DNA from: Sphingomonas piscis
GTDB lineage: Bacteria > Pseudomonadota > Alphaproteobacteria > Sphingomonadales > Sphingomonadaceae
Assembly (NCBI RefSeq): GCF_011300455.1
Contig: NZ_CP049869.1
Span: 1,763,501-1,827,500, forward strand
Direction of reading: 5' to 3'
DNA length: 64,000 nucleotides
The notes beneath the pieces were generated by a model. It was not told the origin of the DNA. It searched no databases and was given only the letters and a program-made list of their open reading frames with translations. Both the position numbers and the translations under genes were made by a program. Below are positions 1-64,000 of this stretch, piece by piece (the first letter of the stretch is position 1; each line of letters begins with the position of its first letter).

Positions 1-18
1 CAGTCCGATCCTCTTCAT
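1..18 (-). CDS. 5' end of a truncated downstream gene
   Basis: The first codons of a minus-strand gene run off the left edge of the window. The readable protein start is MKRIGL. A good Shine-Dalgarno (GGAGAGG) sits just before ATG at 18. An in-frame ATG at 30 overlaps the TGA of the arabinofuranosidase gene, so the start could also be there. Either way the gene follows the arabinose genes directly and is probably translated in the same operon. Six codons are too few to name a product. Confidence 0.45.
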
Positions 19-29
19 GCGCCTCTCCA

Positions 30-1649
30 TCATTGCACCTCGACCACTGCGACCGATTTGGCCGGCAGGTCAAATGTCAGTTGTCCGCCCGACACCCGGC
101 CGCTGAACGGCTTGGGCGCGATGCGGTTGGGGTTATCGAAGCTGTTGTGGGTGTCGACCGCGGGACCGGTCAGCACCTGGCCAGTCGCGCGCCGGGCGCC
201 GGGCACCGCGGCGGTGATCCGCGCCGGCTTGTTGGCGTCGACATTGGTCAGCGACAGGTAAAGCTTACCGTCGGTACCGCGCGCCGCGATTGCGTCGACG
301 CGCGGCAAGGTGATCCCGCCGTGGGTATAGGTGCCCGCCTCGAAGCTGACCGGCACCACCTTCGCGCCCTGGAACGGCACATACATGTGATAGACGTGGT
401 AGGTGGGCGTCAGAAGCATCTTGGGTCCATCGGTCAGGATCATGGCCTGGAGCACGTTCACCATCTGCGCGATGTTGGTGCCGCGGACCCGGTCCGCATT
501 GCGGGCGAAGATGTTGAGGTTGAGCGCCGCGATCACCGCATCGCGAAGCGTGTTCTGCTGCTGCAGGAAGCCGGGGTTGCTGCCGGGGTTCGGGTCGACC
601 CAGATGCCCCATTCGTCGACATAGAGGCCAAGCTTCTTCTCAGGGTCGTAGCGGTCCATGATCGCCGACTGCTTGGCGATCCATTCCTTCATCGCCAGCG
701 TGGCCTTGATGCCCTTGGCATATTCGTCCTCGCCGAAGCCGACGCTAGGCCCCTTCTTCTCCCAATTGTTGGGGATGGTGTAGCCGTGCAGCGACACACC
801 CTCGATGTCCCAGCTCCACACCTTTGATTTCCACGCCTTCATGACGCTTTCGGTATAATCGCTGTTGCCGCTGTCCCAACCGACCGCGACGCGCTTCATG
901 GCGTTGGGGTGGGACTGCGCCCCGCCGACCGGCGGGACCGCATGGTTCTGGTCCGGATTGAGGTTGCGGCTATAGTGGGCGAACTGCTTCATCTCCTCGA
1001 CATAATGGTCGTTGGACATGGCGCCGCCGCAGCCCCAATTCTCGTTGCCGAGGCCGAGATATTTGATCTTGTAGGGAGCCGGGTGACCGTTGGCCGCACG
1101 TTCCTTTTGCAGCGTCGTCGGCTTGTCGGTCGTCAGATATTCCATCCAGTCGGCGGCTTCCTGGACGGTGCCCGAGCCGACGTTGACGGAGAGGAAGGTC
1201 TCGGCGCCAAGCTGGTCGACGAAGTCCATGAACTCGTGGGTGCCGAAGGTGTTCGGCTCGATCACGCCGCCCCAGCTGGCGTTGACTCGCTCGACACGCT
1301 TCGGGCCGATGCCCTCACGCCAGTGGTATTCGTCGGCGAAGCAGCCGCCGGGCCAGCGGACGTTGGGCACCTTGATTGCCTTCAGCGCCTGAAGCACGTC
1401 GGTGCGAATTCCGCGAACGTTGGGAATGGGCGAGTCCTTGCCGACCCACACGCCGCCATAGATGCCAGTGCCGAGATGCTCGGCGAACTGGCCGAAGATG
1501 TCGGGTTCAATGGTGGCTCCGGTGCGGTTCGCCTGCACGTCGATGCGAACGGGTGCGGCCTGCTGCGCGGCTGCGGCGACGGGCTGCAAGATTAGCGCCA
1601 TGGCGGTTGCTGCCGCCCCGATCCGACCACCCATGTTCAGCATCTTCAT
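30..1649 (-). CDS. abfA: Secreted alpha-L-arabinofuranosidase, GH51
   Basis: Hydrolyses terminal alpha-L-arabinofuranosyl residues from arabinan and arabinoxylan. The 539 aa product is a typical length for GH51. It opens with a signal peptide (about residues 1-28, ending AAAAQQ), so it works in the periplasm or outside; many GH51 enzymes are cytoplasmic. The GLGNENWG motif supplies the likely acid/base Glu203, and YVDEWGIW supplies the likely nucleophile Glu346. A (beta/alpha)8 domain is followed by a C-terminal beta domain from about residue 400. The ATG at 1649 has a GGAGGG ribosome site. It lies 32 bases after the AraD1 gene and is the third gene of an operon headed by a GntR regulator, which fits L-arabinose release feeding intracellular oxidation. 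Confidence 0.92.
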   Translation of the reverse strand: MKMLNMGGRIGAAATAMALILQPVAAAAQQAAPVRIDVQANRTGATIEPDIFGQFAEHLGTGIYGGVWVGKDSPIPNVRGIRTDVLQALKAIKVPNVRWPGGCFADEYHWREGIGPKRVERVNASWGGVIEPNTFGTHEFMDFVDQLGAETFLSVNVGSGTVQEAADWMEYLTTDKPTTLQKERAANGHPAPYKIKYLGLGNENWGCGGAMSNDHYVEEMKQFAHYSRNLNPDQNHAVPPVGGAQSHPNAMKRVAVGWDSGNSDYTESVMKAWKSKVWSWDIEGVSLHGYTIPNNWEKKGPSVGFGEDEYAKGIKATLAMKEWIAKQSAIMDRYDPEKKLGLYVDEWGIWVDPNPGSNPGFLQQQNTLRDAVIAALNLNIFARNADRVRGTNIAQMVNVLQAMILTDGPKMLLTPTYHVYHMYVPFQGAKVVPVSFEAGTYTHGGITLPRVDAIAARGTDGKLYLSLTNVDANKPARITAAVPGARRATGQVLTGPAVDTHNSFDNPNRIAPKPFSGRVSGGQLTFDLPAKSVAVVEVQ

Positions 1650-1681
1650 CCCTCCAAAATTTTCTTGTTTTCTTGTTCTGT

Positions 1682-2664
1682 TTACAGCGCGGCGACGGTG
1701 ACGTCGGCAGCTGCTGCCGGCTCCAGCCGATTGCTGAGCTTGATCGCGAACGGCGCCGCCTCAATCTCGAAGATATCCCCCGGCCGGGTCTGAACATTGT
1801 TGGCGAACGACAGGGTCGCCGTGCCAAAGAAGTGAACGTGCACGTCGCCCGGGCGCCGGAACAGGTCATATTTGAAATGATGGTGTTCCAGATTGGCGAT
1901 GCTGTGCGACATGTTCGCTTCGCCCGAAAGAAAGGGCGCCTCCCAAAGCACACTGCCATCCCGAACGATCCGGCTGGTACCGCGAATGTCGTCCGGCAGA
2001 TCGCCGACGAGGATTTCGGCGCCCAGGACGGCAGGCCGAAGCTTGGAATGGGCGAGCCAAAGGTAGTTGCCCTTTTCCGTCACATGATCCGAGAATTCGT
2101 TTGCCAACGCGAAGCCGATACGCCGCGGATTGCCGTCACCGCCGATCACGTAAATGCCGGCGATTTCCGGCTCCTCGCCGCCGTCGAGCGCGAAATGGGG
2201 TGAAGGGATTGGGTCGGACGGGCCGACCAGACAGCCGCCGTCCCCCTTGTAGAACCATTCGGGCTGGCAGCCCGGCATCGTCTCGGGCTTCCCCCTTCGA
2301 CGCCCATCCGGAACATGCGCATGGAGTCCGTCTCCGCGCCCGCAGCGGCCGCCTTGTGCATCTTGTCGCGCCCTTCGGCTGATCCAAGGTGGGTAAGGCC
2401 AGTGCCGGTCAGGTGGAGATGGGCGGGGTCGGAATGAGCGACGGCAGGAAGCAGCCGTCCTTCAGCCTGCACCGCTGCGGCATCCACCTCGTCTCCCAAG
2501 CGGCTGCCGACGAGAACAGCCAGGCGCTGACCTGACGCAATCGCTTCAAGCGCGAGGTCGAGTGTGGTCGCCGCACCTTTTACGAGGCGGAACGGCCCAT
2601 CCGTGGCAGCAGCAACGACCGGCGAACCGTCGGATTGTCGGAAACTCAAAAGACGTAGGCTCAT
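1682..2664 (-). pseudogene. araD1: AraD1-family FAH-fold protein, frameshifted
   Basis: The N-terminal half (from MSLRLLSFRQ) and C-terminal half (from MPGCQPEWFYKGDG to the stop) lie in different frames and together form one fumarylacetoacetate-hydrolase-fold protein of the AraD1 type, linked in other proteobacteria to oxidative, non-phosphorylative pentose degradation. The break is in the C5 run at 2291-2295. One extra C gives a continuous ORF of 327 codons reading MFRMGVEGGKPETMPGCQPE across the join. The start ATG overlaps the regulator's stop as ATGA, so the two are translationally coupled. The metal-site acidic residues lie in the downstream half. A sequencing error is more likely than true loss, because both halves are otherwise intact. 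Confidence 0.82.
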
Positions 2665-3407
2665 CTCGTGGCCGCTCCGCGGGTGTTTGCTTTGGTCGTC
2701 GGCATCGGTGCCGTTTTGGTGTCGAACAGCGCCAGCTCGACCAGCTTTGCCATGGCGGCCCGCGCTCCATCCGCGTTCCGGGCGGCAATGGCATCGAACA
2801 CGCGTTCATGATCCGGCACGGGATCGCGGACCAAAGGACGCACCCGTTGCTTCAGCGCCGTCGTCCAGGACACCGCTGCAGAGACGCTGCTCGTCAGTGT
2901 GCGAAGGAATGGATTGTCGGAGGCGACGAGCAAGGCGGCGTGGAACTCCTGATCCGCGGCGCGGCCCTCGTCTGACGCAAGCGTGTGCTCACTCATCGCC
3001 GTCAGCGCGTTGCGCATGCGATCGAGCTGCTCATTGGTGCGCCGGCGGGCGGCCAGGGCGGCCGCCTCCGGTTCGAATATCATCCGAAGCTCGAACAATG
3101 ATTCCAGCAGATGTTCGTCGGGCTCCGACTGAAACATCCACGAAAGGACGTCTGGATCGAGAAGATGCCACTTGTCGCGCGGCGTGATCCTGGTCCCGAC
3201 CTTTGGCCGGCTTTCGACCAGGCCCTTTGCAGCGAGGATCCGCACGGCCTCGCGATAGGCAGGGCGTGATACGGCCAGACGCTGGCTCGCGTCGGACTCG
3301 GTATCGAGAAGTTCGCCCTCCCGGTAGAAGCCGGACACGATCTGCAGGCCAAGGTCGCGCGCGAGCTTGCCGTGGATGCGCAAAGATTTGATCTCTTCGG
3401 CAGCCAC
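2661..3407 (-). CDS. FadR-type GntR transcriptional regulator
   Basis: A 248 aa DNA-binding regulator. Residues about 10-75 form a winged helix-turn-helix (LAVSRPAYREAVRILAAKGL, then VESRPKVGTRI). Residues about 95-235 form an all-helical FCD ligand-binding domain with conserved D and H positions (ELRMIFEPEAAALAA; DQEFHAALLVASDNPFL). I chose GTG at 3407 because GGAGAGG lies just upstream; the open frame continues further but without a ribosome site. It overlaps the AraD1 gene by 4 bases, so it is the first gene of the arabinose operon and probably represses it until an arabinose-derived sugar acid binds. The operator is probably in the short divergent gap to the esterase gene. Confidence 0.85.
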   Translation of the reverse strand: MAAEEIKSLRIHGKLARDLGLQIVSGFYREGELLDTESDASQRLAVSRPAYREAVRILAAKGLVESRPKVGTRITPRDKWHLLDPDVLSWMFQSEPDEHLLESLFELRMIFEPEAAALAARRRTNEQLDRMRNALTAMSEHTLASDEGRAADQEFHAALLVASDNPFLRTLTSSVSAAVSWTTALKQRVRPLVRDPVPDHERVFDAIAARNADGARAAMAKLVELALFDTKTAPMPTTKANTRGAATR

Positions 3408-3507
3408 GCCGCCCCTCTCCCACTTGCTATTGCCTAGCAATTGGATTTCAATAATCAGACAAAATGACGCTGCGCAAGTCAGAACAGCGGACGGAGGATG
3501 CAACGGT
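3408..3507. promoter_or_regulatory. Divergent control region, candidate GntR operator
   Basis: This 100-base gap separates the GntR operon (leftward) from the esterase gene (rightward), so both promoters must lie here. At 3429-3441 there is a perfect inverted repeat, ATTGC-CTA-GCAAT, of a size suited to a dimeric winged-helix regulator. An AT-rich CAATAAT follows at 3449-3455 and could serve as a -10 element. The operator role is inferred from position and symmetry only. Confidence 0.4.
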
Positions 3508-4443
3508 ATGACGAAATCGACTAAATTTTCGCGCGCTTGGTTCATGGGTGCTGCCGCCCTGGGTTGCTGCCTGGTGTCGGCACCGACCGCTGCACAGAAC
3601 GACAAGATGACGCCGATCGCTATCCCGGCGCAGCCGACCGCTATCACCCTCAACACCGGGCCGCTGCCGGATGCGAAGTACCAGGAAAGCTGGCACAGCC
3701 AATATGGCAGTGTGTTCGCCCGCAACGTGACCGTTGCAACCCTGACGCCCTTCCTTCCCGCGGCTGGCAAGGCCAACGGCACGGCGGTCGTCGTGGCGCC
3801 GGGCGGCGGTTTTCGCACCCTGTCGATGGAGAACGAAGGCTGGGACGTCGCCAAGCGGTTGGCTGAACATGGCGTCGCCGCTTTCGTGCTGAAGTACCGG
3901 CTCAACCAGACTCCGGCGACCATGCCCGAGTTCGAGAAGTCGATGACCGAGATGTTCCGCGGCGTCGCTCGCAGGCCACCGACGGCGGCCGGCTTCGGCA
4001 ACCTTGCGCCCCAGATCGCCGACTCCCGCGCGGCGTTTGCTATGATCCGCAGCCGCGCAAGCGAATGGAAGGTCGATCCCAACAAGATCGGCATGGTCGG
4101 ATTTTCGGCCGGGGCGATGCTGACCATGGCGACTGCACTAGCCGGTGAAGATGCCAAGCCGGCCTTCGTCGGCAACATCTACGGCCCGCTCGCCGCCATG
4201 CCGGCCGGCGCCGATGCGCCGCCCATGTTCGTCGCGCTGGCGGCTGACGATCCCCTCTTCGGCAAACCCGAATATGGGCTGATCGACACGTGGCGCAACG
4301 GCAAGCGGCCTGTTGAATTCCACCTGTACGAGCAGGGCGGTCACGGCTTCGGCATGTATCCGAAGACCACCACCAGCACCCAGTGGTTCAATAACTTCGT
4401 CGCCTGGATGCGCATGCATGGCTGGATCGCCGCCAATCAATAG
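3508..4443 (+). CDS. Secreted alpha/beta-hydrolase, acetylxylan-esterase-like
   Basis: A 311 aa serine hydrolase with a signal peptide (about 1-30, ending APTAAQ). The oxyanion segment is APGGGFRTLS, the nucleophile elbow is GFSAG with Ser200, the acid is probably in ALAADDPLF, and the histidine is in GGHGFGM. This arrangement matches the esterase/lipase group that includes BD-FAE-type acetylxylan esterases, often found in hemicellulose loci. ATG 3508 has GGAGGA upstream; the open frame begins at 3367 but only this start gives a signal peptide. It is divergent from the arabinose operon and probably removes acetyl groups from the same polysaccharide. The exact substrate is inferred from context. 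Confidence 0.8.
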   Translation: MTKSTKFSRAWFMGAAALGCCLVSAPTAAQNDKMTPIAIPAQPTAITLNTGPLPDAKYQESWHSQYGSVFARNVTVATLTPFLPAAGKANGTAVVVAPGGGFRTLSMENEGWDVAKRLAEHGVAAFVLKYRLNQTPATMPEFEKSMTEMFRGVARRPPTAAGFGNLAPQIADSRAAFAMIRSRASEWKVDPNKIGMVGFSAGAMLTMATALAGEDAKPAFVGNIYGPLAAMPAGADAPPMFVALAADDPLFGKPEYGLIDTWRNGKRPVEFHLYEQGGHGFGMYPKTTTSTQWFNNFVAWMRMHGWIAANQ

Positions 4444-4449
4444 ACTGAA

Positions 4450-4484
4450 TGGTGCCCGTGGATTGAAGCTGCGGGCACCAATTC
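4450..4484 (+). terminator. Hairpin after the esterase gene
   Basis: A nine-base stem, TGGTGCCCG (4450-4458) with CGGGCACCA (4472-4480), and a 13-base loop, starts seven bases after the esterase stop and is followed by ATTCTT. It has the form of an intrinsic terminator with a weak T tract. Confidence 0.5.
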
Positions 4485-4537
4485 TTCACCGGGCCCCGCG
4501 CTTGACAGGCGTGTGCGGAACGCGCCTCTAGCCTGCC

Positions 4538-6184
4538 ATGGAAAGCATTGGCGGCGACCTGCGGGCAATGAGCCCGCAACCTTTCAAACAGGAACATCTG
4601 GAGGCGTTGAAGGCCCTTGGCAGCGAGCGCAGCTATGCGTCGGGTGAGACGATCACCGGCGTCGGCGAGCGGATGGATAGCTTCCAACTGGTGCTGGACG
4701 GCGAGGTTGAAGTGGTCAACCCGTTCACCGGCGTGCGCATGGTGCCGTCCACGCTGCGGGCCGGGCAGTTCCTCGGCGAGTTGAACTTTTTGAGCGGCGG
4801 TTCGGCCACTTTGCCAATGCGCGCCGCGGAGTTGACTACCCTCCTCGAAGTTCCGCGCGCCGCAATGCTCGAATTGATGTCGCGCATCCCTGAAGTGGGG
4901 GATCATGTCCTTACCGTCTTCTCGGCTCGCCGACGCTTGCAAGTAGAGGAAAAAAGAAGCGCTCTGACCGTGATCGGCGCCGATCGCGATCCTGCCGTGC
5001 AGCGGGTCGCCAGCTTCCTGTCGCGCAATCGCATTCCGTTCCAGCAGTTCGACCTGGACGAGAAGAATGAGGACGTGGCGCCGATCTGCGCGGTTGCCCA
5101 GCACCGGCCATCGGTAATCCTCGGCACCGATACAAGGCTCGACGATCCGACTCCGCGCAAGGTTGCAGCCCTGCTCGGCCTCGACCTTGAGATCAGCCAG
5201 GAGCAAGACCTCGATCTCCTGATCGTCGGTGGCGGCCCTGCCGGCGTTGCGGCGGCGGTCTACGCCGGATCGGAGGGCCTATGCGCCCTGGTGGTGGAGG
5301 ACACGGCCATCGGCGGGCAGGCGGGTACCAGCAGCCGCATCGAGAACTTCATGGGCTTCCCGACCGGCATCTCGGGCGCCGACCTTACCTATCGCGGGCA
5401 GGTTCAGGCGATGAAATTCGGGACTCGGTTTGTGATGCCGCGCCGCGTAACAGCGCTCAACCATGATCCGCGAGGGTTCTGCGTCACGCTGGACGACGGC
5501 GAGAAATTATGTGCGCGATCGGTACTGGTTGCGACGGGCGTTCAATATCGCGGCCTTCCGGTCGAGCGGCTAGAAGAGTTCGAGGGCGCCGGCGTCTATT
5601 ATGCCGCGACCGAGATGGAGGCGCGCTTCTGCCGACAGACCGAGGCGGTGGTAATCGGCGGCGGCAATTCGGCAGGGCAGGCTGCGATGTTCCTGTCCCG
5701 TGCCGCCCGCCACGTGCACCTGCTGGTCCGCCGACACGAATTGGCCTCGACCATGAGCCACTATCTCCGCGACCGCCTGGAAGCCGACCCGACCATTACT
5801 ATCCACTACGGCTCTCAGCTTGCCGAGGTGCATGGCGACGATCACCTGCGCGCCGTCGTCATCAAGACCCCGGACGGGAACAAGAGGCTTGATGCCTCCG
5901 CCTTGTTCATCATGATCGGCGCTGCTCCCAACACCGACTGGCTGTCGGGAATGGTCGACCTGGACTCCAAGGGTTATGTGCTGACCGGCGCGGACGTCGG
6001 TGCCCGAAGCGCTTACGAGACGTCCCAGCCGGGCATCTTTGCCGTTGGCGACGTGCGGTCGGGATCCACCAAGCGGGTCGCTTCTTCGGTGGGAGAGGGA
6101 TCGGTTGTGGTCAGCGCCATCTGGAGCCATATCGACGCGCAGCGCGCCGAACCGGCGCCCCCGCCCGAGCGCATCGTGGCCTAA
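4538..6184 (+). CDS. cNMP-binding domain fused to thioredoxin-reductase-like flavoprotein
   Basis: A 548 aa soluble fusion. Residues about 15-130 are a cyclic-nucleotide-binding (CRP-like) fold, about 150-210 look like a small thioredoxin-type domain, and from about 225 there is a FAD/NADPH oxidoreductase of the TrxB family (FAD site IVGGGPAGVAAAVYAG; NADPH site VVIGGGNSAGQAAMF; C-terminal FAVGDVRSG). The usual redox CxxC between these sites is absent: the equivalent stretch reads GVYYAATEMEAR. It therefore probably does not reduce thioredoxin in the classical way and may pass electrons elsewhere or act as a nucleotide-gated NADPH sensor. The start is uncertain; ATG 4568 (MSPQPFK) is an alternative and neither has a strong ribosome site. 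Confidence 0.85.
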   Translation: MESIGGDLRAMSPQPFKQEHLEALKALGSERSYASGETITGVGERMDSFQLVLDGEVEVVNPFTGVRMVPSTLRAGQFLGELNFLSGGSATLPMRAAELTTLLEVPRAAMLELMSRIPEVGDHVLTVFSARRRLQVEEKRSALTVIGADRDPAVQRVASFLSRNRIPFQQFDLDEKNEDVAPICAVAQHRPSVILGTDTRLDDPTPRKVAALLGLDLEISQEQDLDLLIVGGGPAGVAAAVYAGSEGLCALVVEDTAIGGQAGTSSRIENFMGFPTGISGADLTYRGQVQAMKFGTRFVMPRRVTALNHDPRGFCVTLDDGEKLCARSVLVATGVQYRGLPVERLEEFEGAGVYYAATEMEARFCRQTEAVVIGGGNSAGQAAMFLSRAARHVHLLVRRHELASTMSHYLRDRLEADPTITIHYGSQLAEVHGDDHLRAVVIKTPDGNKRLDASALFIMIGAAPNTDWLSGMVDLDSKGYVLTGADVGARSAYETSQPGIFAVGDVRSGSTKRVASSVGEGSVVVSAIWSHIDAQRAEPAPPPERIVA

Positions 6185-6217
6185 AGTCCCGCCGGAACGG
6201 ACATAGCGCTGCGAACG

Positions 6218-6556
6218 TTGTCCGGGCGTGTCGAAGATTGCTATCCCGTCCGCTGGTTCGGCAAGGCGCTTGTCGCCGTCGGGCTATTCGCCGCCATCGC
6301 ATTAGCGATCGCCGCGCCAATCGCTTTCACATTGGAGGCAGCACCGATCCTTCTCCTTCTGGAGATCGCCGGGGGTGGGATCCTTGTCAGCCTGCTTCTC
6401 GTCAAGCTTGGCGACCTGATCGCCGATAGTGTTGTCCGCCGAAGGGATACGGAACCGGTCGGTGTACTGCCGCAAACGCGTGAGCCCCGCGACCGGTCGC
6501 TACGTTCTCATCCGGTGCGCCACGCCGAGCAAGCGCCCCGCGTTCAGCAAGTCTAA
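6218..6556 (+). CDS. Hypothetical two-helix membrane protein
   Basis: A 112 aa open frame with two hydrophobic segments (about 17-38 and 42-62) followed by a basic, polar tail. The only start available is TTG at 6218, with no clear ribosome site, so the N-terminus is doubtful. Its stop overlaps by four bases the stop of the convergent membrane protein at 6553-6825. I do not recognise a family. It could be a chance frame, but the sharp hydrophobic pattern argues for coding. Confidence 0.45.
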   Translation: MSGRVEDCYPVRWFGKALVAVGLFAAIALAIAAPIAFTLEAAPILLLLEIAGGGILVSLLLVKLGDLIADSVVRRRDTEPVGVLPQTREPRDRSLRSHPVRHAEQAPRVQQV

Positions 6557-6825
6557 CGCCCCTCTTCGGGATGTCCGACAAGGGGTTGCGGAGGTGGAGG
6601 ACCATCGGCACGGATGCCGTCGTCGCTCAACCGGTCGCCCGTGAGCACCACTGCAACGCCAACGGCGATGATGACCAGCGCAATGGCAATCGCCGGTAAG
6701 GTATCCAGCCAGTCGAGCGCATAAGCGACCGGTGTCAGCACGGCGCCGATCGCGACGATCGTGTAGCCGAGACCGATTAGAACCCGGCCAAGCCGTATAT
6801 CGCGCTGCTTCTTACTCTCGGTCAT
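6553..6825 (-). CDS. Small two-helix membrane protein
   Basis: A 90 aa protein starting [14 protein letters not shown], with transmembrane segments about 15-36 and 41-62 and a proline-rich cytoplasmic tail ([12 protein letters not shown]). Its ATG overlaps the TGA of the upstream Dabb gene as ATGA, so the two are translationally coupled. No function is recognisable; the pairing suggests a stress-related membrane factor, which is a guess. Confidence 0.65.
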
Positions 6826-7139
6826 TGCGTAACCACGTCGTAGACGAGGACCTTGCTCCACAGGTGGCCGCATTCGTCAATAAATTGATGGTGGAGCGGA
6901 TGGTCCTGGTACGCGGCCTGATCTTCCAGGCTATCGAAGATCATCGTCTCCGACACGGCGAAGCTGGAATCGACCACGTCGCGCTGCTCGGTCGAGGCGG
7001 GTACGCCTACTTCCAGGCTACGGACGCCGTCGATGACCGCGAGCCTGCGCAAGCCGGCAATAAGCGCATCGCGATCCTCAACCGACGTTGGCTGCTGAAG
7101 CCAGAAGAACACCTGGTGAATGATCTTGTTAGCCGCCAT
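6822..7139 (-). CDS. Dabb (stress-responsive alpha-beta barrel) protein
   Basis: A 105 aa dimeric ferredoxin-like fold protein. The start [12 protein letters not shown], the central [21 protein letters not shown] and the end [15 protein letters not shown] match the Dabb family, whose members include stress-induced proteins and some cyclases. No catalytic assignment is possible. The ATG at 7139 follows a GAGGAGTGAGGA-like ribosome site. It is followed by an overlapping small membrane protein gene. Confidence 0.85.
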
Positions 7140-7212
7140 TCCTCACTCCTCGTGACCCTGATGGCGACAAGTGGAGGGCGGCGCAACGGCCTAGGCCTTT
7201 AGGGCCGCCCGA

Positions 7213-7317
7213 TCAGAGGCCGAACCAGATCTCCAGAAAAGGGCTCTCGACCGCGGCCACGACGGTCACGGCAAGCAATCCGACACTCACCGCCACCTCG
7301 AACAGCAATTCTTTCAT
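7213..7317 (-). CDS. 34-residue single-span membrane protein
   Basis: A very short open frame: MKELLFEVAVSVGLLAVTVV, then AAVESPFLEIWFGL. It has one transmembrane helix (about 5-23), a well-placed GGAG ribosome site, and normal codon use for this genome. It sits alone in the gap between the Dabb gene and aminopeptidase P. Its size puts it below the cut-off of most gene callers. The function is unknown; it might be a regulatory peptide of a membrane complex or a toxin-like peptide. The coding call is an inference from start context and hydrophobicity. Confidence 0.5.
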   Translation of the reverse strand: MKELLFEVAVSVGLLAVTVVAAVESPFLEIWFGL

Positions 7318-7481
7318 GACGAACTCCGACTGGCACGCGGAGCCCGAAAATAGAGGCCGGACGGTCACCCGAAGGTTGCCGACCATGGTTAATGGTCGCC
7401 CCTAAACAGGAGAACGGCATCCATTTCGGACCGGCCGCCCACACTCTTGTTGCCAACGGTCCGCGGGTCTAAAAATCTGCG

Positions 7482-9284
7482 ATGTCCACTTATGCAGACC
7501 GGCTCGCAGCGCTTCGGGCGCAGCTCAGGGCCGATGGCCTTCACGGCTTCGTTGTCCCGCTCACCGACGAACATATGAGCGAATATGTCGGCACCTATGC
7601 CCAGCGGCTCGCCTGGCTGACGGGCTTCGAAGGCTCGGCGGGCTCGGCGGCGGTCCTTCCGGAGGAAGCGGCCATTTTCGTCGACGGCCGCTACACGCTC
7701 CAAGTCCGGAGCCAAGTCGACGGTGCGCACTGGAGCTACCAGTCGGTGCCGGAAACCAGCATTTCCGAATGGCTGAAGGACCATGCGCCTCAGGGTGCGC
7801 GGATCGGCTATGATCCGTGGCTGCACAGCCGCGATTGGGTGAAGAGGGCGAGGGAGGCGCTGGCTACCCGCGGCGCCCAACTGATCGCGGTCGGGCAGAA
7901 CCCGATCGACAAGATTTGGTCCGACCGGCCTGAGGCCTCCAAGGCGCGGCTGGTTACCCACCCAGACCGTTATGCTGGCAAGACCTCTGCGGAAAAGCGC
8001 GCCGACATCGCCGATTGGCTGTCGAGCAAAGGCGCCGATGCAGCCGTGCTGTCTGCGCTGGATTCGATCGCCTGGGCCTTCAACGTGCGCGGCGCCGACG
8101 TTGCACGAACGCCGGTCGCGCTCGCCTTCGCGCTTGTTCACGCGGACGGCACTGCCGACCTGTTCATAGCACCTGAGAAGGTGGACGAGGATGTTCGCCG
8201 CCATCTCGGCAATGTCGTCCGGCTGCATGATCGTTCCGAGTTCGAGACTGCCCTGGGCGCACTGAGCGGAAAGACAATTGCAGTCGACGCTGAACGGGCC
8301 GTCGCTGCGATCTTCGACGCCTTGGAGGAAGCCGGCGCAAAGATCATTGCCGTTCGCGATCCGACGGTGCTCCCCAAAGCGCTCAAGAACGCCGCCGAAA
8401 TTGCAGGTCACCGTGACGCCCAGGTCAGGGACGGTGCTGCGATCGCCCGCTTCCTGAAGTGGGTCGAGGAGGAAGCGGTCGGGGGCGACCTCGACGAACT
8501 GACTGCCTCGGACCGGCTCGAGGCCTTGCGCCGCGAAGACCTGGACCTGCGCGACCTGTCGTTCGACTCCATCTCGGGTGCCGGGCCCAACGGCGCCATC
8601 GTCCATTATCGCTCCAGCGAGAAAACCAACCGCAAGCTGGAAGCCGGCTCGCTCTACCTGATCGACTCGGGCGGTCAGTATCTGGGCGGCACCACCGACA
8701 TCACCAGGACGGTTGCGATCGGCACCCCTACCGACGAAATGCGGGATCGCTTCACGCGCGTGCTCAAGGGCCACATCGCCGTGGCGACAGCGATCTTCCC
8801 GCGCGGCACGCGCGGAAGCCAACTCGACAGCTTCGCCCGGCGCCCCTTGTGGGAGGCGGGCCTCGATTACGCTCACGGCACAGGCCACGGCGTCGGCAGC
8901 TTCCTGTCCGTGCATGAAGGGCCCCAGCGTATTTCGCCGGTCGGGAGCGCGCAGAGCGGCGGCGACGAGCCGCTTCAGCCTGGCATGATCCTTTCCAACG
9001 AGCCGGGCTATTATAAGACCGGGGAGTACGGCATCCGGATCGAAAATCTGGTGCTGGTCGTCGAACGGCCGCTCGCGGGCGCGGAGAAGCCGACCCTCGG
9101 CTTCGAGACGCTGACCTTTGCACCGATCGACCGCCGCCTGATCGTGGCCGACATGTTGAGCCCGCAGGAGCTTGGCTGGCTCAACAACTACCACGCCGAG
9201 GTACGGGCCAAGATCGGTCCGGAGCTTGGTGATGCGGAACGTGCCTGGCTCGATCAGGCATGCGCCCCCATCGGCGCCGCATGA
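7482..9284 (+). CDS. pepP: Xaa-Pro aminopeptidase (M24B)
   Basis: Removes N-terminal residues that precede proline, in the cytoplasm. The 600 aa product has two creatinase-like N-terminal domains (about 1-300), a pita-bread catalytic domain (about 310-540) and a short C-terminal domain, as in the longer eukaryote-like aminopeptidase P group. Expected metal ligands are present: Asp395 and Asp406 (DSGGQYLGGTTD), His469 (HGTGHGVG), Glu507 (SNEPGYY) and Glu521 (IRIENLVLV). The TGA overlaps the next start as ATGA, so it is coupled to the cupin gene. Confidence 0.93.
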   Translation: MSTYADRLAALRAQLRADGLHGFVVPLTDEHMSEYVGTYAQRLAWLTGFEGSAGSAAVLPEEAAIFVDGRYTLQVRSQVDGAHWSYQSVPETSISEWLKDHAPQGARIGYDPWLHSRDWVKRAREALATRGAQLIAVGQNPIDKIWSDRPEASKARLVTHPDRYAGKTSAEKRADIADWLSSKGADAAVLSALDSIAWAFNVRGADVARTPVALAFALVHADGTADLFIAPEKVDEDVRRHLGNVVRLHDRSEFETALGALSGKTIAVDAERAVAAIFDALEEAGAKIIAVRDPTVLPKALKNAAEIAGHRDAQVRDGAAIARFLKWVEEEAVGGDLDELTASDRLEALRREDLDLRDLSFDSISGAGPNGAIVHYRSSEKTNRKLEAGSLYLIDSGGQYLGGTTDITRTVAIGTPTDEMRDRFTRVLKGHIAVATAIFPRGTRGSQLDSFARRPLWEAGLDYAHGTGHGVGSFLSVHEGPQRISPVGSAQSGGDEPLQPGMILSNEPGYYKTGEYGIRIENLVLVVERPLAGAEKPTLGFETLTFAPIDRRLIVADMLSPQELGWLNNYHAEVRAKIGPELGDAERAWLDQACAPIGAA

Positions 9285-9681
9285 CGGCGCGGTCGCTCGA
9301 GCGCTTTCCCCTACATCTGGGGCTGGGTGGAACCGCCGTTCCGCAGCCGGAGATGGGCGGGCCGGAGTGGTACGAGGCGTACGGCGATCGAACTGCAGGG
9401 GACGGCCGTGATGGGCGGCTGGTCAGCCTGTTCAGCTTCTCGGAGAGCTGGAGCAGTTGGGAAATGCACCCGTCAGGGGATGAGGTCGTGATGTGCTTGT
9501 CGGGCAGCATGACGCTGCACCAGCAGCGCGCGGACGGGAGCCCCACCACGACGGTGCTGAACCAAGGGGAATATGCGATCAACCCGCCGGGCGTCTGGCA
9601 CACCGCTGATGCGGACGGGCCGGTGACTGCCCTGTTCATAACCCCTGGCGAGGGCACGACCCACAAGGCCAGGGAGGGGAA

Positions 9682-9703
<22 letters not shown>
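9281..9703 (+). CDS. Cupin-domain protein
   Basis: A 140 aa small beta-barrel protein. The motif WEMHPSGDEVVMCLSG carries the first cupin metal site (H, E) and NPPGVWHTADAD the second (H). The start ATG overlaps the pepP stop; upstream codons in the same frame are ignored because of this coupling. The enzymatic role is unknown. The last seven codons and the stop lie on the antisense strand of the tRNA-Thr gene (9682-9756), so the C-terminus ends inside a tRNA. Confidence 0.85.
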
Positions 9704-9756
<53 letters not shown>

Positions 9757-9769
9757 AATTTCCCGGAGG

Positions 9770-9937
9770 GTGGCGCGCCTATGGCGGTCACGGCCTCGCA
9801 CTGTCAAGCCAAAGCCGGTGAAGCCGAAGGATGAAAAAGCCGAGCGGCTCGCGGCGGCGCTGCGCGAGAACCTCCGGCGGCGGAAGGCGCAGGCGCGGCA
9901 GTTGAACGAGGCTGACCCGCAGCCCGATCAGGAATAG
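9770..9937 (+). CDS. Small highly charged helical protein
   Basis: An open frame ending KPKDEKAERLAAALRENLRR, then RKAQARQLNEADPQPDQE and a TAG that overlaps the PhyH gene end by 10 bases. The charged helix, rich in Lys, Arg, Ala and Glu, resembles very short conserved proteins I associate with sphingomonads. The start is unclear: GTG 9770 abuts a GGAGG sequence with no spacer, and GTG 9818 gives a 39 aa version starting VKPKDEKAERL. No function can be proposed. Confidence 0.45.
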   Translation: MARLWRSRPRTVKPKPVKPKDEKAERLAAALRENLRRRKAQARQLNEADPQPDQE

Positions 9938-10755
9938 TCGGGCTCCAGCAGTCCTTCGATGACATGGTGCTGGATCACCGTCTCGAGGTCGTCCGTCACC
10001 CGGTAGGTCAGGTGATCGCGCACCTGCGGCGGCAGACTGTCGAGGTAAGCACGGGTGACCTGAAGGTCATGGTGGTGGGCGTTGGTGGCGTCGGGCGCAT
10101 CGACGCCGATCACCAGAACCGGCCGAGCTTCGTTCGATCGGTTGGCAGTGCCGCGGTGGATGGTAAGCGCCGAACGGGCCGAGATGTCGCCGCGCTGCGG
10201 CATCTTCTGAACCGCCCGGTCGATATAGCGGCCCCACAAGCTCTTGTCCGGGAACATGCCGTCCTTGGCGTCCGGAATTGCGTCCCACTGCGTACCGGGC
10301 GCGATCTCGAAGGGGCCATGCTCGGGCCGCGTGTCGATGCAGGTGAGATTGAAGGCCAGACTGTTCAGCCGACGCCCTGTCAGCGTCGCCTCGGGCGCGC
10401 GAAAGTCGCGGTGCCACGGCTGGTCCTGCGCGCCGGGGAAGGGGATGTCGAAGCCGACTTCGACGATCTTGTAGTCGGGCCCGAGCACGGCCTCGCACAC
10501 CGCCATGAACCAGGGGTGCGTCGCAATGTCGACGAAGCCGCTGATCCGCTCGGGATGACATTCGACATAGAAGCGCTGGGGGCCGCGGGGGAGCGCGCCG
10601 CCGGGCGTCGCCTGAGCTTCCTCGAACAGCGCCATGATCTCGCGTCCGAGATTGTCCGCCCATTGCGTGCTGTAGGCGCCTTTGCAGGCAATGATCCCGT
10701 CGCCGTACAAGCCTCCCATGATGGAGGCGACGTCAAACTGCGCTTCGTCACTCAC
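9928..10755 (-). CDS. Phytanoyl-CoA dioxygenase (PhyH) family protein
   Basis: A 275 aa Fe(II)/2-oxoglutarate-dependent dioxygenase with the double-stranded beta-helix fold. The iron site HxD is in QPWHRDFRAPEA, and the distal His is probably in ALTIHRGTANRS, followed by the Arg that binds 2-oxoglutarate. PhyH relatives hydroxylate lipids, ectoine or small metabolites; the substrate here is not predictable. It is divergent from the threonine aldolase gene and convergent with a tiny ORF. Confidence 0.85.
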   Translation of the reverse strand: MSDEAQFDVASIMGGLYGDGIIACKGAYSTQWADNLGREIMALFEEAQATPGGALPRGPQRFYVECHPERISGFVDIATHPWFMAVCEAVLGPDYKIVEVGFDIPFPGAQDQPWHRDFRAPEATLTGRRLNSLAFNLTCIDTRPEHGPFEIAPGTQWDAIPDAKDGMFPDKSLWGRYIDRAVQKMPQRGDISARSALTIHRGTANRSNEARPVLVIGVDAPDATNAHHHDLQVTRAYLDSLPPQVRDHLTYRVTDDLETVIQHHVIEGLLEPDYS

Positions 10756-10819
10756 GTGCGGCTCCTTGCGGTCGAAAGCTGCTTGCCTTGATCCTACCGA
10801 TCCGCTTGGAACGCCTCAA

Positions 10820-11821
10820 ATGCGCTTCTTTTCCGACAACGCCGCTGCCGCCCATCCGGCGGTGATCGACGCGATCGCCGAATCGAACCGGCTCGACACC
10901 GCTTACGACGGCGATTCATGGAGCCAGTGCCTGGACGCAGCCTTTTCGGAGCTGTTCGAAACCGACGTGCGCGCATTATGGGTGGCGACGGGGACGGCCG
11001 CCAACTGCCTGGCCCTGGCGACGTTATGCCCATCCTACGGCGCCATACTATGTCATCGGGATGCGCATATCGAGAATGACGAGGCGGGGGCGCCGGCGCT
11101 GTTTACGGGCGGCGCCAAGCTGACCCTGCTCGACGGCGAAGGTGCGAAGCTCCTCCCGGAAACGGTCGAGGCGGCCTGCGCCCGGGTGCGCAAGGATGTG
11201 CATCAGGTCCAGCCGCGGGCGCTGTCGATTACCAATGCGACGGAATATGGCCTGTCTTACCGAGCTTCGGAGGTCGCTGCGATCGGCGACGCGGCCCGGC
11301 GACATGGGCTTGGCCTCCACATGGACGGTGCCCGCTTCGCTAATGCCGTGGCGTTTACTGGCGAAAGCCCGGCAAACCTGACCTGGCGCGCAGGCGTGGA
11401 CGCGTTGAGCTTCGGCTTCGTCAAGAACGGCGGGCTTAATGCCGAGGCGCTGATCTTCTTCCGGCGCGAATTGGCGGACGAGGCGGTGGTCATGCGCAAG
11501 CGGTCGGGCCACCTTTTCTCCAAGGGCAGAAGCCTCGCAGCCCAGTTGTTGGCGATGCTGGATGGCGACCTGTGGATGGAGAATGGCCGCAAGGCCAATG
11601 CGGCGGCACAGCGGATGGCAACGGCGGCACCCGATCGGCTGGTCCATCCCGTTGAGGCGAATGAAGTCTTCCTTAGGATGACGTCCGATGAGGCGGCAGC
11701 GCTCCGCGCGCAGGGCTTCGACTTTTACGACTGGGGTGTTGGCGAAATCCGCCTGGTGACCAGTTGGAATTCGGACGACACGGCGGTGGCCAAGCTGTCC
11801 GCCGCAATCGCCAGTCTGTGA
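10820..11821 (+). CDS. ltaE: Low-specificity L-threonine aldolase
   Basis: A PLP enzyme splitting threonine/allo-threonine into glycine and acetaldehyde. The 333 aa length is typical. The N-terminal FFSDNAAAAHPAV, the HMDGARFANA segment and the Schiff-base lysine Lys202 (LSFGFVKNGG) fit the beta-eliminating lyase family. Usual bacterial enzymes start RFxSDN, which supports ATG 10820 over longer frames. The stop overlaps the start of the transporter gene (GTGA), so the two are coupled. Confidence 0.9.
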   Translation: MRFFSDNAAAAHPAVIDAIAESNRLDTAYDGDSWSQCLDAAFSELFETDVRALWVATGTAANCLALATLCPSYGAILCHRDAHIENDEAGAPALFTGGAKLTLLDGEGAKLLPETVEAACARVRKDVHQVQPRALSITNATEYGLSYRASEVAAIGDAARRHGLGLHMDGARFANAVAFTGESPANLTWRAGVDALSFGFVKNGGLNAEALIFFRRELADEAVVMRKRSGHLFSKGRSLAAQLLAMLDGDLWMENGRKANAAAQRMATAAPDRLVHPVEANEVFLRMTSDEAAALRAQGFDFYDWGVGEIRLVTSWNSDDTAVAKLSAAIASL

Positions 11822-12746
11822 GTAGCGAGCAACGGTCGACGCTCGTCGCCGTCGTCATCCCGTTCGTCATCTTCACCGCCATCTGGGGCTCGACCTGGAT
11901 CGTGATCCGCGACCAGCTCGTCCACGTTCCGGCGCAATGGTCCGTGGCGTACCGCTTCGTCATCGCTGCCGTCGCGATGGCGGCGCTGACGCTTTACCGC
12001 GGAGAGACGCTCCGCCTGGACCGGCCCGGCATCAAGGCCGCGGCGGTCATCGGCATCAGCCAGTTCGTGGTGAACTTCAACGGGGTCTACATCGCCGAGC
12101 GGTTCATCACCTCCGGCCTGGTTGCGACCGTGTTCGCCCTGCTGCTCATTCCCAACACCCTGCTCGCCTGGGCGATGCTCGGTCAGCGTCCGAGCCGTCG
12201 CTTTCTCCTGTGGTCGATCCCATCAGTCGCGGGCGTGCTGCTGCTGTTCGCTCATGAATTGGGCGAGCATCCGACCGAACTGAACCGGATCGCGTTGGGC
12301 ATAGCGTTCACGTTCATCGGAATCATGGGCGCGTCCTTCGCCAACGTTTACCAGGCGCAGGACAAAGTGAAACGCTACGGCCTGTTCGCCCTCCTCGCAT
12401 GGTCGATGGCGATTGGCGCATTGTGCGACGCGCTTCTCGCCTTTCTCATCGCCGGCCCGCCGGTGATCGAGGCGCGCCCAGGATACTGGATCGGCCTGCT
12501 CTATCTTGCGCTCGCCGCGTCGGCTTTGGCGTTCAGCCTTTACTTTCCCGTCGTGCGGCGGATCGGCCCGGCCCGCGCGGCTTATTCCAGCGTCACCGTC
12601 CCGCTGATCGCCATGAGCTTTTCTACCTGGCTAGAAGATTATCGCTGGACCCCCTGACGATCGCCGGCGTGACGCTCGCGCTTGGCGGCATGTTCGGCGC
12701 ACTGAGCAGCGGCAGGCCGCGTGTACCCGCGCCGGACGCGGCATAA
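11818..12746 (+). pseudogene. EamA/DMT-family transporter, frameshifted near 3' end
   Basis: A drug/metabolite exporter with ten predicted membrane helices in two EamA repeats (first helix TAIWGSTWIVIRDQL; second repeat from about residue 160). The frame stops at 12657 after EDYRWTP. The missing last helix, TIAGVTLALGGMFGAL, lies in the next frame. Adding one C to the C5 run at 12650-12654 gives a continuous 309 aa protein. GTG 11818 overlaps the aldolase stop, hinting at amino-acid or acetaldehyde-related export, which is only a guess. The break is most likely a sequencing error. Confidence 0.8.
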
Positions 12747-12751
12747 CGGTT

Positions 12752-12769
12752 CGACTCACCGGAGAGTCG
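12752..12769 (+). terminator. Weak hairpin after transporter gene
   Basis: A six-base stem CGACTC/GAGTCG with loop ACCGGA lies five bases after the transporter stop. No T tract follows, so it may be only an RNA 3'-end stabiliser or chance. Confidence 0.25.
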
Positions 12770-12803
12770 GTTCGGCGCACAGCGGGAATCCTTACCGGCG
12801 CTC

Positions 12804-13043
12804 GTGGATTCCAGCGGTGTGGAAAGCTCAGTGATCCGTGGCGCATGGTACCGGCCCGACCAGGCGGAACTCGACCTGCTGTTCGTCAGCGGCCGCCGGT
12901 ACGTCTATTCGGACGTGCCGCCCGAGGTGGCGCAAGGATTTGCCGCGGCCGCGTCCAAGGGCGTCTTCTACAACCGGACTATCCGCAACGCCTTTCCTTG
13001 CCGCGAAGTCAGCAGGAGACGGCGTCGCATCGTCCCGGGCTGA
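12804..13043 (+). CDS. KTSC-domain protein
   Basis: A 79 aa protein. The central region RYVYSDVPPEVAQGF, then SKGVFYNRTIRNAF, matches the KTSC domain, here with SKG followed by FYN, found in small bacterial proteins and some RNA-ligase contexts. The basic tail SRRRRRIVPG may bind nucleic acid. The start is GTG 12804. It appears to be a single-gene unit. Confidence 0.75.
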   Translation: MDSSGVESSVIRGAWYRPDQAELDLLFVSGRRYVYSDVPPEVAQGFAAAASKGVFYNRTIRNAFPCREVSRRRRRIVPG

Positions 13044-13124
13044 GGCGGGTGCGCAAGCAACGGAACCGCGCTGCACGATCTTCGTTCGTTACGCGATTGC
13101 AACAGCCTCAACAGGGAGGACGAC

Positions 13125-13334
13125 ATGGTTGATCCGGATCGCGATACGGTTGAGCGCGAACATACAACGATTGTGGAAACCGGCGGGGATCGCGGCGGTG
13201 GCGGCGTGCTTGCCGTTGTGCTGCTCATCATCGCCGTTCTGGTGCTTCTGTTCCTCTTCCGCGACCAGCTCGGTTTCGGAAGCGAGACGACGGAAGTGAA
13301 GGTTCCCGACTCGATCAACGTCAACGTCAACTAA
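13125..13334 (+). CDS. Small single-span membrane protein
   Basis: A 69 aa protein with a charged N-terminus (MVDPDRDTVEREH), a glycine stretch, one transmembrane helix (about 28-47, VLAVVLLIIAVLVLLFLF) and a short polar tail ending SINVNVN. It has an excellent AGGGAGGACGAC ribosome site and a strong terminator just after it, so it is expressed as its own unit. The family is not recognised. Confidence 0.7.
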   Translation: MVDPDRDTVEREHTTIVETGGDRGGGGVLAVVLLIIAVLVLLFLFRDQLGFGSETTEVKVPDSINVNVN

Positions 13335-13368
13335 GCCTTCGGCGCGGGATGCGAGTCCCTGCGCACGG

Positions 13369-13403
13369 CGGGCGCGGTTCCTTCACTGGAACCGCGCCCG
13401 TTT
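13369..13403 (+). terminator. Strong intrinsic terminator
   Basis: A perfect 13-base stem, 13369-13381 with 13388-13400, surrounds loop TTCACT and is followed by TTTGAGTTT. It lies 35 bases after the small membrane protein gene and ahead of hmgA, so it isolates the tyrosine catabolic operon. Confidence 0.8.
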
Positions 13404-13436
13404 GAGTTTGAATTCGGCGGGGTTTAGGTGCGGTCC

Positions 13437-14714
13437 ATGACGCATTCCTATCTGACCGGCTTCGGCAGTCACTTCGAGACGGAGGCGGTGGCCGGCGCAT
13501 TGCCGAAGGGGCGCAACAGCCCGCAGCGTCCAGCCTTCGGCCTGTACGCCGAACAATTGTCCGGTTCGGCGTTCACGGCGCCGCGCCACGAGAATCGCCG
13601 CAGCTGGCTCTACCGTGTGCGGCCGACCGCCGACCATCGGCCGTTCCGACCATATGAAGACGTACCCCTCTTCGGAGCGCCGCCAAGCGCGGCGCCGCTT
13701 GCGCCGAACCGGTTGCGGTGGGACCCGCCTTCGGACTTGCCCGGCGGTGACTTCATCGACGGACTCGCAACCATCCTGCACGCGCGGGAGCCACAGGAAC
13801 TGGAAGGCTGCGCGCTGCACTTGTACCGCGCAACGCGGAGCATGGGTTCCCGCGTGTTCGTGGATGCCGACGGTGAGATCCTGATCATCCCGCAGCAGGG
13901 CGCATTGCTGATCGAGACCGAGCTTGGCCGGATGGATGTTGCCCCGGGCTCGATCGCGCTCATTCCCCGGGGACTGAAGTTCCGCGTGCAGCTGAACGAG
14001 GGTGAAGCGCGCGGCTACCTCGCCGAAAATTACGGAGCGCCGTTCCGTTTGCCGGATCTCGGTCCGATCGGGTCGAACGGCTTGGCCAACCCACGCGATT
14101 TCGAGAGTCCCGGCGCGTGGTACGAGGACGTGCAAGGGCCGATCGAAGTGGTTCAGAAGTTCCTCGGCAAGCTGTGGGTTACGGAGCTCGACCATTCGCC
14201 GCTCGACGTCGTGGCCTGGCACGGCAATCTCGCGCCCTGCCGCTATGACTTGTCGCGTTTCAACGTCATGGGGACGGTAAGCTTCGACCATCCCGATCCC
14301 AGCATCTTCACGGTGCTGACCAGTCCCAGCAACGTGCACGGTCGCGCCAATGCCGACTTCGTGATCTTTCCGCCGCGCTGGATGGTGGCGGAGGACACGT
14401 TCCGGCCCCCCTGGTTCCACCGCAACGTGATGAGCGAAGCGATGGGGCTGATCCACGGGGCCTACGACGCGAAGGCGGACGGCTTCGCGCCGGGCGGCTT
14501 GTCACTGCACAATATGATGAGCGGACACGGGCCCGACGTGGACAGCTGGCGCAAGGCGAGCGAGGCGGAACTGAAACCGCACAGGATTGAAGGAACCATG
14601 GCGTTCATGGTCGAGACCTGCTGGCCCTACCGTCCGACCGACTGGGCGCTTGAGCGGGCGCAACCGGATTATGACAACAGCTGGAGCGGCTTCCCGCCGG
14701 CGACATTGCCATGA
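13437..14714 (+). CDS. hmgA: Homogentisate 1,2-dioxygenase
   Basis: Opens the ring of homogentisate to maleylacetoacetate in phenylalanine/tyrosine catabolism, using non-haem Fe(II). The 425 aa product has the family N-terminus [19 protein letters not shown], the central cupin-like core and the C-terminal segment [13 protein letters not shown]. The iron-site histidine/glutamate region falls in [16 protein letters not shown] to [13 protein letters not shown] 13437 is chosen; GTG 13428 is an in-frame alternative. Its stop overlaps the fahA start as ATGA. No maleylacetoacetate isomerase is in the window, so it must be encoded elsewhere. Confidence 0.95.
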
Positions 14715-15997
14715 ACCGTTTGGACGAGACCCATGATACAAAGCGGGTGAGCTGGGTTCCGGGCGCGGAACCTGGATCGGACTTTCCAATCCAGAATTTG
14801 CCGATCGGCATCTTCTCGTCGGACGGTGAAGAGCGCCGCGCCGGAATCGCGATCGGAAGTCACATCCTTGACCTCGCCGCTGCCGCCGACCTGCTCGATC
14901 CAACATGGGCGAGGGACTTTGCACAGCCGGTGCTCAACAGCTGGCTCTCGCGCGGTCCTGCGGACCACCGTGAGTTGCGGCTCCGCCTGTCTCAATTGCT
15001 GAGCGATCCCGGTCGGCGCGACGCGGTTGAACCTTTTCTGGTGCCTCAGGTCGAGGCACGGATGCACCTGCCCTGCCTGATCGGCGACTACACGGATTTT
15101 TACGTCGGCATTCACCATGCGACCAACGTCGGCAGGCAGTTCCGGCCTGACAACCCACTGCTGCCCAACTACAAATATGTGCCGATCGGCTATCACGGCC
15201 GGGCAAGTTCGGTGCGCGCCTCGGGCCAGCCGGTTGTTCGTCCATCCGGCCAGCGAAAACCGCCGGAGGCCGACGCACCCGAATATGGTCCCAGCCGCAG
15301 GCTCGATTACGAGTTGGAACTCGGTCTATGGATCGGCCGCGGCAACGACCTCGGTCAACCGATACCGATCGGCGAGGCGGCGGGCCACATCGCCGGCTAT
15401 TGCCTGTTGAACGACTGGTCGGCGCGAGACCTGCAGGCATGGGAATATCAGCCGCTGGGTCCCTTTCTCGCCAAGAACTTTCTGACGTCGGTCAGTCCTT
15501 GGATCGTGACCGCCGAGGCGCTTGCGCCATTTCGTAAAGCGATTCCTCCCCGCCCGGATGGAGATCCGCAACCGCTCCCGTACCTGAAGGACGCTGCCGA
15601 CACGGAGGCGGGAGCGATCGGCATCCAGCTGGAGGTGACCTTGTCGACCGAGCGGATGCGCGCGGAGGGCGTGCCGCCGCACGTGCTGTCACGCGGCAGC
15701 GCCGATTCCGCAATGTACTGGAGCGCGGCTCAGATCGTCACCCACCACGCCTCCAACGGCTGCAACCTTCAGCCGGGCGACCTCATCGGCACCGGCACCT
15801 TGTCGACGGCGGACGACTATGGTCTCGGCTCGCTCCTGGAAATCAGTCGTGGCGGCAAGCAGCCGGTAACGCTCGCAACGGGGGAGACCCGCTGTTTCCT
15901 CGAGGATGGGGATGAACTTTCCATGCGCGGCTGGTGCGAAGCCGATGGTGCAGTCCGGATCGGTCTTGGCGAGTGCGTCGGGCGTGTGATCGGCTGA
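14711..15997 (+). CDS. fahA: Fumarylacetoacetase
   Basis: Hydrolyses fumarylacetoacetate to fumarate and acetoacetate, the last step of tyrosine breakdown. The 428 aa length and two-domain layout fit: an SH3-like N-terminal domain (about 1-120), then the mixed beta-roll catalytic domain. The motif [16 protein letters not shown] bears the Asp metal ligand and catalytic His; later motifs are [15 protein letters not shown] and [19 protein letters not shown]. It is translationally coupled to hmgA. Confidence 0.95.
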
Positions 15998-16154
15998 TAT
16001 CTCAAAGCAATCGCATGGAGGGTGCGCCGGCCGCGGTGTGCTTCGCCAGCCTGACTTGAACACGAGATAATCTGCGGGATGCGCCTTCCTCTACCGGTCG
16101 CGCAATCTGCTCAGTTCTTATAGGTGCACAGGCGCGACGGAGTTTCTTGCCGAC

Positions 16155-16976
16155 ATGGGTTTACTAGATTGGACATCGTCGGCGGCCCGCGTCGCGGATG
16201 TCAAACGCAGAACCATCATCGCGTTTGGGGACAGCCACACGGATTCCTTGCGGCGGGCAGTGGCAGGCCGGACCCTGCTCGGTCAGCCGGCACCGGTGAC
16301 CGTTCTCCGACAATATAAAGAGAAGAAGGGGGTCGCCATTGGCGATCTAAGCTTCGAGCATCTTCTTCGCCGAATTGCGAAGCTCGGCCCCGATGACATT
16401 GTCCTGTCGATGATCGGGGGAAGTCAGTACGCCGTCTTCAGCACGGTGCAGCATCCTCAGCCGTTCGATTTCTACGTCACGAACGGCAGCATCGAGCCTG
16501 ACCCAGAAGCGCAGATCATCCCGTTTCGAACGCTTGAAGAATTCTTCGCCACAACCGTGTTGGACGGAGCAAGCCTGGACGACGGCGGCAAGATCAGAGG
16601 CGATCGCCAGAGACTGGAAGCGGTGAAATCGGGAACTCAGGCCCAGGTCATCCACCTTCTTCCGCCACCCCCAGCGTACGATAACGAAAATATCGCGCGT
16701 CGCCATGAAAACCTGTTCGCCGACGGCATTCGCGACTTCGGCGTTGCGCCGCCGGAACTTCGGCTGAAGTTCTGGTCGTTGCAGGCCGACATTTTGACGC
16801 GATTTTGTGCGAATCACGGGATCGAGCTGATGCCGCCTCCCGGCAAAGCCACATCGAATGGCTATTTGCGGCCGGAATATCACCACGGCGGAGCACACGC
16901 TAACCAGGCTTATGGAGAGCTTCTGCTGCAGGCGGTCGAAGCAAGATTACGGACGGATGACAGCAAAATCGGATGA
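16155..16976 (+). CDS. SGNH-hydrolase-like protein, paralogue 1
   Basis: A 273 aa protein with a GDSH signature near the N-terminus (IIAFGDSHTDSL, Ser27) that resembles block I of SGNH/GDSL hydrolases. Other conserved stretches are LGPDDIVLSMIGGSQYAVFS, VQHPQPFDF, VIHLLPPPPAY and PPELRLKFWSLQ. A paralogue lies at 46094-46885. In that copy the C-terminal block V reads DATHAN, giving the Asp-x-x-His dyad; here it reads GGAHAN, so the Asp is missing. It may be an inactive or altered member. It has no signal peptide and is convergent with a GT61-like gene, which suggests a glycan-related role. Confidence 0.65.
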   Translation: MGLLDWTSSAARVADVKRRTIIAFGDSHTDSLRRAVAGRTLLGQPAPVTVLRQYKEKKGVAIGDLSFEHLLRRIAKLGPDDIVLSMIGGSQYAVFSTVQHPQPFDFYVTNGSIEPDPEAQIIPFRTLEEFFATTVLDGASLDDGGKIRGDRQRLEAVKSGTQAQVIHLLPPPPAYDNENIARRHENLFADGIRDFGVAPPELRLKFWSLQADILTRFCANHGIELMPPPGKATSNGYLRPEYHHGGAHANQAYGELLLQAVEARLRTDDSKIG

Positions 16977-16995
16977 GCAGTCGGATTTGGACGCG

Positions 16996-18063
16996 TCATC
17001 CGCGCGGTCCGGTGTGCGTGTGAGCTGACACCAAGCCGGCCTGTTCCATAAGGCGAATGGTCAACCCGACGTCGAGCGGATGCTCGCCATCGTCGCCAGG
17101 AGTCCCGATCGACTTCAGATAGGCGGATTTGTGCTGCTTCAACGAGTCGACGAGGAGGCAATTCTCGAAGCCGCGTCCCCAGTTAAGTATTGCCAGGTTT
17201 GCCCGTCCGGTTCGGGAAAATAGCGCGGTGTGGAAGGCCGATCCGATGATGCCCACGATCAATGGCGCTTCCTCGAACAGCGCGATCTGGTCTGACAGAG
17301 GCAACGCTTCCGGGTGAACGACGTCGAAGCCGCGCCTTGACAGCTCCGACTCCAGCTCCGGCTCGGCATCGCTCCTGCGCATCTTTCCACGGACTTTGCC
17401 GATCGCATCCGTAGCATCAGCCAATCCCGTGCGGGTCAGGTAGACCGGACGACGCCACCTGCGTGCGCTGCTGCTAAGCCTGTTGGAAGCGGCAAGGTGC
17501 GGCTCGTCCGCCGCACGAAAGGCCTTCCACCGATATTCAAAGGAAGTCCCCGGACAGACCAGTTCGCGGAAGAGCGTCGGCCCGGGCGCCGAGATGATTC
17601 GAGATGAAAGACCCAGCGCATCGAGCGCATCAGTGCTGAAGGGGCGTCGGCCACCGTCCGCAGCAGGTTGCGTGAACAGGAGAGGAAGGGTCGGAAACAT
17701 GTCTCTGGCCCAAAGCCGGGACATGCCGTCGATGACGAAATGGCCATAGTGACGCGTAAGATAGCCTGCAAACAGCACCGGCCCCTCAACGACGTTGAGG
17801 CTTGTTGGAAGGCTGACTTCCGCTTTGGGCCGGGACTTTAACTTGTCTCTGAGAGCCGCCGGCGCTTCCGCCGACAATGTCATCTCTGCGGCTTCGTCAA
17901 TTCGGCGCCCTTCCGTGGTGTAAAGGCTGGCGAACCCTGGAAGTGCGACGACGTCGTGAAGCTTGTGGATCAGAGGCTGCGCTGGATCAGGATTCCTCAA
18001 GACCTTCTTGAGCCGATGCTCTGCTTCGCCGGGCGCGAAGCCATGAAAAGTCTGCTTTGCCAT
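16996..18063 (-). CDS. GT61/DUF563-like glycosyltransferase
   Basis: A 355 aa protein with the pattern of the DUF563 (GT61) family: YLTRHYGHFVIDGMSRLWA in the N-terminal half, PVYLTRTGLADA in the middle, and the nucleotide-sugar half ALFEEAPLIVGIIGSAFHTA. These enzymes transfer xylose, GlcNAc or similar sugars. I start at ATG 18063 (MAKQTFHGFAP); the open frame continues into the tRNA gene, which cannot be coding. The ribosome site is weak. It ends 20 bases from the SGNH-like gene, and both could modify the same surface glycan. Confidence 0.75.
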   Translation of the reverse strand: MAKQTFHGFAPGEAEHRLKKVLRNPDPAQPLIHKLHDVVALPGFASLYTTEGRRIDEAAEMTLSAEAPAALRDKLKSRPKAEVSLPTSLNVVEGPVLFAGYLTRHYGHFVIDGMSRLWARDMFPTLPLLFTQPAADGGRRPFSTDALDALGLSSRIISAPGPTLFRELVCPGTSFEYRWKAFRAADEPHLAASNRLSSSARRWRRPVYLTRTGLADATDAIGKVRGKMRRSDAEPELESELSRRGFDVVHPEALPLSDQIALFEEAPLIVGIIGSAFHTALFSRTGRANLAILNWGRGFENCLLVDSLKQHKSAYLKSIGTPGDDGEHPLDVGLTIRLMEQAGLVSAHTHTGPRG

Positions 18064-18081
18064 CTGATCTCGGGACAAAGG

Positions 18082-18157
18082 TGGTGCCGCTTGGGGGACT
18101 CGAACCCACGACCCCATCATTACGAATGATGTGCTCTACCATCTGAGCTAAAGCGGC
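18082..18157 (-). tRNA. tRNA-Thr (anticodon CGT)
   Basis: The minus strand gives a complete cloverleaf: acceptor GCCGCTT/AAGCGGC, D arm GCTC/GAGC, perfect anticodon stem CATCA/TGATG with loop TTCGTAA, T arm GTGGG-TTCGAGT-CCCCC (one G-C pair shifted), and an encoded CCA. The anticodon CGT reads ACG. It is the second threonine tRNA in the window. Confidence 0.95.
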
Positions 18158-18311
18158 ATTCCGGCAAAGGGGCATGGCCCCCGCAGGCGCGGCTCCCTAA
18201 CAGCAAGGCTGTTCAGGGGCAAGGCGCGCCGCAAGCTGAACGGACATGCTTAACATTTTGGTAAGAGCTCTCGTTCATTCCCCCATGTGACTGAATTGTG
18301 GGGCAGTCTCT

Positions 18312-19700
18312 ATGGATTCCTATCGCGAACATCCCAGTGACTTCGATTACGCCGCGGACAACCAGCCCGACCGCGAAGTCGCACTGACTGCAGGCGGTGA
18401 TGAGCGCCGGATGCATGTCCGCGCCTACAATTATTGGGTGTCGCTGCTCGACGGGCGTGACTTCCCGTCGATCGAGGATCTGGAGCCGGAAGACCTTAAC
18501 GACTTTTCCGCTCACAGCGTTCTGCTCGACTTCACCTGCGGCCGCGACAATCCGGCGACTCCCTACATTGGCGCGGCTATTCGGGAGGAGTGCGGTCTTC
18601 AGGACGAGGTGCGCACCATCTCCGATGTGCCCAGCCGCTCGCTCCTGTCGCGCCTGACCGACCATTACATGCAGATCATCGCCAATCGGGCACCGGTTGG
18701 GTTCGAGGCCGAGTTCGACAATCAGCGCGGTGAACCGATCTGCTATCGCGGGATCCTGATGCCCTTTTCGTCGGACGGCGACACGATCGATTTCATCTAT
18801 GGCGTCATCAACTGGAAGCATGGCGAGGTTCGCACGTCGCAGCAGGTCATCGTGCCAATGCTGGATGTCGACGACGCTGCCGAACCGCAAGCTCAAGATC
18901 TGGCGCCTGACGAATCCGAGTTGGTGCTCGATGTGCCAGCGCAGGTGTCGCGAAATCCGCTTGGCGGCTTCTCCGCCAGCATTCCCGACATCGAAGAACC
19001 CAGTTTCCCGCGCGCTACCAAGCCTCCCGAAGAAAACGGCTCCGAACTCCCGGTCGTAATCGCCGATCTGGAAGAAGCGATCGAAGAAGATGCGATTCCC
19101 GCCATCGCCCTTTCCGACGATGCCGAGCTTGCCGACCGCCTTTGGGCGGCGCGAGAGACCGCGGAGGCGGTGAAGTCGGCGGACGGGCGCAGCCGCGCCG
19201 CTTTGTATAGCGCATTGTCGCTCGCCTATGACTTCGCAATCGCGGCGCAGAGTCATCCCGACGATTATGCGGAGCTGCTTCAGGACTCCGGCGTGAAGGC
19301 CCAGGCCCGTGCGCCGATGACGCCGATCGTGAAGCTCGTATTCGGGATCGATTACGACAAGACGCGCCTGACCGAATTCGCGTCGGCTTTGTCCTATGCG
19401 CAGCGCGTGCAGGTCTCGCTGGGCGGGTTCAAATCCTTCATCGAGACCCAAACCGGCGGCCTTAAGGCGCTGGTCGCCGCGGAACGTCAGGCCAAACGGC
19501 CCGAAGCGCGCGCCGACACAAAGCTGGACGCCGCGCGCGATCGCCTTCGCGCAGCTGAACCGGTGGCGCTCGCCGACGTCTCGATCGAGAGTGAATTTGC
19601 GTTGGTCGTCACCCGCCGCGCCGCGGACGGAAGTCACGAGGTGGTGGCGCTGATCGACGACGAAGCAATGGTGGAGAAAGCGATCCGCCGCCTCGCATAA
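18312..19700 (+). CDS. PAS-domain-like sensory or scaffold protein
   Basis: A 462 aa soluble protein. Residues about 35-175 resemble the PAS_5 type (YNYWVSLLDGRDFPSIEDLE; later LLSRLTDHYMQII and the GILMPFSSDGDTIDFIYGVI segment). Residues about 180-280 are acidic, low-complexity and probably disordered. The C-terminal half is alpha-helical, rich in Ala and Arg, with no catalytic motif. There is no kinase or cyclase domain, so it probably signals by binding a partner. It lies 154 bases downstream of the tRNA-Thr gene on the opposite strand and just before NAD-GDH. Confidence 0.7.
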   Translation: MDSYREHPSDFDYAADNQPDREVALTAGGDERRMHVRAYNYWVSLLDGRDFPSIEDLEPEDLNDFSAHSVLLDFTCGRDNPATPYIGAAIREECGLQDEVRTISDVPSRSLLSRLTDHYMQIIANRAPVGFEAEFDNQRGEPICYRGILMPFSSDGDTIDFIYGVINWKHGEVRTSQQVIVPMLDVDDAAEPQAQDLAPDESELVLDVPAQVSRNPLGGFSASIPDIEEPSFPRATKPPEENGSELPVVIADLEEAIEEDAIPAIALSDDAELADRLWAARETAEAVKSADGRSRAALYSALSLAYDFAIAAQSHPDDYAELLQDSGVKAQARAPMTPIVKLVFGIDYDKTRLTEFASALSYAQRVQVSLGGFKSFIETQTGGLKALVAAERQAKRPEARADTKLDAARDRLRAAEPVALADVSIESEFALVVTRRAADGSHEVVALIDDEAMVEKAIRRLA

Positions 19701-19781
19701 CGATGGAGGCCGGGGTTGTCCCGGTTGCGACCGCGGGTCTATAGGCCCGTGCAATCGCAGCCATGCGGAGCATCTTCCATC

Positions 19782-22700
19782 ATGACAATCTCGTCGCGCC
19801 CGGCCAGTTCCTTGGTCGACGGCGTGCTTGCGGCATTGACCGCCAACGCCCTTCCCGGTGAAACGGAAGGGTTCGATCCCACCCAGCAGTACGACGCCGC
19901 CGCTTTTGTCGCTCAGGCCTTGCAGACGCGCGCTGCCCAGCAGTCGGTCGTCGAGCTTCAATCGATCGGCGGCGAAGCGGGCAACCGCCGGATGCGTCTG
20001 GTCACCGTCAACGAGGACATGCCGTTCCTCGTCGACAGTGTCGCGGCAGCGGTTGCATCCAATGGGATTGCCATACATCGCTTGCTGCACCCGATCGTGG
20101 CGATCGAGCGCGACGGCAAAGGTCATGCACAAGGGCTCGGCCGCGGCGCGCCGGAGTCGATCATCTATATGGAACTGGATCGCGTCGAGGCGCGTGGACG
20201 GCGTGAGCTGGTTGACCAGCTTCAGGCCGTTCTCCGCGACGTACGCTCGGCGGTGCAGGACTGGCCGGTCATGCGCGACCGATTGTCCGCCGATGCCGAC
20301 CGGCTGAGCAATGGCGACACGGAAGGCGCAGAGTTCCTACGCTGGCTGTCGAACAACAATTTCACCCTGCTTGGTCACGTCGATGTTGCGGCGAGCGGTC
20401 GAACCTCGGGGCCGCTCGGCATCTTCAGGAACGAACTTGCGATCTGGGATGAGGAGGCTTCGCGCGCGGCACTCGACCATCTTGCGAACAACAAGACCGG
20501 CTTGCTGATCCTGAAGTCCAGCCGGGTCTCGCCCGTGCACCGCCGCGCCCCCTCGACATCATCATCGTTCCGCAGGCGAACGGCACCTATTCGCTCCACG
20601 CGGGATTGTGGACCAGTGCTGCCTTACGCGCGCCGGCAGAGGAAGTGCCGATCCTGCGCGAGCGTCTTTCAAGCCTCGATCGTGAGCTTGGTTTCGCGCC
20701 GTCCAGCCACGGCGGCAAGGCCCTTGCCCACGCCATCTCGACGCTGCCTCACGACCTCTTGGTGGCCGTTGATGAACGCTATGTTCGGGCAGCCGCGCTC
20801 ACCGCAATGTCGCTGGTCGACCGGCCTCGGCCCAAGCTGCTGCTTCTGACCGACAGCATCAACCGTCAGCTCTACGTCTTCGCCTGGACCCCGCGCGAGC
20901 AATTGTCGACCGAGCGGCGGCGCGCGCTTGCGACATTGCTGGAACGGGAAATCGGAAGCCCTCTCAGCAATTGGTCGGTCGAACTTGATGAAGGTGAATT
21001 GGCGCTGCTCCGGTACATCCTGCCGCTTGCGCCCGATGCCAAGCTGCCCGACATCGAACGGCTTGATTCGACCTTCGTTGCCATGGTGCGTGGCTGGGCG
21101 CCCGCGGTGGAGTCCGAACTGGTCGGGCGCGCAGGCGTGGCACGGGCCGCGCGTCTCGGACTGACCTACATCGGAGCGTTTCCGGAAGATTATCGCACCC
21201 GTGCCGATGCGGCGGAAGCGACCGCCGACATCCTCAAGCTTTCGAGCCTGTCCGGACCGGCCGAGCGCGCGGTCCTGATGTGGCGCGACGAGGGTGAACA
21301 TGCGGGCGAGCTGCGCCTCAAGACCTACGCCCGCGGAGGCCTCGTGCCATTGTCCGAGGTCGTGCCGGTTCTCGAGAATTTCGGCTTCCAGGTTTTGGAG
21401 GAAGTGCCGACGGAGCTGTCGGGCGACCTTGGCTATATCCACGACTTTCGGCTTCGGCTCGTCGGCGCCGAGCTTTCCAGGCTTACCCAGCGCTTCCCCG
21501 CAATCGAGGCCGCCATCGCCTCGGTGCTGAGCGGCACGGCGGAGAATGACGAGTTCAACCAGTTAGTGCTGTTTGCCGGCTTGGAGATGCGGGCCGTGGT
21601 GTGGATCCGCGCCTGGTTCCGCTACTTGCGCCAGACCGGCAGCAGCTTTGGCCTCGTCACCATCGTGGACGCGCTGCGCCGCGCCCCGGCCGCGACCGAG
21701 GCGCTGATCCAGCTGTTCGAAGCCGCGCATGACCCTGCGGCCCTCAAGTCACGCGACGCCAGGGTCAGCGCTGCCGCAACCGCGTTCGACGAGGCCTTGG
21801 CTAACGTGCGCTCCATCGACGATGACCGCATCCTCCGGCGCTTTCGAGCGCTCATCGACGCGGTGTTGCGAACGAATGCGTTTGCACCCGCGGGCGAGGA
21901 GGCGCTCGCCTTCAAGATCGACAGCAGCCGCGTTCCCGGCCTGCCGGCGCCCGTCCCATGGCGCGAGATCTGGGTCTATTCGCCGCGGGTTGAGGGCATT
22001 CACCTGCGCGGCGGCCCGATCGCTCGCGGAGGCCTTCGCTGGTCCGACCGCCGCGATGACTTCCGGACCGAGATCCTCGGCCTGATGAAGGCGCAGCTGG
22101 TAAAGAATGCGGTGATCGTGCCGACCGGCGCCAAAGGGGGATTCTACCCCAAGCGCTTGCCCCTGTCGTCCGACCGTGAGGCGTGGCTGGCAGAAGGCAC
22201 GGAAAGCTACCGCATCTTCATCCGGTCTTTGCTGTCGATCACCGACAACCTCGTCAATGACAAGGTCGTGCACCCTGACGGCGTGGTCGTGCTCGACGGC
22301 GACGATCCCTATTTCGTGGTCGCCGCCGACAAGGGCACCGCAACCTTCTCCGACGTGGCGAATGCTATCTCGCTGGAGCGCAACTTCTGGCTGGGCGACG
22401 CCTTCGCCAGCGGCGGCTCGAACGGTTACGACCACAAGGCGATGGGCATCACGGCCAAAGGCGCGTGGATTTCAGTGCAGCGTCACTTTCTTGAAATGGG
22501 CGTCGACGTGCAGACGCAGCCGGTGCGCGTCGTGGGGTGCGGCGACATGTCCGGGGACGTGTTCGGAAACGGCATGCTGCTGTCGCAAGCGATCAAGCTG
22601 GTAGCCGCGTTCGACCATCGGCACATCTTCATCGATCCCGACCCAGACCCGTCAGCAAGCTTTGCTGAACGGCAACGGTTGTTCGAACTGCCACGTTCCA

Positions 22701-24400
22701 GCTGGGACGATTACGACCGAAAATTGCTGTCGAAGGGTGGCGGGATCTTCGCCCGCAGCGAGAAGTCGATCCCGCTCAGCAAGGAGGCTCGGGCGGCGCT
22801 CGGAATCGACTTGGAGGCGACCGATCCAGCCACGCTGATCAACGCCATCCTGAAGAGCCCCGTCGACCTCATCTGGTTCGGCGGCATCGGCACCTACATG
22901 AAGGCGAGCACGCAATCGCACGCGGACGTCGGCGATCCCGTCAATGACGGCCTACGCGTCGATGCGACGGAGGTTCGTGCCAAGGTGATCGGCGAGGGCG
23001 CAAACCTCGGCACGACGCAGGCGGCGCGCATCGAGTTCGCTGCGCACGGCGGTCGGATCAACACCGACTTCATCGACAATAGTGCGGGCGTCGACTGCTC
23101 GGACAATGAAGTGAATATCAAGATCCCGCTCAACCGCGAGGTGCGGGAAGGGCAGCTCACCGAGGCGAAGCGCAACGCCCTGCTGGTCAAGATGACCGAC
23201 GAGGTCGCGGACATCGTGCTGGAGGACAACCGCCTGCAGACGCTGGCACTGTCGATTGCGGAGACTGGCGGCGTCTCGGCATTGCCCAGCCACGTCCGCG
23301 CCATCGAATTACTGGAAGCGTCGGGCCGGCTCAACCGCAAGGTCGAGGGGCTGGCGAGCAGCGACGAACTGCTGCGCCGGTCGCAGGAGCGTCGCGGGCT
23401 GACACGGCCGGAACTGGCCGTCATCCTGTCGATGGCCAAGCTCGCGCTGCAGGATGCGGCGGAAAGGCTGAAGCTCGGCGACTCCAAGATGCTCGAGCAG
23501 CAATTGTTTGACGCCTTCCCGACCGCCATGCGCAAAAGCCATGCGGCCTCGATCCGCAGTCACCCGCTGCGCGACGCGATCCTCGCCACCAAGGTCGCCA
23601 ACCGCATCGTCAACCGGCTTGGGCCTGACACGGCGCTGGAACTGACGGAGGAGGAGGGCGCCTCGCTCAGCCAGGTCGTCGTCGCCTTTCTCGTTGCCGA
23701 ACGCCTGCTCGACCTCGGCAGCTTGTGGCGCCGGATCGAGGAAGCGCCCCTGGCGGAGAATGTCCGCATCGAATTGTTCGCGGTGGCTGCGACCACGGTG
23801 CGCTCGCACCTGTCCGACATCTTGCGGGCATCGGGCGCGGAGACCGACCCGGCCAAGCTATGCAAATTGTTCGAGCCCGGCCTCAAGAAGATCAGCGGCG
23901 CCGCGACGCGCCTGATCCGTGCCGAGGTCCGCAACGAGGCCGTCGCCCGCCGCGAGCGGCTGCTTGCACTTGGCGCCAACGAGGAGGTGATCCGCGACCT
24001 CGTGCGTCTATTCGAACTGGACGGTGCGTTCGGGCTCGCGGCCTTGGCGGCGCAGCGCGACTTCGACGAGCTCGCCCTGGTGCGCGGCTACACCATGCTC
24101 GGCGAGTCGCTCGGCATCGATTGGGCGCAGCAGCAGCTGGCGCGTTTCACCCCGACCAATAATTGGGAGCGTTTGCTCACCGCCGGCCTCAGCCGGGACT
24201 TCGAGCAATTGCGCATCGACTTCCTCGCCCGGAGCCGCGGCAAGGATCCCGAAGAGAGCGTCACTGCCTGGGTCGACAAGCAGGGGCCGCGCCTGGAGCA
24301 GTTCCGCGCCCTGATCGCCCGCGCCCGCCGCGAGGGCAGCGTCAGCACGCCGATGCTTGCCCAGATTGCAAGCCAGGCGCGCATCCTGCTCGCGAGGTAA
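19782..24400 (+). pseudogene. Large NAD-dependent glutamate dehydrogenase, frameshifted
   Basis: Oxidises glutamate to 2-oxoglutarate and ammonium. The reconstructed protein is 1539 aa, as expected for the 160-180 kDa class with a long regulatory N-terminus, a central dehydrogenase domain (glutamate-binding motif about GGLRWSDRRDDFRTEILGLM, lysine in NAVIVPTGAKGGF; NAD region GCGDMSGDVFGNGML) and a long C-terminal helical region. The frame breaks at the C5 run 20548-20552: before it the frame reads SSRVSPVHRRAP, and after adding one C it continues LDIIIVPQANGTYSLH. Without repair the frame runs only to about 20849 in the wrong register. The rest is intact over 1260 codons, which argues for a sequencing error. 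The start is ATG 19782. Confidence 0.88.
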
Positions 24401-24401
24401 A

Positions 24402-25265
24402 ATGCCGAAGATCGCGTTCCTGACTCCGGCGGAGGATTATCCGGAGGATTGCTCCTGGTCGTTTCAACCGCAGGCCGATGCGCTTCGCGCGCGGGGCGCC
24501 ACGGTCGATGGCATTCGCTGGACCGAGGCGGGCGATCTCTCCGGCTACGACCTCATCATGCCGCTGCTCACCTGGGGCTATCACCTCCGCTACCCGCAAT
24601 GGCTGGACTTTCTGGACCGGCTCGAGCGTGAGCGATTGCCGGTCGTAAACCCGCCCGAGTTGCTGCGCTGGAACAGCGACAAAGCCTACCTCGCGGAGCT
24701 GCCGTCGCATGGTGTGTCGACCATCGCGACGGTCGCAGTGGATGCTTGCTCCGACGGCGACCTCGAAGAGGCGCGACAGCGCTTCGGCAAGCAAGAGATC
24801 GTCGTCAAACCGCCGGTCTCCGCCGGTGCGTGGGGCACGTATCGGCTCGCCGCCGGCGAGCGTTTGCCCGACGACTTGCAGGGGCAGCGCGTCATCATCC
24901 AGCCCATGATCGACAGCGTCGTGACCACCGGCGAAAACTCACTGCTGCTGTTTGACGGCGAACTCAGCCATGCAGTGGTCAAACGCCCGAAGCCCGGTGA
25001 CTTCCGCGTCCAACCTTCACTGGGCGGCAGCACCGTCCGGTGCGACCCTCCTCCCGGCAGCGAAGCGCTGGCGAAAGCAGCGCTCGCCGCCGCGCCGGCG
25101 CATGCGACCTACGCGCGCATCGACATGGTCGAAGGCGAGGGTGGCCAGCTGATGATCATGGAGATGGAGCTGATCGAACCGGCGCTGTTCCTCGGCGAAG
25201 CGCCCGAAGGCACGCCGGCGTTCGTCAACGCCGTGCTCTCAGCCGCTGAGCGAGCGCGCGAATAA
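24402..25265 (+). CDS. ATP-grasp family ligase
   Basis: A 287 aa protein of the RimK/glutathione-synthetase-like ATP-grasp fold. An N-terminal Rossmann-like part (MPKIAFLTPAEDYPEDCSW; MPLLTWGYH) is followed by the ATP-grasp core, with the ATP lysine in QEIVVKPPVSAGAWGT and the metal/nucleotide acidic residues in ARIDMVEGEGGQLMIMEMEL. It should join a carboxylate to an amine or thiol with ATP. The substrate is unknown. ATG 24402 starts one base after the NAD-GDH stop, so co-transcription is likely. Its last 27 bases overlap the convergent RHH gene. Confidence 0.8.
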   Translation: MPKIAFLTPAEDYPEDCSWSFQPQADALRARGATVDGIRWTEAGDLSGYDLIMPLLTWGYHLRYPQWLDFLDRLERERLPVVNPPELLRWNSDKAYLAELPSHGVSTIATVAVDACSDGDLEEARQRFGKQEIVVKPPVSAGAWGTYRLAAGERLPDDLQGQRVIIQPMIDSVVTTGENSLLLFDGELSHAVVKRPKPGDFRVQPSLGGSTVRCDPPPGSEALAKAALAAAPAHATYARIDMVEGEGGQLMIMEMELIEPALFLGEAPEGTPAFVNAVLSAAERARE

Positions 25266-25478
25266 CCATTGCCGGATCGCGGAGGTGAGGTTCGGCGGCG
25301 ACTTCACGTTCAGCCGCGCCGCATCGATCTGCGCAACGAGGGCGTTAACCGGCAGTCCCTGATCGTGCGCTGAAATCTCCAGCGCCCGCCAGAACAAGGG
25401 CTCCAGGCTGATGGAGGTCGGATGCCCCGCGATCAGCACCGATCGCTTCACGGGCGGGGCGTAACCGACGGTCTCCAT
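25239..25478 (-). CDS. Ribbon-helix-helix domain protein
   Basis: A 79 aa protein. The segment KRSVLIAGHPTSISLEPLFW, then RALEISAHDQGLPVNALVAQ, matches the RHH_4 family of small dimeric DNA-binding or antitoxin-like proteins common in alphaproteobacteria. ATG 25478 has GGAGTAGGTGG upstream. The gene overlaps the ATP-grasp gene tail by 27 bases in convergent orientation. No toxin partner is adjacent, so it is more likely a stand-alone regulator. Confidence 0.8.
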   Translation of the reverse strand: METVGYAPPVKRSVLIAGHPTSISLEPLFWRALEISAHDQGLPVNALVAQIDAARLNVKSPPNLTSAIRQWLFARSLSG

Positions 25479-25497
25479 CCACCTACTCCAGCAAAGC

Positions 25498-25518
25498 GGC
25501 GCGGAGTGAATCCGCGCC
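25498..25518. repeat. GTRAA-loop intergenic hairpin, copy 1
   Basis: A perfect eight-base stem GGCGCGGA/TCCGCGCC around loop GTGAA. The same core, GGA-GTRAA-TCC with GC-rich arms, recurs at about 34.1, 61.9 and 62.9 kb. It lies just upstream of the RHH gene and downstream of phbB. Confidence 0.6.
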
Positions 25519-25574
25519 GTCGGCCGGGCTTGCTGACGCAACCCGCCGTCCGCACCTCGCCGTTTCTCCGGCAG

Positions 25575-25595
25575 CTAAAGATTGCTGCGCAATCT
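25575..25595 (-). terminator. Hairpin after phbB
   Basis: On the minus strand, AGATTGC-GCA-GCAATCT forms a seven-base stem followed by TTAG, about 20 bases after the phbB stop. It is a modest intrinsic-terminator candidate. A similar ATTGC hairpin follows the HAD gene at 34221-34233. Confidence 0.45.
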
Positions 25596-25614
25596 CGTCG
25601 CTGCCGTCGGCGGC

Positions 25615-26337
25615 TCAGTACATGTGTTGGCCGCCGTTGATGGACAAGGTCGAGCCCGTAATGAACCCGCCATTCTCGTCACAAAGGAAGGTCACGCCGC
25701 GCGCGATCTCATCCGCTCGGCCGAGACGTCCGACCGGAATCCGCTGAACGATCTTACCAAGCACTTCTTCCGGCACCGCAGCGACCATGTCGGTGTCGAT
25801 ATAGCCCGGGGCGATCGCGTTCACCGTCACCCCGAACTTGGCGCCTTCCTGCGCCAGCGCCTTGGTGAAGCCGTGGATGCCAGACTTGGCGGCCGCATAG
25901 TTGACTTGGCCGTACTGCCCCGCCTGCCCGTTGATCGAGCCGATGTTGACGATCCGGCCATAGCCGCGGCTAGTCATGCCTTCGAAGACCGCCTTCGCCA
26001 TGTTGAAGCAGCCGCCTAGGTTGGTGTCGATCACGTCCTGCCACTTGGCGTGATCCATGCGCTTCATCGTGCCGTCGCGGGTAATTCCGGCATTGTTGAC
26101 CAGCACGTCGACCGGCCCAAGCTCCGCTTCGACTTGAGCGACACCGGCTTGGCAGGCGTCGAAGTCCGACACGTCCCATTTATACGCCTTGATGCCGGTG
26201 CGCTCGGTGAACTCGCGTGCCCGCTCCTCATTGCCCGCATAGTTCGCTGCAACCTGAAGCCCCAAGTCACGAAGCGCGATGCTGATCGCCTCACCGATGC
26301 CGCGCGTGCCGCCGGTGACGATTGCCACTCGAGCCAT
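25615..26337 (-). CDS. phbB: Acetoacetyl-CoA reductase
   Basis: Reduces acetoacetyl-CoA with NADPH to (R)-3-hydroxybutyryl-CoA, the monomer of polyhydroxybutyrate. The 240 aa classical short-chain dehydrogenase has the cofactor motif VTGGTRGIGEAI, the NNAG motif (VLVNNAGITRDG), catalytic Ser in IVNIGSINGQAGQ, YxxxK (YAAAKSG) and the C-terminal TGSTLSINGGQHMY typical of PhbB. ATG 26337 has an AGGAGAGGA ribosome site. No PHA synthase or thiolase is nearby, so the pathway genes are dispersed. Confidence 0.93.
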   Translation of the reverse strand: MARVAIVTGGTRGIGEAISIALRDLGLQVAANYAGNEERAREFTERTGIKAYKWDVSDFDACQAGVAQVEAELGPVDVLVNNAGITRDGTMKRMDHAKWQDVIDTNLGGCFNMAKAVFEGMTSRGYGRIVNIGSINGQAGQYGQVNYAAAKSGIHGFTKALAQEGAKFGVTVNAIAPGYIDTDMVAAVPEEVLGKIVQRIPVGRLGRADEIARGVTFLCDENGGFITGSTLSINGGQHMY

Positions 26338-26367
26338 TGATCCTCTCCTCCTGTTTTGCGGGAAGGC

Positions 26368-27375
26368 TTATTCGGCGGGCAACCAGCCTGCAAGCTCGCG
26401 GCGCACAATCGCTTCCAGCATCGTCATGCCTTCGTCGCTGGCGTTGAGGCAATCCAGTCGGGCAAAACGCTCGCCGCCCGCCGCCTCGAACGTCTCGCGC
26501 CCGCGAATGCCGAGTTCCTCGATCGTCTCGACACAGTCGGCCGAAAAGCCTGGTGCGGCGATAGCGATGCGGGTGACGCCTTCGGACGGATAGCGGGCCA
26601 GAACCTCGTCGGTTGCAGGCTGCAACCACTGCGCGCGGCCGAACCGCGACTGAAACGCGACGTCCACCGAGCGCCCAAGTGCCTCCGTGAGCAGACGCGC
26701 GGTTTTCTGGCAGTGGCAATGATAAGGATCGCCCAGCTCCAATGTCCGCTGTGGCATGCCATGGAAGCTCAAAAGCAGCCGCTGCGGCTCGAAGTCGAGC
26801 GACGCCAGCTGCCGCGCCAGGCTCGCCTGCAGCGCCTGGATGTGCAGCGGATCGTCATAATAGGGCGGGAGCATGCGCAAGCTTGGCTGATGCCGCATCG
26901 GCGCGACGGCAGCGAACACCGCATCGCTCGCGCTTGCCGTCGTTGCTGCGCAATATTGCGGGTAGAGTGGAGCAGCGAGGATACGCGTGCAGCCAGCGGT
27001 CATCATCCGCGCGACGGTCGTGCGGATCGCCGGATTGCCGTAGCGCATCGCGAATTCGACATGCACGTCGGGTCCCAGACGATCTGCCAGTGCCCGCGTC
27101 TGTGCCTTGGTGATCGCGGCCAGCGGCGACCCCTCATTGGTCCACACCTGCGCGTAAGCGTGGGCCGACTTCTTGGGGCGCGTGCGCAGGATGATGCCGT
27201 GGAGGATCGGCTTCCATGCGATGGCCGGTATCTCGATGACGCGAGGATCGCTCAGGAACTCGGCGAGGTAGCGCCGCACCGCACTGGCCTCCGCAGCATC
27301 GGGCGTGCCGAGGTTGATCAGCAGAACGCCAATCTTCGGCTTCGAGATCGAGGGATGATCGGGAGGAGGAATCAT
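26368..27375 (-). CDS. hemH: Ferrochelatase
   Basis: Inserts Fe(II) into protoporphyrin IX in the last step of haem synthesis, at the membrane surface. The 335 aa protein has the N-terminal INLGTPDA motif, the active-site His in LLLSFHGMPQRTLELGDPY and the acidic metal path in APGFSADCVETIEELGI. ATG 27375 overlaps the upstream molybdoenzyme stop as ATGA, so the two are coupled; I discard the much longer open frame. The CHCQKTA segment places Cys residues just after the active-site helix. Confidence 0.93.
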   Translation of the reverse strand: MIPPPDHPSISKPKIGVLLINLGTPDAAEASAVRRYLAEFLSDPRVIEIPAIAWKPILHGIILRTRPKKSAHAYAQVWTNEGSPLAAITKAQTRALADRLGPDVHVEFAMRYGNPAIRTTVARMMTAGCTRILAAPLYPQYCAATTASASDAVFAAVAPMRHQPSLRMLPPYYDDPLHIQALQASLARQLASLDFEPQRLLLSFHGMPQRTLELGDPYHCHCQKTARLLTEALGRSVDVAFQSRFGRAQWLQPATDEVLARYPSEGVTRIAIAAPGFSADCVETIEELGIRGRETFEAAGGERFARLDCLNASDEGMTMLEAIVRRELAGWLPAE

Positions 27376-29511
27376 GCGGCCATCACGTCGAAGGGCAGAC
27401 TCCGCATCCGCTTCCCGGTGCCGGCGTGCAGGGCATTGGCGAGCGCCGGCGCGAGCACGACCGTGGCAAGCCCGTTGACGCCGCCGGGAGCCGCCGCGCT
27501 CGGCACCAGGTCGACGCGAATGTCGGGTACCTTGTCGATCCTGGGCAGGCCAAGGGCCCGGAAAGTTCGCGACAGCGGCATCCCGCCCGACCATTCCGGC
27601 GCGGCCACGGTCGCTTGGCCCAGAGCCCACATCAGCCCGCCTTCGATCTGCTGCCGGACGATCCGCGTATTCACGATCCGGCCGCAATCCACCGATGCCA
27701 CCAGCCGGTGAACTTCGATGCGCTGATCGCTGCCGATGCTCGCCTCCGCCACCAAGGCGATGTGTGAGCCGAAGGCCGAGGCGACGGCAAGACCCATGAT
27801 GCTTCCAACTCCGCCGCCATCCCACCCCGCCGCACTTGTGGCCCGCTGCAGGCAATTGGCGAGCCTAGGGTTGGTGCCCAGCATTGCGATCCGGTACGAC
27901 AAGGGATCGAGCCCCGCCGCTCGTGCCATCTCGTCGGCGAAGCTTTCGGTAAAAAAGGTCAGTTCCCGCTCCGGCGATCCGCGCATGTACCCAGGCGCGA
28001 ATGGAAGGTCGGGCGCAACCGCGTCGATACGGACATTGGGCACGCTGTAGGGAAAGGCGGATGCGCTCGCCGTCAACGCCTCCAACGGTACATCGCTACC
28101 GGTCAGACGGGCGATGCTTGCGCCGAAGCCGTCTGCCGTTACCACCCGCATCTTCCACGCCGCCGCTGCGCCCGACGGGCCGTTCAGCCCATACATGCGC
28201 GCCAATGCACCGGGCGCAGGCCGGCCGTGGTTCTGCGCAACGTTCGGGGAGAGGCCCACCTGAACCGGGCGCTTCAGCTGCCGTGCCAGCGCAATGGCGA
28301 TCGGAACGGCGGCATTCTCCAGCGCGACCCCACCCTGATCGCCGACGGGCATCGGGTAGAAGGCGACTCTCCCCCCGCCGCATGGTCGGCCCGCATCCGC
28401 GCCAGGCCTGGCGCCTGGGTACCCGCCCAGACCTCGACCCGGTCCCCACTCACGCGCGCTGTCGCGTTTGGAGCTTCCAGCCCGAAGGGAAGCGCCGGTG
28501 CGACGCGATAGATGGCGCTTAATGCCCTCGAGCCCTCGACAGCGCCGGCGTAATCGCCCCGCTCATACCAGCGGGTCGCGTCGCCCGCGGCCAGCGCATC
28601 GTCGAAGAGGGCATCGACCGGGATCGGGTTGTTCTTGGCCTCGATCCGCACATCGGCGGCTTTCAACGCCCGCTCCGCCGCCCACCAGGTGTCGCCGATC
28701 CCGGCTACCCAGCCGTCGCCGGCGACAATGCCGGCGGCCTTCGTGAAACCTTGAATCGAGCCTCCCTCGGGCGCGAGCCGAACCGAGGCGAAGAGCTGTT
28801 CGGGAAGGCGCACATCCGCGCCGAAACGGAACGCACCGTTGCTCTTCGCCGGCTGGTCGAGGCGCGGCATCGGCTGGCCGGCGAACGGGCGATCACGAGC
28901 CCGCAGCCGGGGGCGGATGGCGACCGGCCGGCGGCTTCCTCTGCCAGCTCACCGAAGCCGATGCTGTTGCTGCCATTGACGACTTTGCCGTCCCTGGTGT
29001 CGCAAGCACCGGGCGCGACGTTCCAGCGCGCTGCCGCGGTCGCCACCAGCATTGCACGCGCGATCGCCCCGGCTTCCCGCATCGGCTGCTCGAACGCGGC
29101 CACGGACGTCGACCGGGCCGTGATCCTTGCCGCATCGTCGTCGAGCTGAAACCGCCGGATCGGGCCAAGTTCTTCGAAACAGTCCTGCCCACCGGCGAGG
29201 GGATTGACGAAGCCTGGGCCGAACGGCGCAGGCTCGACCCCGACCATCTCCCACGCCGCACCCAGCTCATCGGCCACGAGTTGAGGAAGGGCGGTCCAGA
29301 TGCCTTGACCTGTCTCCACCTGCGGCACCGCGACGATCACTCGGCCATCACGGCCGATCTTCAGGTAGGAACCGAACCGCGCTTCGTTCCGCCCCTGGGG
29401 CTGGGCCAGCCAGCGCCAGCTGCTCCAGCCGACGATCAGCCCGACGCCGATGCCGCCGCCGATCAGCACTGTGCGCCGGTCCATGTTGAGAAGCTGGCTT
29501 TGCCCTTTCAT
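27372..29511 (-). pseudogene. Tat-exported aldehyde/xanthine-oxidase-type molybdoenzyme, two frameshifts
   Basis: Three pieces in different frames make one large subunit of the isoquinoline 1-oxidoreductase type. The N-terminal Tat-like signal is MDRRTVLIGGGIGVGLIVGW; then come repeated molybdopterin-cytosine-dinucleotide binding domains (VPQVETGQGIWTALPQ; MPVGDQGGVALENAAVP). Breaks lie in the G5 run 28908-28912 and the C6 run 28371-28376. One added base at each restores 713 codons, a normal size. No adjacent [2Fe-2S] small subunit is present. It couples to hemH. The start ATG 29511 has AAGG upstream; ATG 29484 is an alternative that begins at the Tat motif. Confidence 0.8.
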
Positions 29512-29554
29512 GCGGGCCGCCTTATGAGGCGCGCACCTTTTGGGGGAAAGCCCT

Positions 29555-30439
29555 TTGCTCGCCGATCCAGACGCCAATTTCCTCAGCTACAACGACCTTG
29601 GGCTAGACCCGGTCATCTTTCAGATCGGCGCCTTCGCGTTGCGCTGGTACAGCCTCGCCTACATCGCCGGCATTTTCCTCGGTTATTGGTATCTACTGAA
29701 GCTGATCGCCAAGCCGGGTGCACCGATGGCGCGCCGCCACGCCGACGACCTTGTCTTTTACGGCGCTCTCGGCGTGATCCTGGGCGGGCGGCTCGGCTAT
29801 GTTCTTTTCTATCGGCCGGGCTTTTACCTCTCGAACCCGGTTGAGATCATCCGCCTTTGGGACGGCGGCATGTCGCTTCACGGCGGGGTGATCGGAACGA
29901 CGCTCGCCATCCTCTACTTCGCGCGCAAGCATGGGCTCAATTGGCTCAGGGTCCACGATTACGTCGCCTGCTGCGCGCCGTTCGGCCTGGGGCTCGGCCG
30001 CGTCGCCAACTTCATTAACGGCGAGTTGTGGGGCGCACCGAGCCACGTCCCCTGGGCGGTCCGCTTCAACGAGGTCAGCGCCGCGGGCGAGCGGTTCGTC
30101 GGACCCGCGCGCCACCCCAGCCAGCTCTACGAAGCCGTCCTCGAAGGCATCGTCCTTTTCGCAATCCTTGGCTTCATGTTCTGGCGTACCAAGGCCCGCT
30201 ATGAACCGGGCAAGCTCGTCGGCGCCTTCATCTTCTTCTACGGCCTTTTCCGGTTCCTGGTGGAATTCATCCGTGAGCCCGACGCACAATTTCGCGGCAC
30301 GATCATTGAGGCGAGCGGCCTTCACATGGGCCAGTGGCTATCGGTGCCGATGATCCTTGGCGGCGTCTATCTCATGGCGACGGCGAAGAAGCGCCGAGTT
30401 CGCGTGGAGGCGATTGCGGGTACGGAGAGCGTCGCCTGA
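29555..30439 (+). CDS. lgt: Prolipoprotein diacylglyceryl transferase
   Basis: Inner-membrane enzyme moving diacylglycerol from phosphatidylglycerol to the lipobox cysteine of prolipoproteins. The 294 aa protein has about seven helices and the family motifs [37 protein letters not shown] (conserved Arg and Asn-Gly-Glu) and [12 protein letters not shown]. The best start is TTG 29555, which has GGGGGAAAG upstream; TTG 29540 is possible. It overlaps the next gene by four bases (CTGA). The arrangement lgt, MidA, pgeF is one I associate with alphaproteobacteria. Confidence 0.93.
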
Positions 30440-31419
30440 CCCCACTGGAGCGCGCCATCCGCGAACGGATCAGGAGCGAAGGCCCGATCAGCGTCGAGGC
30501 CTATATGGAGGCCTGCAACGCCTATTATTACGCGACTCGCGACCCGCTCGGGACCGCCGGCGACTTCACCACCGCGCCCGAGATCAGCCAGATGTTCGGT
30601 GAGATCGTCGGCGCCGCACTGGCGGACTGCTGGGCGCGGGCAGGGCGGCCAGCCGACACGTCCTACGTCGAGCTCGGCCCGGGGAGGGGGACGCTTGCCG
30701 CCGACGCCCTTCGGGTCCTTCGAACCGTCGGACTTAACCCATCCGTGCACCTCGTAGAAACCAGCCCGATATTGCGCGAAGCTCAGGCGCGGCTGATTTC
30801 AGATGCCCGCTGGCACGACTGCATCGAGGATCTACCAACGGGAGGGCCGCTGCTCGTCGTAGCCAACGAATTCTTCGATGCCCTGCCGATCCGTCAAGTC
30901 GTGGTTGGGATCGAGCGGCGTGTACAGGCCGCGGCCGGTGGGCTGGCGTTCGACCGCGACGGCGAGGTCGTAGAGCTATCGCCCGTGCGTTCGGAGGTCA
31001 TGACGCAGCTTGCACGGAATCTGGTGAACCAGGGCGGCGCAGCGCTCATCATCGACTACGGACACGAACGAACCGCGCCGGGCGACACGTTGCAGGCCGT
31101 GCGCCGCCACCGCTTCGCCCATGTGCTTGAAGCGCCGGGCGAGCAGGATCTCACCAGCCACGTCGACTTCGAGGCGCTCGGTGCCGCGGCAAGATCGGCC
31201 GGCGCCACGGTCACCCAGGTCGTCCAGCAAGGGCCGTGGCTGGAGCGGCTCGGCATTATGGCTCGTGCGCGCCAACTCGCCGCCGCGACTCCGACGCGGA
31301 CCGAGGAGATCGAAGCTGCCCGCGCCCGCTTTTGCCGGCCGGATCAGATGGGCAGCCTGTTCAAGGTCATGGCCGTGACCGCACCCGGCTGGCCGACACC
31401 CGCAGGACTGACTGGATGA
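30436..31419 (+). CDS. MidA/NDUFAF7-family SAM methyltransferase, probable CTG start
   Basis: The mitochondrial relative NDUFAF7 methylates an arginine of a complex I subunit during assembly; the bacterial role is thought to be similar. The 327 aa protein has the family signature [20 protein letters not shown], then [10 protein letters not shown], the SAM loop [11 protein letters not shown] and [12 protein letters not shown]. No ATG, GTG or TTG lies near the expected start. The codon at the position where relatives begin MTPLER is CTG 30436, overlapping the lgt stop and preceded by GGAGAG six bases away, so a CTG start is likely. Confidence 0.85.
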
Positions 31420-31925
31420 GTATCACCTATCGAACACCCACCACGAAGGACTGGTCGACCATCGACCATCTGTTTCGCGTCAGCTTTTGCGACACCTTCG
31501 CACATCTATATGCGGAGGAAGATCTCGACGCTTTCCTCGCCGACTTCACCGAACAGGCGTGGACCGCTCAACTGACGGACGCGGCTTATGCCTTCTTGTT
31601 GGCCGAAGATGAGGGCGAGCCCGTCGGCTATGTAAAGCTCGGTCCCCGCGAGCTGCCGGTCGCATCGGCGGAGAACAGCATCGAGCTTCGCCAACTGTAC
31701 CTGCTCAAACACTGGCACGGGCAAGGCATTGCCGAGCATCTGATGCGCTGGGCAGTGGACACGGCAAAGGAGCGCGGAGCCGCGGAAATGTTCCTGACCG
31801 TCTACACCGACAATCATCGCGCCCGCCGCTTCTATGAACGCTGGGGCTTCGACTATGTCGGACCCTACACCTTCATGGTCGGCAATCACCGCGACGAGGA
31901 CATCATCATGCGGCGGCCTCTGTGA
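31416..31925 (+). CDS. GNAT N-acetyltransferase
   Basis: A 169 aa acetyl-CoA-dependent acyltransferase. The segment IELRQLYLLKHWHGQGIAEH holds the beta4 strand and the Q/RxxGxG/A acetyl-CoA loop, and LTVYTDNHRARRFYERWGFD is the classic C-terminal motif. The acceptor is unknown. It is coupled by ATGA to the methyltransferase and by GTGA to pgeF. Confidence 0.88.
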   Translation: MSITYRTPTTKDWSTIDHLFRVSFCDTFAHLYAEEDLDAFLADFTEQAWTAQLTDAAYAFLLAEDEGEPVGYVKLGPRELPVASAENSIELRQLYLLKHWHGQGIAEHLMRWAVDTAKERGAAEMFLTVYTDNHRARRFYERWGFDYVGPYTFMVGNHRDEDIIMRRPL

Positions 31926-32677
31926 GCGTAGAGGCGGTCAAGGCAGGATTCCGGGTTCCACACGGCTTTCTCGGCAGGCGCGGCGGGGTGTCCACGGGTG
32001 AGATGGCCGGCCTCAACGTCGGTCCGGGCAGCGGCGACGACTCCGAGGCGCTCGGGGAGAACCAGCGCCGGGCCGTCGCGGCGGTACTTCCCGGCGCCAC
32101 CTTGCTCCTCGTTCACCAGACTCATTCCGCGGATGTGGTGACGGTCACCGAGCCGTGGGAACTTGAGGCCCGGCCGCAAGGCGATGCCATGGTAACGAGC
32201 GAACGCGGGCTGCTCCTTGGCATACTCACCGCCGATTGCGCGCCTGTCCTGTTCGCGGATGAGGAAGCGGGCGTGATCGGCGCGGCCCACGCCGGCTGGC
32301 GCGGGGCCTTTGGAGGGATCACGGACACAACGATCGCGGCCATGGAACAGCTTGGCGCCCGCCGCGACCATATTGCAGCCGCTGTCGGTCCCTGCATCGC
32401 CCGCACCAGCTACGAGGTGGACGAAACATTCCGCACTCGCTTTCTCGACCAGTCGCGGGACAATGAAGCTTTCTTCACCGACGGTTCGGTCGGCAAGCCT
32501 CACTTCGACCTCGAAGCCTACGTCGCCGCTCGCCTCGCCGCCGCCGGCATCCGGAGGGTAGAGACGCTTAGCCTCGATACCTACGCCGACCCAGGTCGTT
32601 TCTTCAGCTACCGCCGAGCGACGCACCGCGGCGAGTCTGCCTACGGACGGCAGGTCAGCCTCATCGGCTTGCCCTAG
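31922..32677 (+). CDS. pgeF: Peptidoglycan editing factor / multicopper polyphenol-oxidase-like
   Basis: A 251 aa protein of the YfiH/LACC1 family. Bacterial PgeF removes UDP-MurNAc-L-Ser errors; human LACC1 is a purine-cleaving relative. Motifs are FLGRRGGVSTG, LVHQTHSADVV, LTADCAPVLFAD, AAHAGWRGAFGG and AVGPCIARTSYEV, with the His/Cys/His zinc set in HQTH, ADC and HAGW. It starts GTG 31922, overlapping the GNAT stop. This is the last gene of a four-gene coupled string from lgt. Confidence 0.92.
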   Translation: MSVEAVKAGFRVPHGFLGRRGGVSTGEMAGLNVGPGSGDDSEALGENQRRAVAAVLPGATLLLVHQTHSADVVTVTEPWELEARPQGDAMVTSERGLLLGILTADCAPVLFADEEAGVIGAAHAGWRGAFGGITDTTIAAMEQLGARRDHIAAAVGPCIARTSYEVDETFRTRFLDQSRDNEAFFTDGSVGKPHFDLEAYVAARLAAAGIRRVETLSLDTYADPGRFFSYRRATHRGESAYGRQVSLIGLP

Positions 32678-32725
32678 CGGCGCTCCGATCATCCGCGCTA
32701 AGGCACCGGCATAGGAGACACATCC

Positions 32726-34030
32726 GTGCCTGATGAAAATGAACTCAGCGGTTCGCCGCGCCGCCGTCCAAAACCCTCGAAAACCCAGCTCGGCAATCAC
32801 AAGCTCAGCCCCTCGACCCTGATGATGGGCTTCGGCTTCGATCCCGCGCTCAGCGAAGGATCGCTCAAGCCCCCGATCTTCCTCACGTCCACCTTCGTGT
32901 TCGAGAATGCCGCCGCCGGTAAGCGCTTCTTCGAGGGCGTGACCGGAAAGCGTCCCGGCGGCGCTGAGGGCCTTGTCTACTCGCGCTTCAACGGCCCCAA
33001 TCAGGAAATTCTCGAAGACCGGCTCAGTATCTGGGAAGATGCGGAGGATGCGCTGACCTTCTCCAGCGGCATGTCGGCCATCGCCACCCTTTTCCTGACC
33101 TTCGTCCAGCCGGGCGACGTCGTCGTCCATTCCGGCCCGCTCTACGCGGCCACCGAGACGATGATCGCGAAGATCCTGGGTCGCTTCGGCGTGTCCTACC
33201 TCGACTTCCCGGCAGGAGCGACGCGGGAGGAGATCGACGCCGTCATCGCCGCTGCGAAGGCCAAGGGCCGCGTCTCGCTCATCTATCTCGAAAGCCCAGC
33301 CAATCCGACCAATCAGCTTGTGGATGTCGAAGCGGTCGCTGCGGCGCGCGACGCCGCCTTCTCCGGCGATGAGCGCCCGCCGATCGCGATCGATAATACC
33401 TTTCTCGGCCCGCTCTGGGCCAAGCCGCTGAAGCAGGGCGCCGACCTCACCATCTACAGCCTGACCAAATATGCAGGCGGCCACAGCGATCTCGTGGCCG
33501 GCGGGCTGGTCGGGGGCGCTCAGTTGATCAACGCGGTGCGAATGATGCGCAACACCATCGGCACCATCTGCGACCCGAACACCGCCTGGATGCTGCTTCG
33601 AAGCCTGGAAACGCTGGAGCTGCGGATGAGCCGCGCCGGCGACAATGCCGCCAAGGTTTGCGCCTTCCTGCGCGATCACCCGAAGGTTGAACGCGTCGGC
33701 TATCTCGGCTTCCTTGAAGAAGGCTCACGCCAGGCCGACATCTACAATCGTCACTGCACCGGCGCCGGCTCCACCTTCTCGCTTTACCTGAAAGGCGGCG
33801 AGCGCGAGGCTTTTGCCTTTCTCGACGCGCTGCAGATCGCGCACTTGGCGGTCAGTTTGGGCGGCACCGAAACCCTCGCCAGCGCACCGGCAGCGATGAC
33901 CCACCTGTCCGTGCCCGACGAGCGCAAGCAGGCGCTCGACATCACCGACAATCTGGTGCGCATATCCATCGGCGTCGAGGACCCGGACGATCTCATCGCC
34001 GACTTCACGCAAGCGCTGGACGCGATCTAA
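32726..34030 (+). CDS. Cystathionine gamma-synthase/methionine gamma-lyase-like PLP enzyme
   Basis: A 434 aa Cys/Met-metabolism PLP enzyme, longer than the usual 380-400 aa because of an N-terminal extension (PDENELSGSPRRRPKPSKTQ). It has YSRFNGPNQEILEDRLSIWE, SGMSAIATLFLTF, the Schiff-base Lys in YSLTKYAGGHSDLVAGG and LAVSLGGTETLASAPAAMTH. The family alone does not separate trans-sulfuration synthesis from gamma-lyase. GTG 32726 follows AGGAG. It has its own promoter region between 32678 and 32725, or is the end of the lgt operon. Confidence 0.9.
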   Translation: MPDENELSGSPRRRPKPSKTQLGNHKLSPSTLMMGFGFDPALSEGSLKPPIFLTSTFVFENAAAGKRFFEGVTGKRPGGAEGLVYSRFNGPNQEILEDRLSIWEDAEDALTFSSGMSAIATLFLTFVQPGDVVVHSGPLYAATETMIAKILGRFGVSYLDFPAGATREEIDAVIAAAKAKGRVSLIYLESPANPTNQLVDVEAVAAARDAAFSGDERPPIAIDNTFLGPLWAKPLKQGADLTIYSLTKYAGGHSDLVAGGLVGGAQLINAVRMMRNTIGTICDPNTAWMLLRSLETLELRMSRAGDNAAKVCAFLRDHPKVERVGYLGFLEEGSRQADIYNRHCTGAGSTFSLYLKGGEREAFAFLDALQIAHLAVSLGGTETLASAPAAMTHLSVPDERKQALDITDNLVRISIGVEDPDDLIADFTQALDAI

Positions 34031-34252
34031 TCACCGAGCGCAGCGAAGCCGGCGTGTAGCGCCGACTGCAGCAGCGCGTGCAGATGAGAAGATGCGGACG
34101 GCCTGCGCGTCGTAGACGTGACAGGACCGACGGCGCGGAATTTACTTCTGCGCCGCAGACGATCGCAGTCGGCATGGATTAAATCCGCGCCGGCTGCGAC
34201 GGCTCTTCGCGCTGCTTAGGATTGCGCAGCAATTCTGCGCTGCGCTTGGGTC
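34031..34252. repeat. Repeat-rich intergenic region with GTRAA hairpin, copy 2
   Basis: On the minus strand, 34154-34132 reads as an imperfect hairpin GGCGC-A-GAA around loop GTAAA, related to the copies at 25.5 and 62.9 kb. The arm 34132-34144 (GGCGCGGAATTTA) is also mirrored at 34180-34191 (TAAATCCGCGCC), giving a second, larger inverted repeat. At 34221-34233, ATTGC-GCA-GCAAT is a hairpin likely used as terminator for the leftward HAD gene. No gene is visible in these 222 bases. Confidence 0.55.
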
Positions 34253-34924
34253 TTAGCCCCAATCCTCGATCCGCCAGCCGCGCGCCTGCGCGAGCCGGCG
34301 GAGACGTCCATGCGGGTTCACCGCCACCGGCTCGTCCGACCATTCGAACACCGGCGCGTCGGAGACGTGGTCGGAATAGAAGCGGACGTGACCATGCTTA
34401 CCGGTCAGACCTTCGGCTTCCAGCCAGATGTCGATCATTCGCTTCTTGGCCGGGCCGTAACAATTCTCGCCCTCGATCCGTGCGACGAGCTTCTCGCCCA
34501 AGCCGACGACTGAACCCGTGGCCACGACATCGTCGAAGCCCAGCCGCTCGGCGATTGCCTCGGCGTACAAGCGGTAGGACGCGGTCGCCAACACCAGTCG
34601 TCGTCCCTCGGACGTATCCCGCGCGATCGCGTCCCGAGCACCCGGCCTGATATTGGCCGCCACCGTTTTGTCCGCAAAGCTCTCCACCAGCGGCCTGAGC
34701 TGCGATGGCTGCACCAGATGGCCAAGCATCAATGCGTGGTTGATCTCCTTCAACCGCGCACGGTCGATCAGCTTGGCCGTATAAATCACCATCGACACGG
34801 CGGCGACCGGAGTCAGCGCAAGCCGCCACGGCTGCCGCCGACGCGCGCAGTGAAGAAGGAATGGCGTATAGGTGGCATAGCGAGTGACCGTCCGGTCCAT
34901 GTCGTAGATGGCGAGGTCGGTCAC
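34253..34924 (-). CDS. HAD-IB family phosphatase (CicA-like)
   Basis: A 223 aa haloacid-dehalogenase phosphatase. The nucleophile motif is IYDMDRTVTRYA (Asp8, Asp10); motif III Lys is in YGPAKKRMIDI; motif IV Asp is in YSDHVSDAPVFEW. The DMDRT form is typical of the HAD-IB group that includes phosphoserine phosphatase and CicA. GTG 34924 overlaps the nucleotidyltransferase stop (GTGA). In this operon it probably dephosphorylates the product of the CDP-alcohol transferase. Confidence 0.85.
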   Translation of the reverse strand: MTDLAIYDMDRTVTRYATYTPFLLHCARRRQPWRLALTPVAAVSMVIYTAKLIDRARLKEINHALMLGHLVQPSQLRPLVESFADKTVAANIRPGARDAIARDTSEGRRLVLATASYRLYAEAIAERLGFDDVVATGSVVGLGEKLVARIEGENCYGPAKKRMIDIWLEAEGLTGKHGHVRFYSDHVSDAPVFEWSDEPVAVNPHGRLRRLAQARGWRIEDWG

Positions 34925-35685
34925 TGGCGGCCCGCGAGGATCGCCTCCACCTGCTGGTGGTCGCTCGGCTTGTCGACGTCGATCGCCGCCAAGGGGTCGG
35001 ACAAGCGCACGGCCCGGATCGATACGCCCAGGCGAACGCTGATCTTGTGCAACAACTCCTCGATGGTGAGCCGCCGCAGCGCTGCCTGGAAGAATAGACT
35101 GGGTCCAAGCGACCACAGCAATTTGCCGACCTTTTTCCGGTCCTGCTCAACCGACCGCCACACCTCGATCACGGTTCTGACCTTGTCCGATCGCAGAACG
35201 AACAGGTTCGCGCCCGTGAATGAGCCGCCTTTGAACGGGATCCAGGTCCGCTTCGTGTCGGGAAAACGCCCCAACAATCGCCGCTTGCTGACGACGCCGA
35301 TGCCGACGTCGGACCGGGTCGACTTCCAGCAGACGTCGCGCACCATCTCCGGCGTCAGCAGCGCATGATCGGCGGTGGTGACGAGCAGTGGCCAGACCGT
35401 TTCCGGATCGTCGCAGAGGCTGAGCAAGGTCTCAGCGATGGTACCCGCTGACGTCCGGACCTGTAGCCGCTTGTCCTCTGGCAAGGTCGCTGCGATCCGC
35501 TCCGCCTCTTGCGCCAGCACCGTGACTGTCGCGATTGCATCGCAATTCAGCAGCGCTTCGACCGGATGACGCACCATCGGCACGCCGTTGACCGGGATCA
35601 ATGCTTTAAGATTCGCCCCCATGCTGAGCGCGAACGGATCGCCTCCCGGCCGGCTGCCCGCGAGCACCACGGCATGCCAGCGCAT
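34921..35685 (-). CDS. MobA-like nucleotidyltransferase
   Basis: A 254 aa GT-A-fold NTP transferase. The N-terminal motif MRWHAVVLAGSRPGGDPFAL and NLKALIPVNGVPMVRH is the nucleotide/metal binding signature; the metal Asp is in LVTTADHALLTPEMV. It probably activates a sugar- or inositol-phosphate to its CDP (or other NDP) form. ATG 35685 follows two bases after the CDP-alcohol transferase stop, and the end overlaps the HAD gene. It is the middle gene of a three-gene operon. Confidence 0.82.
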   Translation of the reverse strand: MRWHAVVLAGSRPGGDPFALSMGANLKALIPVNGVPMVRHPVEALLNCDAIATVTVLAQEAERIAATLPEDKRLQVRTSAGTIAETLLSLCDDPETVWPLLVTTADHALLTPEMVRDVCWKSTRSDVGIGVVSKRRLLGRFPDTKRTWIPFKGGSFTGANLFVLRSDKVRTVIEVWRSVEQDRKKVGKLLWSLGPSLFFQAALRRLTIEELLHKISVRLGVSIRAVRLSDPLAAIDVDKPSDHQQVEAILAGRQ

Positions 35686-35687
35686 GC

Positions 35688-36812
35688 TCACCGGTCGAGC
35701 CAGGAGCGGATCGTTCCGCCGCGCTCCGCGACTGCATCCGCCTGAGCCAAGCGCACTGCGTGGAAGATCAGGCTGACGATGGTCCACACCGCGACCAACT
35801 CGATCCCGACATCGGGCCGTGCGAACAGAAGGGCGCCCACGAGCAGCACCATGTTCGGGTTGCGCCGCGCGGTGATCAGCCGGAACTGACTGTCGATCGG
35901 TCGCCAGACGTGAATATGCATTCCGTAGCGCCGCATGAAGATGCCCTCGATCACGCGCTGGAGAATGTAGCCGCCGACGATCGCCCACATCAGCATCGAC
36001 GCATACACGGGCTCCGGTGCCTCCCCGTAGGCAGCAAGTCCGTGCATCCACGCCCACCACCAGAAAGGCGGGTGGACGAGGTCGATGCCGTGATCGAATA
36101 TGTTGCCCCACTTGGACGAGGCGCCGGTGCATCGCGCCAGCTTTCCGTCCACGGTGTCCAGGACCATGAACACAAAGCCGGTCGCAACACCTGGCCAATA
36201 TTGCCCGCGCCAGAAGAACCAGAAGGCGAGGGCGCAGAAGATCGCGCCGACCGCCGTCACCAAGTTCGGCGTGATCCGCGCATGCGCCGCCCACTTGGTC
36301 AGGTAAAAGGCTGGCCGCCGCCACAGGTATAGCGTCAGCACGTCCGTGACGCCCTTGTAGGCGGCGTCATAATAGGCGCGCTCGACCTGGTCGCGGTTGC
36401 TCTCCTCAAGCGGAAGAACGAACGGCCGCTCGCGCTTGCGCAGCTCGGCATAATTGAGCTCGGCCGTCTCGGCGTCCAGCACCGTCAGTCCATCGGGTAG
36501 GCTGCCCGTCGCGATCAGCTCAGGAGAAGCATCCGCACCGTCGGCCAGATGCACGATGACTGGCTGGCCGCGATAGAGCAGCGCCGTGTCGGGGGTCTTT
36601 CCGATCGCCTTCAGCCATGCCGGGTCCCAAGCGAACGCGAGATTGCCGAGCAAGGCGCCGCGCCCTGCTTCGCCGGAATCGGCAGGCGGAAACTTCGCAT
36701 TGCCGGCCAGCCGCCGGGCGTGAACTGCCCGGTCCATCCCGAACAGCGGCACCGGATTGTCACCGACCGGTAAGAATAAGGGGGGCTGCGCGTCGCTCAC
36801 CGTCTTGCGCAT
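35688..36812 (-). CDS. CDP-alcohol phosphatidyltransferase with N-terminal extension
   Basis: A 374 aa inner-membrane enzyme. The complete family motif D-x2-D-G-x2-A-R-x8-G-x3-D-x3-D is seen in DTVDGKLARCTGASSKWGNI, continuing FDHGID. About 170 N-terminal residues form an extra soluble domain before the first helices (TPNLVTAVGAIFCALAFWFF). This layout, together with the adjacent nucleotidyltransferase, resembles the split inositol-phosphate cytidylyltransferase/DIP-phosphate synthase system, but the alcohol is not determinable here. The start ATG 36812 lacks a clear ribosome site. It is divergent from the Mla operon across 84 bases. Confidence 0.82.
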   Translation of the reverse strand: MRKTVSDAQPPLFLPVGDNPVPLFGMDRAVHARRLAGNAKFPPADSGEAGRGALLGNLAFAWDPAWLKAIGKTPDTALLYRGQPVIVHLADGADASPELIATGSLPDGLTVLDAETAELNYAELRKRERPFVLPLEESNRDQVERAYYDAAYKGVTDVLTLYLWRRPAFYLTKWAAHARITPNLVTAVGAIFCALAFWFFWRGQYWPGVATGFVFMVLDTVDGKLARCTGASSKWGNIFDHGIDLVHPPFWWWAWMHGLAAYGEAPEPVYASMLMWAIVGGYILQRVIEGIFMRRYGMHIHVWRPIDSQFRLITARRNPNMVLLVGALLFARPDVGIELVAVWTIVSLIFHAVRLAQADAVAERGGTIRSWLDR

Positions 36813-36896
36813 AATCGGGCAGGTGCCCGCTGGAAAGTGGGCGACATGCGCACCGCCCTTGCCGTCCGAAGGCAATTCGCGCACTAACCGGCGGGA

Positions 36897-38000
36897 ATGG
36901 CGCGGCGGCAACGACAGACAGTGGATGCAGGCGACGGCGGCCTCTGCGCGCTGACCGGCACGCTCACCATTACTCGCGCCGCCACAACCAATCGTGAGAT
37001 CGAGGGGGCGCCCGATCCGCTCACCATCGATATGGCAGGCGTCGACCGCATGGACACGGTCGGTGCATGGGTGATCTACCGGGCAGTTCGCGATCGCGGT
37101 GCCAAGCTCGTCAATGTCTCGGACGAACAGCGCAGCCTGCTGGATCAGGTCGCGGAATTCGACGCACCGACCCAGGTGCGCCCGGAGCAGGCGCCGGGCT
37201 TCACCCGCATGCTGTCGGAGCTTGGCTTCTGGACGTCTGAGGTCGGCCGCACCCTCGTCGGTCTATTGGGCTTCTTCGGCGCGACATTGATGGGCTTCGC
37301 GGCGGTCATCCGCCGTCCCAAGAAGTTTCGCTTCAATGCCGTCGTCCAGCGCTTCGACGTCGTCGGTGTCCGCGCACTCGGCATCATCGGGCTGATGAGC
37401 TTCCTGATCGGCATCGTCATCGGTCAGCAGGGCGCAGTCCAGCTGCAGCAGTTTGGGGCTGAAGTTTACACCATCAACCTCATCGGCCGCATCACGGTGC
37501 GCGAATTGGGCACGCTGATGACGGCGATCATGGTCGCGGGCCGTTCCGGCTCCGCCTTCGCGGCGCAGATCGGCACCATGAAGATCACCGAGGAAATCGA
37601 CGCCATGCGCACCATCGGCGTGTCCCCGATCGAGGCGCTGGTGATCCCGCGCATGCTCGCCAGCGTCTTGATGATGCCCCTGCTGGCTTTCTTCGCGATG
37701 ATTATGTCCCTCTTGGGTGGCGGCGTTTTCGTTTGGCTGGAGCTTGGCTATGCGCCCGCCACTTACCTGCAGCGCTTGCAGGAAGTCGTTCCGCTGACGG
37801 ACCTTTGGATCGGCCTCATCAAAGCTCCGGTGTTCGGCTTCATCATCGGCCTGGCCGGCTGCTTCCAGGGCATGCTGGTCCAGGGCAACAGCGAGGAAGT
37901 GGGCCTTCGCACCACCACGGCAGTCGTGCAGTCCATCTTCCTGGTTATCGTGCTCGACGCCGTCTTCGCCGTCTTCTTCAGCTCGGTCGGCTGGATATGA
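36897..38000 (+). CDS. mlaE: MlaE-type ABC permease with N-terminal STAS domain
   Basis: A 367 aa inner-membrane permease for phospholipid traffic to or from the outer membrane. Residues about 15-95 are a STAS-like domain (LTIDMAGVDRMDTVGAWVIY), the role of MlaB in E. coli but here fused. Residues about 110-367 are the MlaE domain with five helices and the EQ-loop region VRELGTLMTAIMVAGRSGSA and EEIDAMRTIGVSPIEALVIP. It is coupled to mlaF by ATGA. Confidence 0.9.
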   Translation: MARRQRQTVDAGDGGLCALTGTLTITRAATTNREIEGAPDPLTIDMAGVDRMDTVGAWVIYRAVRDRGAKLVNVSDEQRSLLDQVAEFDAPTQVRPEQAPGFTRMLSELGFWTSEVGRTLVGLLGFFGATLMGFAAVIRRPKKFRFNAVVQRFDVVGVRALGIIGLMSFLIGIVIGQQGAVQLQQFGAEVYTINLIGRITVRELGTLMTAIMVAGRSGSAFAAQIGTMKITEEIDAMRTIGVSPIEALVIPRMLASVLMMPLLAFFAMIMSLLGGGVFVWLELGYAPATYLQRLQEVVPLTDLWIGLIKAPVFGFIIGLAGCFQGMLVQGNSEEVGLRTTTAVVQSIFLVIVLDAVFAVFFSSVGWI

Positions 38001-38785
38001 GCGAACAGCCGATCATCAAGATTCGGGGCCTTAGCAACAGCTTCGGCGACCAGGTCATTCACCAAGGCCTCGACCTCGACGTGCGCCGCGGCGAAATCCT
38101 TGGCGTGGTCGGCGGCTCTGGCACCGGCAAGTCGGTACTGATGCGCTCGGTCATCGGACTTCAGCGGCCGACTGCCGGCGAGATCGAAGTGCTCGGCGAG
38201 AATATGATCGACCGGTCGGAGGATGAGGCCAAGAACATCCGCCGCCGCTGGGGCATCCTGTTCCAGAACGGCGCGCTCTTTTCCACGCTGACCGTCGCGG
38301 AAAATGTCGAGGTGCCGATCCGCGAATATTTTCCGCATCTGAAGCCGCCGCTGCTGGACGAGATCGCCGGCTACAAGATCGCGATGAGCGGGCTGCCGGC
38401 TGACGCGGGTCCCAAGTATCCGTCGGAGCTGTCGGGCGGCATGCGCAAGCGGGCGGGCCTGGCGCGGGCTTTGGCGATGGATCCGGAATTGCTGTTCCTT
38501 GACGAGCCGACCGCGGGTCTGGACCCGATCGGAGCGGCCGCGTTCGACGAGCTCATTCGCTCACTTCAGAAGCGCTTGGACCTCACCGTTTTTCTGATCA
38601 CCCACGATCTCGACACGCTTCACGAAATCTGTGACCGGGTTGCGGTGCTCGCCGATCATAAGGTGATTGCGGTTGGAACGATTGCGGAACTGCTCGCTTT
38701 GGACCATCCTTGGATTCAAGAATATTTTAATGGGCCTCGCGGCAGGGCTGCGTCGGTCAATCACGGGGAAGCAGTGCCAGGCTGA
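37997..38785 (+). CDS. mlaF: Mla ABC transporter ATPase
   Basis: A 262 aa ABC ATPase powering the lipid transporter. Walker A is GGSGTGKSVLM, the Q-loop ILFQNGALFSTLTVAENV, the signature ELSGGMRKRAGLARA, Walker B LLFLDEPTAGLDPIG and the H-loop ITHDLDTLHE. Its TGA overlaps the mlaD ATG by one base. The cytoplasmic partner MlaB is probably replaced by the STAS domain of the permease. Confidence 0.93.
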   Translation: MSEQPIIKIRGLSNSFGDQVIHQGLDLDVRRGEILGVVGGSGTGKSVLMRSVIGLQRPTAGEIEVLGENMIDRSEDEAKNIRRRWGILFQNGALFSTLTVAENVEVPIREYFPHLKPPLLDEIAGYKIAMSGLPADAGPKYPSELSGGMRKRAGLARALAMDPELLFLDEPTAGLDPIGAAAFDELIRSLQKRLDLTVFLITHDLDTLHEICDRVAVLADHKVIAVGTIAELLALDHPWIQEYFNGPRGRAASVNHGEAVPG

Positions 38786-39732
38786 TGGAAACGCGGTCCA
38801 ATCACGTGATGGTGGGTGCGGTGGTTCTGGCATTGCTTGCCGGAACCCTGCTCTTCATCGTCTGGCTTGCGCGCCTCAACACCAACGAGAACAAATGCTT
38901 CGACATCTACTTCCCGGCCGTCGGCGGCCTGGCGAAGGGTTCGACGGTCAGCTTCTCGGGCGTTCCCGTCGGCCAGATCGAGAAGATCTCGCTGCTTCCG
39001 CAGCGACCGGAATTCGTCTGGGTGCGGATCAACGTCGAGGCGGAAACGCCGGTGCTTCAGGGCACCACGGCGCAGATCAAGAGCGTCAGCCTGGCCGGCG
39101 CCAACGAGATCCAACTCGACGGCGCGGTCAAGGGCGGCAGCCCGATCACGCAGCTCGGTCCGCAAGGCTGCCCGGTCATTCCGGCAAGCTCGGGCGGCCT
39201 TGGCGCCCTCCTCAACAGCGCGCCGGAATTGCTCGATCGCATTCAGCGGCTGACCGAGCGCCTGACCGAGCTGCTCAGCGACCGTAACCAGAACGCCATT
39301 TCCGACATCCTCGAGAATGTCGACGCGACCACCCGTATCCTTCGCGAGCGGGCGCCGGAGCTTGCCGATGCAATGCAGGACGCACGCATCGCCGCGCGCA
39401 ACGCCGGTGTCGCGGCGCAGAACGTCGCCAATCTCGCCGCAAGCACCGACCGCCTGGTGCAGGAAGAGGGCCGTCCGGCGGCGCAGGATCTTCGCCGAGC
39501 CATCGCCGGTGTCGAGCGCGCGACGACCAACCTCGACGCCATCATCGCCGACGCACGTCCGGGCGTTCAGAACCTGACCAAGTCGACGTTGCCCGAAGCC
39601 AACCGCCTGGTCCGCGACCTTCGCGAGTTGTCGGAATCGCTTCGCGGCTTTTCCGACCGGTTGAGCAGTGGCGGCATCGGTGGCGCGCTCGGTCCGGAAA
39701 AGCTGCCCGACTATAAGCCGAGGAAGAAATGA
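38785..39732 (+). CDS. mlaD: MCE-domain lipid-binding protein
   Basis: A 315 aa periplasmic protein anchored by one N-terminal helix (about 8-30, MVGAVVLALLAGTLLFIVWL). Residues about 35-115 are the MCE domain (VGGLAKGSTVSFSGVPVGQI). It continues with a long alpha-helical tail (about 140-305) of the kind that forms a hydrophobic lipid tunnel; E. coli MlaD is only about 180 aa, so this is the long form. Coupled to both neighbours. Confidence 0.9.
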   Translation: METRSNHVMVGAVVLALLAGTLLFIVWLARLNTNENKCFDIYFPAVGGLAKGSTVSFSGVPVGQIEKISLLPQRPEFVWVRINVEAETPVLQGTTAQIKSVSLAGANEIQLDGAVKGGSPITQLGPQGCPVIPASSGGLGALLNSAPELLDRIQRLTERLTELLSDRNQNAISDILENVDATTRILRERAPELADAMQDARIAARNAGVAAQNVANLAASTDRLVQEEGRPAAQDLRRAIAGVERATTNLDAIIADARPGVQNLTKSTLPEANRLVRDLRELSESLRGFSDRLSSGGIGGALGPEKLPDYKPRKK

Positions 39733-40331
39733 TGAAGCTGTTGCGTCTTGCTCTTCCCCTGGCAGTCGCCGCGGCCCTTGGTGGCTGTTCGCTCGGCAGC
39801 CTGCTCGGCGGTGGCGGCAAGGTGCCGCCGACCTTGCTCCGGTTGACCCCGGAAGCGACACCCGTGTCGATCCAGCGTTCGGCGAGCGCCGGCCAAGCGG
39901 TGACCGTTGCTGTTCCGGTGATCTCAAAGGAACTGCGCACCACCCGTATCGCGGCGCAGGTCAGCCCTTACGACGTTCAATATTTGACCGATATTCAGAT
40001 GATCGACACGCCCGACCGCCTGTTCCAGGATCTGGTCGCCGAGACGCTCCGCCGCCGCACCGGCCGCGTGGTGCTCGATCCCAAGACGACGACGCTGGAT
40101 CCGGGCATCGTCGTCAATGGTGAACTTCGCCGCTTCGGCTTTGACGAGGCGAGCAGTTCGGTGGTCGTCGAATATGATGTCGCTCTAGCGCGCGCCGGTG
40201 GCACCGCGGTGGAAACGCGCCGCTTCACTGCGACCGCCCCGGCGACTGCCGTGGGTGCCAGCGTCGGCCCGGCCCTGAACCGCGCCGCGAACCAAGTCGC
40301 GCTCGACGTCGCAACCTGGATCGGCGGCTAG
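39729..40331 (+). CDS. ABC-type transport auxiliary lipoprotein (PqiC-like)
   Basis: A 200 aa lipoprotein: signal MMKLLRLALPLAVAAALGGC with lipobox LGGC, then an ABC_trans_aux fold with VAVPVISKELRTTRIAAQVS, PYDVQYLTDIQMIDTPDRLF and DLVAETLRRRTGRVVLD. Relatives partner MCE systems at the outer membrane. The start overlaps the mlaD stop (ATGATGA). It completes a four-gene Mla operon. Confidence 0.85.
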   Translation: MMKLLRLALPLAVAAALGGCSLGSLLGGGGKVPPTLLRLTPEATPVSIQRSASAGQAVTVAVPVISKELRTTRIAAQVSPYDVQYLTDIQMIDTPDRLFQDLVAETLRRRTGRVVLDPKTTTLDPGIVVNGELRRFGFDEASSSVVVEYDVALARAGGTAVETRRFTATAPATAVGASVGPALNRAANQVALDVATWIGG

Positions 40332-40338
40332 CCGAGCC

Positions 40339-42945
40339 TCAAGCCAGGCTCTTGGACACCTGCTCGAACGTGTCCTTGGACAGCTTCGGCGCAGCCAGGA
40401 TGCGCTCCAACTCCGCCCGCATCAGCGCCGCGCGCTTCGGCTCGAACCTTTTCCAGCGTCCAAGCACCGGCACCTGCCGCGCGGCTACCTGAGGGTTCAG
40501 CGCATCCACAGTGATGATCATATCGGCCATCAGGCGATAGCCCTCACCGGTCGCGCGGTGGAACACCCACTGATTGACACCGAAGCTGCCGACCACTGCG
40601 CGAAAGCGATTGGGGTTCTGCAACGTAAAATCCGGATGCTCGAGCAGTGCCTTGACCTGTTCGACACCGTCGGATCGCTGCGCCGCGGCCTGAAGACCGA
40701 ACCATTTGTCGAGCACCAGCGCATCGTCCTTGAAGCGGTGGTAGAACGCCTGAAGGGCCTCCGCGCGCTCGGGAGCATCGAGCGACACCAGCGTCGTCAT
40801 CGCGCCTTGCCGGTCGGTCATATTGTCGGCCGCATCGAACTGCGCCTTGGCGAGTGCCGCACCACGCGCAGGATCGCCGGCGGCAATCAGCCCAAGGGCA
40901 ACGCTGCGCAAGCGACGCGCCCCCTTGCCGTTCGGCGACAAGTCGATCCCGGCGGCGCCGCCGGCCTGCGCATCGGCCAGTTCCTGCTCCAATTCGCGGC
41001 CGAGCGTCTCCCGCAATGCATCGCGGGCGACGTGGATCGCGTCGGGATCGACGTCCATCATCCGGTCGCCGATGATCCCCTCCGACGGCGGCAGGATCGC
41101 TTCGCCCTTGAACCACGCGTCAAGCGCGTTCGACTGGAGGGTATTGCGGACCGCCTGCACGACGGGTTCCGGATCGACGTTCTTGCCTTCCGCGCCGGCG
41201 ATCAGCACGCGAAGCATCATCTCCTGAATGGCCTCGTAGCGGGCAAACGGGTCGGTGTCGTTGGCCGCGAGTTGCTCCAGCTCACCCGCACCCCGCTGGA
41301 CGTCGAGCAGGATGGGTGCGGAGAAACCGCGATTGATCGACAGGATTGCGGGCTCGTTCACGCCCTCGATCCTGACTTGGTCCTCCGCCTTGTCGAGCAG
41401 GATCAGCCGCTCCCCGACGATCTCTCCACTGCCGTCCGCTGCAAGCAGCGCGGTCTTGAGGGGGATCGGCATCGGCTGCTTCACCGGCTGCCCCGGTGTC
41501 GGCGCGACCGCCTGGGTCAGGTGGAGGGTCGCGCGCTCACCATCCTGCTCCAGCCGCGCGGCGACCTTGGGCGTGCCGGCCTGCGAATACCACACCTTGA
41601 ACGCGGACAGGTCGACACCGCTCGCATCCTCCAGCGCTTTCACGAAATCGTCGCAGGTCGCCGCTTCGCCGTCGTGCCGCTCGAAATAGAGGTCGGTGCC
41701 GGCGCGGAACTTCTCGGCGCCCAGCACCGTGTGGAACATGCGGATGAGCTCGGCACCCTTGTTGTAGATGGTCGCCGTGTAGAAGTTGGAGATCTCGATA
41801 TAGCTGTCGGGCCGCACCGGGTGGGCGAGGGGACCCTGGTCCTCGGGGAATTGCGCCGCCCGAAGCATCTTCACATCCTCGATCCGCTTCACTGCGGCGC
41901 TGCCGTGGTCGGCCGAAAAGCCCTGGTCGCGGAAGACGGTGAAGCCTTCCTTGAGGCTCAGCTGAAACCAGTCGCGGCAGGTCACCCGGTTGCCCGACCA
42001 GTTATGGAAATATTCGTGCGCCACCACGCCAGCCACATTGTCGAAGTCGGCATCGGTGGCGGTTTCCGCGTCGGCCAGGATGTAGCGGGTGTTGAAGATG
42101 TTCAGCCCTTTGTTCTCCATCGCGCCCATGTTGAAATCGCTGACGGCGACGATGTTGAACAGATCGAGGTCGTATTCCCGGCCATAAACGCGCTCGTCCC
42201 AGGCCATGCTGTCCTTCAGCGCCTGCATGGCATGGCCGGTCTTGGGGACATCGCCGTCGCGGACGTAGATGTTGAGCTCCACCTCGCGGCCGCTCATCGT
42301 CGTGAAGCGGTCGTTGTTGGCGACGAGATCGCCGGCGACGAGCGCGAACAGGTAGCAAGGCTTGGGGAACGGATCTTCCCACTCCGCCCAATGCCGCCCG
42401 CCTTCAAGCTCACCGCTCGCAACGCGATTGCCGTTGGACAGCAGCACGGGGAAGAGCGCCTTGTCGCCTTCCATATGGACCCGGTACTTCGACAACACGT
42501 CGGGACGGTCCGGGAAGAAGGTGATGCGCCGGAAGCCCTCTGCTTCGCACTGGGTGCAGAGCATGCCGTTCGACGCATACAATCCCATCAGCTTGGTGTT
42601 GGCCGCGGGATTGAGCTTGGTCTCGATACCGATTTCATGACGGTCCCCGGGCAAGTCGATCAGCAGGTCGGGGCCGTCCATCCGCCAGGCATCGGTCACC
42701 TCCCCATCGATCCACACGCCGGCAGGGGTGATCTCGTCGCCGTTCAGGCGAAGCGTCTCCGATTGATCTCCGGCCGGGTTGCGCGCGACCAGCAGCTTCG
42801 TCTGAACCCGCGTGTGCTCATCCCCAAGTGTGAATCTAAGGCCGATCTGAGGCACCAGCCAGTCGGGCGGCCGGTAATCAAGGCGGCGGATCTCGTTATG
42901 GACGGGGGCGGCGGGTTGGTCAGGGTTGGTGCGAACGTCAGGCAT
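40339..42945 (-). CDS. pepN: Aminopeptidase N (M1)
   Basis: Broad-specificity cytoplasmic zinc aminopeptidase. The 868 aa length fits the bacterial PepN group. The exopeptidase motif is GAMENKGLNIF and the zinc site is VAHEYFHNWSGNRVTCRDWF (HExxH) with the distal Glu in LSLKEGFTVFRDQ. N-terminal beta domain, thermolysin-like domain and the large C-terminal helical domain are all present. I use ATG 42945 (MPDVRTN); GTG 42954 is also possible. It is convergent with the Mla operon, seven bases apart. Confidence 0.95.
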   Translation of the reverse strand: MPDVRTNPDQPAAPVHNEIRRLDYRPPDWLVPQIGLRFTLGDEHTRVQTKLLVARNPAGDQSETLRLNGDEITPAGVWIDGEVTDAWRMDGPDLLIDLPGDRHEIGIETKLNPAANTKLMGLYASNGMLCTQCEAEGFRRITFFPDRPDVLSKYRVHMEGDKALFPVLLSNGNRVASGELEGGRHWAEWEDPFPKPCYLFALVAGDLVANNDRFTTMSGREVELNIYVRDGDVPKTGHAMQALKDSMAWDERVYGREYDLDLFNIVAVSDFNMGAMENKGLNIFNTRYILADAETATDADFDNVAGVVAHEYFHNWSGNRVTCRDWFQLSLKEGFTVFRDQGFSADHGSAAVKRIEDVKMLRAAQFPEDQGPLAHPVRPDSYIEISNFYTATIYNKGAELIRMFHTVLGAEKFRAGTDLYFERHDGEAATCDDFVKALEDASGVDLSAFKVWYSQAGTPKVAARLEQDGERATLHLTQAVAPTPGQPVKQPMPIPLKTALLAADGSGEIVGERLILLDKAEDQVRIEGVNEPAILSINRGFSAPILLDVQRGAGELEQLAANDTDPFARYEAIQEMMLRVLIAGAEGKNVDPEPVVQAVRNTLQSNALDAWFKGEAILPPSEGIIGDRMMDVDPDAIHVARDALRETLGRELEQELADAQAGGAAGIDLSPNGKGARRLRSVALGLIAAGDPARGAALAKAQFDAADNMTDRQGAMTTLVSLDAPERAEALQAFYHRFKDDALVLDKWFGLQAAAQRSDGVEQVKALLEHPDFTLQNPNRFRAVVGSFGVNQWVFHRATGEGYRLMADMIITVDALNPQVAARQVPVLGRWKRFEPKRAALMRAELERILAAPKLSKDTFEQVSKSLA

Positions 42946-42954
42946 CCGAAGCAC

Positions 42955-43264
42955 TTAGGCAGCGCCCCCGCCGCCCACAAGGCGGGTCAGTTCAGGTGGC
43001 CTTTATCGGTGCGTGCCGATTCCGCCCAGCAGTCGAAGCTCAACATCAATGTTCGAAGCAGCGGCGCCCGTATGGCGGCAAGCATTGCCACGCTCACCGT
43101 TCCGCACATGAGCAGGAGGAAAGCTGCGATGATCATGAACATGTCATCGCATGGGTGCATGACGTGGGCGTGCCGAGGCGGTTACGGTCCAATGACGGCA
43201 TTCGGGGCTGTGGAGCGCGAGGCGGGTTGATGCGTTCAGCGGGCAAACAAGAAGGAGAAACGAC
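42955..43264. other. 310-base region with a possible 51-codon membrane ORF
   Basis: On the minus strand, 42987-43142 encodes MFMIIAAFLLLMCGTVSVAM, then LAAIRAPLLR and a polar tail. The hydrophobic start suggests a small membrane protein just upstream of pepN, but there is no ribosome site, so I do not call it a gene. The rest holds the divergent promoters for pepN and the DUF2171 gene; no clear terminator or RNA is visible. Confidence 0.3.
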
Positions 43265-43525
43265 ATGAGCGGTTTCGAAGATATCCGTGAACATATGCAG
43301 GTGGTGGGTGCCGACGAGGTGCCGCTGGGCACCGTCGATCGGGTCGAAGGCGACCGCATCAAGCTGACCAAGGCGGACAGCGGCGTTACCCATGGCGACC
43401 ATCACCACTACATCCCACGCGGCCTGGTTGCCGCGGTCGAGGGCGACACAGTGCGCCTCAGCTCCAACGCGGATGTCGCCGCGTCCCTGTTCGAGGAAGA
43501 GGAAAGCGGCGAACCGCTCTCCTGA
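43265..43525 (+). CDS. DUF2171-domain protein
   Basis: An 86 aa small protein: IREHMQVVGADEVPLGTVDR, EGDRIKLTKADSG and GDHHHYIPRGLV follow the DUF2171 pattern of a PRC-barrel-like fold found in stress-related alphaproteobacterial proteins. It has an AGAAGGAGAAACGAC ribosome site. The function is unknown; the acidic tail may be flexible. Confidence 0.8.
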   Translation: MSGFEDIREHMQVVGADEVPLGTVDRVEGDRIKLTKADSGVTHGDHHHYIPRGLVAAVEGDTVRLSSNADVAASLFEEEESGEPLS

Positions 43526-43553
43526 TCCCTTGAGGTTCTAATTTGAGGGCGTC

Positions 43554-43579
43554 GGGCGCATCAGCGTTCGGCGCCCTTT
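43554..43579. terminator. Shared hairpin between convergent genes
   Basis: GGGCGC (43554-43559) pairs with GCGCCC (43571-43576) and is followed by TTTGCTTT on the plus strand. It lies 28 bases after the DUF2171 gene and overlaps the last codons of the convergent holin gene. Confidence 0.35.
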
Positions 43580-43974
43580 GCTTTGCCCCATGCCCGCGCC
43601 GCCGTGTAGCCGAGGTAGCCGGTACCGAAGAGGGCATAGAGTTCTTCCGGAATGCCGCGGAGGTAAGCGGTCATGCCGCCTGCAATCCCGGTCGCCATGC
43701 GCGGGTCGACCGCCGCGATCAGGCCCATCGGGATCGACCACAGGATCAGCGCATACATCATGTAGAGGAAGCTTGGTCGAGCGCGGCTGGTCCACGGGTC
43801 GGACGAGTTCGCTTCCGCGATGATCGCCTGCATCTGCGCAGCGATGCCCTGCATTTCCTGGTCGCCCTGCAGCTTCAGCAATTCCAGCTTGGCTTTGTCC
43901 CGCGCCTGCGGGTCGGGAATGATCTTGTCGAGCAGTTTCGACAGCGGCGCGACAATGGCTTCAATCATAGGCAT
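43561..43974 (-). CDS. GTA-type three-helix holin
   Basis: A 137 aa protein: amphipathic start MIEAIVAPLSKLLDKIIPDP, a coiled-coil stretch QARDKAKLELLKLQGDQEMQ, then a membrane region with FLYMMYALILWSIPMGLIAA and two further weak helices. This matches the holin-of-3TM type that releases gene transfer agents in alphaproteobacteria. It is the second gene after the GH108 muramidase, 66 bases apart. No capsid, portal or tail gene is in the window. Confidence 0.8.
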   Translation of the reverse strand: MPMIEAIVAPLSKLLDKIIPDPQARDKAKLELLKLQGDQEMQGIAAQMQAIIAEANSSDPWTSRARPSFLYMMYALILWSIPMGLIAAVDPRMATGIAGGMTAYLRGIPEELYALFGTGYLGYTAARAWGKAKGAER

Positions 43975-44040
43975 GTTGGAATTCTCCCGAGGGGAAGTTG
44001 ACTTAGGTGACGTGTTTTCGTGGTCGAAGTGTCGCCTTCG

Positions 44041-44598
44041 TTAACCAACACGGTTGGCTAGCCAGCCGTAGAGGAAGGCCTCGTTCGCTGGACGCCGTTC
44101 TGCCAGCCGGAGGTAGCGCTCACCTTGTAACGCTTCGAGCGCCCGCAAGAGCACCGTCTCCCCGCCGGTGCGTCCACGGGCAGCCATGAAGGCGTCCAGC
44201 GCCTCCAGGGTGCAGCTGCCGATCCGCCCGTCCGGCGTGAGGTCGGGGTAATCCGAGCCATTCCGGTTGAGCGCCGTCAGCGCACGCTGAAGAAAGGTGA
44301 CGGCGACGGACGGACCCATGTTGATGCCGGTGTCGAACAGCTCGGCCGCGATCTTGGCCGCTCGTTGCGCGACCTGGTCCAGCTTCGGCCGAAGCCAATA
44401 TAGCCGCCGGTAGATTCCGGCTGCCTCCTGGCGGGGTAATTGCTTCATCGCCCCACGGTAACCATGGGCCCGCGCCACCGCCTCGGTGATCCCGAAGCGG
44501 GTCGGACCGCCCCGGTCCGCCGGATGGTTCACATAATCGCCTTCGCGCTCGATCACCGCGTCGATCAACGGATCGACGACGTTCGCTTCCTCACTCAT
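44041..44598 (-). CDS. GH108-type N-acetylmuramidase (endolysin)
   Basis: A 185 aa peptidoglycan hydrolase. The catalytic N-terminal motif IEREGDYVNHPADRGGPTRF (Glu in EGxY form) and FDTGINMGPSVAVTFLQRAL are typical of GH108; residues about 115-185 are a peptidoglycan-binding-like helical domain (DGRIGSCTLEALDAFM). With the holin it forms the lysis cassette of a gene transfer agent; in Rhodobacter the equivalent pair lies away from the main GTA cluster. ATG 44598 has GGGAGTGGGG upstream; no signal peptide, as expected for a holin-dependent endolysin. Confidence 0.85.
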   Translation of the reverse strand: MSEEANVVDPLIDAVIEREGDYVNHPADRGGPTRFGITEAVARAHGYRGAMKQLPRQEAAGIYRRLYWLRPKLDQVAQRAAKIAAELFDTGINMGPSVAVTFLQRALTALNRNGSDYPDLTPDGRIGSCTLEALDAFMAARGRTGGETVLLRALEALQGERYLRLAERRPANEAFLYGWLANRVG

Positions 44599-44710
44599 TC
44601 CCCACTCCCGCAATCATCCACCGAGTCGCAGAACAATAACCAAATAGGTTTGCTGTAGGACAATGGTTTTGCGCGGTTGTGCCGGACGTGAGTAGCGCTA
44701 CTGTTGAGCG

Positions 44711-46018
44711 ATGCTTCGTTCGCTCGCCTTCGCCGCCGCGCTCCTTGTCTTCTCAGTGCCCGCTTCTGCCCAGCTCAGCAGTCCCGAGCAGCTGATGGTG
44801 CAGACGGTTGATGCCGAGCAGGAGCGAACCATCGCCATGCTCGAGCGCTGGGTGAACCAGAACAGCGGCACCCTGAACCCGGCGGGCATTCGCGCCGTGG
44901 GCGAAATGGTCCGCGCGGAACTGGAGCCGCTCGGCTTCAAAGTGCAGTGGGTCCAGGGCACGGCCGACCGCGCGCCGCACCTGGTGGCCCGCCACGCGCC
45001 TCGTCCTCGGGGCCGCGGCAAGAAGATGCTGTTGATCGGCCATCTCGATACGGTGTTCGAACCGTCTTCGCCCTTTCAGCGCTGGGAGCGAAAAGGAGGC
45101 GAGGCGACCGGCCCCGGTGCCGGCGACGACAAGGGCGGCATGGCGGTGATGATCTCGGCGCTTCGGGCGATGAACGCCGCCGGTACGCTGAAGCGGGCGG
45201 ATATCACGGTGTTCCTCAGCGGCGACGAGGAAGATGCGGGCAGCCCGATCGAGGTCGCCCGACGCGACCTGATCGCCGAGGGCAAGCGGGCCGATGTCGC
45301 GTTCGACTTCGAAGGGCTGGTCCGGGACGGAGGGCGCGACATGGGCTCGACCGCGCGCCGCAGCTCCGGCGAGTGGATGGTCCGCGTTACCGCGCGCAGC
45401 GGTCATTCAAGCGGGATCTTCGCTCAAGGGTCTGGAAGCGGCGCCGTTTACGAATTGGCGCGAATCCTCGACACATTCCGCCGCGAGGTGCCGGAGGACA
45501 AGCTGACCTTCAATGTCGGCATCATGGCGGGCGGCACAACGGCGGAGCTGAGCGATGGCCGCAACGAGGTTCGTGCCACCGGCAAGGGCAACATCATCCC
45601 CGGCGTCGCCATTGCGCGCGGTGATCTTCGCGCGATCAGCCAGGAGCAGATCGACCGCGCCAAGGCGAAGATGAGCGCCATCGTTGCCCGTTCGCTCAAC
45701 GGCGCCAAGGCGGAGATCGTCTTTGAGCCCGGCGATTATCCGCCGATGAGCCCGACCACCGGGAACCGCGCGCTGCTGACCCGCCTCAACGCGGTCAACC
45801 GCGACCTCGGCCTCGACGAGCAGGGCGAGCTCGATCCCGTGAAGCGGGGCGCCGGCGACATCAGCTTCGTCGCAGCGGACGTCGACGCGCTCGCGGGCCT
45901 CGGCGCCTCAAGCTACGGCGACCATGCGCCGGGCGAGACGGTCGATTTGCCCTCCATCTTCCGCCAGGCGAAGCGCGCCGCAATCCTGCTCAGCCGTCTG
46001 TCGCGGGAGCGGCGGTGA
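44711..46018 (+). CDS. Secreted M20 metallopeptidase (carboxypeptidase G2-like)
   Basis: A 435 aa exported zinc peptidase with signal MLRSLAFAAALLVFSVPASA. Metal ligands are in LLIGHLDTVFE (His, Asp base), GPGAGDDKGGMAVMI (bridging Asp), LSGDEEDAGSP (catalytic and ligand Glu) and SYGDHAPGETVDL (His). A dimerisation lid domain (about 210-330) is inserted, as in CPG2. It probably trims C-terminal glutamate or acyl-amino acids in the periplasm. Confidence 0.9.
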   Translation: MLRSLAFAAALLVFSVPASAQLSSPEQLMVQTVDAEQERTIAMLERWVNQNSGTLNPAGIRAVGEMVRAELEPLGFKVQWVQGTADRAPHLVARHAPRPRGRGKKMLLIGHLDTVFEPSSPFQRWERKGGEATGPGAGDDKGGMAVMISALRAMNAAGTLKRADITVFLSGDEEDAGSPIEVARRDLIAEGKRADVAFDFEGLVRDGGRDMGSTARRSSGEWMVRVTARSGHSSGIFAQGSGSGAVYELARILDTFRREVPEDKLTFNVGIMAGGTTAELSDGRNEVRATGKGNIIPGVAIARGDLRAISQEQIDRAKAKMSAIVARSLNGAKAEIVFEPGDYPPMSPTTGNRALLTRLNAVNRDLGLDEQGELDPVKRGAGDISFVAADVDALAGLGASSYGDHAPGETVDLPSIFRQAKRAAILLSRLSRERR

Positions 46019-46093
46019 AGCCTCGCTGCTAGGGTTTTCGCCCAATCAGACGTTCGTCACCTGGGATCGGGCCTTGGCGGGTCCAACCATCGC

Positions 46094-46885
46094 ATGGACA
46101 AAGCAACCGGAATGACGCCAACCCCGAACGGATCGATCATGACGGAGCAACCGACAATCCTGCTGTTCGGTGATAGCCACAGCCATGCCGTTCACCTTGC
46201 AGTGGAAAAACGGCGGACTAAGGGCCTTTCCTCGCCAGTAACCGTCCATCGAATTCGCAAAAGGAAGGAGACCGGGGAGTGGGTCGGCAACACCAGCTTT
46301 GACGGCTTTCTTAATCACATCTCCACGCTAGGCCCCAGCGATATCGTTCTTTCGGCGATCGGCGGGAACGAGCATGCAGCTTTCAGCATCGTTCAACATC
46401 CCGTGCCGTTTGACTTCCACATGGAGAACCTTGCGCTGACGAAGGGTAGTCAGATCATACCTTATCGAATGATCATGCCTGCCCTTGCAGAGAGCATCGA
46501 GAGAGGTACTGCACGAAAACTGAAGGCGGTGTGTGAAGCGACAAGTGCCCGTGTTGTGCACCTCATCCCACCACCGCCGATCGCCGCTAATGAATTCATT
46601 TCTCGCCATCGTGAGCCATTGTACGCAAGGCAGGGTATCCACAGCTCGGGCGTTTCATCTCCGGAACTGCGGCTGAAGTTTTGGCTCCTCCAGTTGCGCA
46701 TCCTGTACAAACATTGCCGGGCCTACGGCGCCGAGGTGATGCTACCGCCAGCAAAGGCCGCAGAGGCCGGTTTCCTGCGCGCCAAATATTACGGAACCGA
46801 TGCAACGCATGCGAACCGGCATTACGGCGAACTCGTGCTTCGATCAGTGGAGGCACAGTTCTGTTCTCACGGCACTCAGCGCTGA
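46094..46885 (+). CDS. SGNH-hydrolase-like protein, paralogue 2
   Basis: A 263 aa protein clearly related to 16155-16976: LLFGDSHSHAVHLA (Ser28), LGPSDIVLSAIGGNEHAAFS, VQHPVPFDF, VVHLIPPPPIAANEF, SPELRLKFWLLQLRI and DATHANRHYGELVLRSVEAQ. The block V Asp-x-x-His dyad is complete here. It sits alone between an M20 peptidase and an HD-GYP gene, not next to a glycosyltransferase. ATG 46139 (MTEQPTILLF) is an alternative start; neither has a strong ribosome site. The substrate is unknown, perhaps a glycan acyl group. Confidence 0.65.
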   Translation: MDKATGMTPTPNGSIMTEQPTILLFGDSHSHAVHLAVEKRRTKGLSSPVTVHRIRKRKETGEWVGNTSFDGFLNHISTLGPSDIVLSAIGGNEHAAFSIVQHPVPFDFHMENLALTKGSQIIPYRMIMPALAESIERGTARKLKAVCEATSARVVHLIPPPPIAANEFISRHREPLYARQGIHSSGVSSPELRLKFWLLQLRILYKHCRAYGAEVMLPPAKAAEAGFLRAKYYGTDATHANRHYGELVLRSVEAQFCSHGTQR

Positions 46886-47120
46886 GCACGGGGACCTGAC
46901 ACGTTCTTGTGTCGGAAATGCTTGGACGTGGCACCGCTCGTGAACGTCCGCTTTCCACCCGTTGCACATACTTACCTGATCGCGTCGCTTGCCAACCAAC
47001 CCTATCTTCTTCGCGCCGCCGATTGCGCGACGCCCAAGTCGGGACGGCTCGGGTTGGCCGCGATCAACATCTGAGCGCAAGCGGACGGTTCCTTAACCTC
47101 GCGCGTGCGAGAAGCGCGGC

Positions 47121-48479
47121 ATGTTCCACCGTCCGATCTCCGCCGGATCGCCGCTGGCGCCGACCGTGCATCTGCCGGAGCTGATCGGCGCCTTCAGCTA
47201 TGCGCTCGACATCACCGAGGGACAGCCGGCCGGCCATGCGGTGCGATGCGCCTTTATCGGCGGGGAAATCGGCAAGGCCATCGGGCTTGGCACGGCCGAG
47301 CGGCGGGAGCTTCACTACGCCTTGTTGCTCAAGGACCTGGGCTGCAGCAGCAATGCGGCGCGGATCAGCGAGCTTTATGCCGCTGACGATCTCGCCTTCA
47401 AGCGCGGCTACAAGACGGCGGGGACCTCGCTCGCCGCCACCCTGTCTTTCGTTCTCAAGAATACCGCGCCCCGCGCCAGCTTCGGCGAGCGCGCGGCAAA
47501 GGTCGGCACCATTCTTCGCAACGGCAAGCAGTTCGCCGACGAGCTGATCGCCGCGCGCTGCACCCGCGGCGCCGACATCGCCCGGACGCTGCGTTTCTCC
47601 GATGCCGTGATCGCGGGTATCTATGCGCTCGACGAGCATTGGGACGGCTCGGGCAGGCCCGACGGCTTGGCGGGCGACGCCATCCCCTTGTTCGCACGCA
47701 TCGCCTTGCTGGCGCAGGTCGCGGACGTCTTCCGAAGCGAGTTCGGAGCGGAGGCGGCTGTCGCCGAAGTCGGACGAAGGGCCGGGAACTGGCTCGATCC
47801 GAAACTTGCGGAGGCATTCTCCGTCATCGCTCGTGAGCCATCATTCTGGGCCACCCTTGCCTCGCCGTTCCTCGACACCATCGTCAGCGCGGCCGCTGGC
47901 TGCGATGAGCAGGTTGCAGACGAGGACTATCTCGACGCCGTTGCCGCAGCCTTCGGTCAGGTGGTCGACGCCAAGAGCCCCTACACGGGCGGTCATTCGG
48001 TCCGCGTGGCCGAATATGCCGCCGCGATCGCGCCGGAGGTGGGCGTCGACCCGGCCCGTCGCCGCTGGCTCCGCCGCGGCGCCTTGCTTCACGACATCGG
48101 CAAGCTGGGCGTCTCCAACGCGATCCTCGACAAGCCGGGCGGGCTCGACGAACCCGAATGGCAAGTGATGCGCGACCATGCCGTGCATACGCAGGAGATC
48201 CTCGGCCGCATTGCGGCGCTCAAGGATTTAGCACCTGTCGCCGCCGCACACCATGAGCGGCTGGACGGCACGGGTTATCCGCTCGGACTGACGGACCATG
48301 CGATCAGCCGCGAGACGCGGATCATCACCGTTTGCGACTTCTACGATGCGCTGACTGCCGATCGTCCCTACCGCGCCGCAATGCCGCCCGAACAAGCGTT
48401 GGCGATCATCGGCGACGAGGTCGGCCGTGCAGTCGACGGGGACTGTTTCGCGGCACTCTGCAAGGTTGTGCGCGCTTAG
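47121..48479 (+). CDS. Tandem HD domain protein with C-terminal HD-GYP
   Basis: A 452 aa signalling protein. The C-terminal half (about 275-452) is an intact HD-GYP c-di-GMP phosphodiesterase: His324-Asp325 in LLHDIGKLGVSNAILDKPGG, HHERLDGTGYPLGL at His377 and FYDALTADRPYR. The N-terminal half looks like a decayed copy: the HD position reads LLLKDLGCSSN and the GYP-like stretch DEHWDGSGRPDGLA. There is no response-regulator domain, so its input may be the degenerate domain itself. It probably controls c-di-GMP levels and motile/sessile switching. Confidence 0.85.
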   Translation: MFHRPISAGSPLAPTVHLPELIGAFSYALDITEGQPAGHAVRCAFIGGEIGKAIGLGTAERRELHYALLLKDLGCSSNAARISELYAADDLAFKRGYKTAGTSLAATLSFVLKNTAPRASFGERAAKVGTILRNGKQFADELIAARCTRGADIARTLRFSDAVIAGIYALDEHWDGSGRPDGLAGDAIPLFARIALLAQVADVFRSEFGAEAAVAEVGRRAGNWLDPKLAEAFSVIAREPSFWATLASPFLDTIVSAAAGCDEQVADEDYLDAVAAAFGQVVDAKSPYTGGHSVRVAEYAAAIAPEVGVDPARRRWLRRGALLHDIGKLGVSNAILDKPGGLDEPEWQVMRDHAVHTQEILGRIAALKDLAPVAAAHHERLDGTGYPLGLTDHAISRETRIITVCDFYDALTADRPYRAAMPPEQALAIIGDEVGRAVDGDCFAALCKVVRA

Positions 48480-50041
48480 GGACCGATGTCCCCGCCGTCA
48501 CGGCGCTTGACCTTCTGCCGCACCGACTTCGGCCGTCCGAGAGCGGCGGAGACCAGTTCGTCCCAGCCATAAGCGTCGGCGCGAAAGCGGATCTGGTTCG
48601 CGCCGTCGAGGTAGGCGGTGTGGTAGAGCAGGCGCACGGGGATCTTCTGCTTGAGCTGCACGAACGCCGTGTCGCCCTTGGCGAGCTTGGCCGCGAAATC
48701 CTCGGTCAGTCCCTGGTCGGCGGCGATCAGATCCGCAAAGCCAAGCGCATCGAACACGCGGACGCAGCCGTGGCTGCCATGCCGCTCCGCCGATTGGAAC
48801 AGCGCCTTGGAAGGCGTGTCGTGCAGATAAATCGCATGCGTGTTCTGCATGTCGAATTTGACCTGCCCTAGGGCATTTTTGGGCCCCGGAAGCTGCACAT
48901 AACGGCCGTTCTTCTGAACGATGCGCTGCGCCGCGAAGTAGGCGGCGCCCTTGGACGCAAGCTCGTCCTGCTCGATTGACCGCGGTACCGTCCAGTCCGG
49001 GTTGGCGACCAGCCGGAACATGGGCGAACCGAGCTGCGGGGTCTCCCAATCGGTTTGGCCGACGACCACCACGCGCCGGTCGCGCAACCGCCCGTCCTTC
49101 CAATATTCGAGGAAGGTCGCGGCGGTGTTGACGTCGATGCGGGTCTGCGGCGCTTCGCGGGCGAGCCAGCGCCGGCGCTCCATGTTGACGGCGATCTGCC
49201 GCGCCCGGTCCTGCGCACTGGTGTTGAGGATAGCGAGCGTGTCGGGGCCGACGACACCGTCGTCTTTCAACCCATAGTCACGCTGCAGCGCCTTGACCGC
49301 CGCTTCCACTTGCGGAGCGAACAATTGGTCGCCTTCCGACTGCGCATAGTCGGCCGCCAGATAGCCGTTTTCACGAAGGCCATCGATCAGCCGCCCGACG
49401 CGCGGGTCGGTCACACCCACCTTCAAAGGCTCTCCGGCCGCAATGGGCTGTTCGGTGCCGGACGAGGCGAGCTGGGCATAATGAAGGAATGCCTTCGACA
49501 GCGCCTGATATTCCTCCGTCTGCGGCGCCTGAGCCTCCAGCCACTCGCCGACATTTTCGTCCTGGATAGCCTTGGTCAGGCCCGCCACCATGTCGACCTT
49601 CGGGCGGGGCAGGGTGTAGACCTGAAACACCTCGACCGGGTTCACCCGGCCTTGCGCAAGCGCGAGTCCGTAGGCCAGTGCCGCCTTGGTCAGTTCCGCT
49701 TCCCGGCGCGCGGGATCTTCAGGGGTCGCTTCGGGCAGAAACATGGTGGGGAGCAGGGCATGTTCCGGCGCACGGTGGATCGTGTCGGCCAAGTCCTGTG
49801 CAAGCCCGTCGGTCCATACCGCTTTCCAGTTGCGCGCTTCGTAGAACTTCCGGCTGGCCGGATCGCTGACTGCGGCCTTCAGCGCCGCCGGGGAAACGTC
49901 GTCCGGATTGACCTCAGCCCATTCGACGCTGTGGGCGCTGTCACTTCGGCCGCAGCCCGCGAGGGATAGGGCGGCTGATGCCAGGATGATCGATATGGTG
50001 GAACGCAACTCGGGTCCTTTGGCTGTGACTCGTTTGTTCAT
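48476..50041 (-). CDS. L,D-transpeptidase lipoprotein (YcbB-like)
   Basis: A 521 aa periplasmic lipoprotein with signal ISIILASAALSLAGCGRSDS (lipobox LAGC). Residues about 30-225 are an LDT scaffold domain, 225-320 a peptidoglycan-binding domain (VGRLIDGLRENGYLAADYAQ; DYGLKDDGVVGPDTLAILNT), and about 330-470 the YkuD catalytic domain with HGSHGCVRVFDALGFADLI and nucleophile Cys426. It forms 3-3 crosslinks. ATG 50041 is chosen by the signal; the upstream frame is discarded. Its end overlaps the HD-GYP gene by four bases, convergent. Confidence 0.9.
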   Translation of the reverse strand: MNKRVTAKGPELRSTISIILASAALSLAGCGRSDSAHSVEWAEVNPDDVSPAALKAAVSDPASRKFYEARNWKAVWTDGLAQDLADTIHRAPEHALLPTMFLPEATPEDPARREAELTKAALAYGLALAQGRVNPVEVFQVYTLPRPKVDMVAGLTKAIQDENVGEWLEAQAPQTEEYQALSKAFLHYAQLASSGTEQPIAAGEPLKVGVTDPRVGRLIDGLRENGYLAADYAQSEGDQLFAPQVEAAVKALQRDYGLKDDGVVGPDTLAILNTSAQDRARQIAVNMERRRWLAREAPQTRIDVNTAATFLEYWKDGRLRDRRVVVVGQTDWETPQLGSPMFRLVANPDWTVPRSIEQDELASKGAAYFAAQRIVQKNGRYVQLPGPKNALGQVKFDMQNTHAIYLHDTPSKALFQSAERHGSHGCVRVFDALGFADLIAADQGLTEDFAAKLAKGDTAFVQLKQKIPVRLLYHTAYLDGANQIRFRADAYGWDELVSAALGRPKSVRQKVKRRDGGDIGP

Positions 50042-50153
50042 TACCCGCGACACCCCGCGCCTGTTCCCCCGGGGCAGAAGTTGACATTGGTTAGTCCCGG
50101 GCGTTTGTTCTGCTAGCCCGGATCGGCGGGCTGCAAAAGGAGGGGCTCCGGCA

Positions 50154-50593
50154 ATGGCTTCGCGCATCTCAACACCCTGGCATCTTTGGCTGGTCGGTGG
50201 ACTTGCCACCCTGTGGAACGGCTTCGGCTGCTTCGATTACACAATGACCAACGTGCGGGGCACGGAATATATCGGATCAATGATGCCCGGCCTTGATGCC
50301 GAGGCAATGATGGCCTGGATCAATGCATTTCCCGCCTGGGTGCACGCCGGCTGGGCAGTGGGCGTCTGGTTCGGCCTCATCGGCTCCATCCTGCTGCTGG
50401 CACGAAGCCGCTTTGCCTTGCCGGCGCTGATAGCCTCGCTGGTCGGCGCAGTGGTCACCTTCATCTATCAATTCACCAGTGCGCCGGAGGCGCCGCAAGG
50501 TGCCGACGGCGGCGCCATGCCGCTGGCGATCATCGCCATCGCTGTCGCGCTGGTCGCCTACGCCGCGCAGATGAAGAAGCGCGGGGTGCTCCG

Positions 50594-50597
<4 letters not shown>
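50154..50597 (+). CDS. Four-helix integral membrane protein
   Basis: A 147 aa protein with four hydrophobic segments (about 8-28, 60-82, 85-105, 122-142) and [20 protein letters not shown] in the first loop. It has no recognised domain beyond a general DUF-type membrane-protein look. GGAGGGGCTCCGGCA may serve as ribosome site. It is convergent with uvrB, overlapping by four bases. Confidence 0.7.
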
Positions 50598-52789
<2,192 letters not shown>

Positions 52790-52812
52790 CGGGCTTTATA
52801 TGGTGCGCGACG

Positions 52813-53094
52813 ATGACCGGAACAACCGAAGAACGCTGCTGGCTGTGCGCGCGTCCGCTCGGCGGCCGCGTGCAATATCATCATCCGGTCCCCAAGAGCC
52901 GCGGCGGCCGCGAGACGGTCCCGGTCCATCCGATCTGCCACAGCATTTTGCACAAGACGCTCGACAACAAGGCGCTCGCCCGCATCGGGATGGACGTGGA
53001 CGCCCTGCGCGCTCACCCCGACATTGCGCGCTTCCTCGGCTGGATCGCGTCGAAGCCGCCCGATTTCCACGCCCCCACGCGGCGGCCGAAGTGA
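52813..53094 (+). CDS. Small HNH endonuclease-like protein
   Basis: A 93 aa protein: CWLCARPLGGRVQYHHPVPK (Cys pair, HH) and VHPICHSILHK complete an HNH zinc/metal site. Such single-domain proteins are common next to DNA repair or phage genes; here it is divergent from uvrB, which is suggestive only. The start is ATG 52813. Confidence 0.8.
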   Translation: MTGTTEERCWLCARPLGGRVQYHHPVPKSRGGRETVPVHPICHSILHKTLDNKALARIGMDVDALRAHPDIARFLGWIASKPPDFHAPTRRPK

Positions 53095-53158
53095 GCCCAT
53101 TGCCAACCGCAACGTCACGCATATGCTGCCCACATCAAAAGAACAGGAGGGGATGACC

Positions 53159-53659
53159 ATGCGCTCGTTTCTCGGCACGGCAGCGGCTGCCTTGATGCTT
53201 TCGGCCTGCGGCGGCGACGCCACGGAGGCGAACAATACCGCCGACGCGGCACCCACCAGCCTCCAGGCCGGCGAATATGAAATCAGCGCCAGGGTCGACG
53301 ACCTGCGCTCGACCGACAAGACGACGCCTTCGACGAAGCTGGAAGTGGGCGGTGCGCCGGCGGTAACCCGCGCCTGCATCGGACCCGACAATGCGATCCC
53401 GCCCGCCGCGCTCGGCGAGGCCGGCGACAGCTGCACCGCCAGGGAGACGTACATCCGCAACGGCCGGCTGAACCTTCAGTTGATGTGCAAGCGGCCGGGC
53501 AAGGGCGATATCACCCACGCGGTCGACGGTCAGTTCAAGGCGGACAGCTTCGACGCGCAGGTGATCAGCGGCACGTCGTTCAGCGGTACCGGCGACTATG
53601 CGATGACCCGCTCCATCACCGCCAAGCGGGTCGGCGATTGCGCGGCCAAGGGCGCATGA
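53159..53659 (+). CDS. DUF3617-like lipoprotein
   Basis: A 166 aa lipoprotein: signal MRSFLGTAAAALMLSACGGD with lipobox LSAC, then the beta-rich DUF3617 pattern (LQAGEYEISARVDDLRS; TRACIGPDNA; MCKRPGKGDITHAVDGQF). Four Cys suggest disulfides. AGGAGG lies eight bases before ATG 53159; ATG 53153 is only two bases from it. The function is unknown. It is followed by a strong terminator. Confidence 0.8.
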   Translation: MRSFLGTAAAALMLSACGGDATEANNTADAAPTSLQAGEYEISARVDDLRSTDKTTPSTKLEVGGAPAVTRACIGPDNAIPPAALGEAGDSCTARETYIRNGRLNLQLMCKRPGKGDITHAVDGQFKADSFDAQVISGTSFSGTGDYAMTRSITAKRVGDCAAKGA

Positions 53660-53664
53660 TCGTC

Positions 53665-53697
53665 AGCGCTTCCGGCTAAGCCGCCCGGAAGCGCTTT
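53665..53697 (+). terminator. Intrinsic terminator after DUF3617 gene
   Basis: An 11-base perfect stem AGCGCTTCCGG/CCGGAAGCGCT (53665-53675 with 53685-53695), loop of nine bases, then TTT-like tail. It follows the stop by six bases. Confidence 0.7.
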
Positions 53698-53730
53698 CCT
53701 GCGCAGCGCCTATCGGGCACAGACGGACGG

Positions 53731-54648
53731 GTGACCAGCACCGCGCTCACCGTCGTCATCAACGCGGCCGGCGGGGCTGCTTCGGCTGACGCTGCGGTCG
53801 AACAGACAGTCCGCGACCAGTTCGAAGCGGTCGGCATTGCCGCGGACTTTCGAACCGGTGACGCCGACACCATCAGGGCGGCGTGCAAGGAGGCCAAGGC
53901 CGGTGCGGCGAAGGCCGTCGTCGTCGGCGGCGGCGATGGCAGCATCAGCCTCGCAGCTTCAGAACTGTGCGGCAGCGATACGGCCCTGGGCATCCTTCCG
54001 CTCGGGACGCTCAACCATTTCGCGCGCGACCTCGCCGTAGGCACGACGGTCGAAGAGGCGGTGGGGACCATTGCTGCCGGCCACAGCCGCCGCGTCGACC
54101 TCGCCGAACTAAACGGCCGAACCTTCATCAACAACAGCGCGATCGGCCTTTACCCGCTGATGGTGTTCGACCGCGAGGCGCAGCAGAAGCGCCTCGGGCG
54201 AAGCAAGCGGCTCGCGATGATCGTGGCGTCGCTTCACACGCTGGCTCGGTTCGATCATCAGCGATTGACGCTCACGGTCGACGGCCGCCGCCGGCAGGTC
54301 GACACGCCGTTGCTGTTTGTCGGCAACAACGATTATCTTCTCGAACTGCCGCGCGCGGGGCAGCGCGACCGGCTGGACGACGGCAAATTGTGCGTCCTCG
54401 TCATGCGCAGCAAGAGCCGGCGAGCCTTCGCGGCCGCGACCTTGCGGGCACTGCTCGGCCGCACCCGCCCTGACGACATGGTCCGGCTGGATGAAGTCGA
54501 GGAACTGATCGTCGAAAGCCGCCGGTCGCGGCTGCGAGTGGCACTGGACGGGGAGGTCGAGCATCTCCCGCCGCCGCTAACCTACCGGATTCGCCGCGCC
54601 GCGCTTACGGTCCTGGCGCCGCCGCCGGCCGATCAGCCGCGCCAGTAG
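53731..54648 (+). CDS. Diacylglycerol-kinase-family lipid kinase
   Basis: A 305 aa YegS/DagK-type kinase. The ATP site is AVVVGGGDGSISLAASELCG, then LGILPLGTLNHFARDLAV; the C-terminal beta domain includes FINNSAIGLYPLMV and RLRVALDGEVEHL. It phosphorylates diacylglycerol or sphingoid-type lipids; sphingomonads make glycosphingolipids, so a sphingoid substrate is possible but not shown. GTG 53731 start. Its last 16 bases overlap the convergent msrA gene. Confidence 0.85.
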   Translation: MTSTALTVVINAAGGAASADAAVEQTVRDQFEAVGIAADFRTGDADTIRAACKEAKAGAAKAVVVGGGDGSISLAASELCGSDTALGILPLGTLNHFARDLAVGTTVEEAVGTIAAGHSRRVDLAELNGRTFINNSAIGLYPLMVFDREAQQKRLGRSKRLAMIVASLHTLARFDHQRLTLTVDGRRRQVDTPLLFVGNNDYLLELPRAGQRDRLDDGKLCVLVMRSKSRRAFAAATLRALLGRTRPDDMVRLDEVEELIVESRRSRLRVALDGEVEHLPPPLTYRIRRAALTVLAPPPADQPRQ

Positions 54649-55232
54649 CTCGGATAGGCCTTCTTTAGCGCCGCGAGCTTGGGCATGTCCCAGCGGACGA
54701 TGTAGGAGTGTCGTGGATTGCGGCGGAGGAAATCCTGATGCTCGGCCTCGGCCGGAAAGAAGGCGCCGGTCTCGATCTTCGTCACCACCTTTCGCCGCTG
54801 GGATAGCGCGGCGAGAAAGCGCTGTGCCACCGCGCGCTGCTCAGCCGATTGTGGGAAGACGGCGGAGCGGTAGCTTGTGCCCTCGTCGGGGCCCTGGCGG
54901 TTCAGCTCGCCGGGGTTGTGGGCAACCGCCGCATAGATTTTGAGCAGTTCGGAATAGCGGATTATGTCCGGATCGTAGGTGATGCGAACCGCCTCGGCAT
55001 GGCCGGTTCGTTCGCTGCTGACATCGCGGTAGTTCGCCGTCGCACGCGTGCCGCCGGCATAGCCCGAAACCACATCCTTCACCCCTCGGACATGTTCGAA
55101 CACGCCCTCCACGCCCCAAAAGCAGCCGCCGGCCAGCACCGCCGTCTCGGTTCGGGCCGATGCGGAGGCAGGCACGGCAGCCAGCAGAATGGACAGCAGG
55201 AGCGGCAAGGTTCGGGTGCGAGGCATGGGCAT
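54633..55232 (-). CDS. msrA: Periplasmic peptide-methionine (S)-S-oxide reductase
   Basis: Repairs S-form methionine sulfoxide. A 199 aa protein with a signal peptide (LPLLLSILLAAVPASASA), so it acts in the periplasm, unlike E. coli MsrA. The active-site motif is LAGGCFWGVEGVFEHVRGV with Cys37; EAVRITYDPDIIRYSELLKI and FFPAEAEHQDFLRRNP are also conserved. Resolving Cys residues near the C-terminus are missing, so it depends on an external reductant. ATG 55232 has GGAG upstream. Confidence 0.9.
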   Translation of the reverse strand: MPMPRTRTLPLLLSILLAAVPASASARTETAVLAGGCFWGVEGVFEHVRGVKDVVSGYAGGTRATANYRDVSSERTGHAEAVRITYDPDIIRYSELLKIYAAVAHNPGELNRQGPDEGTSYRSAVFPQSAEQRAVAQRFLAALSQRRKVVTKIETGAFFPAEAEHQDFLRRNPRHSYIVRWDMPKLAALKKAYPSYWRG

Positions 55233-55566
55233 CAACTCCGTCGAAGGGCACACCCTATCGCCGGCGAGAGATGAACCCAAGATGTTGTGGTGGGCGCCCC
55301 GCTTTTCGAACCCGCAAGAAACCGCAGTTTTGGTCTGTGTTGCGGCAGCTGACCCACAAAATTTTGCGTTAACGCGCATTTACCCGCTTGCGTCTGGCAA
55401 CGAATGAGGCACAATATATGGCAGTAGCTGAGGGGCTTTGCTCAACACCTAGTGTTCTGCGCCGGAACCACTATATTCCGCGAACAGACTTTTGCGCCCT
55501 GTGGATATCGGGACGGGCCGAGAGAAAAGCGCCTCTTGGGCGACGAAAAGGAGTAGGGTCAAGCCC
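55233..55566 (+). promoter_or_regulatory. nrd operon control region
   Basis: A 334-base gene-free stretch upstream of nrdA. It contains a perfect palindrome GCGTTAACGC (55366-55375), an interrupted one AACAC-CTA-GTGTT (55444-55456), and two AT-rich sites, CACAATATATGG (about 55410-55421) and CCACTATATTCC (about 55468-55479), that resemble half-matches to the NrdR box. Their 57-base spacing is larger than usual for NrdR pairs. No riboswitch fold is seen. Confidence 0.35.
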
Positions 55567-57507
55567 ATGACTCCGAGTCGAACATTACAGGAACATCCGG
55601 TTGCCGAAGCACCGGATCAGGAACGGGGAAGCGCGATGGATTTTGCAACCACGAGCGAAGTGACCAGCGACGATGTGGCCGCGCCGGCCCGGACCAGCAA
55701 GACCGTCGATGCCCGTGCCTTCGATGTGAAGACCGATGCATCGCGCGATGCCCTGCTGACCGAGTTCGGCAAGGACACGCTGCGCGACCGCTACCTGCTT
55801 CCCGGTGAATCCTACCAGGACCTGTTCGCCCGCGTGGCCTCCGCCTACGCCGACAATGCCGAGCATGCGCAGCGGGTCTATGAGTATATTTCGAAGCTGT
55901 GGTTCATGCCGGCGACCCCGGTCTTGTCTAACGGCGGCACCGGCCGCGGGCTGCCGATCAGCTGCTACCTCAACAGCGTGTCCGACAGCCTCGACGGCAT
56001 CGTCAACACCTGGAACGAGAATGTCTGGCTTGCTTCCAAAGGTGGCGGCATCGGTACTTACTGGGGCAACGTCCGCGGCATCGGCGAGCCGGTCGGCCTC
56101 AACGGCAAGACCAGCGGCATCATCCCGTTCGTGCGGGTGATGGACAGCCTTACGCTCGCGATTTCTCAAGGCTCGCTGCGCCGCGGTTCGGCGGCCTGCT
56201 ATCTCGACATCAACCATCCGGAGATCGAGGAATTCCTCGAGATCCGAAAGCCAAGCGGCGACTTCAACCGCAAGGCGCTGAACCTGCACCACGGCGTGCT
56301 GATCACCGACGAGTTCATGGAAGCGGTGCGCGACGGCAGCGAGTTCACGCTCCGCAGTCCCAAGGATCAGTCAGAGCGCGGCAAGGTCGACGCCCGCGCC
56401 CTGTTCCAGAAGCTCGTGGAAACTCGCCTTGCGACGGGCGAGCCCTACATCATCTTCATCGACCAAGTGAACCGGTCGATGCCCAAGCACCACCGCGACC
56501 TCGGACTCAAGGTCTCGACCTCCAACCTCTGCTCGGAGATCACACTTCCGACCGGCAAGGATCATCTCGGCGCCGACCGCACCGCGGTCTGCTGCCTGTC
56601 CTCGCTCAACCTGGAAACCTGGGACGAGTGGAACGGCGACAAGATGTTCATCGAGGACGTGATGCGTTTCCTCGACAATGTTCTGTCAGATTATATCGCC
56701 CGCGCGCCCGACGAGATGGCGCGTGCCAAGTATAGCGCCGAGCGTGAGCGGTCCGTCGGCCTCGGCGTCATGGGCTTCCACTCCTTCCTGCAGGCGCGCG
56801 GCCTGCCGTTCGAAGGCGCCATGGCCAAGTCGTGGAACATGCGCATCTTCAAGCATATCAAGGCGCAGGTCGACGAGGCGTCGATGCACCTGGCGACCGA
56901 GCGCGGGCCGTGCCCGGATGCCGCCGACATGGGCGTGATGGAGCGCTTTTCCTGCAAGATGGCGATCGCGCCGACCGCGTCGATCAGCATCATCTGCGGC
57001 GGCACCTCGGCCTGCATCGAGCCGATCCCGGCCAACATCTATACCCACAAGACGCTATCCGGCAGCTTTTCGATCAAGAACCCCTATCTCGAGAAGCTCC
57101 TCCAGGAAAAGTCGAAGGACAGCCAGAACGTCTGGAACTCGATCCTGGAGAATGGCGGCAGCGTGCAGCACCTCGACTTCCTGAGCCAGGAAGAAAAGGA
57201 CACGTACAAGACCAGCTTCGAGATCGACCAGCGCTGGCTGATCGAGCTTGCGGCTGACCGCACGCCCTATATCGACCAGGCGCAGTCGCTGAACCTGTTT
57301 ATCCCCGCCGACGTCGACAAGTGGGACCTGCTGATGCTCCACTTCCGCGCGTGGGAGCTGGGCATCAAGTCGCTTTACTATCTCCGCTCAAAGTCGGTGC
57401 AGCGCGCCGGTTTTGCGGGCGGGGTCGAGGCCGACAACACGCCCGAGCTCAAGGAAATCCAGCTCGCCAGCACGACGGACTATGATGAATGCCTGGCCTG
57501 CCAGTAG
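55567..57507 (+). CDS. nrdA: Class I ribonucleotide reductase large subunit
   Basis: Makes deoxyribonucleotides with NrdB. The 646 aa product is on the short side for class Ia and has no N-terminal ATP-cone, so it likely lacks dATP activity regulation. Radical-site motif SNLCSEITLP and N/C/E residues, the first Cys in GLPISCYLNSVSDSLDGI, the finger region with IAPTASISIICGG and the C-terminal thiol pair ECLACQ (CxxC) are visible. ATG 55567 is used; ATG 55636 (MDFATTSEV), with GGGGAAG upstream, is equally plausible. Confidence 0.93.
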   Translation: MTPSRTLQEHPVAEAPDQERGSAMDFATTSEVTSDDVAAPARTSKTVDARAFDVKTDASRDALLTEFGKDTLRDRYLLPGESYQDLFARVASAYADNAEHAQRVYEYISKLWFMPATPVLSNGGTGRGLPISCYLNSVSDSLDGIVNTWNENVWLASKGGGIGTYWGNVRGIGEPVGLNGKTSGIIPFVRVMDSLTLAISQGSLRRGSAACYLDINHPEIEEFLEIRKPSGDFNRKALNLHHGVLITDEFMEAVRDGSEFTLRSPKDQSERGKVDARALFQKLVETRLATGEPYIIFIDQVNRSMPKHHRDLGLKVSTSNLCSEITLPTGKDHLGADRTAVCCLSSLNLETWDEWNGDKMFIEDVMRFLDNVLSDYIARAPDEMARAKYSAERERSVGLGVMGFHSFLQARGLPFEGAMAKSWNMRIFKHIKAQVDEASMHLATERGPCPDAADMGVMERFSCKMAIAPTASISIICGGTSACIEPIPANIYTHKTLSGSFSIKNPYLEKLLQEKSKDSQNVWNSILENGGSVQHLDFLSQEEKDTYKTSFEIDQRWLIELAADRTPYIDQAQSLNLFIPADVDKWDLLMLHFRAWELGIKSLYYLRSKSVQRAGFAGGVEADNTPELKEIQLASTTDYDECLACQ

Positions 57508-57541
57508 CGCCGTTGCAGGCGGTGGAGGCGTGTCGGCGCTG

Positions 57542-58351
57542 ATGGCGTTCGACCGCGCTCCTGGGCGCGCGCCCGTCGTCACCAGCGACGCGGAGCGTGA
57601 GACGGCGGGTCATCGCCTGATCAAGCGCATCTTCCCGGAGGCGCAGGTCTCCGGCTTCGCGCATATCGATCAGGAAGTCGCCTTCTTCACCCAGGTCGCG
57701 GCCTTGCTTCGGCCCGACGACGTGGTGCTCGACTTCGGTGCCGGCCGCGGCGCCTGGCTGGAGACGGAGCCGAGCCTCTACAAACGCTGGTTGCACAATT
57801 TCCGTGGCCGCTGCGCTCATGTCGACGGCTGCGACGTCGATCCGGTCGTGAAGGACAATCCGACGCTGGACGCCGCCGCCACCTTCGCGCCCGGCGAGGC
57901 ATTGCCCTATCCCGACAACCGCTTCGACCTCATCGTTTCGCGCTATGTGTTCGAACATCTGCCCGATCCCGAGTGGGCAGCGCGGGAGCTGCTGCGCGTG
58001 CTTCGTCCCGGCGGCTGGATCTGCGCGCTGACGCCCAACAAATGGGGTTATGTCGCGCTCGCCTCGCGATTGCTCCCGAACCGTCACCACGCCCGCGCCT
58101 TGTCGAGCGTCCAGCCCGGCCGGCAGGAGCGGGACGTCTTCCCGACCGTCTACCGGCTCAACCGCCCGGCGGACGTGCGCCGCCATTTCGGTCACGGCGC
58201 CGACGTCTTCCACTACAGCACGTCGGCGGTGCCCTCCTACCATTTCGGAAGCGCCCTGCTGTTCCGGTTGCTGCGCCTGGTCCACCGCCTGACCCCGCCG
58301 CCGTTCGACGTCGGCCTGCGTTTCTTCATCCGCAAGCGGGAGGCGATGTAA
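57542..58351 (+). CDS. Class I SAM-dependent methyltransferase inside the nrd operon
   Basis: A 269 aa methyltransferase: motif I VVLDFGAGRGAWL, motif II region HVDGCDVDPVV, motif IV FDLIVSRYVFEHLPDPEWAA and LRPGGWICALTP. The substrate is unknown; relatives act on small molecules, lipids or glycans. It sits between nrdA and nrdB on the same strand. GTG 57530 is an alternative start right after GGAGG. Its TAA overlaps the next ATG. Confidence 0.85.
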   Translation: MAFDRAPGRAPVVTSDAERETAGHRLIKRIFPEAQVSGFAHIDQEVAFFTQVAALLRPDDVVLDFGAGRGAWLETEPSLYKRWLHNFRGRCAHVDGCDVDPVVKDNPTLDAAATFAPGEALPYPDNRFDLIVSRYVFEHLPDPEWAARELLRVLRPGGWICALTPNKWGYVALASRLLPNRHHARALSSVQPGRQERDVFPTVYRLNRPADVRRHFGHGADVFHYSTSAVPSYHFGSALLFRLLRLVHRLTPPPFDVGLRFFIRKREAM

Positions 58352-58521
58352 TGCCTTTGAAGACCCTCACCAGCTTCGCCCGGAAACGCCTGCCCAAGCC
58401 GAAGACCAAGGCCGGCAAGGCGGGCATGATCGCGGGCGGCGTGGTCGGCGGCCTGCTCGCGCTCGACCTCATCGCGCTCGCCGCAACCGCGGTGATCGCC
58501 GCGACGATAGGCAGCCGATGA
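58351..58521 (+). CDS. 56-residue basic single-span membrane protein
   Basis: MPLKTLTSFARKRLPKPKTK is a strongly basic start, followed by one glycine- and alanine-rich helix (about 26-53). The start overlaps the methyltransferase stop (TAATG) and the end overlaps the next gene (ATGA). No function is known; its place in the nrd operon and tight coupling argue that it is real. Confidence 0.65.
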   Translation: MPLKTLTSFARKRLPKPKTKAGKAGMIAGGVVGGLLALDLIALAATAVIAATIGSR

Positions 58522-58712
58522 CCACCCCGGCGCTCCTCGAGCTGCTTGCCGGCATCGTGATCTTCGTGGCCGGCCTGTGGCTGTACCGCAAGCGGGGCCG
58601 CGAAGACGGCCGCCGCGGCAGCCAGACCGCCGTGCTTTTGTTCGCCGTCGCCGCGATCATGATCATCCACGCGACTGGGCTGCTCGACTATCGCCCGGGA
58701 GCGGCCGGATGA
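58518..58712 (+). CDS. 64-residue two-helix membrane protein
   Basis: Helices at about 8-23 and 38-55 with a basic loop RKRGREDGRRGSQ between them. It is coupled by ATGA on both sides. No family is recognised. It is the second of three consecutive tiny membrane proteins between nrdA and nrdB. Confidence 0.65.
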   Translation: MTTPALLELLAGIVIFVAGLWLYRKRGREDGRRGSQTAVLLFAVAAIMIIHATGLLDYRPGAAG

Positions 58713-58948
58713 CCGCCGCCACCACCTTCTTCCTGGTTGTGGGCGTCATCGCGCTGATCGCCGGCATCGCCCTCATGACGGTCGCGATCCGCGGCGGCGT
58801 CAACGATCGCCCGCGCAACCACATGATGCTGATCGCCGGCATGATGAGCGCCGCCTTCGGCCTCATCCTCGGCGGCTTCGCCATCGGCTACGCGACTACC
58901 GCGCCGCTCGACTTCAACACTTCCGAACCCGACATCCAAGGAGCCTGA
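58709..58948 (+). CDS. 79-residue two-helix membrane protein
   Basis: Helices at about 6-27 and 39-63; the loop holds AIRGGVNDRPRNH and the tail is acidic (FNTSEPDIQGA). It ends two bases before the nrdB start. The pattern resembles small uncharacterised membrane proteins; with its two neighbours it may form a complex, which is a guess. Confidence 0.65.
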   Translation: MTAATTFFLVVGVIALIAGIALMTVAIRGGVNDRPRNHMMLIAGMMSAAFGLILGGFAIGYATTAPLDFNTSEPDIQGA

Positions 58949-58950
58949 CG

Positions 58951-60018
58951 ATGCCCCTCCTCCAAGCCAATAAAGCCTACAAGCCGTTCGAATACCCCTG
59001 GGCGTTCGAATATTGGAAGCGTCAGCAGCAGATCCACTGGATGCCCGAGGAGGTGCCGCTGGGTGAGGATTGCCGCGACTGGGCGCAGAAGCTCACCGAC
59101 CATGAGCGCAACCTGCTGACGCAGATCTTCCGCTTCTTCACCCAGGCCGACGTCGAGGTGCAGGATTGCTACCACGACAAGTACGGCCGCGTGTTCAAGC
59201 CGACCGAGATCAAGATGATGCTGACCGCGTTCAGCAACATGGAGACGGTGCACATCGCCGCCTACAGCCACCTGCTCGACACGATCGGCATGCCCGAGAG
59301 CGAATACAGCATGTTCCTTCAGTATAAGGAGATGAAGGACAAGCACGACTATCTCTCGACCTTCGGCGTCGACACGGACGAGGACATCGCCAAGACGCTC
59401 GCCATGTTCGGCGGCTTCACCGAAGGGCTGCAATTGTTCGCCAGCTTCGCGATGCTGATGAACTTCCCGCGCTTCAACAAGATGAAGGGCATGGGCCAGA
59501 TCGTCAGCTGGTCGGTCCGCGACGAAAGCCTCCACTGCGAAGGCATCATCCGCCTGTTCCACGCCTTCGTGAAGGAACGCGACTGCCTGACCAAAGACGT
59601 CAAGGAAAGCATCATCGACACCTGCCAGAAGACGGTGCGGCTGGAGGACGCCTTCATCGACCTCGCCTTCGAACAGGGCCCCGTCGAAGGCATGACGCCC
59701 AAGTCGATCAAGAAGTACATCCGCTACATCGCCGACTGGCGCCTGGGCCAGCTCGGCTTCCAGCCGATCTACATGGTCGACGAGCACCCGCTGCCGTGGT
59801 TGGCGCCGCTGCTCAACGGTGTCGAGCACGCCAACTTCTTCGAAACCCGCGCGACGGAGTATTCGAAGGCGGCGACGCGTGGCGACTGGAATACGGTCTG
59901 GGATAATTTCGACCGGCGGCAGAAGGCCAAGGGGTCGGCGGCTAATGATGGGGAGGGTGGCGCTGCGCCGGCGGGTGAGGCGGATATGTTCGCTGCTGCT
60001 GGGGTTGCGGCGGAGTGA
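58951..60018 (+). CDS. nrdB: Class I ribonucleotide reductase small subunit
   Basis: Holds the diiron-tyrosyl radical cofactor. The 355 aa protein has the ferritin-like helices: QADVEVQDCYHDKYGRVF, AFSNMETVHIAAYSHLL (Glu, His ligands and the likely radical Tyr), GFTEGLQLFASFAMLMNFPR and SVRDESLHCEGIIRLFHAF (Glu, His). The C-terminal tail is alanine-rich and ends MFAAAGVAAE, suitable for docking on NrdA. Same operon as nrdA. After this gene base composition falls sharply. Confidence 0.95.
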   Translation: MPLLQANKAYKPFEYPWAFEYWKRQQQIHWMPEEVPLGEDCRDWAQKLTDHERNLLTQIFRFFTQADVEVQDCYHDKYGRVFKPTEIKMMLTAFSNMETVHIAAYSHLLDTIGMPESEYSMFLQYKEMKDKHDYLSTFGVDTDEDIAKTLAMFGGFTEGLQLFASFAMLMNFPRFNKMKGMGQIVSWSVRDESLHCEGIIRLFHAFVKERDCLTKDVKESIIDTCQKTVRLEDAFIDLAFEQGPVEGMTPKSIKKYIRYIADWRLGQLGFQPIYMVDEHPLPWLAPLLNGVEHANFFETRATEYSKAATRGDWNTVWDNFDRRQKAKGSAANDGEGGAAPAGEADMFAAAGVAAE

Positions 60019-60032
60019 GAGAAATAAGAGAT

Positions 60033-60260
60033 ATGACTGACGAAGAGTGGCACCTCTATCGTGCGCGCGAGTGGGCGGCGTCCAGGTACCGCGCAGAGGG
60101 CCATCATGTTTTCGCGAAGCAGGTTGAAAGTGGTCTTCGGGATGAATGTTCGCAGGTTAGGTTAGGAGTCTTCATTTTCGAGAATCCTCGGCCTCATGAC
60201 CCGGCATTCATTTCAGCGTGGAAGGAGATGGCGGACCTAACCGAAGCTGGAGCAGCCTGA
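60033..60260 (+). CDS. Small hypothetical protein at island edge
   Basis: A 75 aa charged protein (MTDEEWHLYRAREWAASRYR; FIFENPRPHDPAFI). I see no known domain. ATG 60033 follows AAGAGAT; GTG 60015 overlapping the nrdB stop would add six residues. It precedes the TIR island by seven bases and may belong either to that operon or to the nrd operon. Confidence 0.55.
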   Translation: MTDEEWHLYRAREWAASRYRAEGHHVFAKQVESGLRDECSQVRLGVFIFENPRPHDPAFISAWKEMADLTEAGAA

Positions 60261-60267
60261 TCTTACT

Positions 60268-60678
60268 ATGAGCGAGTTTCGCGAGAAGTGGCCTGAGATG
60301 CGCATGAAGCATCTCGAACTGGTGCAAAACGCGATTACTCGCATGGGTACCAACAGCGCGGGTCTCAAGGGATACTGCATGGGGATCGTGGCTGCTTTGA
60401 TTGCGCTCGCCGGTGCGATTGAGAAGCCACGGATCTTGTTTTTAGGCCTTCCCATAATCGTGGCGTTTGCGGTGCTTGATGCAAGCTACCTAGTCCTGGA
60501 GCGCGGTTTCAGGGATCAGTACAACGAGTTGCGGTTGAAGCCGCTCGAGTCCGAGCCGGACTTCCATATCGAGCCGAAAGAGTCCGCAACACTGGCGGAC
60601 GCACTACTGAGTTGGTCGGTTCTAGGGTTCTACGGCGCTGGAATCCTGATCGTGGTCGCTGTCGGAGTGTTCATTTGA
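60268..60678 (+). CDS. Small membrane protein of the TIR island
   Basis: A 136 aa protein. A polar N-terminal helix (MKHLELVQNAITRMGTNSAG) is followed by two close transmembrane segments (about 38-52 and 55-75, ILFLGLPIIVAFAVLDASYL), a polar linker and a third C-terminal one (about 113-136). No enzyme motif is present. Placed directly before two TIR-type genes it is the best candidate for the membrane-disrupting effector of a defence system, which is inference from context. Next gene starts after 14 bases. Confidence 0.7.
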   Translation: MSEFREKWPEMRMKHLELVQNAITRMGTNSAGLKGYCMGIVAALIALAGAIEKPRILFLGLPIIVAFAVLDASYLVLERGFRDQYNELRLKPLESEPDFHIEPKESATLADALLSWSVLGFYGAGILIVVAVGVFI

Positions 60679-60692
60679 CGGGAGTTCCGCGA

Positions 60693-61340
60693 ATGCACAG
60701 CAACTCACTTCTTCTTGGTTCCGCTATGAAGATCAAGCGTCGGCGCGTGTTCTTCTCATTTCACTTTCAACGAGACGGTTGGCGCGCAAATCAAATCCGG
60801 CAATCTTGGCGGTTCGGCAATGAAGCCACTCGCGCTGGCACGGGCTTTTTCGACGGAAGTTTGTGGGAGTCTGCTCAGAGGAAGGATGATGCATCTTTAA
60901 AGGCCCTAATAAACACAGGCTTGGAAAACACGTCAGTTACCTGCGTGTTGGCAGGCACTGAGACCTACGCGCGACGGTGGGTTAGGTTTGAGATCGCGAA
61001 AAGCGTTGCGCGTGGGAATGGCCTCTTGACCGTGTGGATCGACCAAAAGCGAGACCCAAACGGTTTGACCTGTGCAAGAGGGCCGGACCCCCTCGGCTAT
61101 ATGGGCGTGTATCTAGCGGAGCCGGGAAAAATCTATCTGGCGGAATACCATTCAGGACGTTGGCAGCGTTACTTGGACTACCGAATGCCGGTGCAGCTTC
61201 CTTCTTCTTGGAGGGCACCAACAAGCAGCAACGTAATCCCGCTTCACAATTACGCGCGGAACCACTGCTACGTGACAGAGGGAGGCTCCACCAGCTTCGC
61301 GATGTGGATCGAAGCTGCCGCTCAGTCAGTCGGTCGGTAG
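60693..61340 (+). CDS. ThsB/MTH538-like TIR protein
   Basis: A 215 aa protein of the TIR-like fold seen in MTH538 and Thoeris ThsB: RRVFFSFHFQRDGWRANQIR (strand A and first loop), TGFFDGSLWESAQRKDDASL, NTSVTCVLAGTETYARRWVR and FEIAKSVARGNGLLTVWID, with the likely catalytic Glu100 in FEIAKS. In Thoeris such proteins make an ADP-ribose-type signal from NAD on phage infection. The C-terminal part (about 120-215) is extra. ATG 60693 has GGGAG upstream; ATG 60726 (MKIKRRRVFF) is possible. Confidence 0.8.
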   Translation: MHSNSLLLGSAMKIKRRRVFFSFHFQRDGWRANQIRQSWRFGNEATRAGTGFFDGSLWESAQRKDDASLKALINTGLENTSVTCVLAGTETYARRWVRFEIAKSVARGNGLLTVWIDQKRDPNGLTCARGPDPLGYMGVYLAEPGKIYLAEYHSGRWQRYLDYRMPVQLPSSWRAPTSSNVIPLHNYARNHCYVTEGGSTSFAMWIEAAAQSVGR

Positions 61341-61341
61341 C

Positions 61342-61896
61342 ATGCTCTTCACCGAAGGAGAGCTTCGTGCCAAGGTTCAGTTTCGCGAGACTGTTACAGC
61401 GAAAAAAGCCGATCAAATATTGACGGAGTCGCGCGACTTAACTTCGTCCAACTTCGACGTCTTCCTGTCCCACTCCATTCTGGACAAGGAACTAATCGCA
61501 GGAGCAAAGCTCGCCTTAGAAGAACGTGGGCTTTCTGTGTATGTCGATTGGATCACTGATCCTCAGCTGGATCGCACCCGTGTGAGCACAGGAACTGCCA
61601 GCCACCTTCGGCGTCGGATGAGGCAGTGCCAGATGCTAGTTTATGTGCACTCAGAGAATGCCGCAGTTTCGAAGTGGTGTCCTTGGGAACTTGGTTATTT
61701 CGACGGGATGCGCCGTGGAAACGTCTTCATCATGCCAGTAGCATCGAACATCAAATATGGCTTCGAAGGCCAAGAGTATTTGGGGCTGTACCCTTATCTG
61801 GTTCGCACTAGCGACCGCGCTAACGTTCTGGTCATGGAGGCGAATGTTCCCGCTTTCATTGAGCAAGCAAAATCGGCGATACTCACCCGTAAGTAG
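61342..61896 (+). CDS. TIR-domain protein
   Basis: A 184 aa protein. A 35-residue helical start (ELRAKVQFRETVTAKKADQI) leads into a canonical TIR domain: SNFDVFLSHSILDKELIAGA (residues about 36-55), SVYVDWITDPQLDRTRVSTG, RMRQCQMLVYVHSENAAVSK and WCPWELGYFDGMRRGNVFIM with the conserved catalytic Glu116. It is probably an NAD+-cleaving enzyme. It starts one base after the previous gene, so the two TIR proteins are made together. Base composition is lower in GC than the flanking genes. Confidence 0.82.
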   Translation: MLFTEGELRAKVQFRETVTAKKADQILTESRDLTSSNFDVFLSHSILDKELIAGAKLALEERGLSVYVDWITDPQLDRTRVSTGTASHLRRRMRQCQMLVYVHSENAAVSKWCPWELGYFDGMRRGNVFIMPVASNIKYGFEGQEYLGLYPYLVRTSDRANVLVMEANVPAFIEQAKSAILTRK

Positions 61897-61903
61897 TAAA
61901 GCC

Positions 61904-62028
61904 GTTACGAAGTAAATCCGTGACGTCGAACGGGTTGGCCTGACGGCCACCCGCCGGCCGGGCTTTCGCATCTCTCGCACAGCTTCGGCGACGCTTCGCG
62001 TCGGCGGCGCTATGCTCGGTGCTTCAGC
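61904..62028. repeat. Intergenic repeat, copy A (GTRAA type)
   Basis: Begins with an imperfect hairpin (61904-61924, loop GTAAA). Bases 61911-61960 are identical to 62915-62964. Similarity continues, less exact, to CTCGGTGCTTCAGC at the end, where the TGA of the leftward membrane-protein gene is embedded. It closes the TIR island on the right. Confidence 0.75.
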
Positions 62029-62419
62029 CTTGCCGACGAGTCAGATCCCATCGTCTCAACATATGTCCGATTCCGCCGATCAACAGCAGGTTCAACGTTC
62101 CCAGGACAGGGTTGAAGCTCAGGTCAGGCATTTCCGGCGGCAAGAACGGCTTTGCGGTAGGGTCGAGAAAGACTATGGCGGTAGTGACGCCGGCAAACAG
62201 CGTAAAAGCAGCCACGATCATCAGCGTAAGCCCAAGATCGGCCCACCTTGCTCCAGGACTCGCCCAGGCGCCGAGAAGCAGGAAGGCGAGGGCAAACAAG
62301 CTCATGAACAGCATGACGCCAAGTGCAATGCCAAGCCCCGCCCCGGCGTCGATCCAGGCGATCATCGCCTCGCCGCTGAGCAACCAGCCTCCGAGGAAGA
62401 GGAGGATGATGCTGGTCAT
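62024..62419 (-). CDS. Four-helix membrane protein
   Basis: A 131 aa protein starting MTSIILLFLGGWLLSGEAMI, with helices at about 2-14, 20-45, 52-78 and 100-118. Its stop is within repeat copy A. No family is recognised. It lies 11 bases after the frameshifted membrane protein gene and is probably co-transcribed with it. Confidence 0.6.
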   Translation of the reverse strand: MTSIILLFLGGWLLSGEAMIAWIDAGAGLGIALGVMLFMSLFALAFLLLGAWASPGARWADLGLTLMIVAAFTLFAGVTTAIVFLDPTAKPFLPPEMPDLSFNPVLGTLNLLLIGGIGHMLRRWDLTRRQG

Positions 62420-62430
62420 CCGGCGCGCCG

Positions 62431-62831
62431 TCACGGCTGCTCCAACTCCATGGGCGCACCTTGCTGGAACCATGCCGACCCCGCAGGCCGGAACAGGAAG
62501 TAAGCAATCACCGCCAGGAACAATACCCCAAGCAAAAGCGTGGAGATGATCGGCACGGTGACGAGCCCGAACAGCAAGCCGAGCGCTCCCCCGCCACGTA
62601 CAGGTATCGTGACCAGTTCAAGCCCTTCAGGATCCCGAAGCCGCAAGCCAAGTTGATGATCGCGGACAGGACGCCGATTGCCTGATGGACGCCAAGTGAG
62701 AACGGACTCCGCTCTAGCATCCGCGCGACCACGGGATTGTTGAACATTGTCAACGTACTGAACACGCCAAGGATGGACGTGATAATCAGGAACCAACCGA
62801 TAATGGTCAGCGAAAGCGGCCGTTTGATCAT
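62431..62831 (-). pseudogene. Membrane protein gene with one frameshift
   Basis: The first part, MIKRPLSLTIIGWFLIITSI to NWSRYLYVAG, and the last part, GALGLLFGLVTVPIISTLLL to the stop, are in different frames. One added C in the C5 run at 62588-62592 joins them into a 133 aa protein with four helices. The two halves make one coherent hydrophobic profile, so sequencing error is likely. No function is recognised. Confidence 0.65.
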
Positions 62832-62907
62832 GAAAGCGTCTCCCCCGAGCGGGGCCAACCTATTCACTTTTCCGTTGTGGACAAGCTACGCTTTGAGGTG
62901 GGAAGTC

Positions 62908-63033
62908 GTCACGGAGTAAATCCGTGACGTCGAACGGGTTGGCCTGACGGCCACCCGCCGGCCGCGCTGAAGCATCTCTTCGCGCTGCTCGCGCGGCGCT
63001 TCGCGCCGGGCTCTCTGCGCTCGGTGCTTCAGC
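62908..63033. repeat. Intergenic repeat, copy B (GTRAA type)
   Basis: Starts with a perfect eight-base stem GTCACGGA/TCCGTGAC around loop GTAAA (62908-62928). The 50 bases 62915-62964 match copy A exactly. The end carries CTCGGTGCTTCAGC containing the TGA of the leftward nuclease gene, the same relation as in copy A. Confidence 0.8.
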
Positions 63034-63643
63034 TGCACCAGCTCCTTCTTCCTCCGCCATATTCCCGCGCCAGGCCTTCGGCGATCAGCGTCTCGCCCAC
63101 GTCCCGCCCGTCCACCGCAACATTGCGCAGCTTGCGGCCGTACACGTCCTCGTCGCGGTCGATGCTGGTCAGGGTAATGGCGCCCGAATTGACCAGCTGC
63201 TGCAACCGTCCCGCCGCCCGCTCGCCCAGCGCCAGCTCGCTGTCGCAGCCATAATCATGCGTCTCCGGCGCATCGATCCCGGCGATCCGGATTTTCTGCC
63301 CGTCCAGGAAGATGGTGTCGCCATCCACCACGCAATTCGTTCCGCCGCCCCATTTGCACGCGCCGAACGCCTGTCTTGAGCTTGTCGTGGGGTTCGTCCG
63401 CACCGAGGGCGAGTCCGAAACCGTCGGCACCGGCGCATTGCCCGAATTCGTCGGCACCAGCGCCTCAGCCGAAGCCGTCGGTACCGCCGTCCGCTCCGCC
63501 GTCGAGTCCTCGGTTGGCAGATAGTGCCACACGGAAAAGCCGACGAACGCCGACAGCAGGATCGTCAGCCGCCAAAAGGGAAGGTCGGCAGATTGGGGAC
63601 GGGGGCGCCGCCCACGCCGGCCGCCGTTGCTGACATGGTCCAT
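63029..63643 (-). CDS. Thermonuclease-like (SNase) protein
   Basis: A 204 aa protein: a basic start, one transmembrane anchor (about 22-40), a Ser/Thr/Pro/Ala-rich linker and a staphylococcal-nuclease domain (VVDGDTIFLDGQKIRIAGID with Arg and Asp ligands, APETHDYGCDSELALGERAA, DVYGRKLRNVAVDGRDVGET, LIAEGLAREYGG). It is a calcium-dependent nuclease exposed outside the membrane. The start is uncertain: ATG 63643 is used, GTG 63721 is possible. Confidence 0.8.
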   Translation of the reverse strand: MDHVSNGGRRGRRPRPQSADLPFWRLTILLSAFVGFSVWHYLPTEDSTAERTAVPTASAEALVPTNSGNAPVPTVSDSPSVRTNPTTSSRQAFGACKWGGGTNCVVDGDTIFLDGQKIRIAGIDAPETHDYGCDSELALGERAAGRLQQLVNSGAITLTSIDRDEDVYGRKLRNVAVDGRDVGETLIAEGLAREYGGGRRSWCS

Positions 63644-63812
63644 CCCATGCCAGCTTCGCCGCGTCCGCTGAGGGGCGCGAAGAGGGGCCGCCTCGCCGCC
63701 GGGATGCCAATGCTTGCTCACCGCCGCGGCATAGACGAGGCGCGGTTGCGAACTCGTTAGCTATCGGCTCCGGTTCGGATGCGACCCGCACTGCGTCTGC
63801 TAGCGCCAGTAA

Positions 63813-64000
63813 TCATGCCGCTCGCGCCCGTCGAAACCGGCCCGAAGCCAAGCAGCACTTCTTAAAACCTCTTCCCCGATCCGCATGGGCACGGATCGTT
63901 GCGGCCGAGCTTTTCGACCAGCTCCTTCTCTCTGCCGCGCACGAAGCGCAGCCCGCGCTTCACGCGCGTCTCGCTGGGGAAGCCCTTACGCCGCTTGGAC
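63813..64000 (-). pseudogene. 3' end of SEC-C metal-binding protein, frameshifted
   Basis: A partial gene entering from the right edge. The visible C-terminus reads [18 protein letters not shown], then a TAA at 63862. Removing one base of the A4 run (63864-63867) would continue KKCCLASGRF and stop at 63813, completing the Cys-x-Cys...Cys-Cys zinc site of SEC-C domains. The zinc-binding tail appears in SecA, YchJ and other proteins; the main part of this one lies outside the window. Confidence 0.65.

Follow-up and report, generated by a model that had tools for sequence, protein, structure and literature searches.

Type I Thoeris pairs a SIR2-SLOG ThsA with ThsB, and operons with at least two TIR genes occur in it (PMC12578639). 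In the accessible part of that paper, ThsB1 of the Staphylococcus aureus Thoeris system is described as binding a phage capsid protein, with only the active site of ThsB2 being needed, and the catalytic TIR of a streptococcal Thoeris system studied there is ThsB1. Type II, as in Escherichia coli CFT073, combines a TM-macro ThsA with ThsB1 and ThsB2; for this type, the available sections of PMC11204291 report nucleotide-induced oligomerization and membrane perturbation, propose that the TM-macro ThsA oligomerizes, and report that EcThsB1 hydrolyzes NAD+ as well. HIT proteins (ThsC) accompany TIR genes in what PADLOC calls "Thoeris type II"; they are given as present in 2.4% of Thoeris systems and were proposed to help produce or eliminate the messenger (PMC8565338). 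Type III (NCBIfam ThcA/ThcB4) is likewise TIR-based, and the type IV effector is described as a caspase-like protease in the accessible text of PMC12847820. A candidate system, PDC-M50, is catalogued in PADLOC-DB 2.0.0 (2023) as the families PDC-M50A and PDC-M50B; we found no paper naming it. In Pycsar or CBASS, a short helical membrane protein can stand beside an enzyme that makes a nucleotide signal.

The locus analyzed here lies in a window of 64,000 nucleotides from the genome of Sphingomonas piscis, which is a single 2.72-Mb contig, and consists of three plus-strand genes encoding a small membrane protein (MEM) and two TIR proteins (T1 and T2). As in PDC-M50, adjacent MEM and T1 genes, 14 bases apart, match M50A and M50B; the window differs in having a third gene, T2, whose product matches ThsB models. 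Because both members of the MEM-T1 core match catalogued families, this core is not new: the original prediction, of a new TIR operon with a plain membrane protein in the place of ThsA, holds for the architecture but not for the novelty of the pair. A literature search, outside of which most subscription journals lay, gave us no published account of how varied the TIR partners of M50A are, nor of the HIT fusion, the trio or the nrdB hotspot reported below.

With type I Thoeris the trio shares T1, a ThsB-family protein with the catalytic Phe and Glu, but a small membrane protein replaces the SIR2-SLOG ThsA. The lack of an encoded ThsA had been predicted and was supported: neither SIR2 nor SLOG was found in the trio, and SIR2_2 had no match in the genome (the control matched in 2 of 14). 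STALD had no match in the genome either, in a search whose control matched nowhere. With type II the trio shares a membrane effector and two TIRs, so that the combination of a membrane protein with two TIRs, predicted to be a different architecture, is already represented by the TM-macro ThsA and two ThsBs of E. coli CFT073 (PMC11204291, seen in part). What differs is MEM itself, with 136 aa, three long helices and no macro match. Nor need two TIR signals be assumed, as the prediction had it, since in two studied type I systems catalytic residues are required in just one of the two TIRs (PMC12578639). In contrast to the ThsC-containing loci, four plasmid records of M50A have HIT and MEM as one fused protein, whereas the MEM of the window is without HIT. 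None of the four ORFs scanned matched ThcA of type III, and T2 reached just 17.5 bits against NCBIfam ThcB4, for which the cut-off is 220; no match in the trio suggests type IV. The membrane effectors of Pycsar and CBASS differ as well, as none of 28 M50A members (the MEM of the window and 27 relatives) matched PycTM at E ≤ 0.1 and the trio gave no cyclase-family match (Pfam). Since the effector of types I, II and III is in each case not the one found here, we do not file the trio under any of them, although its mode of action is probably Thoeris-like.

Gene organization and the two TIR proteins

MEM (60268..60678) is the proposed effector. It is followed by T1 (60693..61340), the proposed signal synthase, and by T2 (61342..61896; 184 aa), a canonical TIR protein proposed to act as phage sensor or co-activator. 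The mechanically called ORF of T1 starts at a TTG at 60612, inside MEM; the ATG at 60693 gives a protein of 215 aa, and an alternative ATG at 60726 one of 204 aa. With T1 starting at 60693, the gaps are 14 bases between MEM and T1 and 1 base between T1 and T2, in agreement with the tight spacing of the original prediction.

T1 matched ThsB_TIR in Pfam (4.4e-22) and both PDC-M50B (4.3e-49) and ThsB (1.7e-46) in PADLOC. Against the PDB, it matched 6lhy and 9b7d (ThsB1) at 2e-39, and Bacillus cereus ThsB, 6lhy, was its best structural relative. The Glu of the FEIAKS motif, correctly predicted as Glu100 when counted from the ATG at 60693 (residue 89 from 60726), aligned to the Glu of RYEIMKS in 6lhy, which we take to be the catalytic Glu85, as the numbering fits. 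In an alignment of 42 T1-type sequences, comprising that of the window and 41 others picked by their similarity to T1 (E ≤ 1e-8), this Glu was present in 42/42, F9 (the first Phe) in 40/42 and F12 (the third aromatic) in 42/42. T2 matched TIR_2 in Pfam (5e-08), the PADLOC ThsB model PDLC00422 (1.6e-63) and, in the PDB, 8btn_B (2.8e-36), with which the PWELGYFDG stretch is kept. The Glu within WELG is residue 116 of T2, as had been stated for the WCPWELG motif, and was kept in all five aligned trio sequences, that of the window included. Pfam-family searches of the whole genome returned one ThsB_TIR match and one TIR_2 match.

The trio also stands out by its base composition. The G + C fraction of 60268-61896 is 0.542, compared with 0.64 on average over the window, and all 296 other stretches of equal length had higher values; the GC3 of the trio genes is 0.58-0.69 compared with 0.88 for nrdB. 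The predicted count of 30 G/C in the 60 bases of 60721-60780 and a composition below that of nrdB were thus reproduced, and the low-GC block together with the patchy presence described below fits the transfer that had been suggested. Between nrdB and MEM lies a possible plus-strand ORF of 75 aa (60033..60260), starting 14 bases past the nrdB stop, whose status is uncertain and which the original prediction does not mention. Pfam, PADLOC and NCBIfam gave no family match for it at E ≤ 0.1, and it was absent from 13 of 13 other loci compared; it could be the first cargo gene or could have arisen by chance.

The M50A membrane protein and its partners

MEM matched PDC-M50A over residues 11-132 (E = 6.2e-26). 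No significant Pfam domain was found, the best match being at 0.24, and the AlphaFold2 model (mean pLDDT 95.3) consists of three long helices at residues 2-51, 61-90 and 116-135, with lengths of 50, 30 and 20 residues; hydrophobic stretches lie at about 33-51, 56-78 and 117-136. These results agree with the predicted 136-aa membrane protein lacking an enzyme motif. Neither Pfam nor the confident three-helix model revealed a macro, SIR2 or SLOG domain, and we detected no recognized ligand-binding domain and no clear fold match. Likewise, 27 relatives of MEM gave only scattered weak Pfam matches, the best at 0.0021. SLATT-type 2TM effectors are a possible analogue of MEM; no SLATT match at E ≤ 0.1 was obtained with Pfam in the 28 M50A members, a comparison of sequence profiles alone. 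In 16 diverse aligned M50A members, H15, L16, Q20, R25, K34, F67, D71, L75, E78 and R82 are invariant, and the conserved polar residues among them (H15, Q20, R25, K34, D71, E78 and R82) fall in helices 1 and 2.

To place MEM in its genomic context, we searched with a MEM profile, which yielded 563 relatives at E ≤ 0.001 among 8,000 candidates scored, and surveyed the best 80 of 166 confirmed places on genome contigs, all fetched by MEM alone. MEM has a TIR gene directly beside it in 55 of these best 80 loci, on the same strand in 48 and on the opposite strand in 7. For comparison, a TIR neighbor was present for 30 of the 509 other ORFs in these loci; the control ORFs by design include flankers of the same TIRs and were checked in bulk, not singly. 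The seven opposite-strand loci, in which the two genes do not form an operon, are all from Poribacteria; in each (L034, L042, L055, L061, L078, L081 and L082), M50A and a short ThsB-type gene are convergent and 29 to 77 bases apart.

The remaining 25 loci were TIR-negative by the profiles used. Among them, L051 has a Roco-TIR neighbor with a Pfam TIR_2 match, L015 has a weak TIR_2 neighbor on the other strand that is below the cut-off, and L014 has a DUF4062 neighbor, DUF4062 being described as a TIR-like NADase family in the accessible part of PMC13174449. In two poribacterial loci (L033 and L037), a nucleoside 2-deoxyribosyltransferase-like gene precedes M50A and there is no TIR, and two others (L046 and L071) are at contig ends. 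Nothing relevant was seen in the rest, for which part of the neighbors was scanned against Pfam.

Similar linkage was obtained closer to the window. MEM was present in 3 of 397 genomes of the family (single-sequence query) and, with a profile, in 11 of 396 genomes of the order and 10 of 385 of the class. These searches together gave 20 distinct alphaproteobacterial genomes with MEM, and a TIR gene adjoins it in 17, once on the opposite strand; L106, L113 and L114 have no TIR beside MEM. On plasmids, 11 of 12 records with MEM have an adjacent TIR gene, and in the twelfth, from Dietzia, a HIT gene lies between MEM and TIR. The TIR proteins beside MEM or in one cluster with it are diverse and include Roco-TIR, a 395-aa TIR and TIR-SLOG. 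In Thiolinea and Thiofilum (L051 and L056), M50A directly follows LRR-Roc-COR-TIR (Roco-TIR) genes, an unusual and large TIR partner, and plasmid p1 of Vibrio chagasii (L166) carries two M50A genes and TIR genes in one stretch, apparently as two tandem modules.

The complete trio, in which genes for MEM and for T1-like and T2-like proteins follow each other as in the window and share a strand, was found in four other places: a different genus of the family, where it also lies behind nrdB (L083, recovered again as L097 and L117), another family of the order (L100), a Sulfitobacter plasmid (L171) and Anaerolineales (L073). Identity to the window over these four trios is 39-53% for T1 and 28-45% for T2. 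A fifth, looser trio (L011) has TIRs found only with iterated profiles, and five more loci (L032, L036, L045, L066 and L067) have at least two TIR genes around MEM in a different gene order. The original prediction had named the lack of a conserved neighborhood as what would speak against it; MEM-TIR linkage is instead broad, and the trio recurs. The MEM-T1 pair occurs more often on its own than together with T2; the core can therefore do without T2, which is best regarded as an accessory sensor.

Of the 12 plasmid records, 4 have a HIT-MEM fusion beside a TIR gene (L163:3048-3935, L164:3048-4067, L173:3048-4067 and L174:3048-4067), with HIT at the N-terminus of M50A; a single strain is the source of two of these records. 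On these plasmids, of Rhodococcus, Mycobacteroides and Mycolicibacterium, the HIT-annotated gene overlaps or comes after the TIR gene. In the Mycobacteroides fusion, the first 140 residues resemble HIT enzymes (best match 8e-25), and both fusions that were translated have an HxHxH motif and consist of M50A in their C-terminal part. In L165, L031 and L075, HIT is a separate neighbor of MEM; no TIR was detected in the latter two. The HIT association thus links M50A to nucleotide signaling, independently of the window. We infer that the N-terminus of MEM is cytoplasmic, with which a HIT domain fused at that end is consistent. The actinobacterial-plasmid fusions stand directly beside DISARM or restriction genes.

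The region downstream of nrdB

The trio lies behind nrdB (58951..60018, plus strand), which encodes the ribonucleotide reductase small chain (Pfam Ribonuc_red_sm, 1.5e-75) and serves as the chromosomal anchor of the insertion site. Beyond the trio, on the minus strand, an SNase-domain gene (63029..63721; Pfam SNase, 1.1e-09) is probably the old neighbor of nrdB, as a match to it lies ∼230 bp past nrdB in L087 and ∼290 bp past it in L090.

We found nrdB in 20 of 21 same-genus genomes, our own included, and compared the stretch behind it in 14 of the 19 others. A low-GC block directly past nrdB was present in 10 of these 14, with different cargo in each and, in 9 of the 10, on the nrdB strand; L119, L124 and L126 have no such block, and L121 is intermediate. 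The main early cargo protein had a PADLOC match at E ≤ 0.001 in all 10 (four below 1e-20, six from 2e-4 to 2e-16), the cargo ORFs having been chosen by low GC and not blindly. PADLOC matches include DRT4, DRT2 and PDC-M34A, and Pfam matches include GmrSD-HNH, Schlafen AlbA_2, HNH_2, AAA-TIR and AbiJ_NTD4; the PADLOC label "pAgo" for the L128 cargo was not supported by Pfam. Because 1 of 10 random ORFs (drawn from the 36 in the window) also matched PADLOC, at 1e-28, such matches are not proof of defense. In L129, L131 and L132, the cargo start codon is at most 10 bases from the nrdB stop, which suggests that this cargo uses the nrdB transcript; elsewhere the start lies some hundred bases on.

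A family-wide search located nrdB in 116 of 119 genomes, and 30 loci were obtained. The G + C fraction of the first 400 bases past nrdB was 0.53 or less in 10 of 29 loci, our own excluded; the 10 include one same-genus locus and L155, under which the trio locus L083 was recovered once more. Ten ORFs from nine low-GC family loci gave a Pfam match in five cases (SIR2_2, PycTM, AAA_16, AAA_15 and a weak HATPase_c) and none in the other five. Trio genes were found within ∼1.5 kb of nrdB in none of 11 same-genus loci, and the same trio occupies the nrdB site in the different genus represented by L083. Overall, the results indicate that defense-like genes gather in a compact hotspot at the nrdB 3' end in this bacterial family. 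The loci concerned are 60019-62000 of the window and L117, L120, L122, L123, L125, L127-L132, L135, L153, L161 and L162.

Proposed mechanism and competing readings

We consider it fairly probable that the trio is a Thoeris-like, TIR-signaling abortive-infection operon, in which an NAD-derived signal gates MEM to damage the inner membrane. T2, possibly with T1, would recognize a phage component, and T1, the Phe/Glu active site of which is intact, would convert NAD+ to an ADP-ribose-type messenger. This messenger, or the activated TIR itself, would act on the cytoplasmic part of MEM, which may then oligomerize and breach the inner membrane before phage release. By analogy, the proposed division between sensor and synthase follows S. 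aureus Thoeris, and the putative membrane outcome follows type II Thoeris. We infer the defensive function, and with it protection against phage; the nrdB site lends this inference independent positional support. Counted against this reading are the lack of a ligand domain or clear fold match in MEM, the 25 of 80 surveyed loci that were TIR-negative by the profiles used, the 3 of 20 alphaproteobacterial genomes without TIR, and the opposite-strand pairs of Poribacteria.

The lack of a recognized enzyme or ligand domain in MEM would also suit the main rival, which we regard as rather unlikely. In it, the TIRs are themselves the effectors, NADases that deplete NAD+, and MEM is a membrane scaffold or a sensor of the envelope disturbance at phage entry that assembles them at the membrane. 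The catalytic Glu is indeed kept in both TIRs, and the TIR protein SpbK is described as an abortive-infection NADase (PMC12847820). However, T1 belongs to the ThsB family, the best studied members of which make messengers (PMC11204291 and PMC12578639), although EcThsB1 is reported to hydrolyze NAD+ as well (PMC11204291). Moreover, the range of TIR architectures, very unlike one another, with which one MEM family occurs is more in keeping with a shared downstream effector, and fusion to a nucleotide-handling HIT domain suits a receiver of signals.

Considerably less probable still is that MEM keeps the TIRs inactive until phage attack, as an inhibitor or immunity protein in the manner of a toxin-antitoxin pair. 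MEM is a small partner of potentially toxic enzymes, and the seven convergent MEM/TIR pairs, all from Poribacteria, could be read in this way; but membrane antitoxins are unusual, and both the HIT-MEM fusion and the many TIR types would be left unexplained. A non-defense role of the operon in signaling or stress, to which its position behind nrdB would be incidental, is the most improbable of all, given the patchy presence of MEM (3/397, 11/396 and 10/385 genomes) and the low GC, plasmid carriage beside DISARM or restriction genes, and an insertion site full of defense-like genes.

Returning to the reading in which MEM is the signal-gated effector, we posit more tentatively, as a possibility that we would not yet bet on, that M50A is a minimal self-contained effector of this kind, with sensor and membrane breach combined in ∼130 residues, and constitutes a further Thoeris class. 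One module would then serve many NAD-processing sensors (ThsB, canonical TIR, TIR-SLOG, Roco-TIR, DUF4062 and perhaps nucleoside-deoxyribosyltransferase-like proteins) in many phyla, with HIT sometimes added to read or erase the signal. If MEM is indeed the effector of TIR signaling, it could be tested which messenger is used, where it is bound and whether fused HIT acts as a sensor or as an off-switch. Few TIR-driven immune effectors would then be smaller than the 136-residue MEM, which has no ligand domain of its own, and its partnership with a wide range of TIR architectures would mark it as a common output module. For the bacterial family, further small systems may be sought at the nrdB hotspot.
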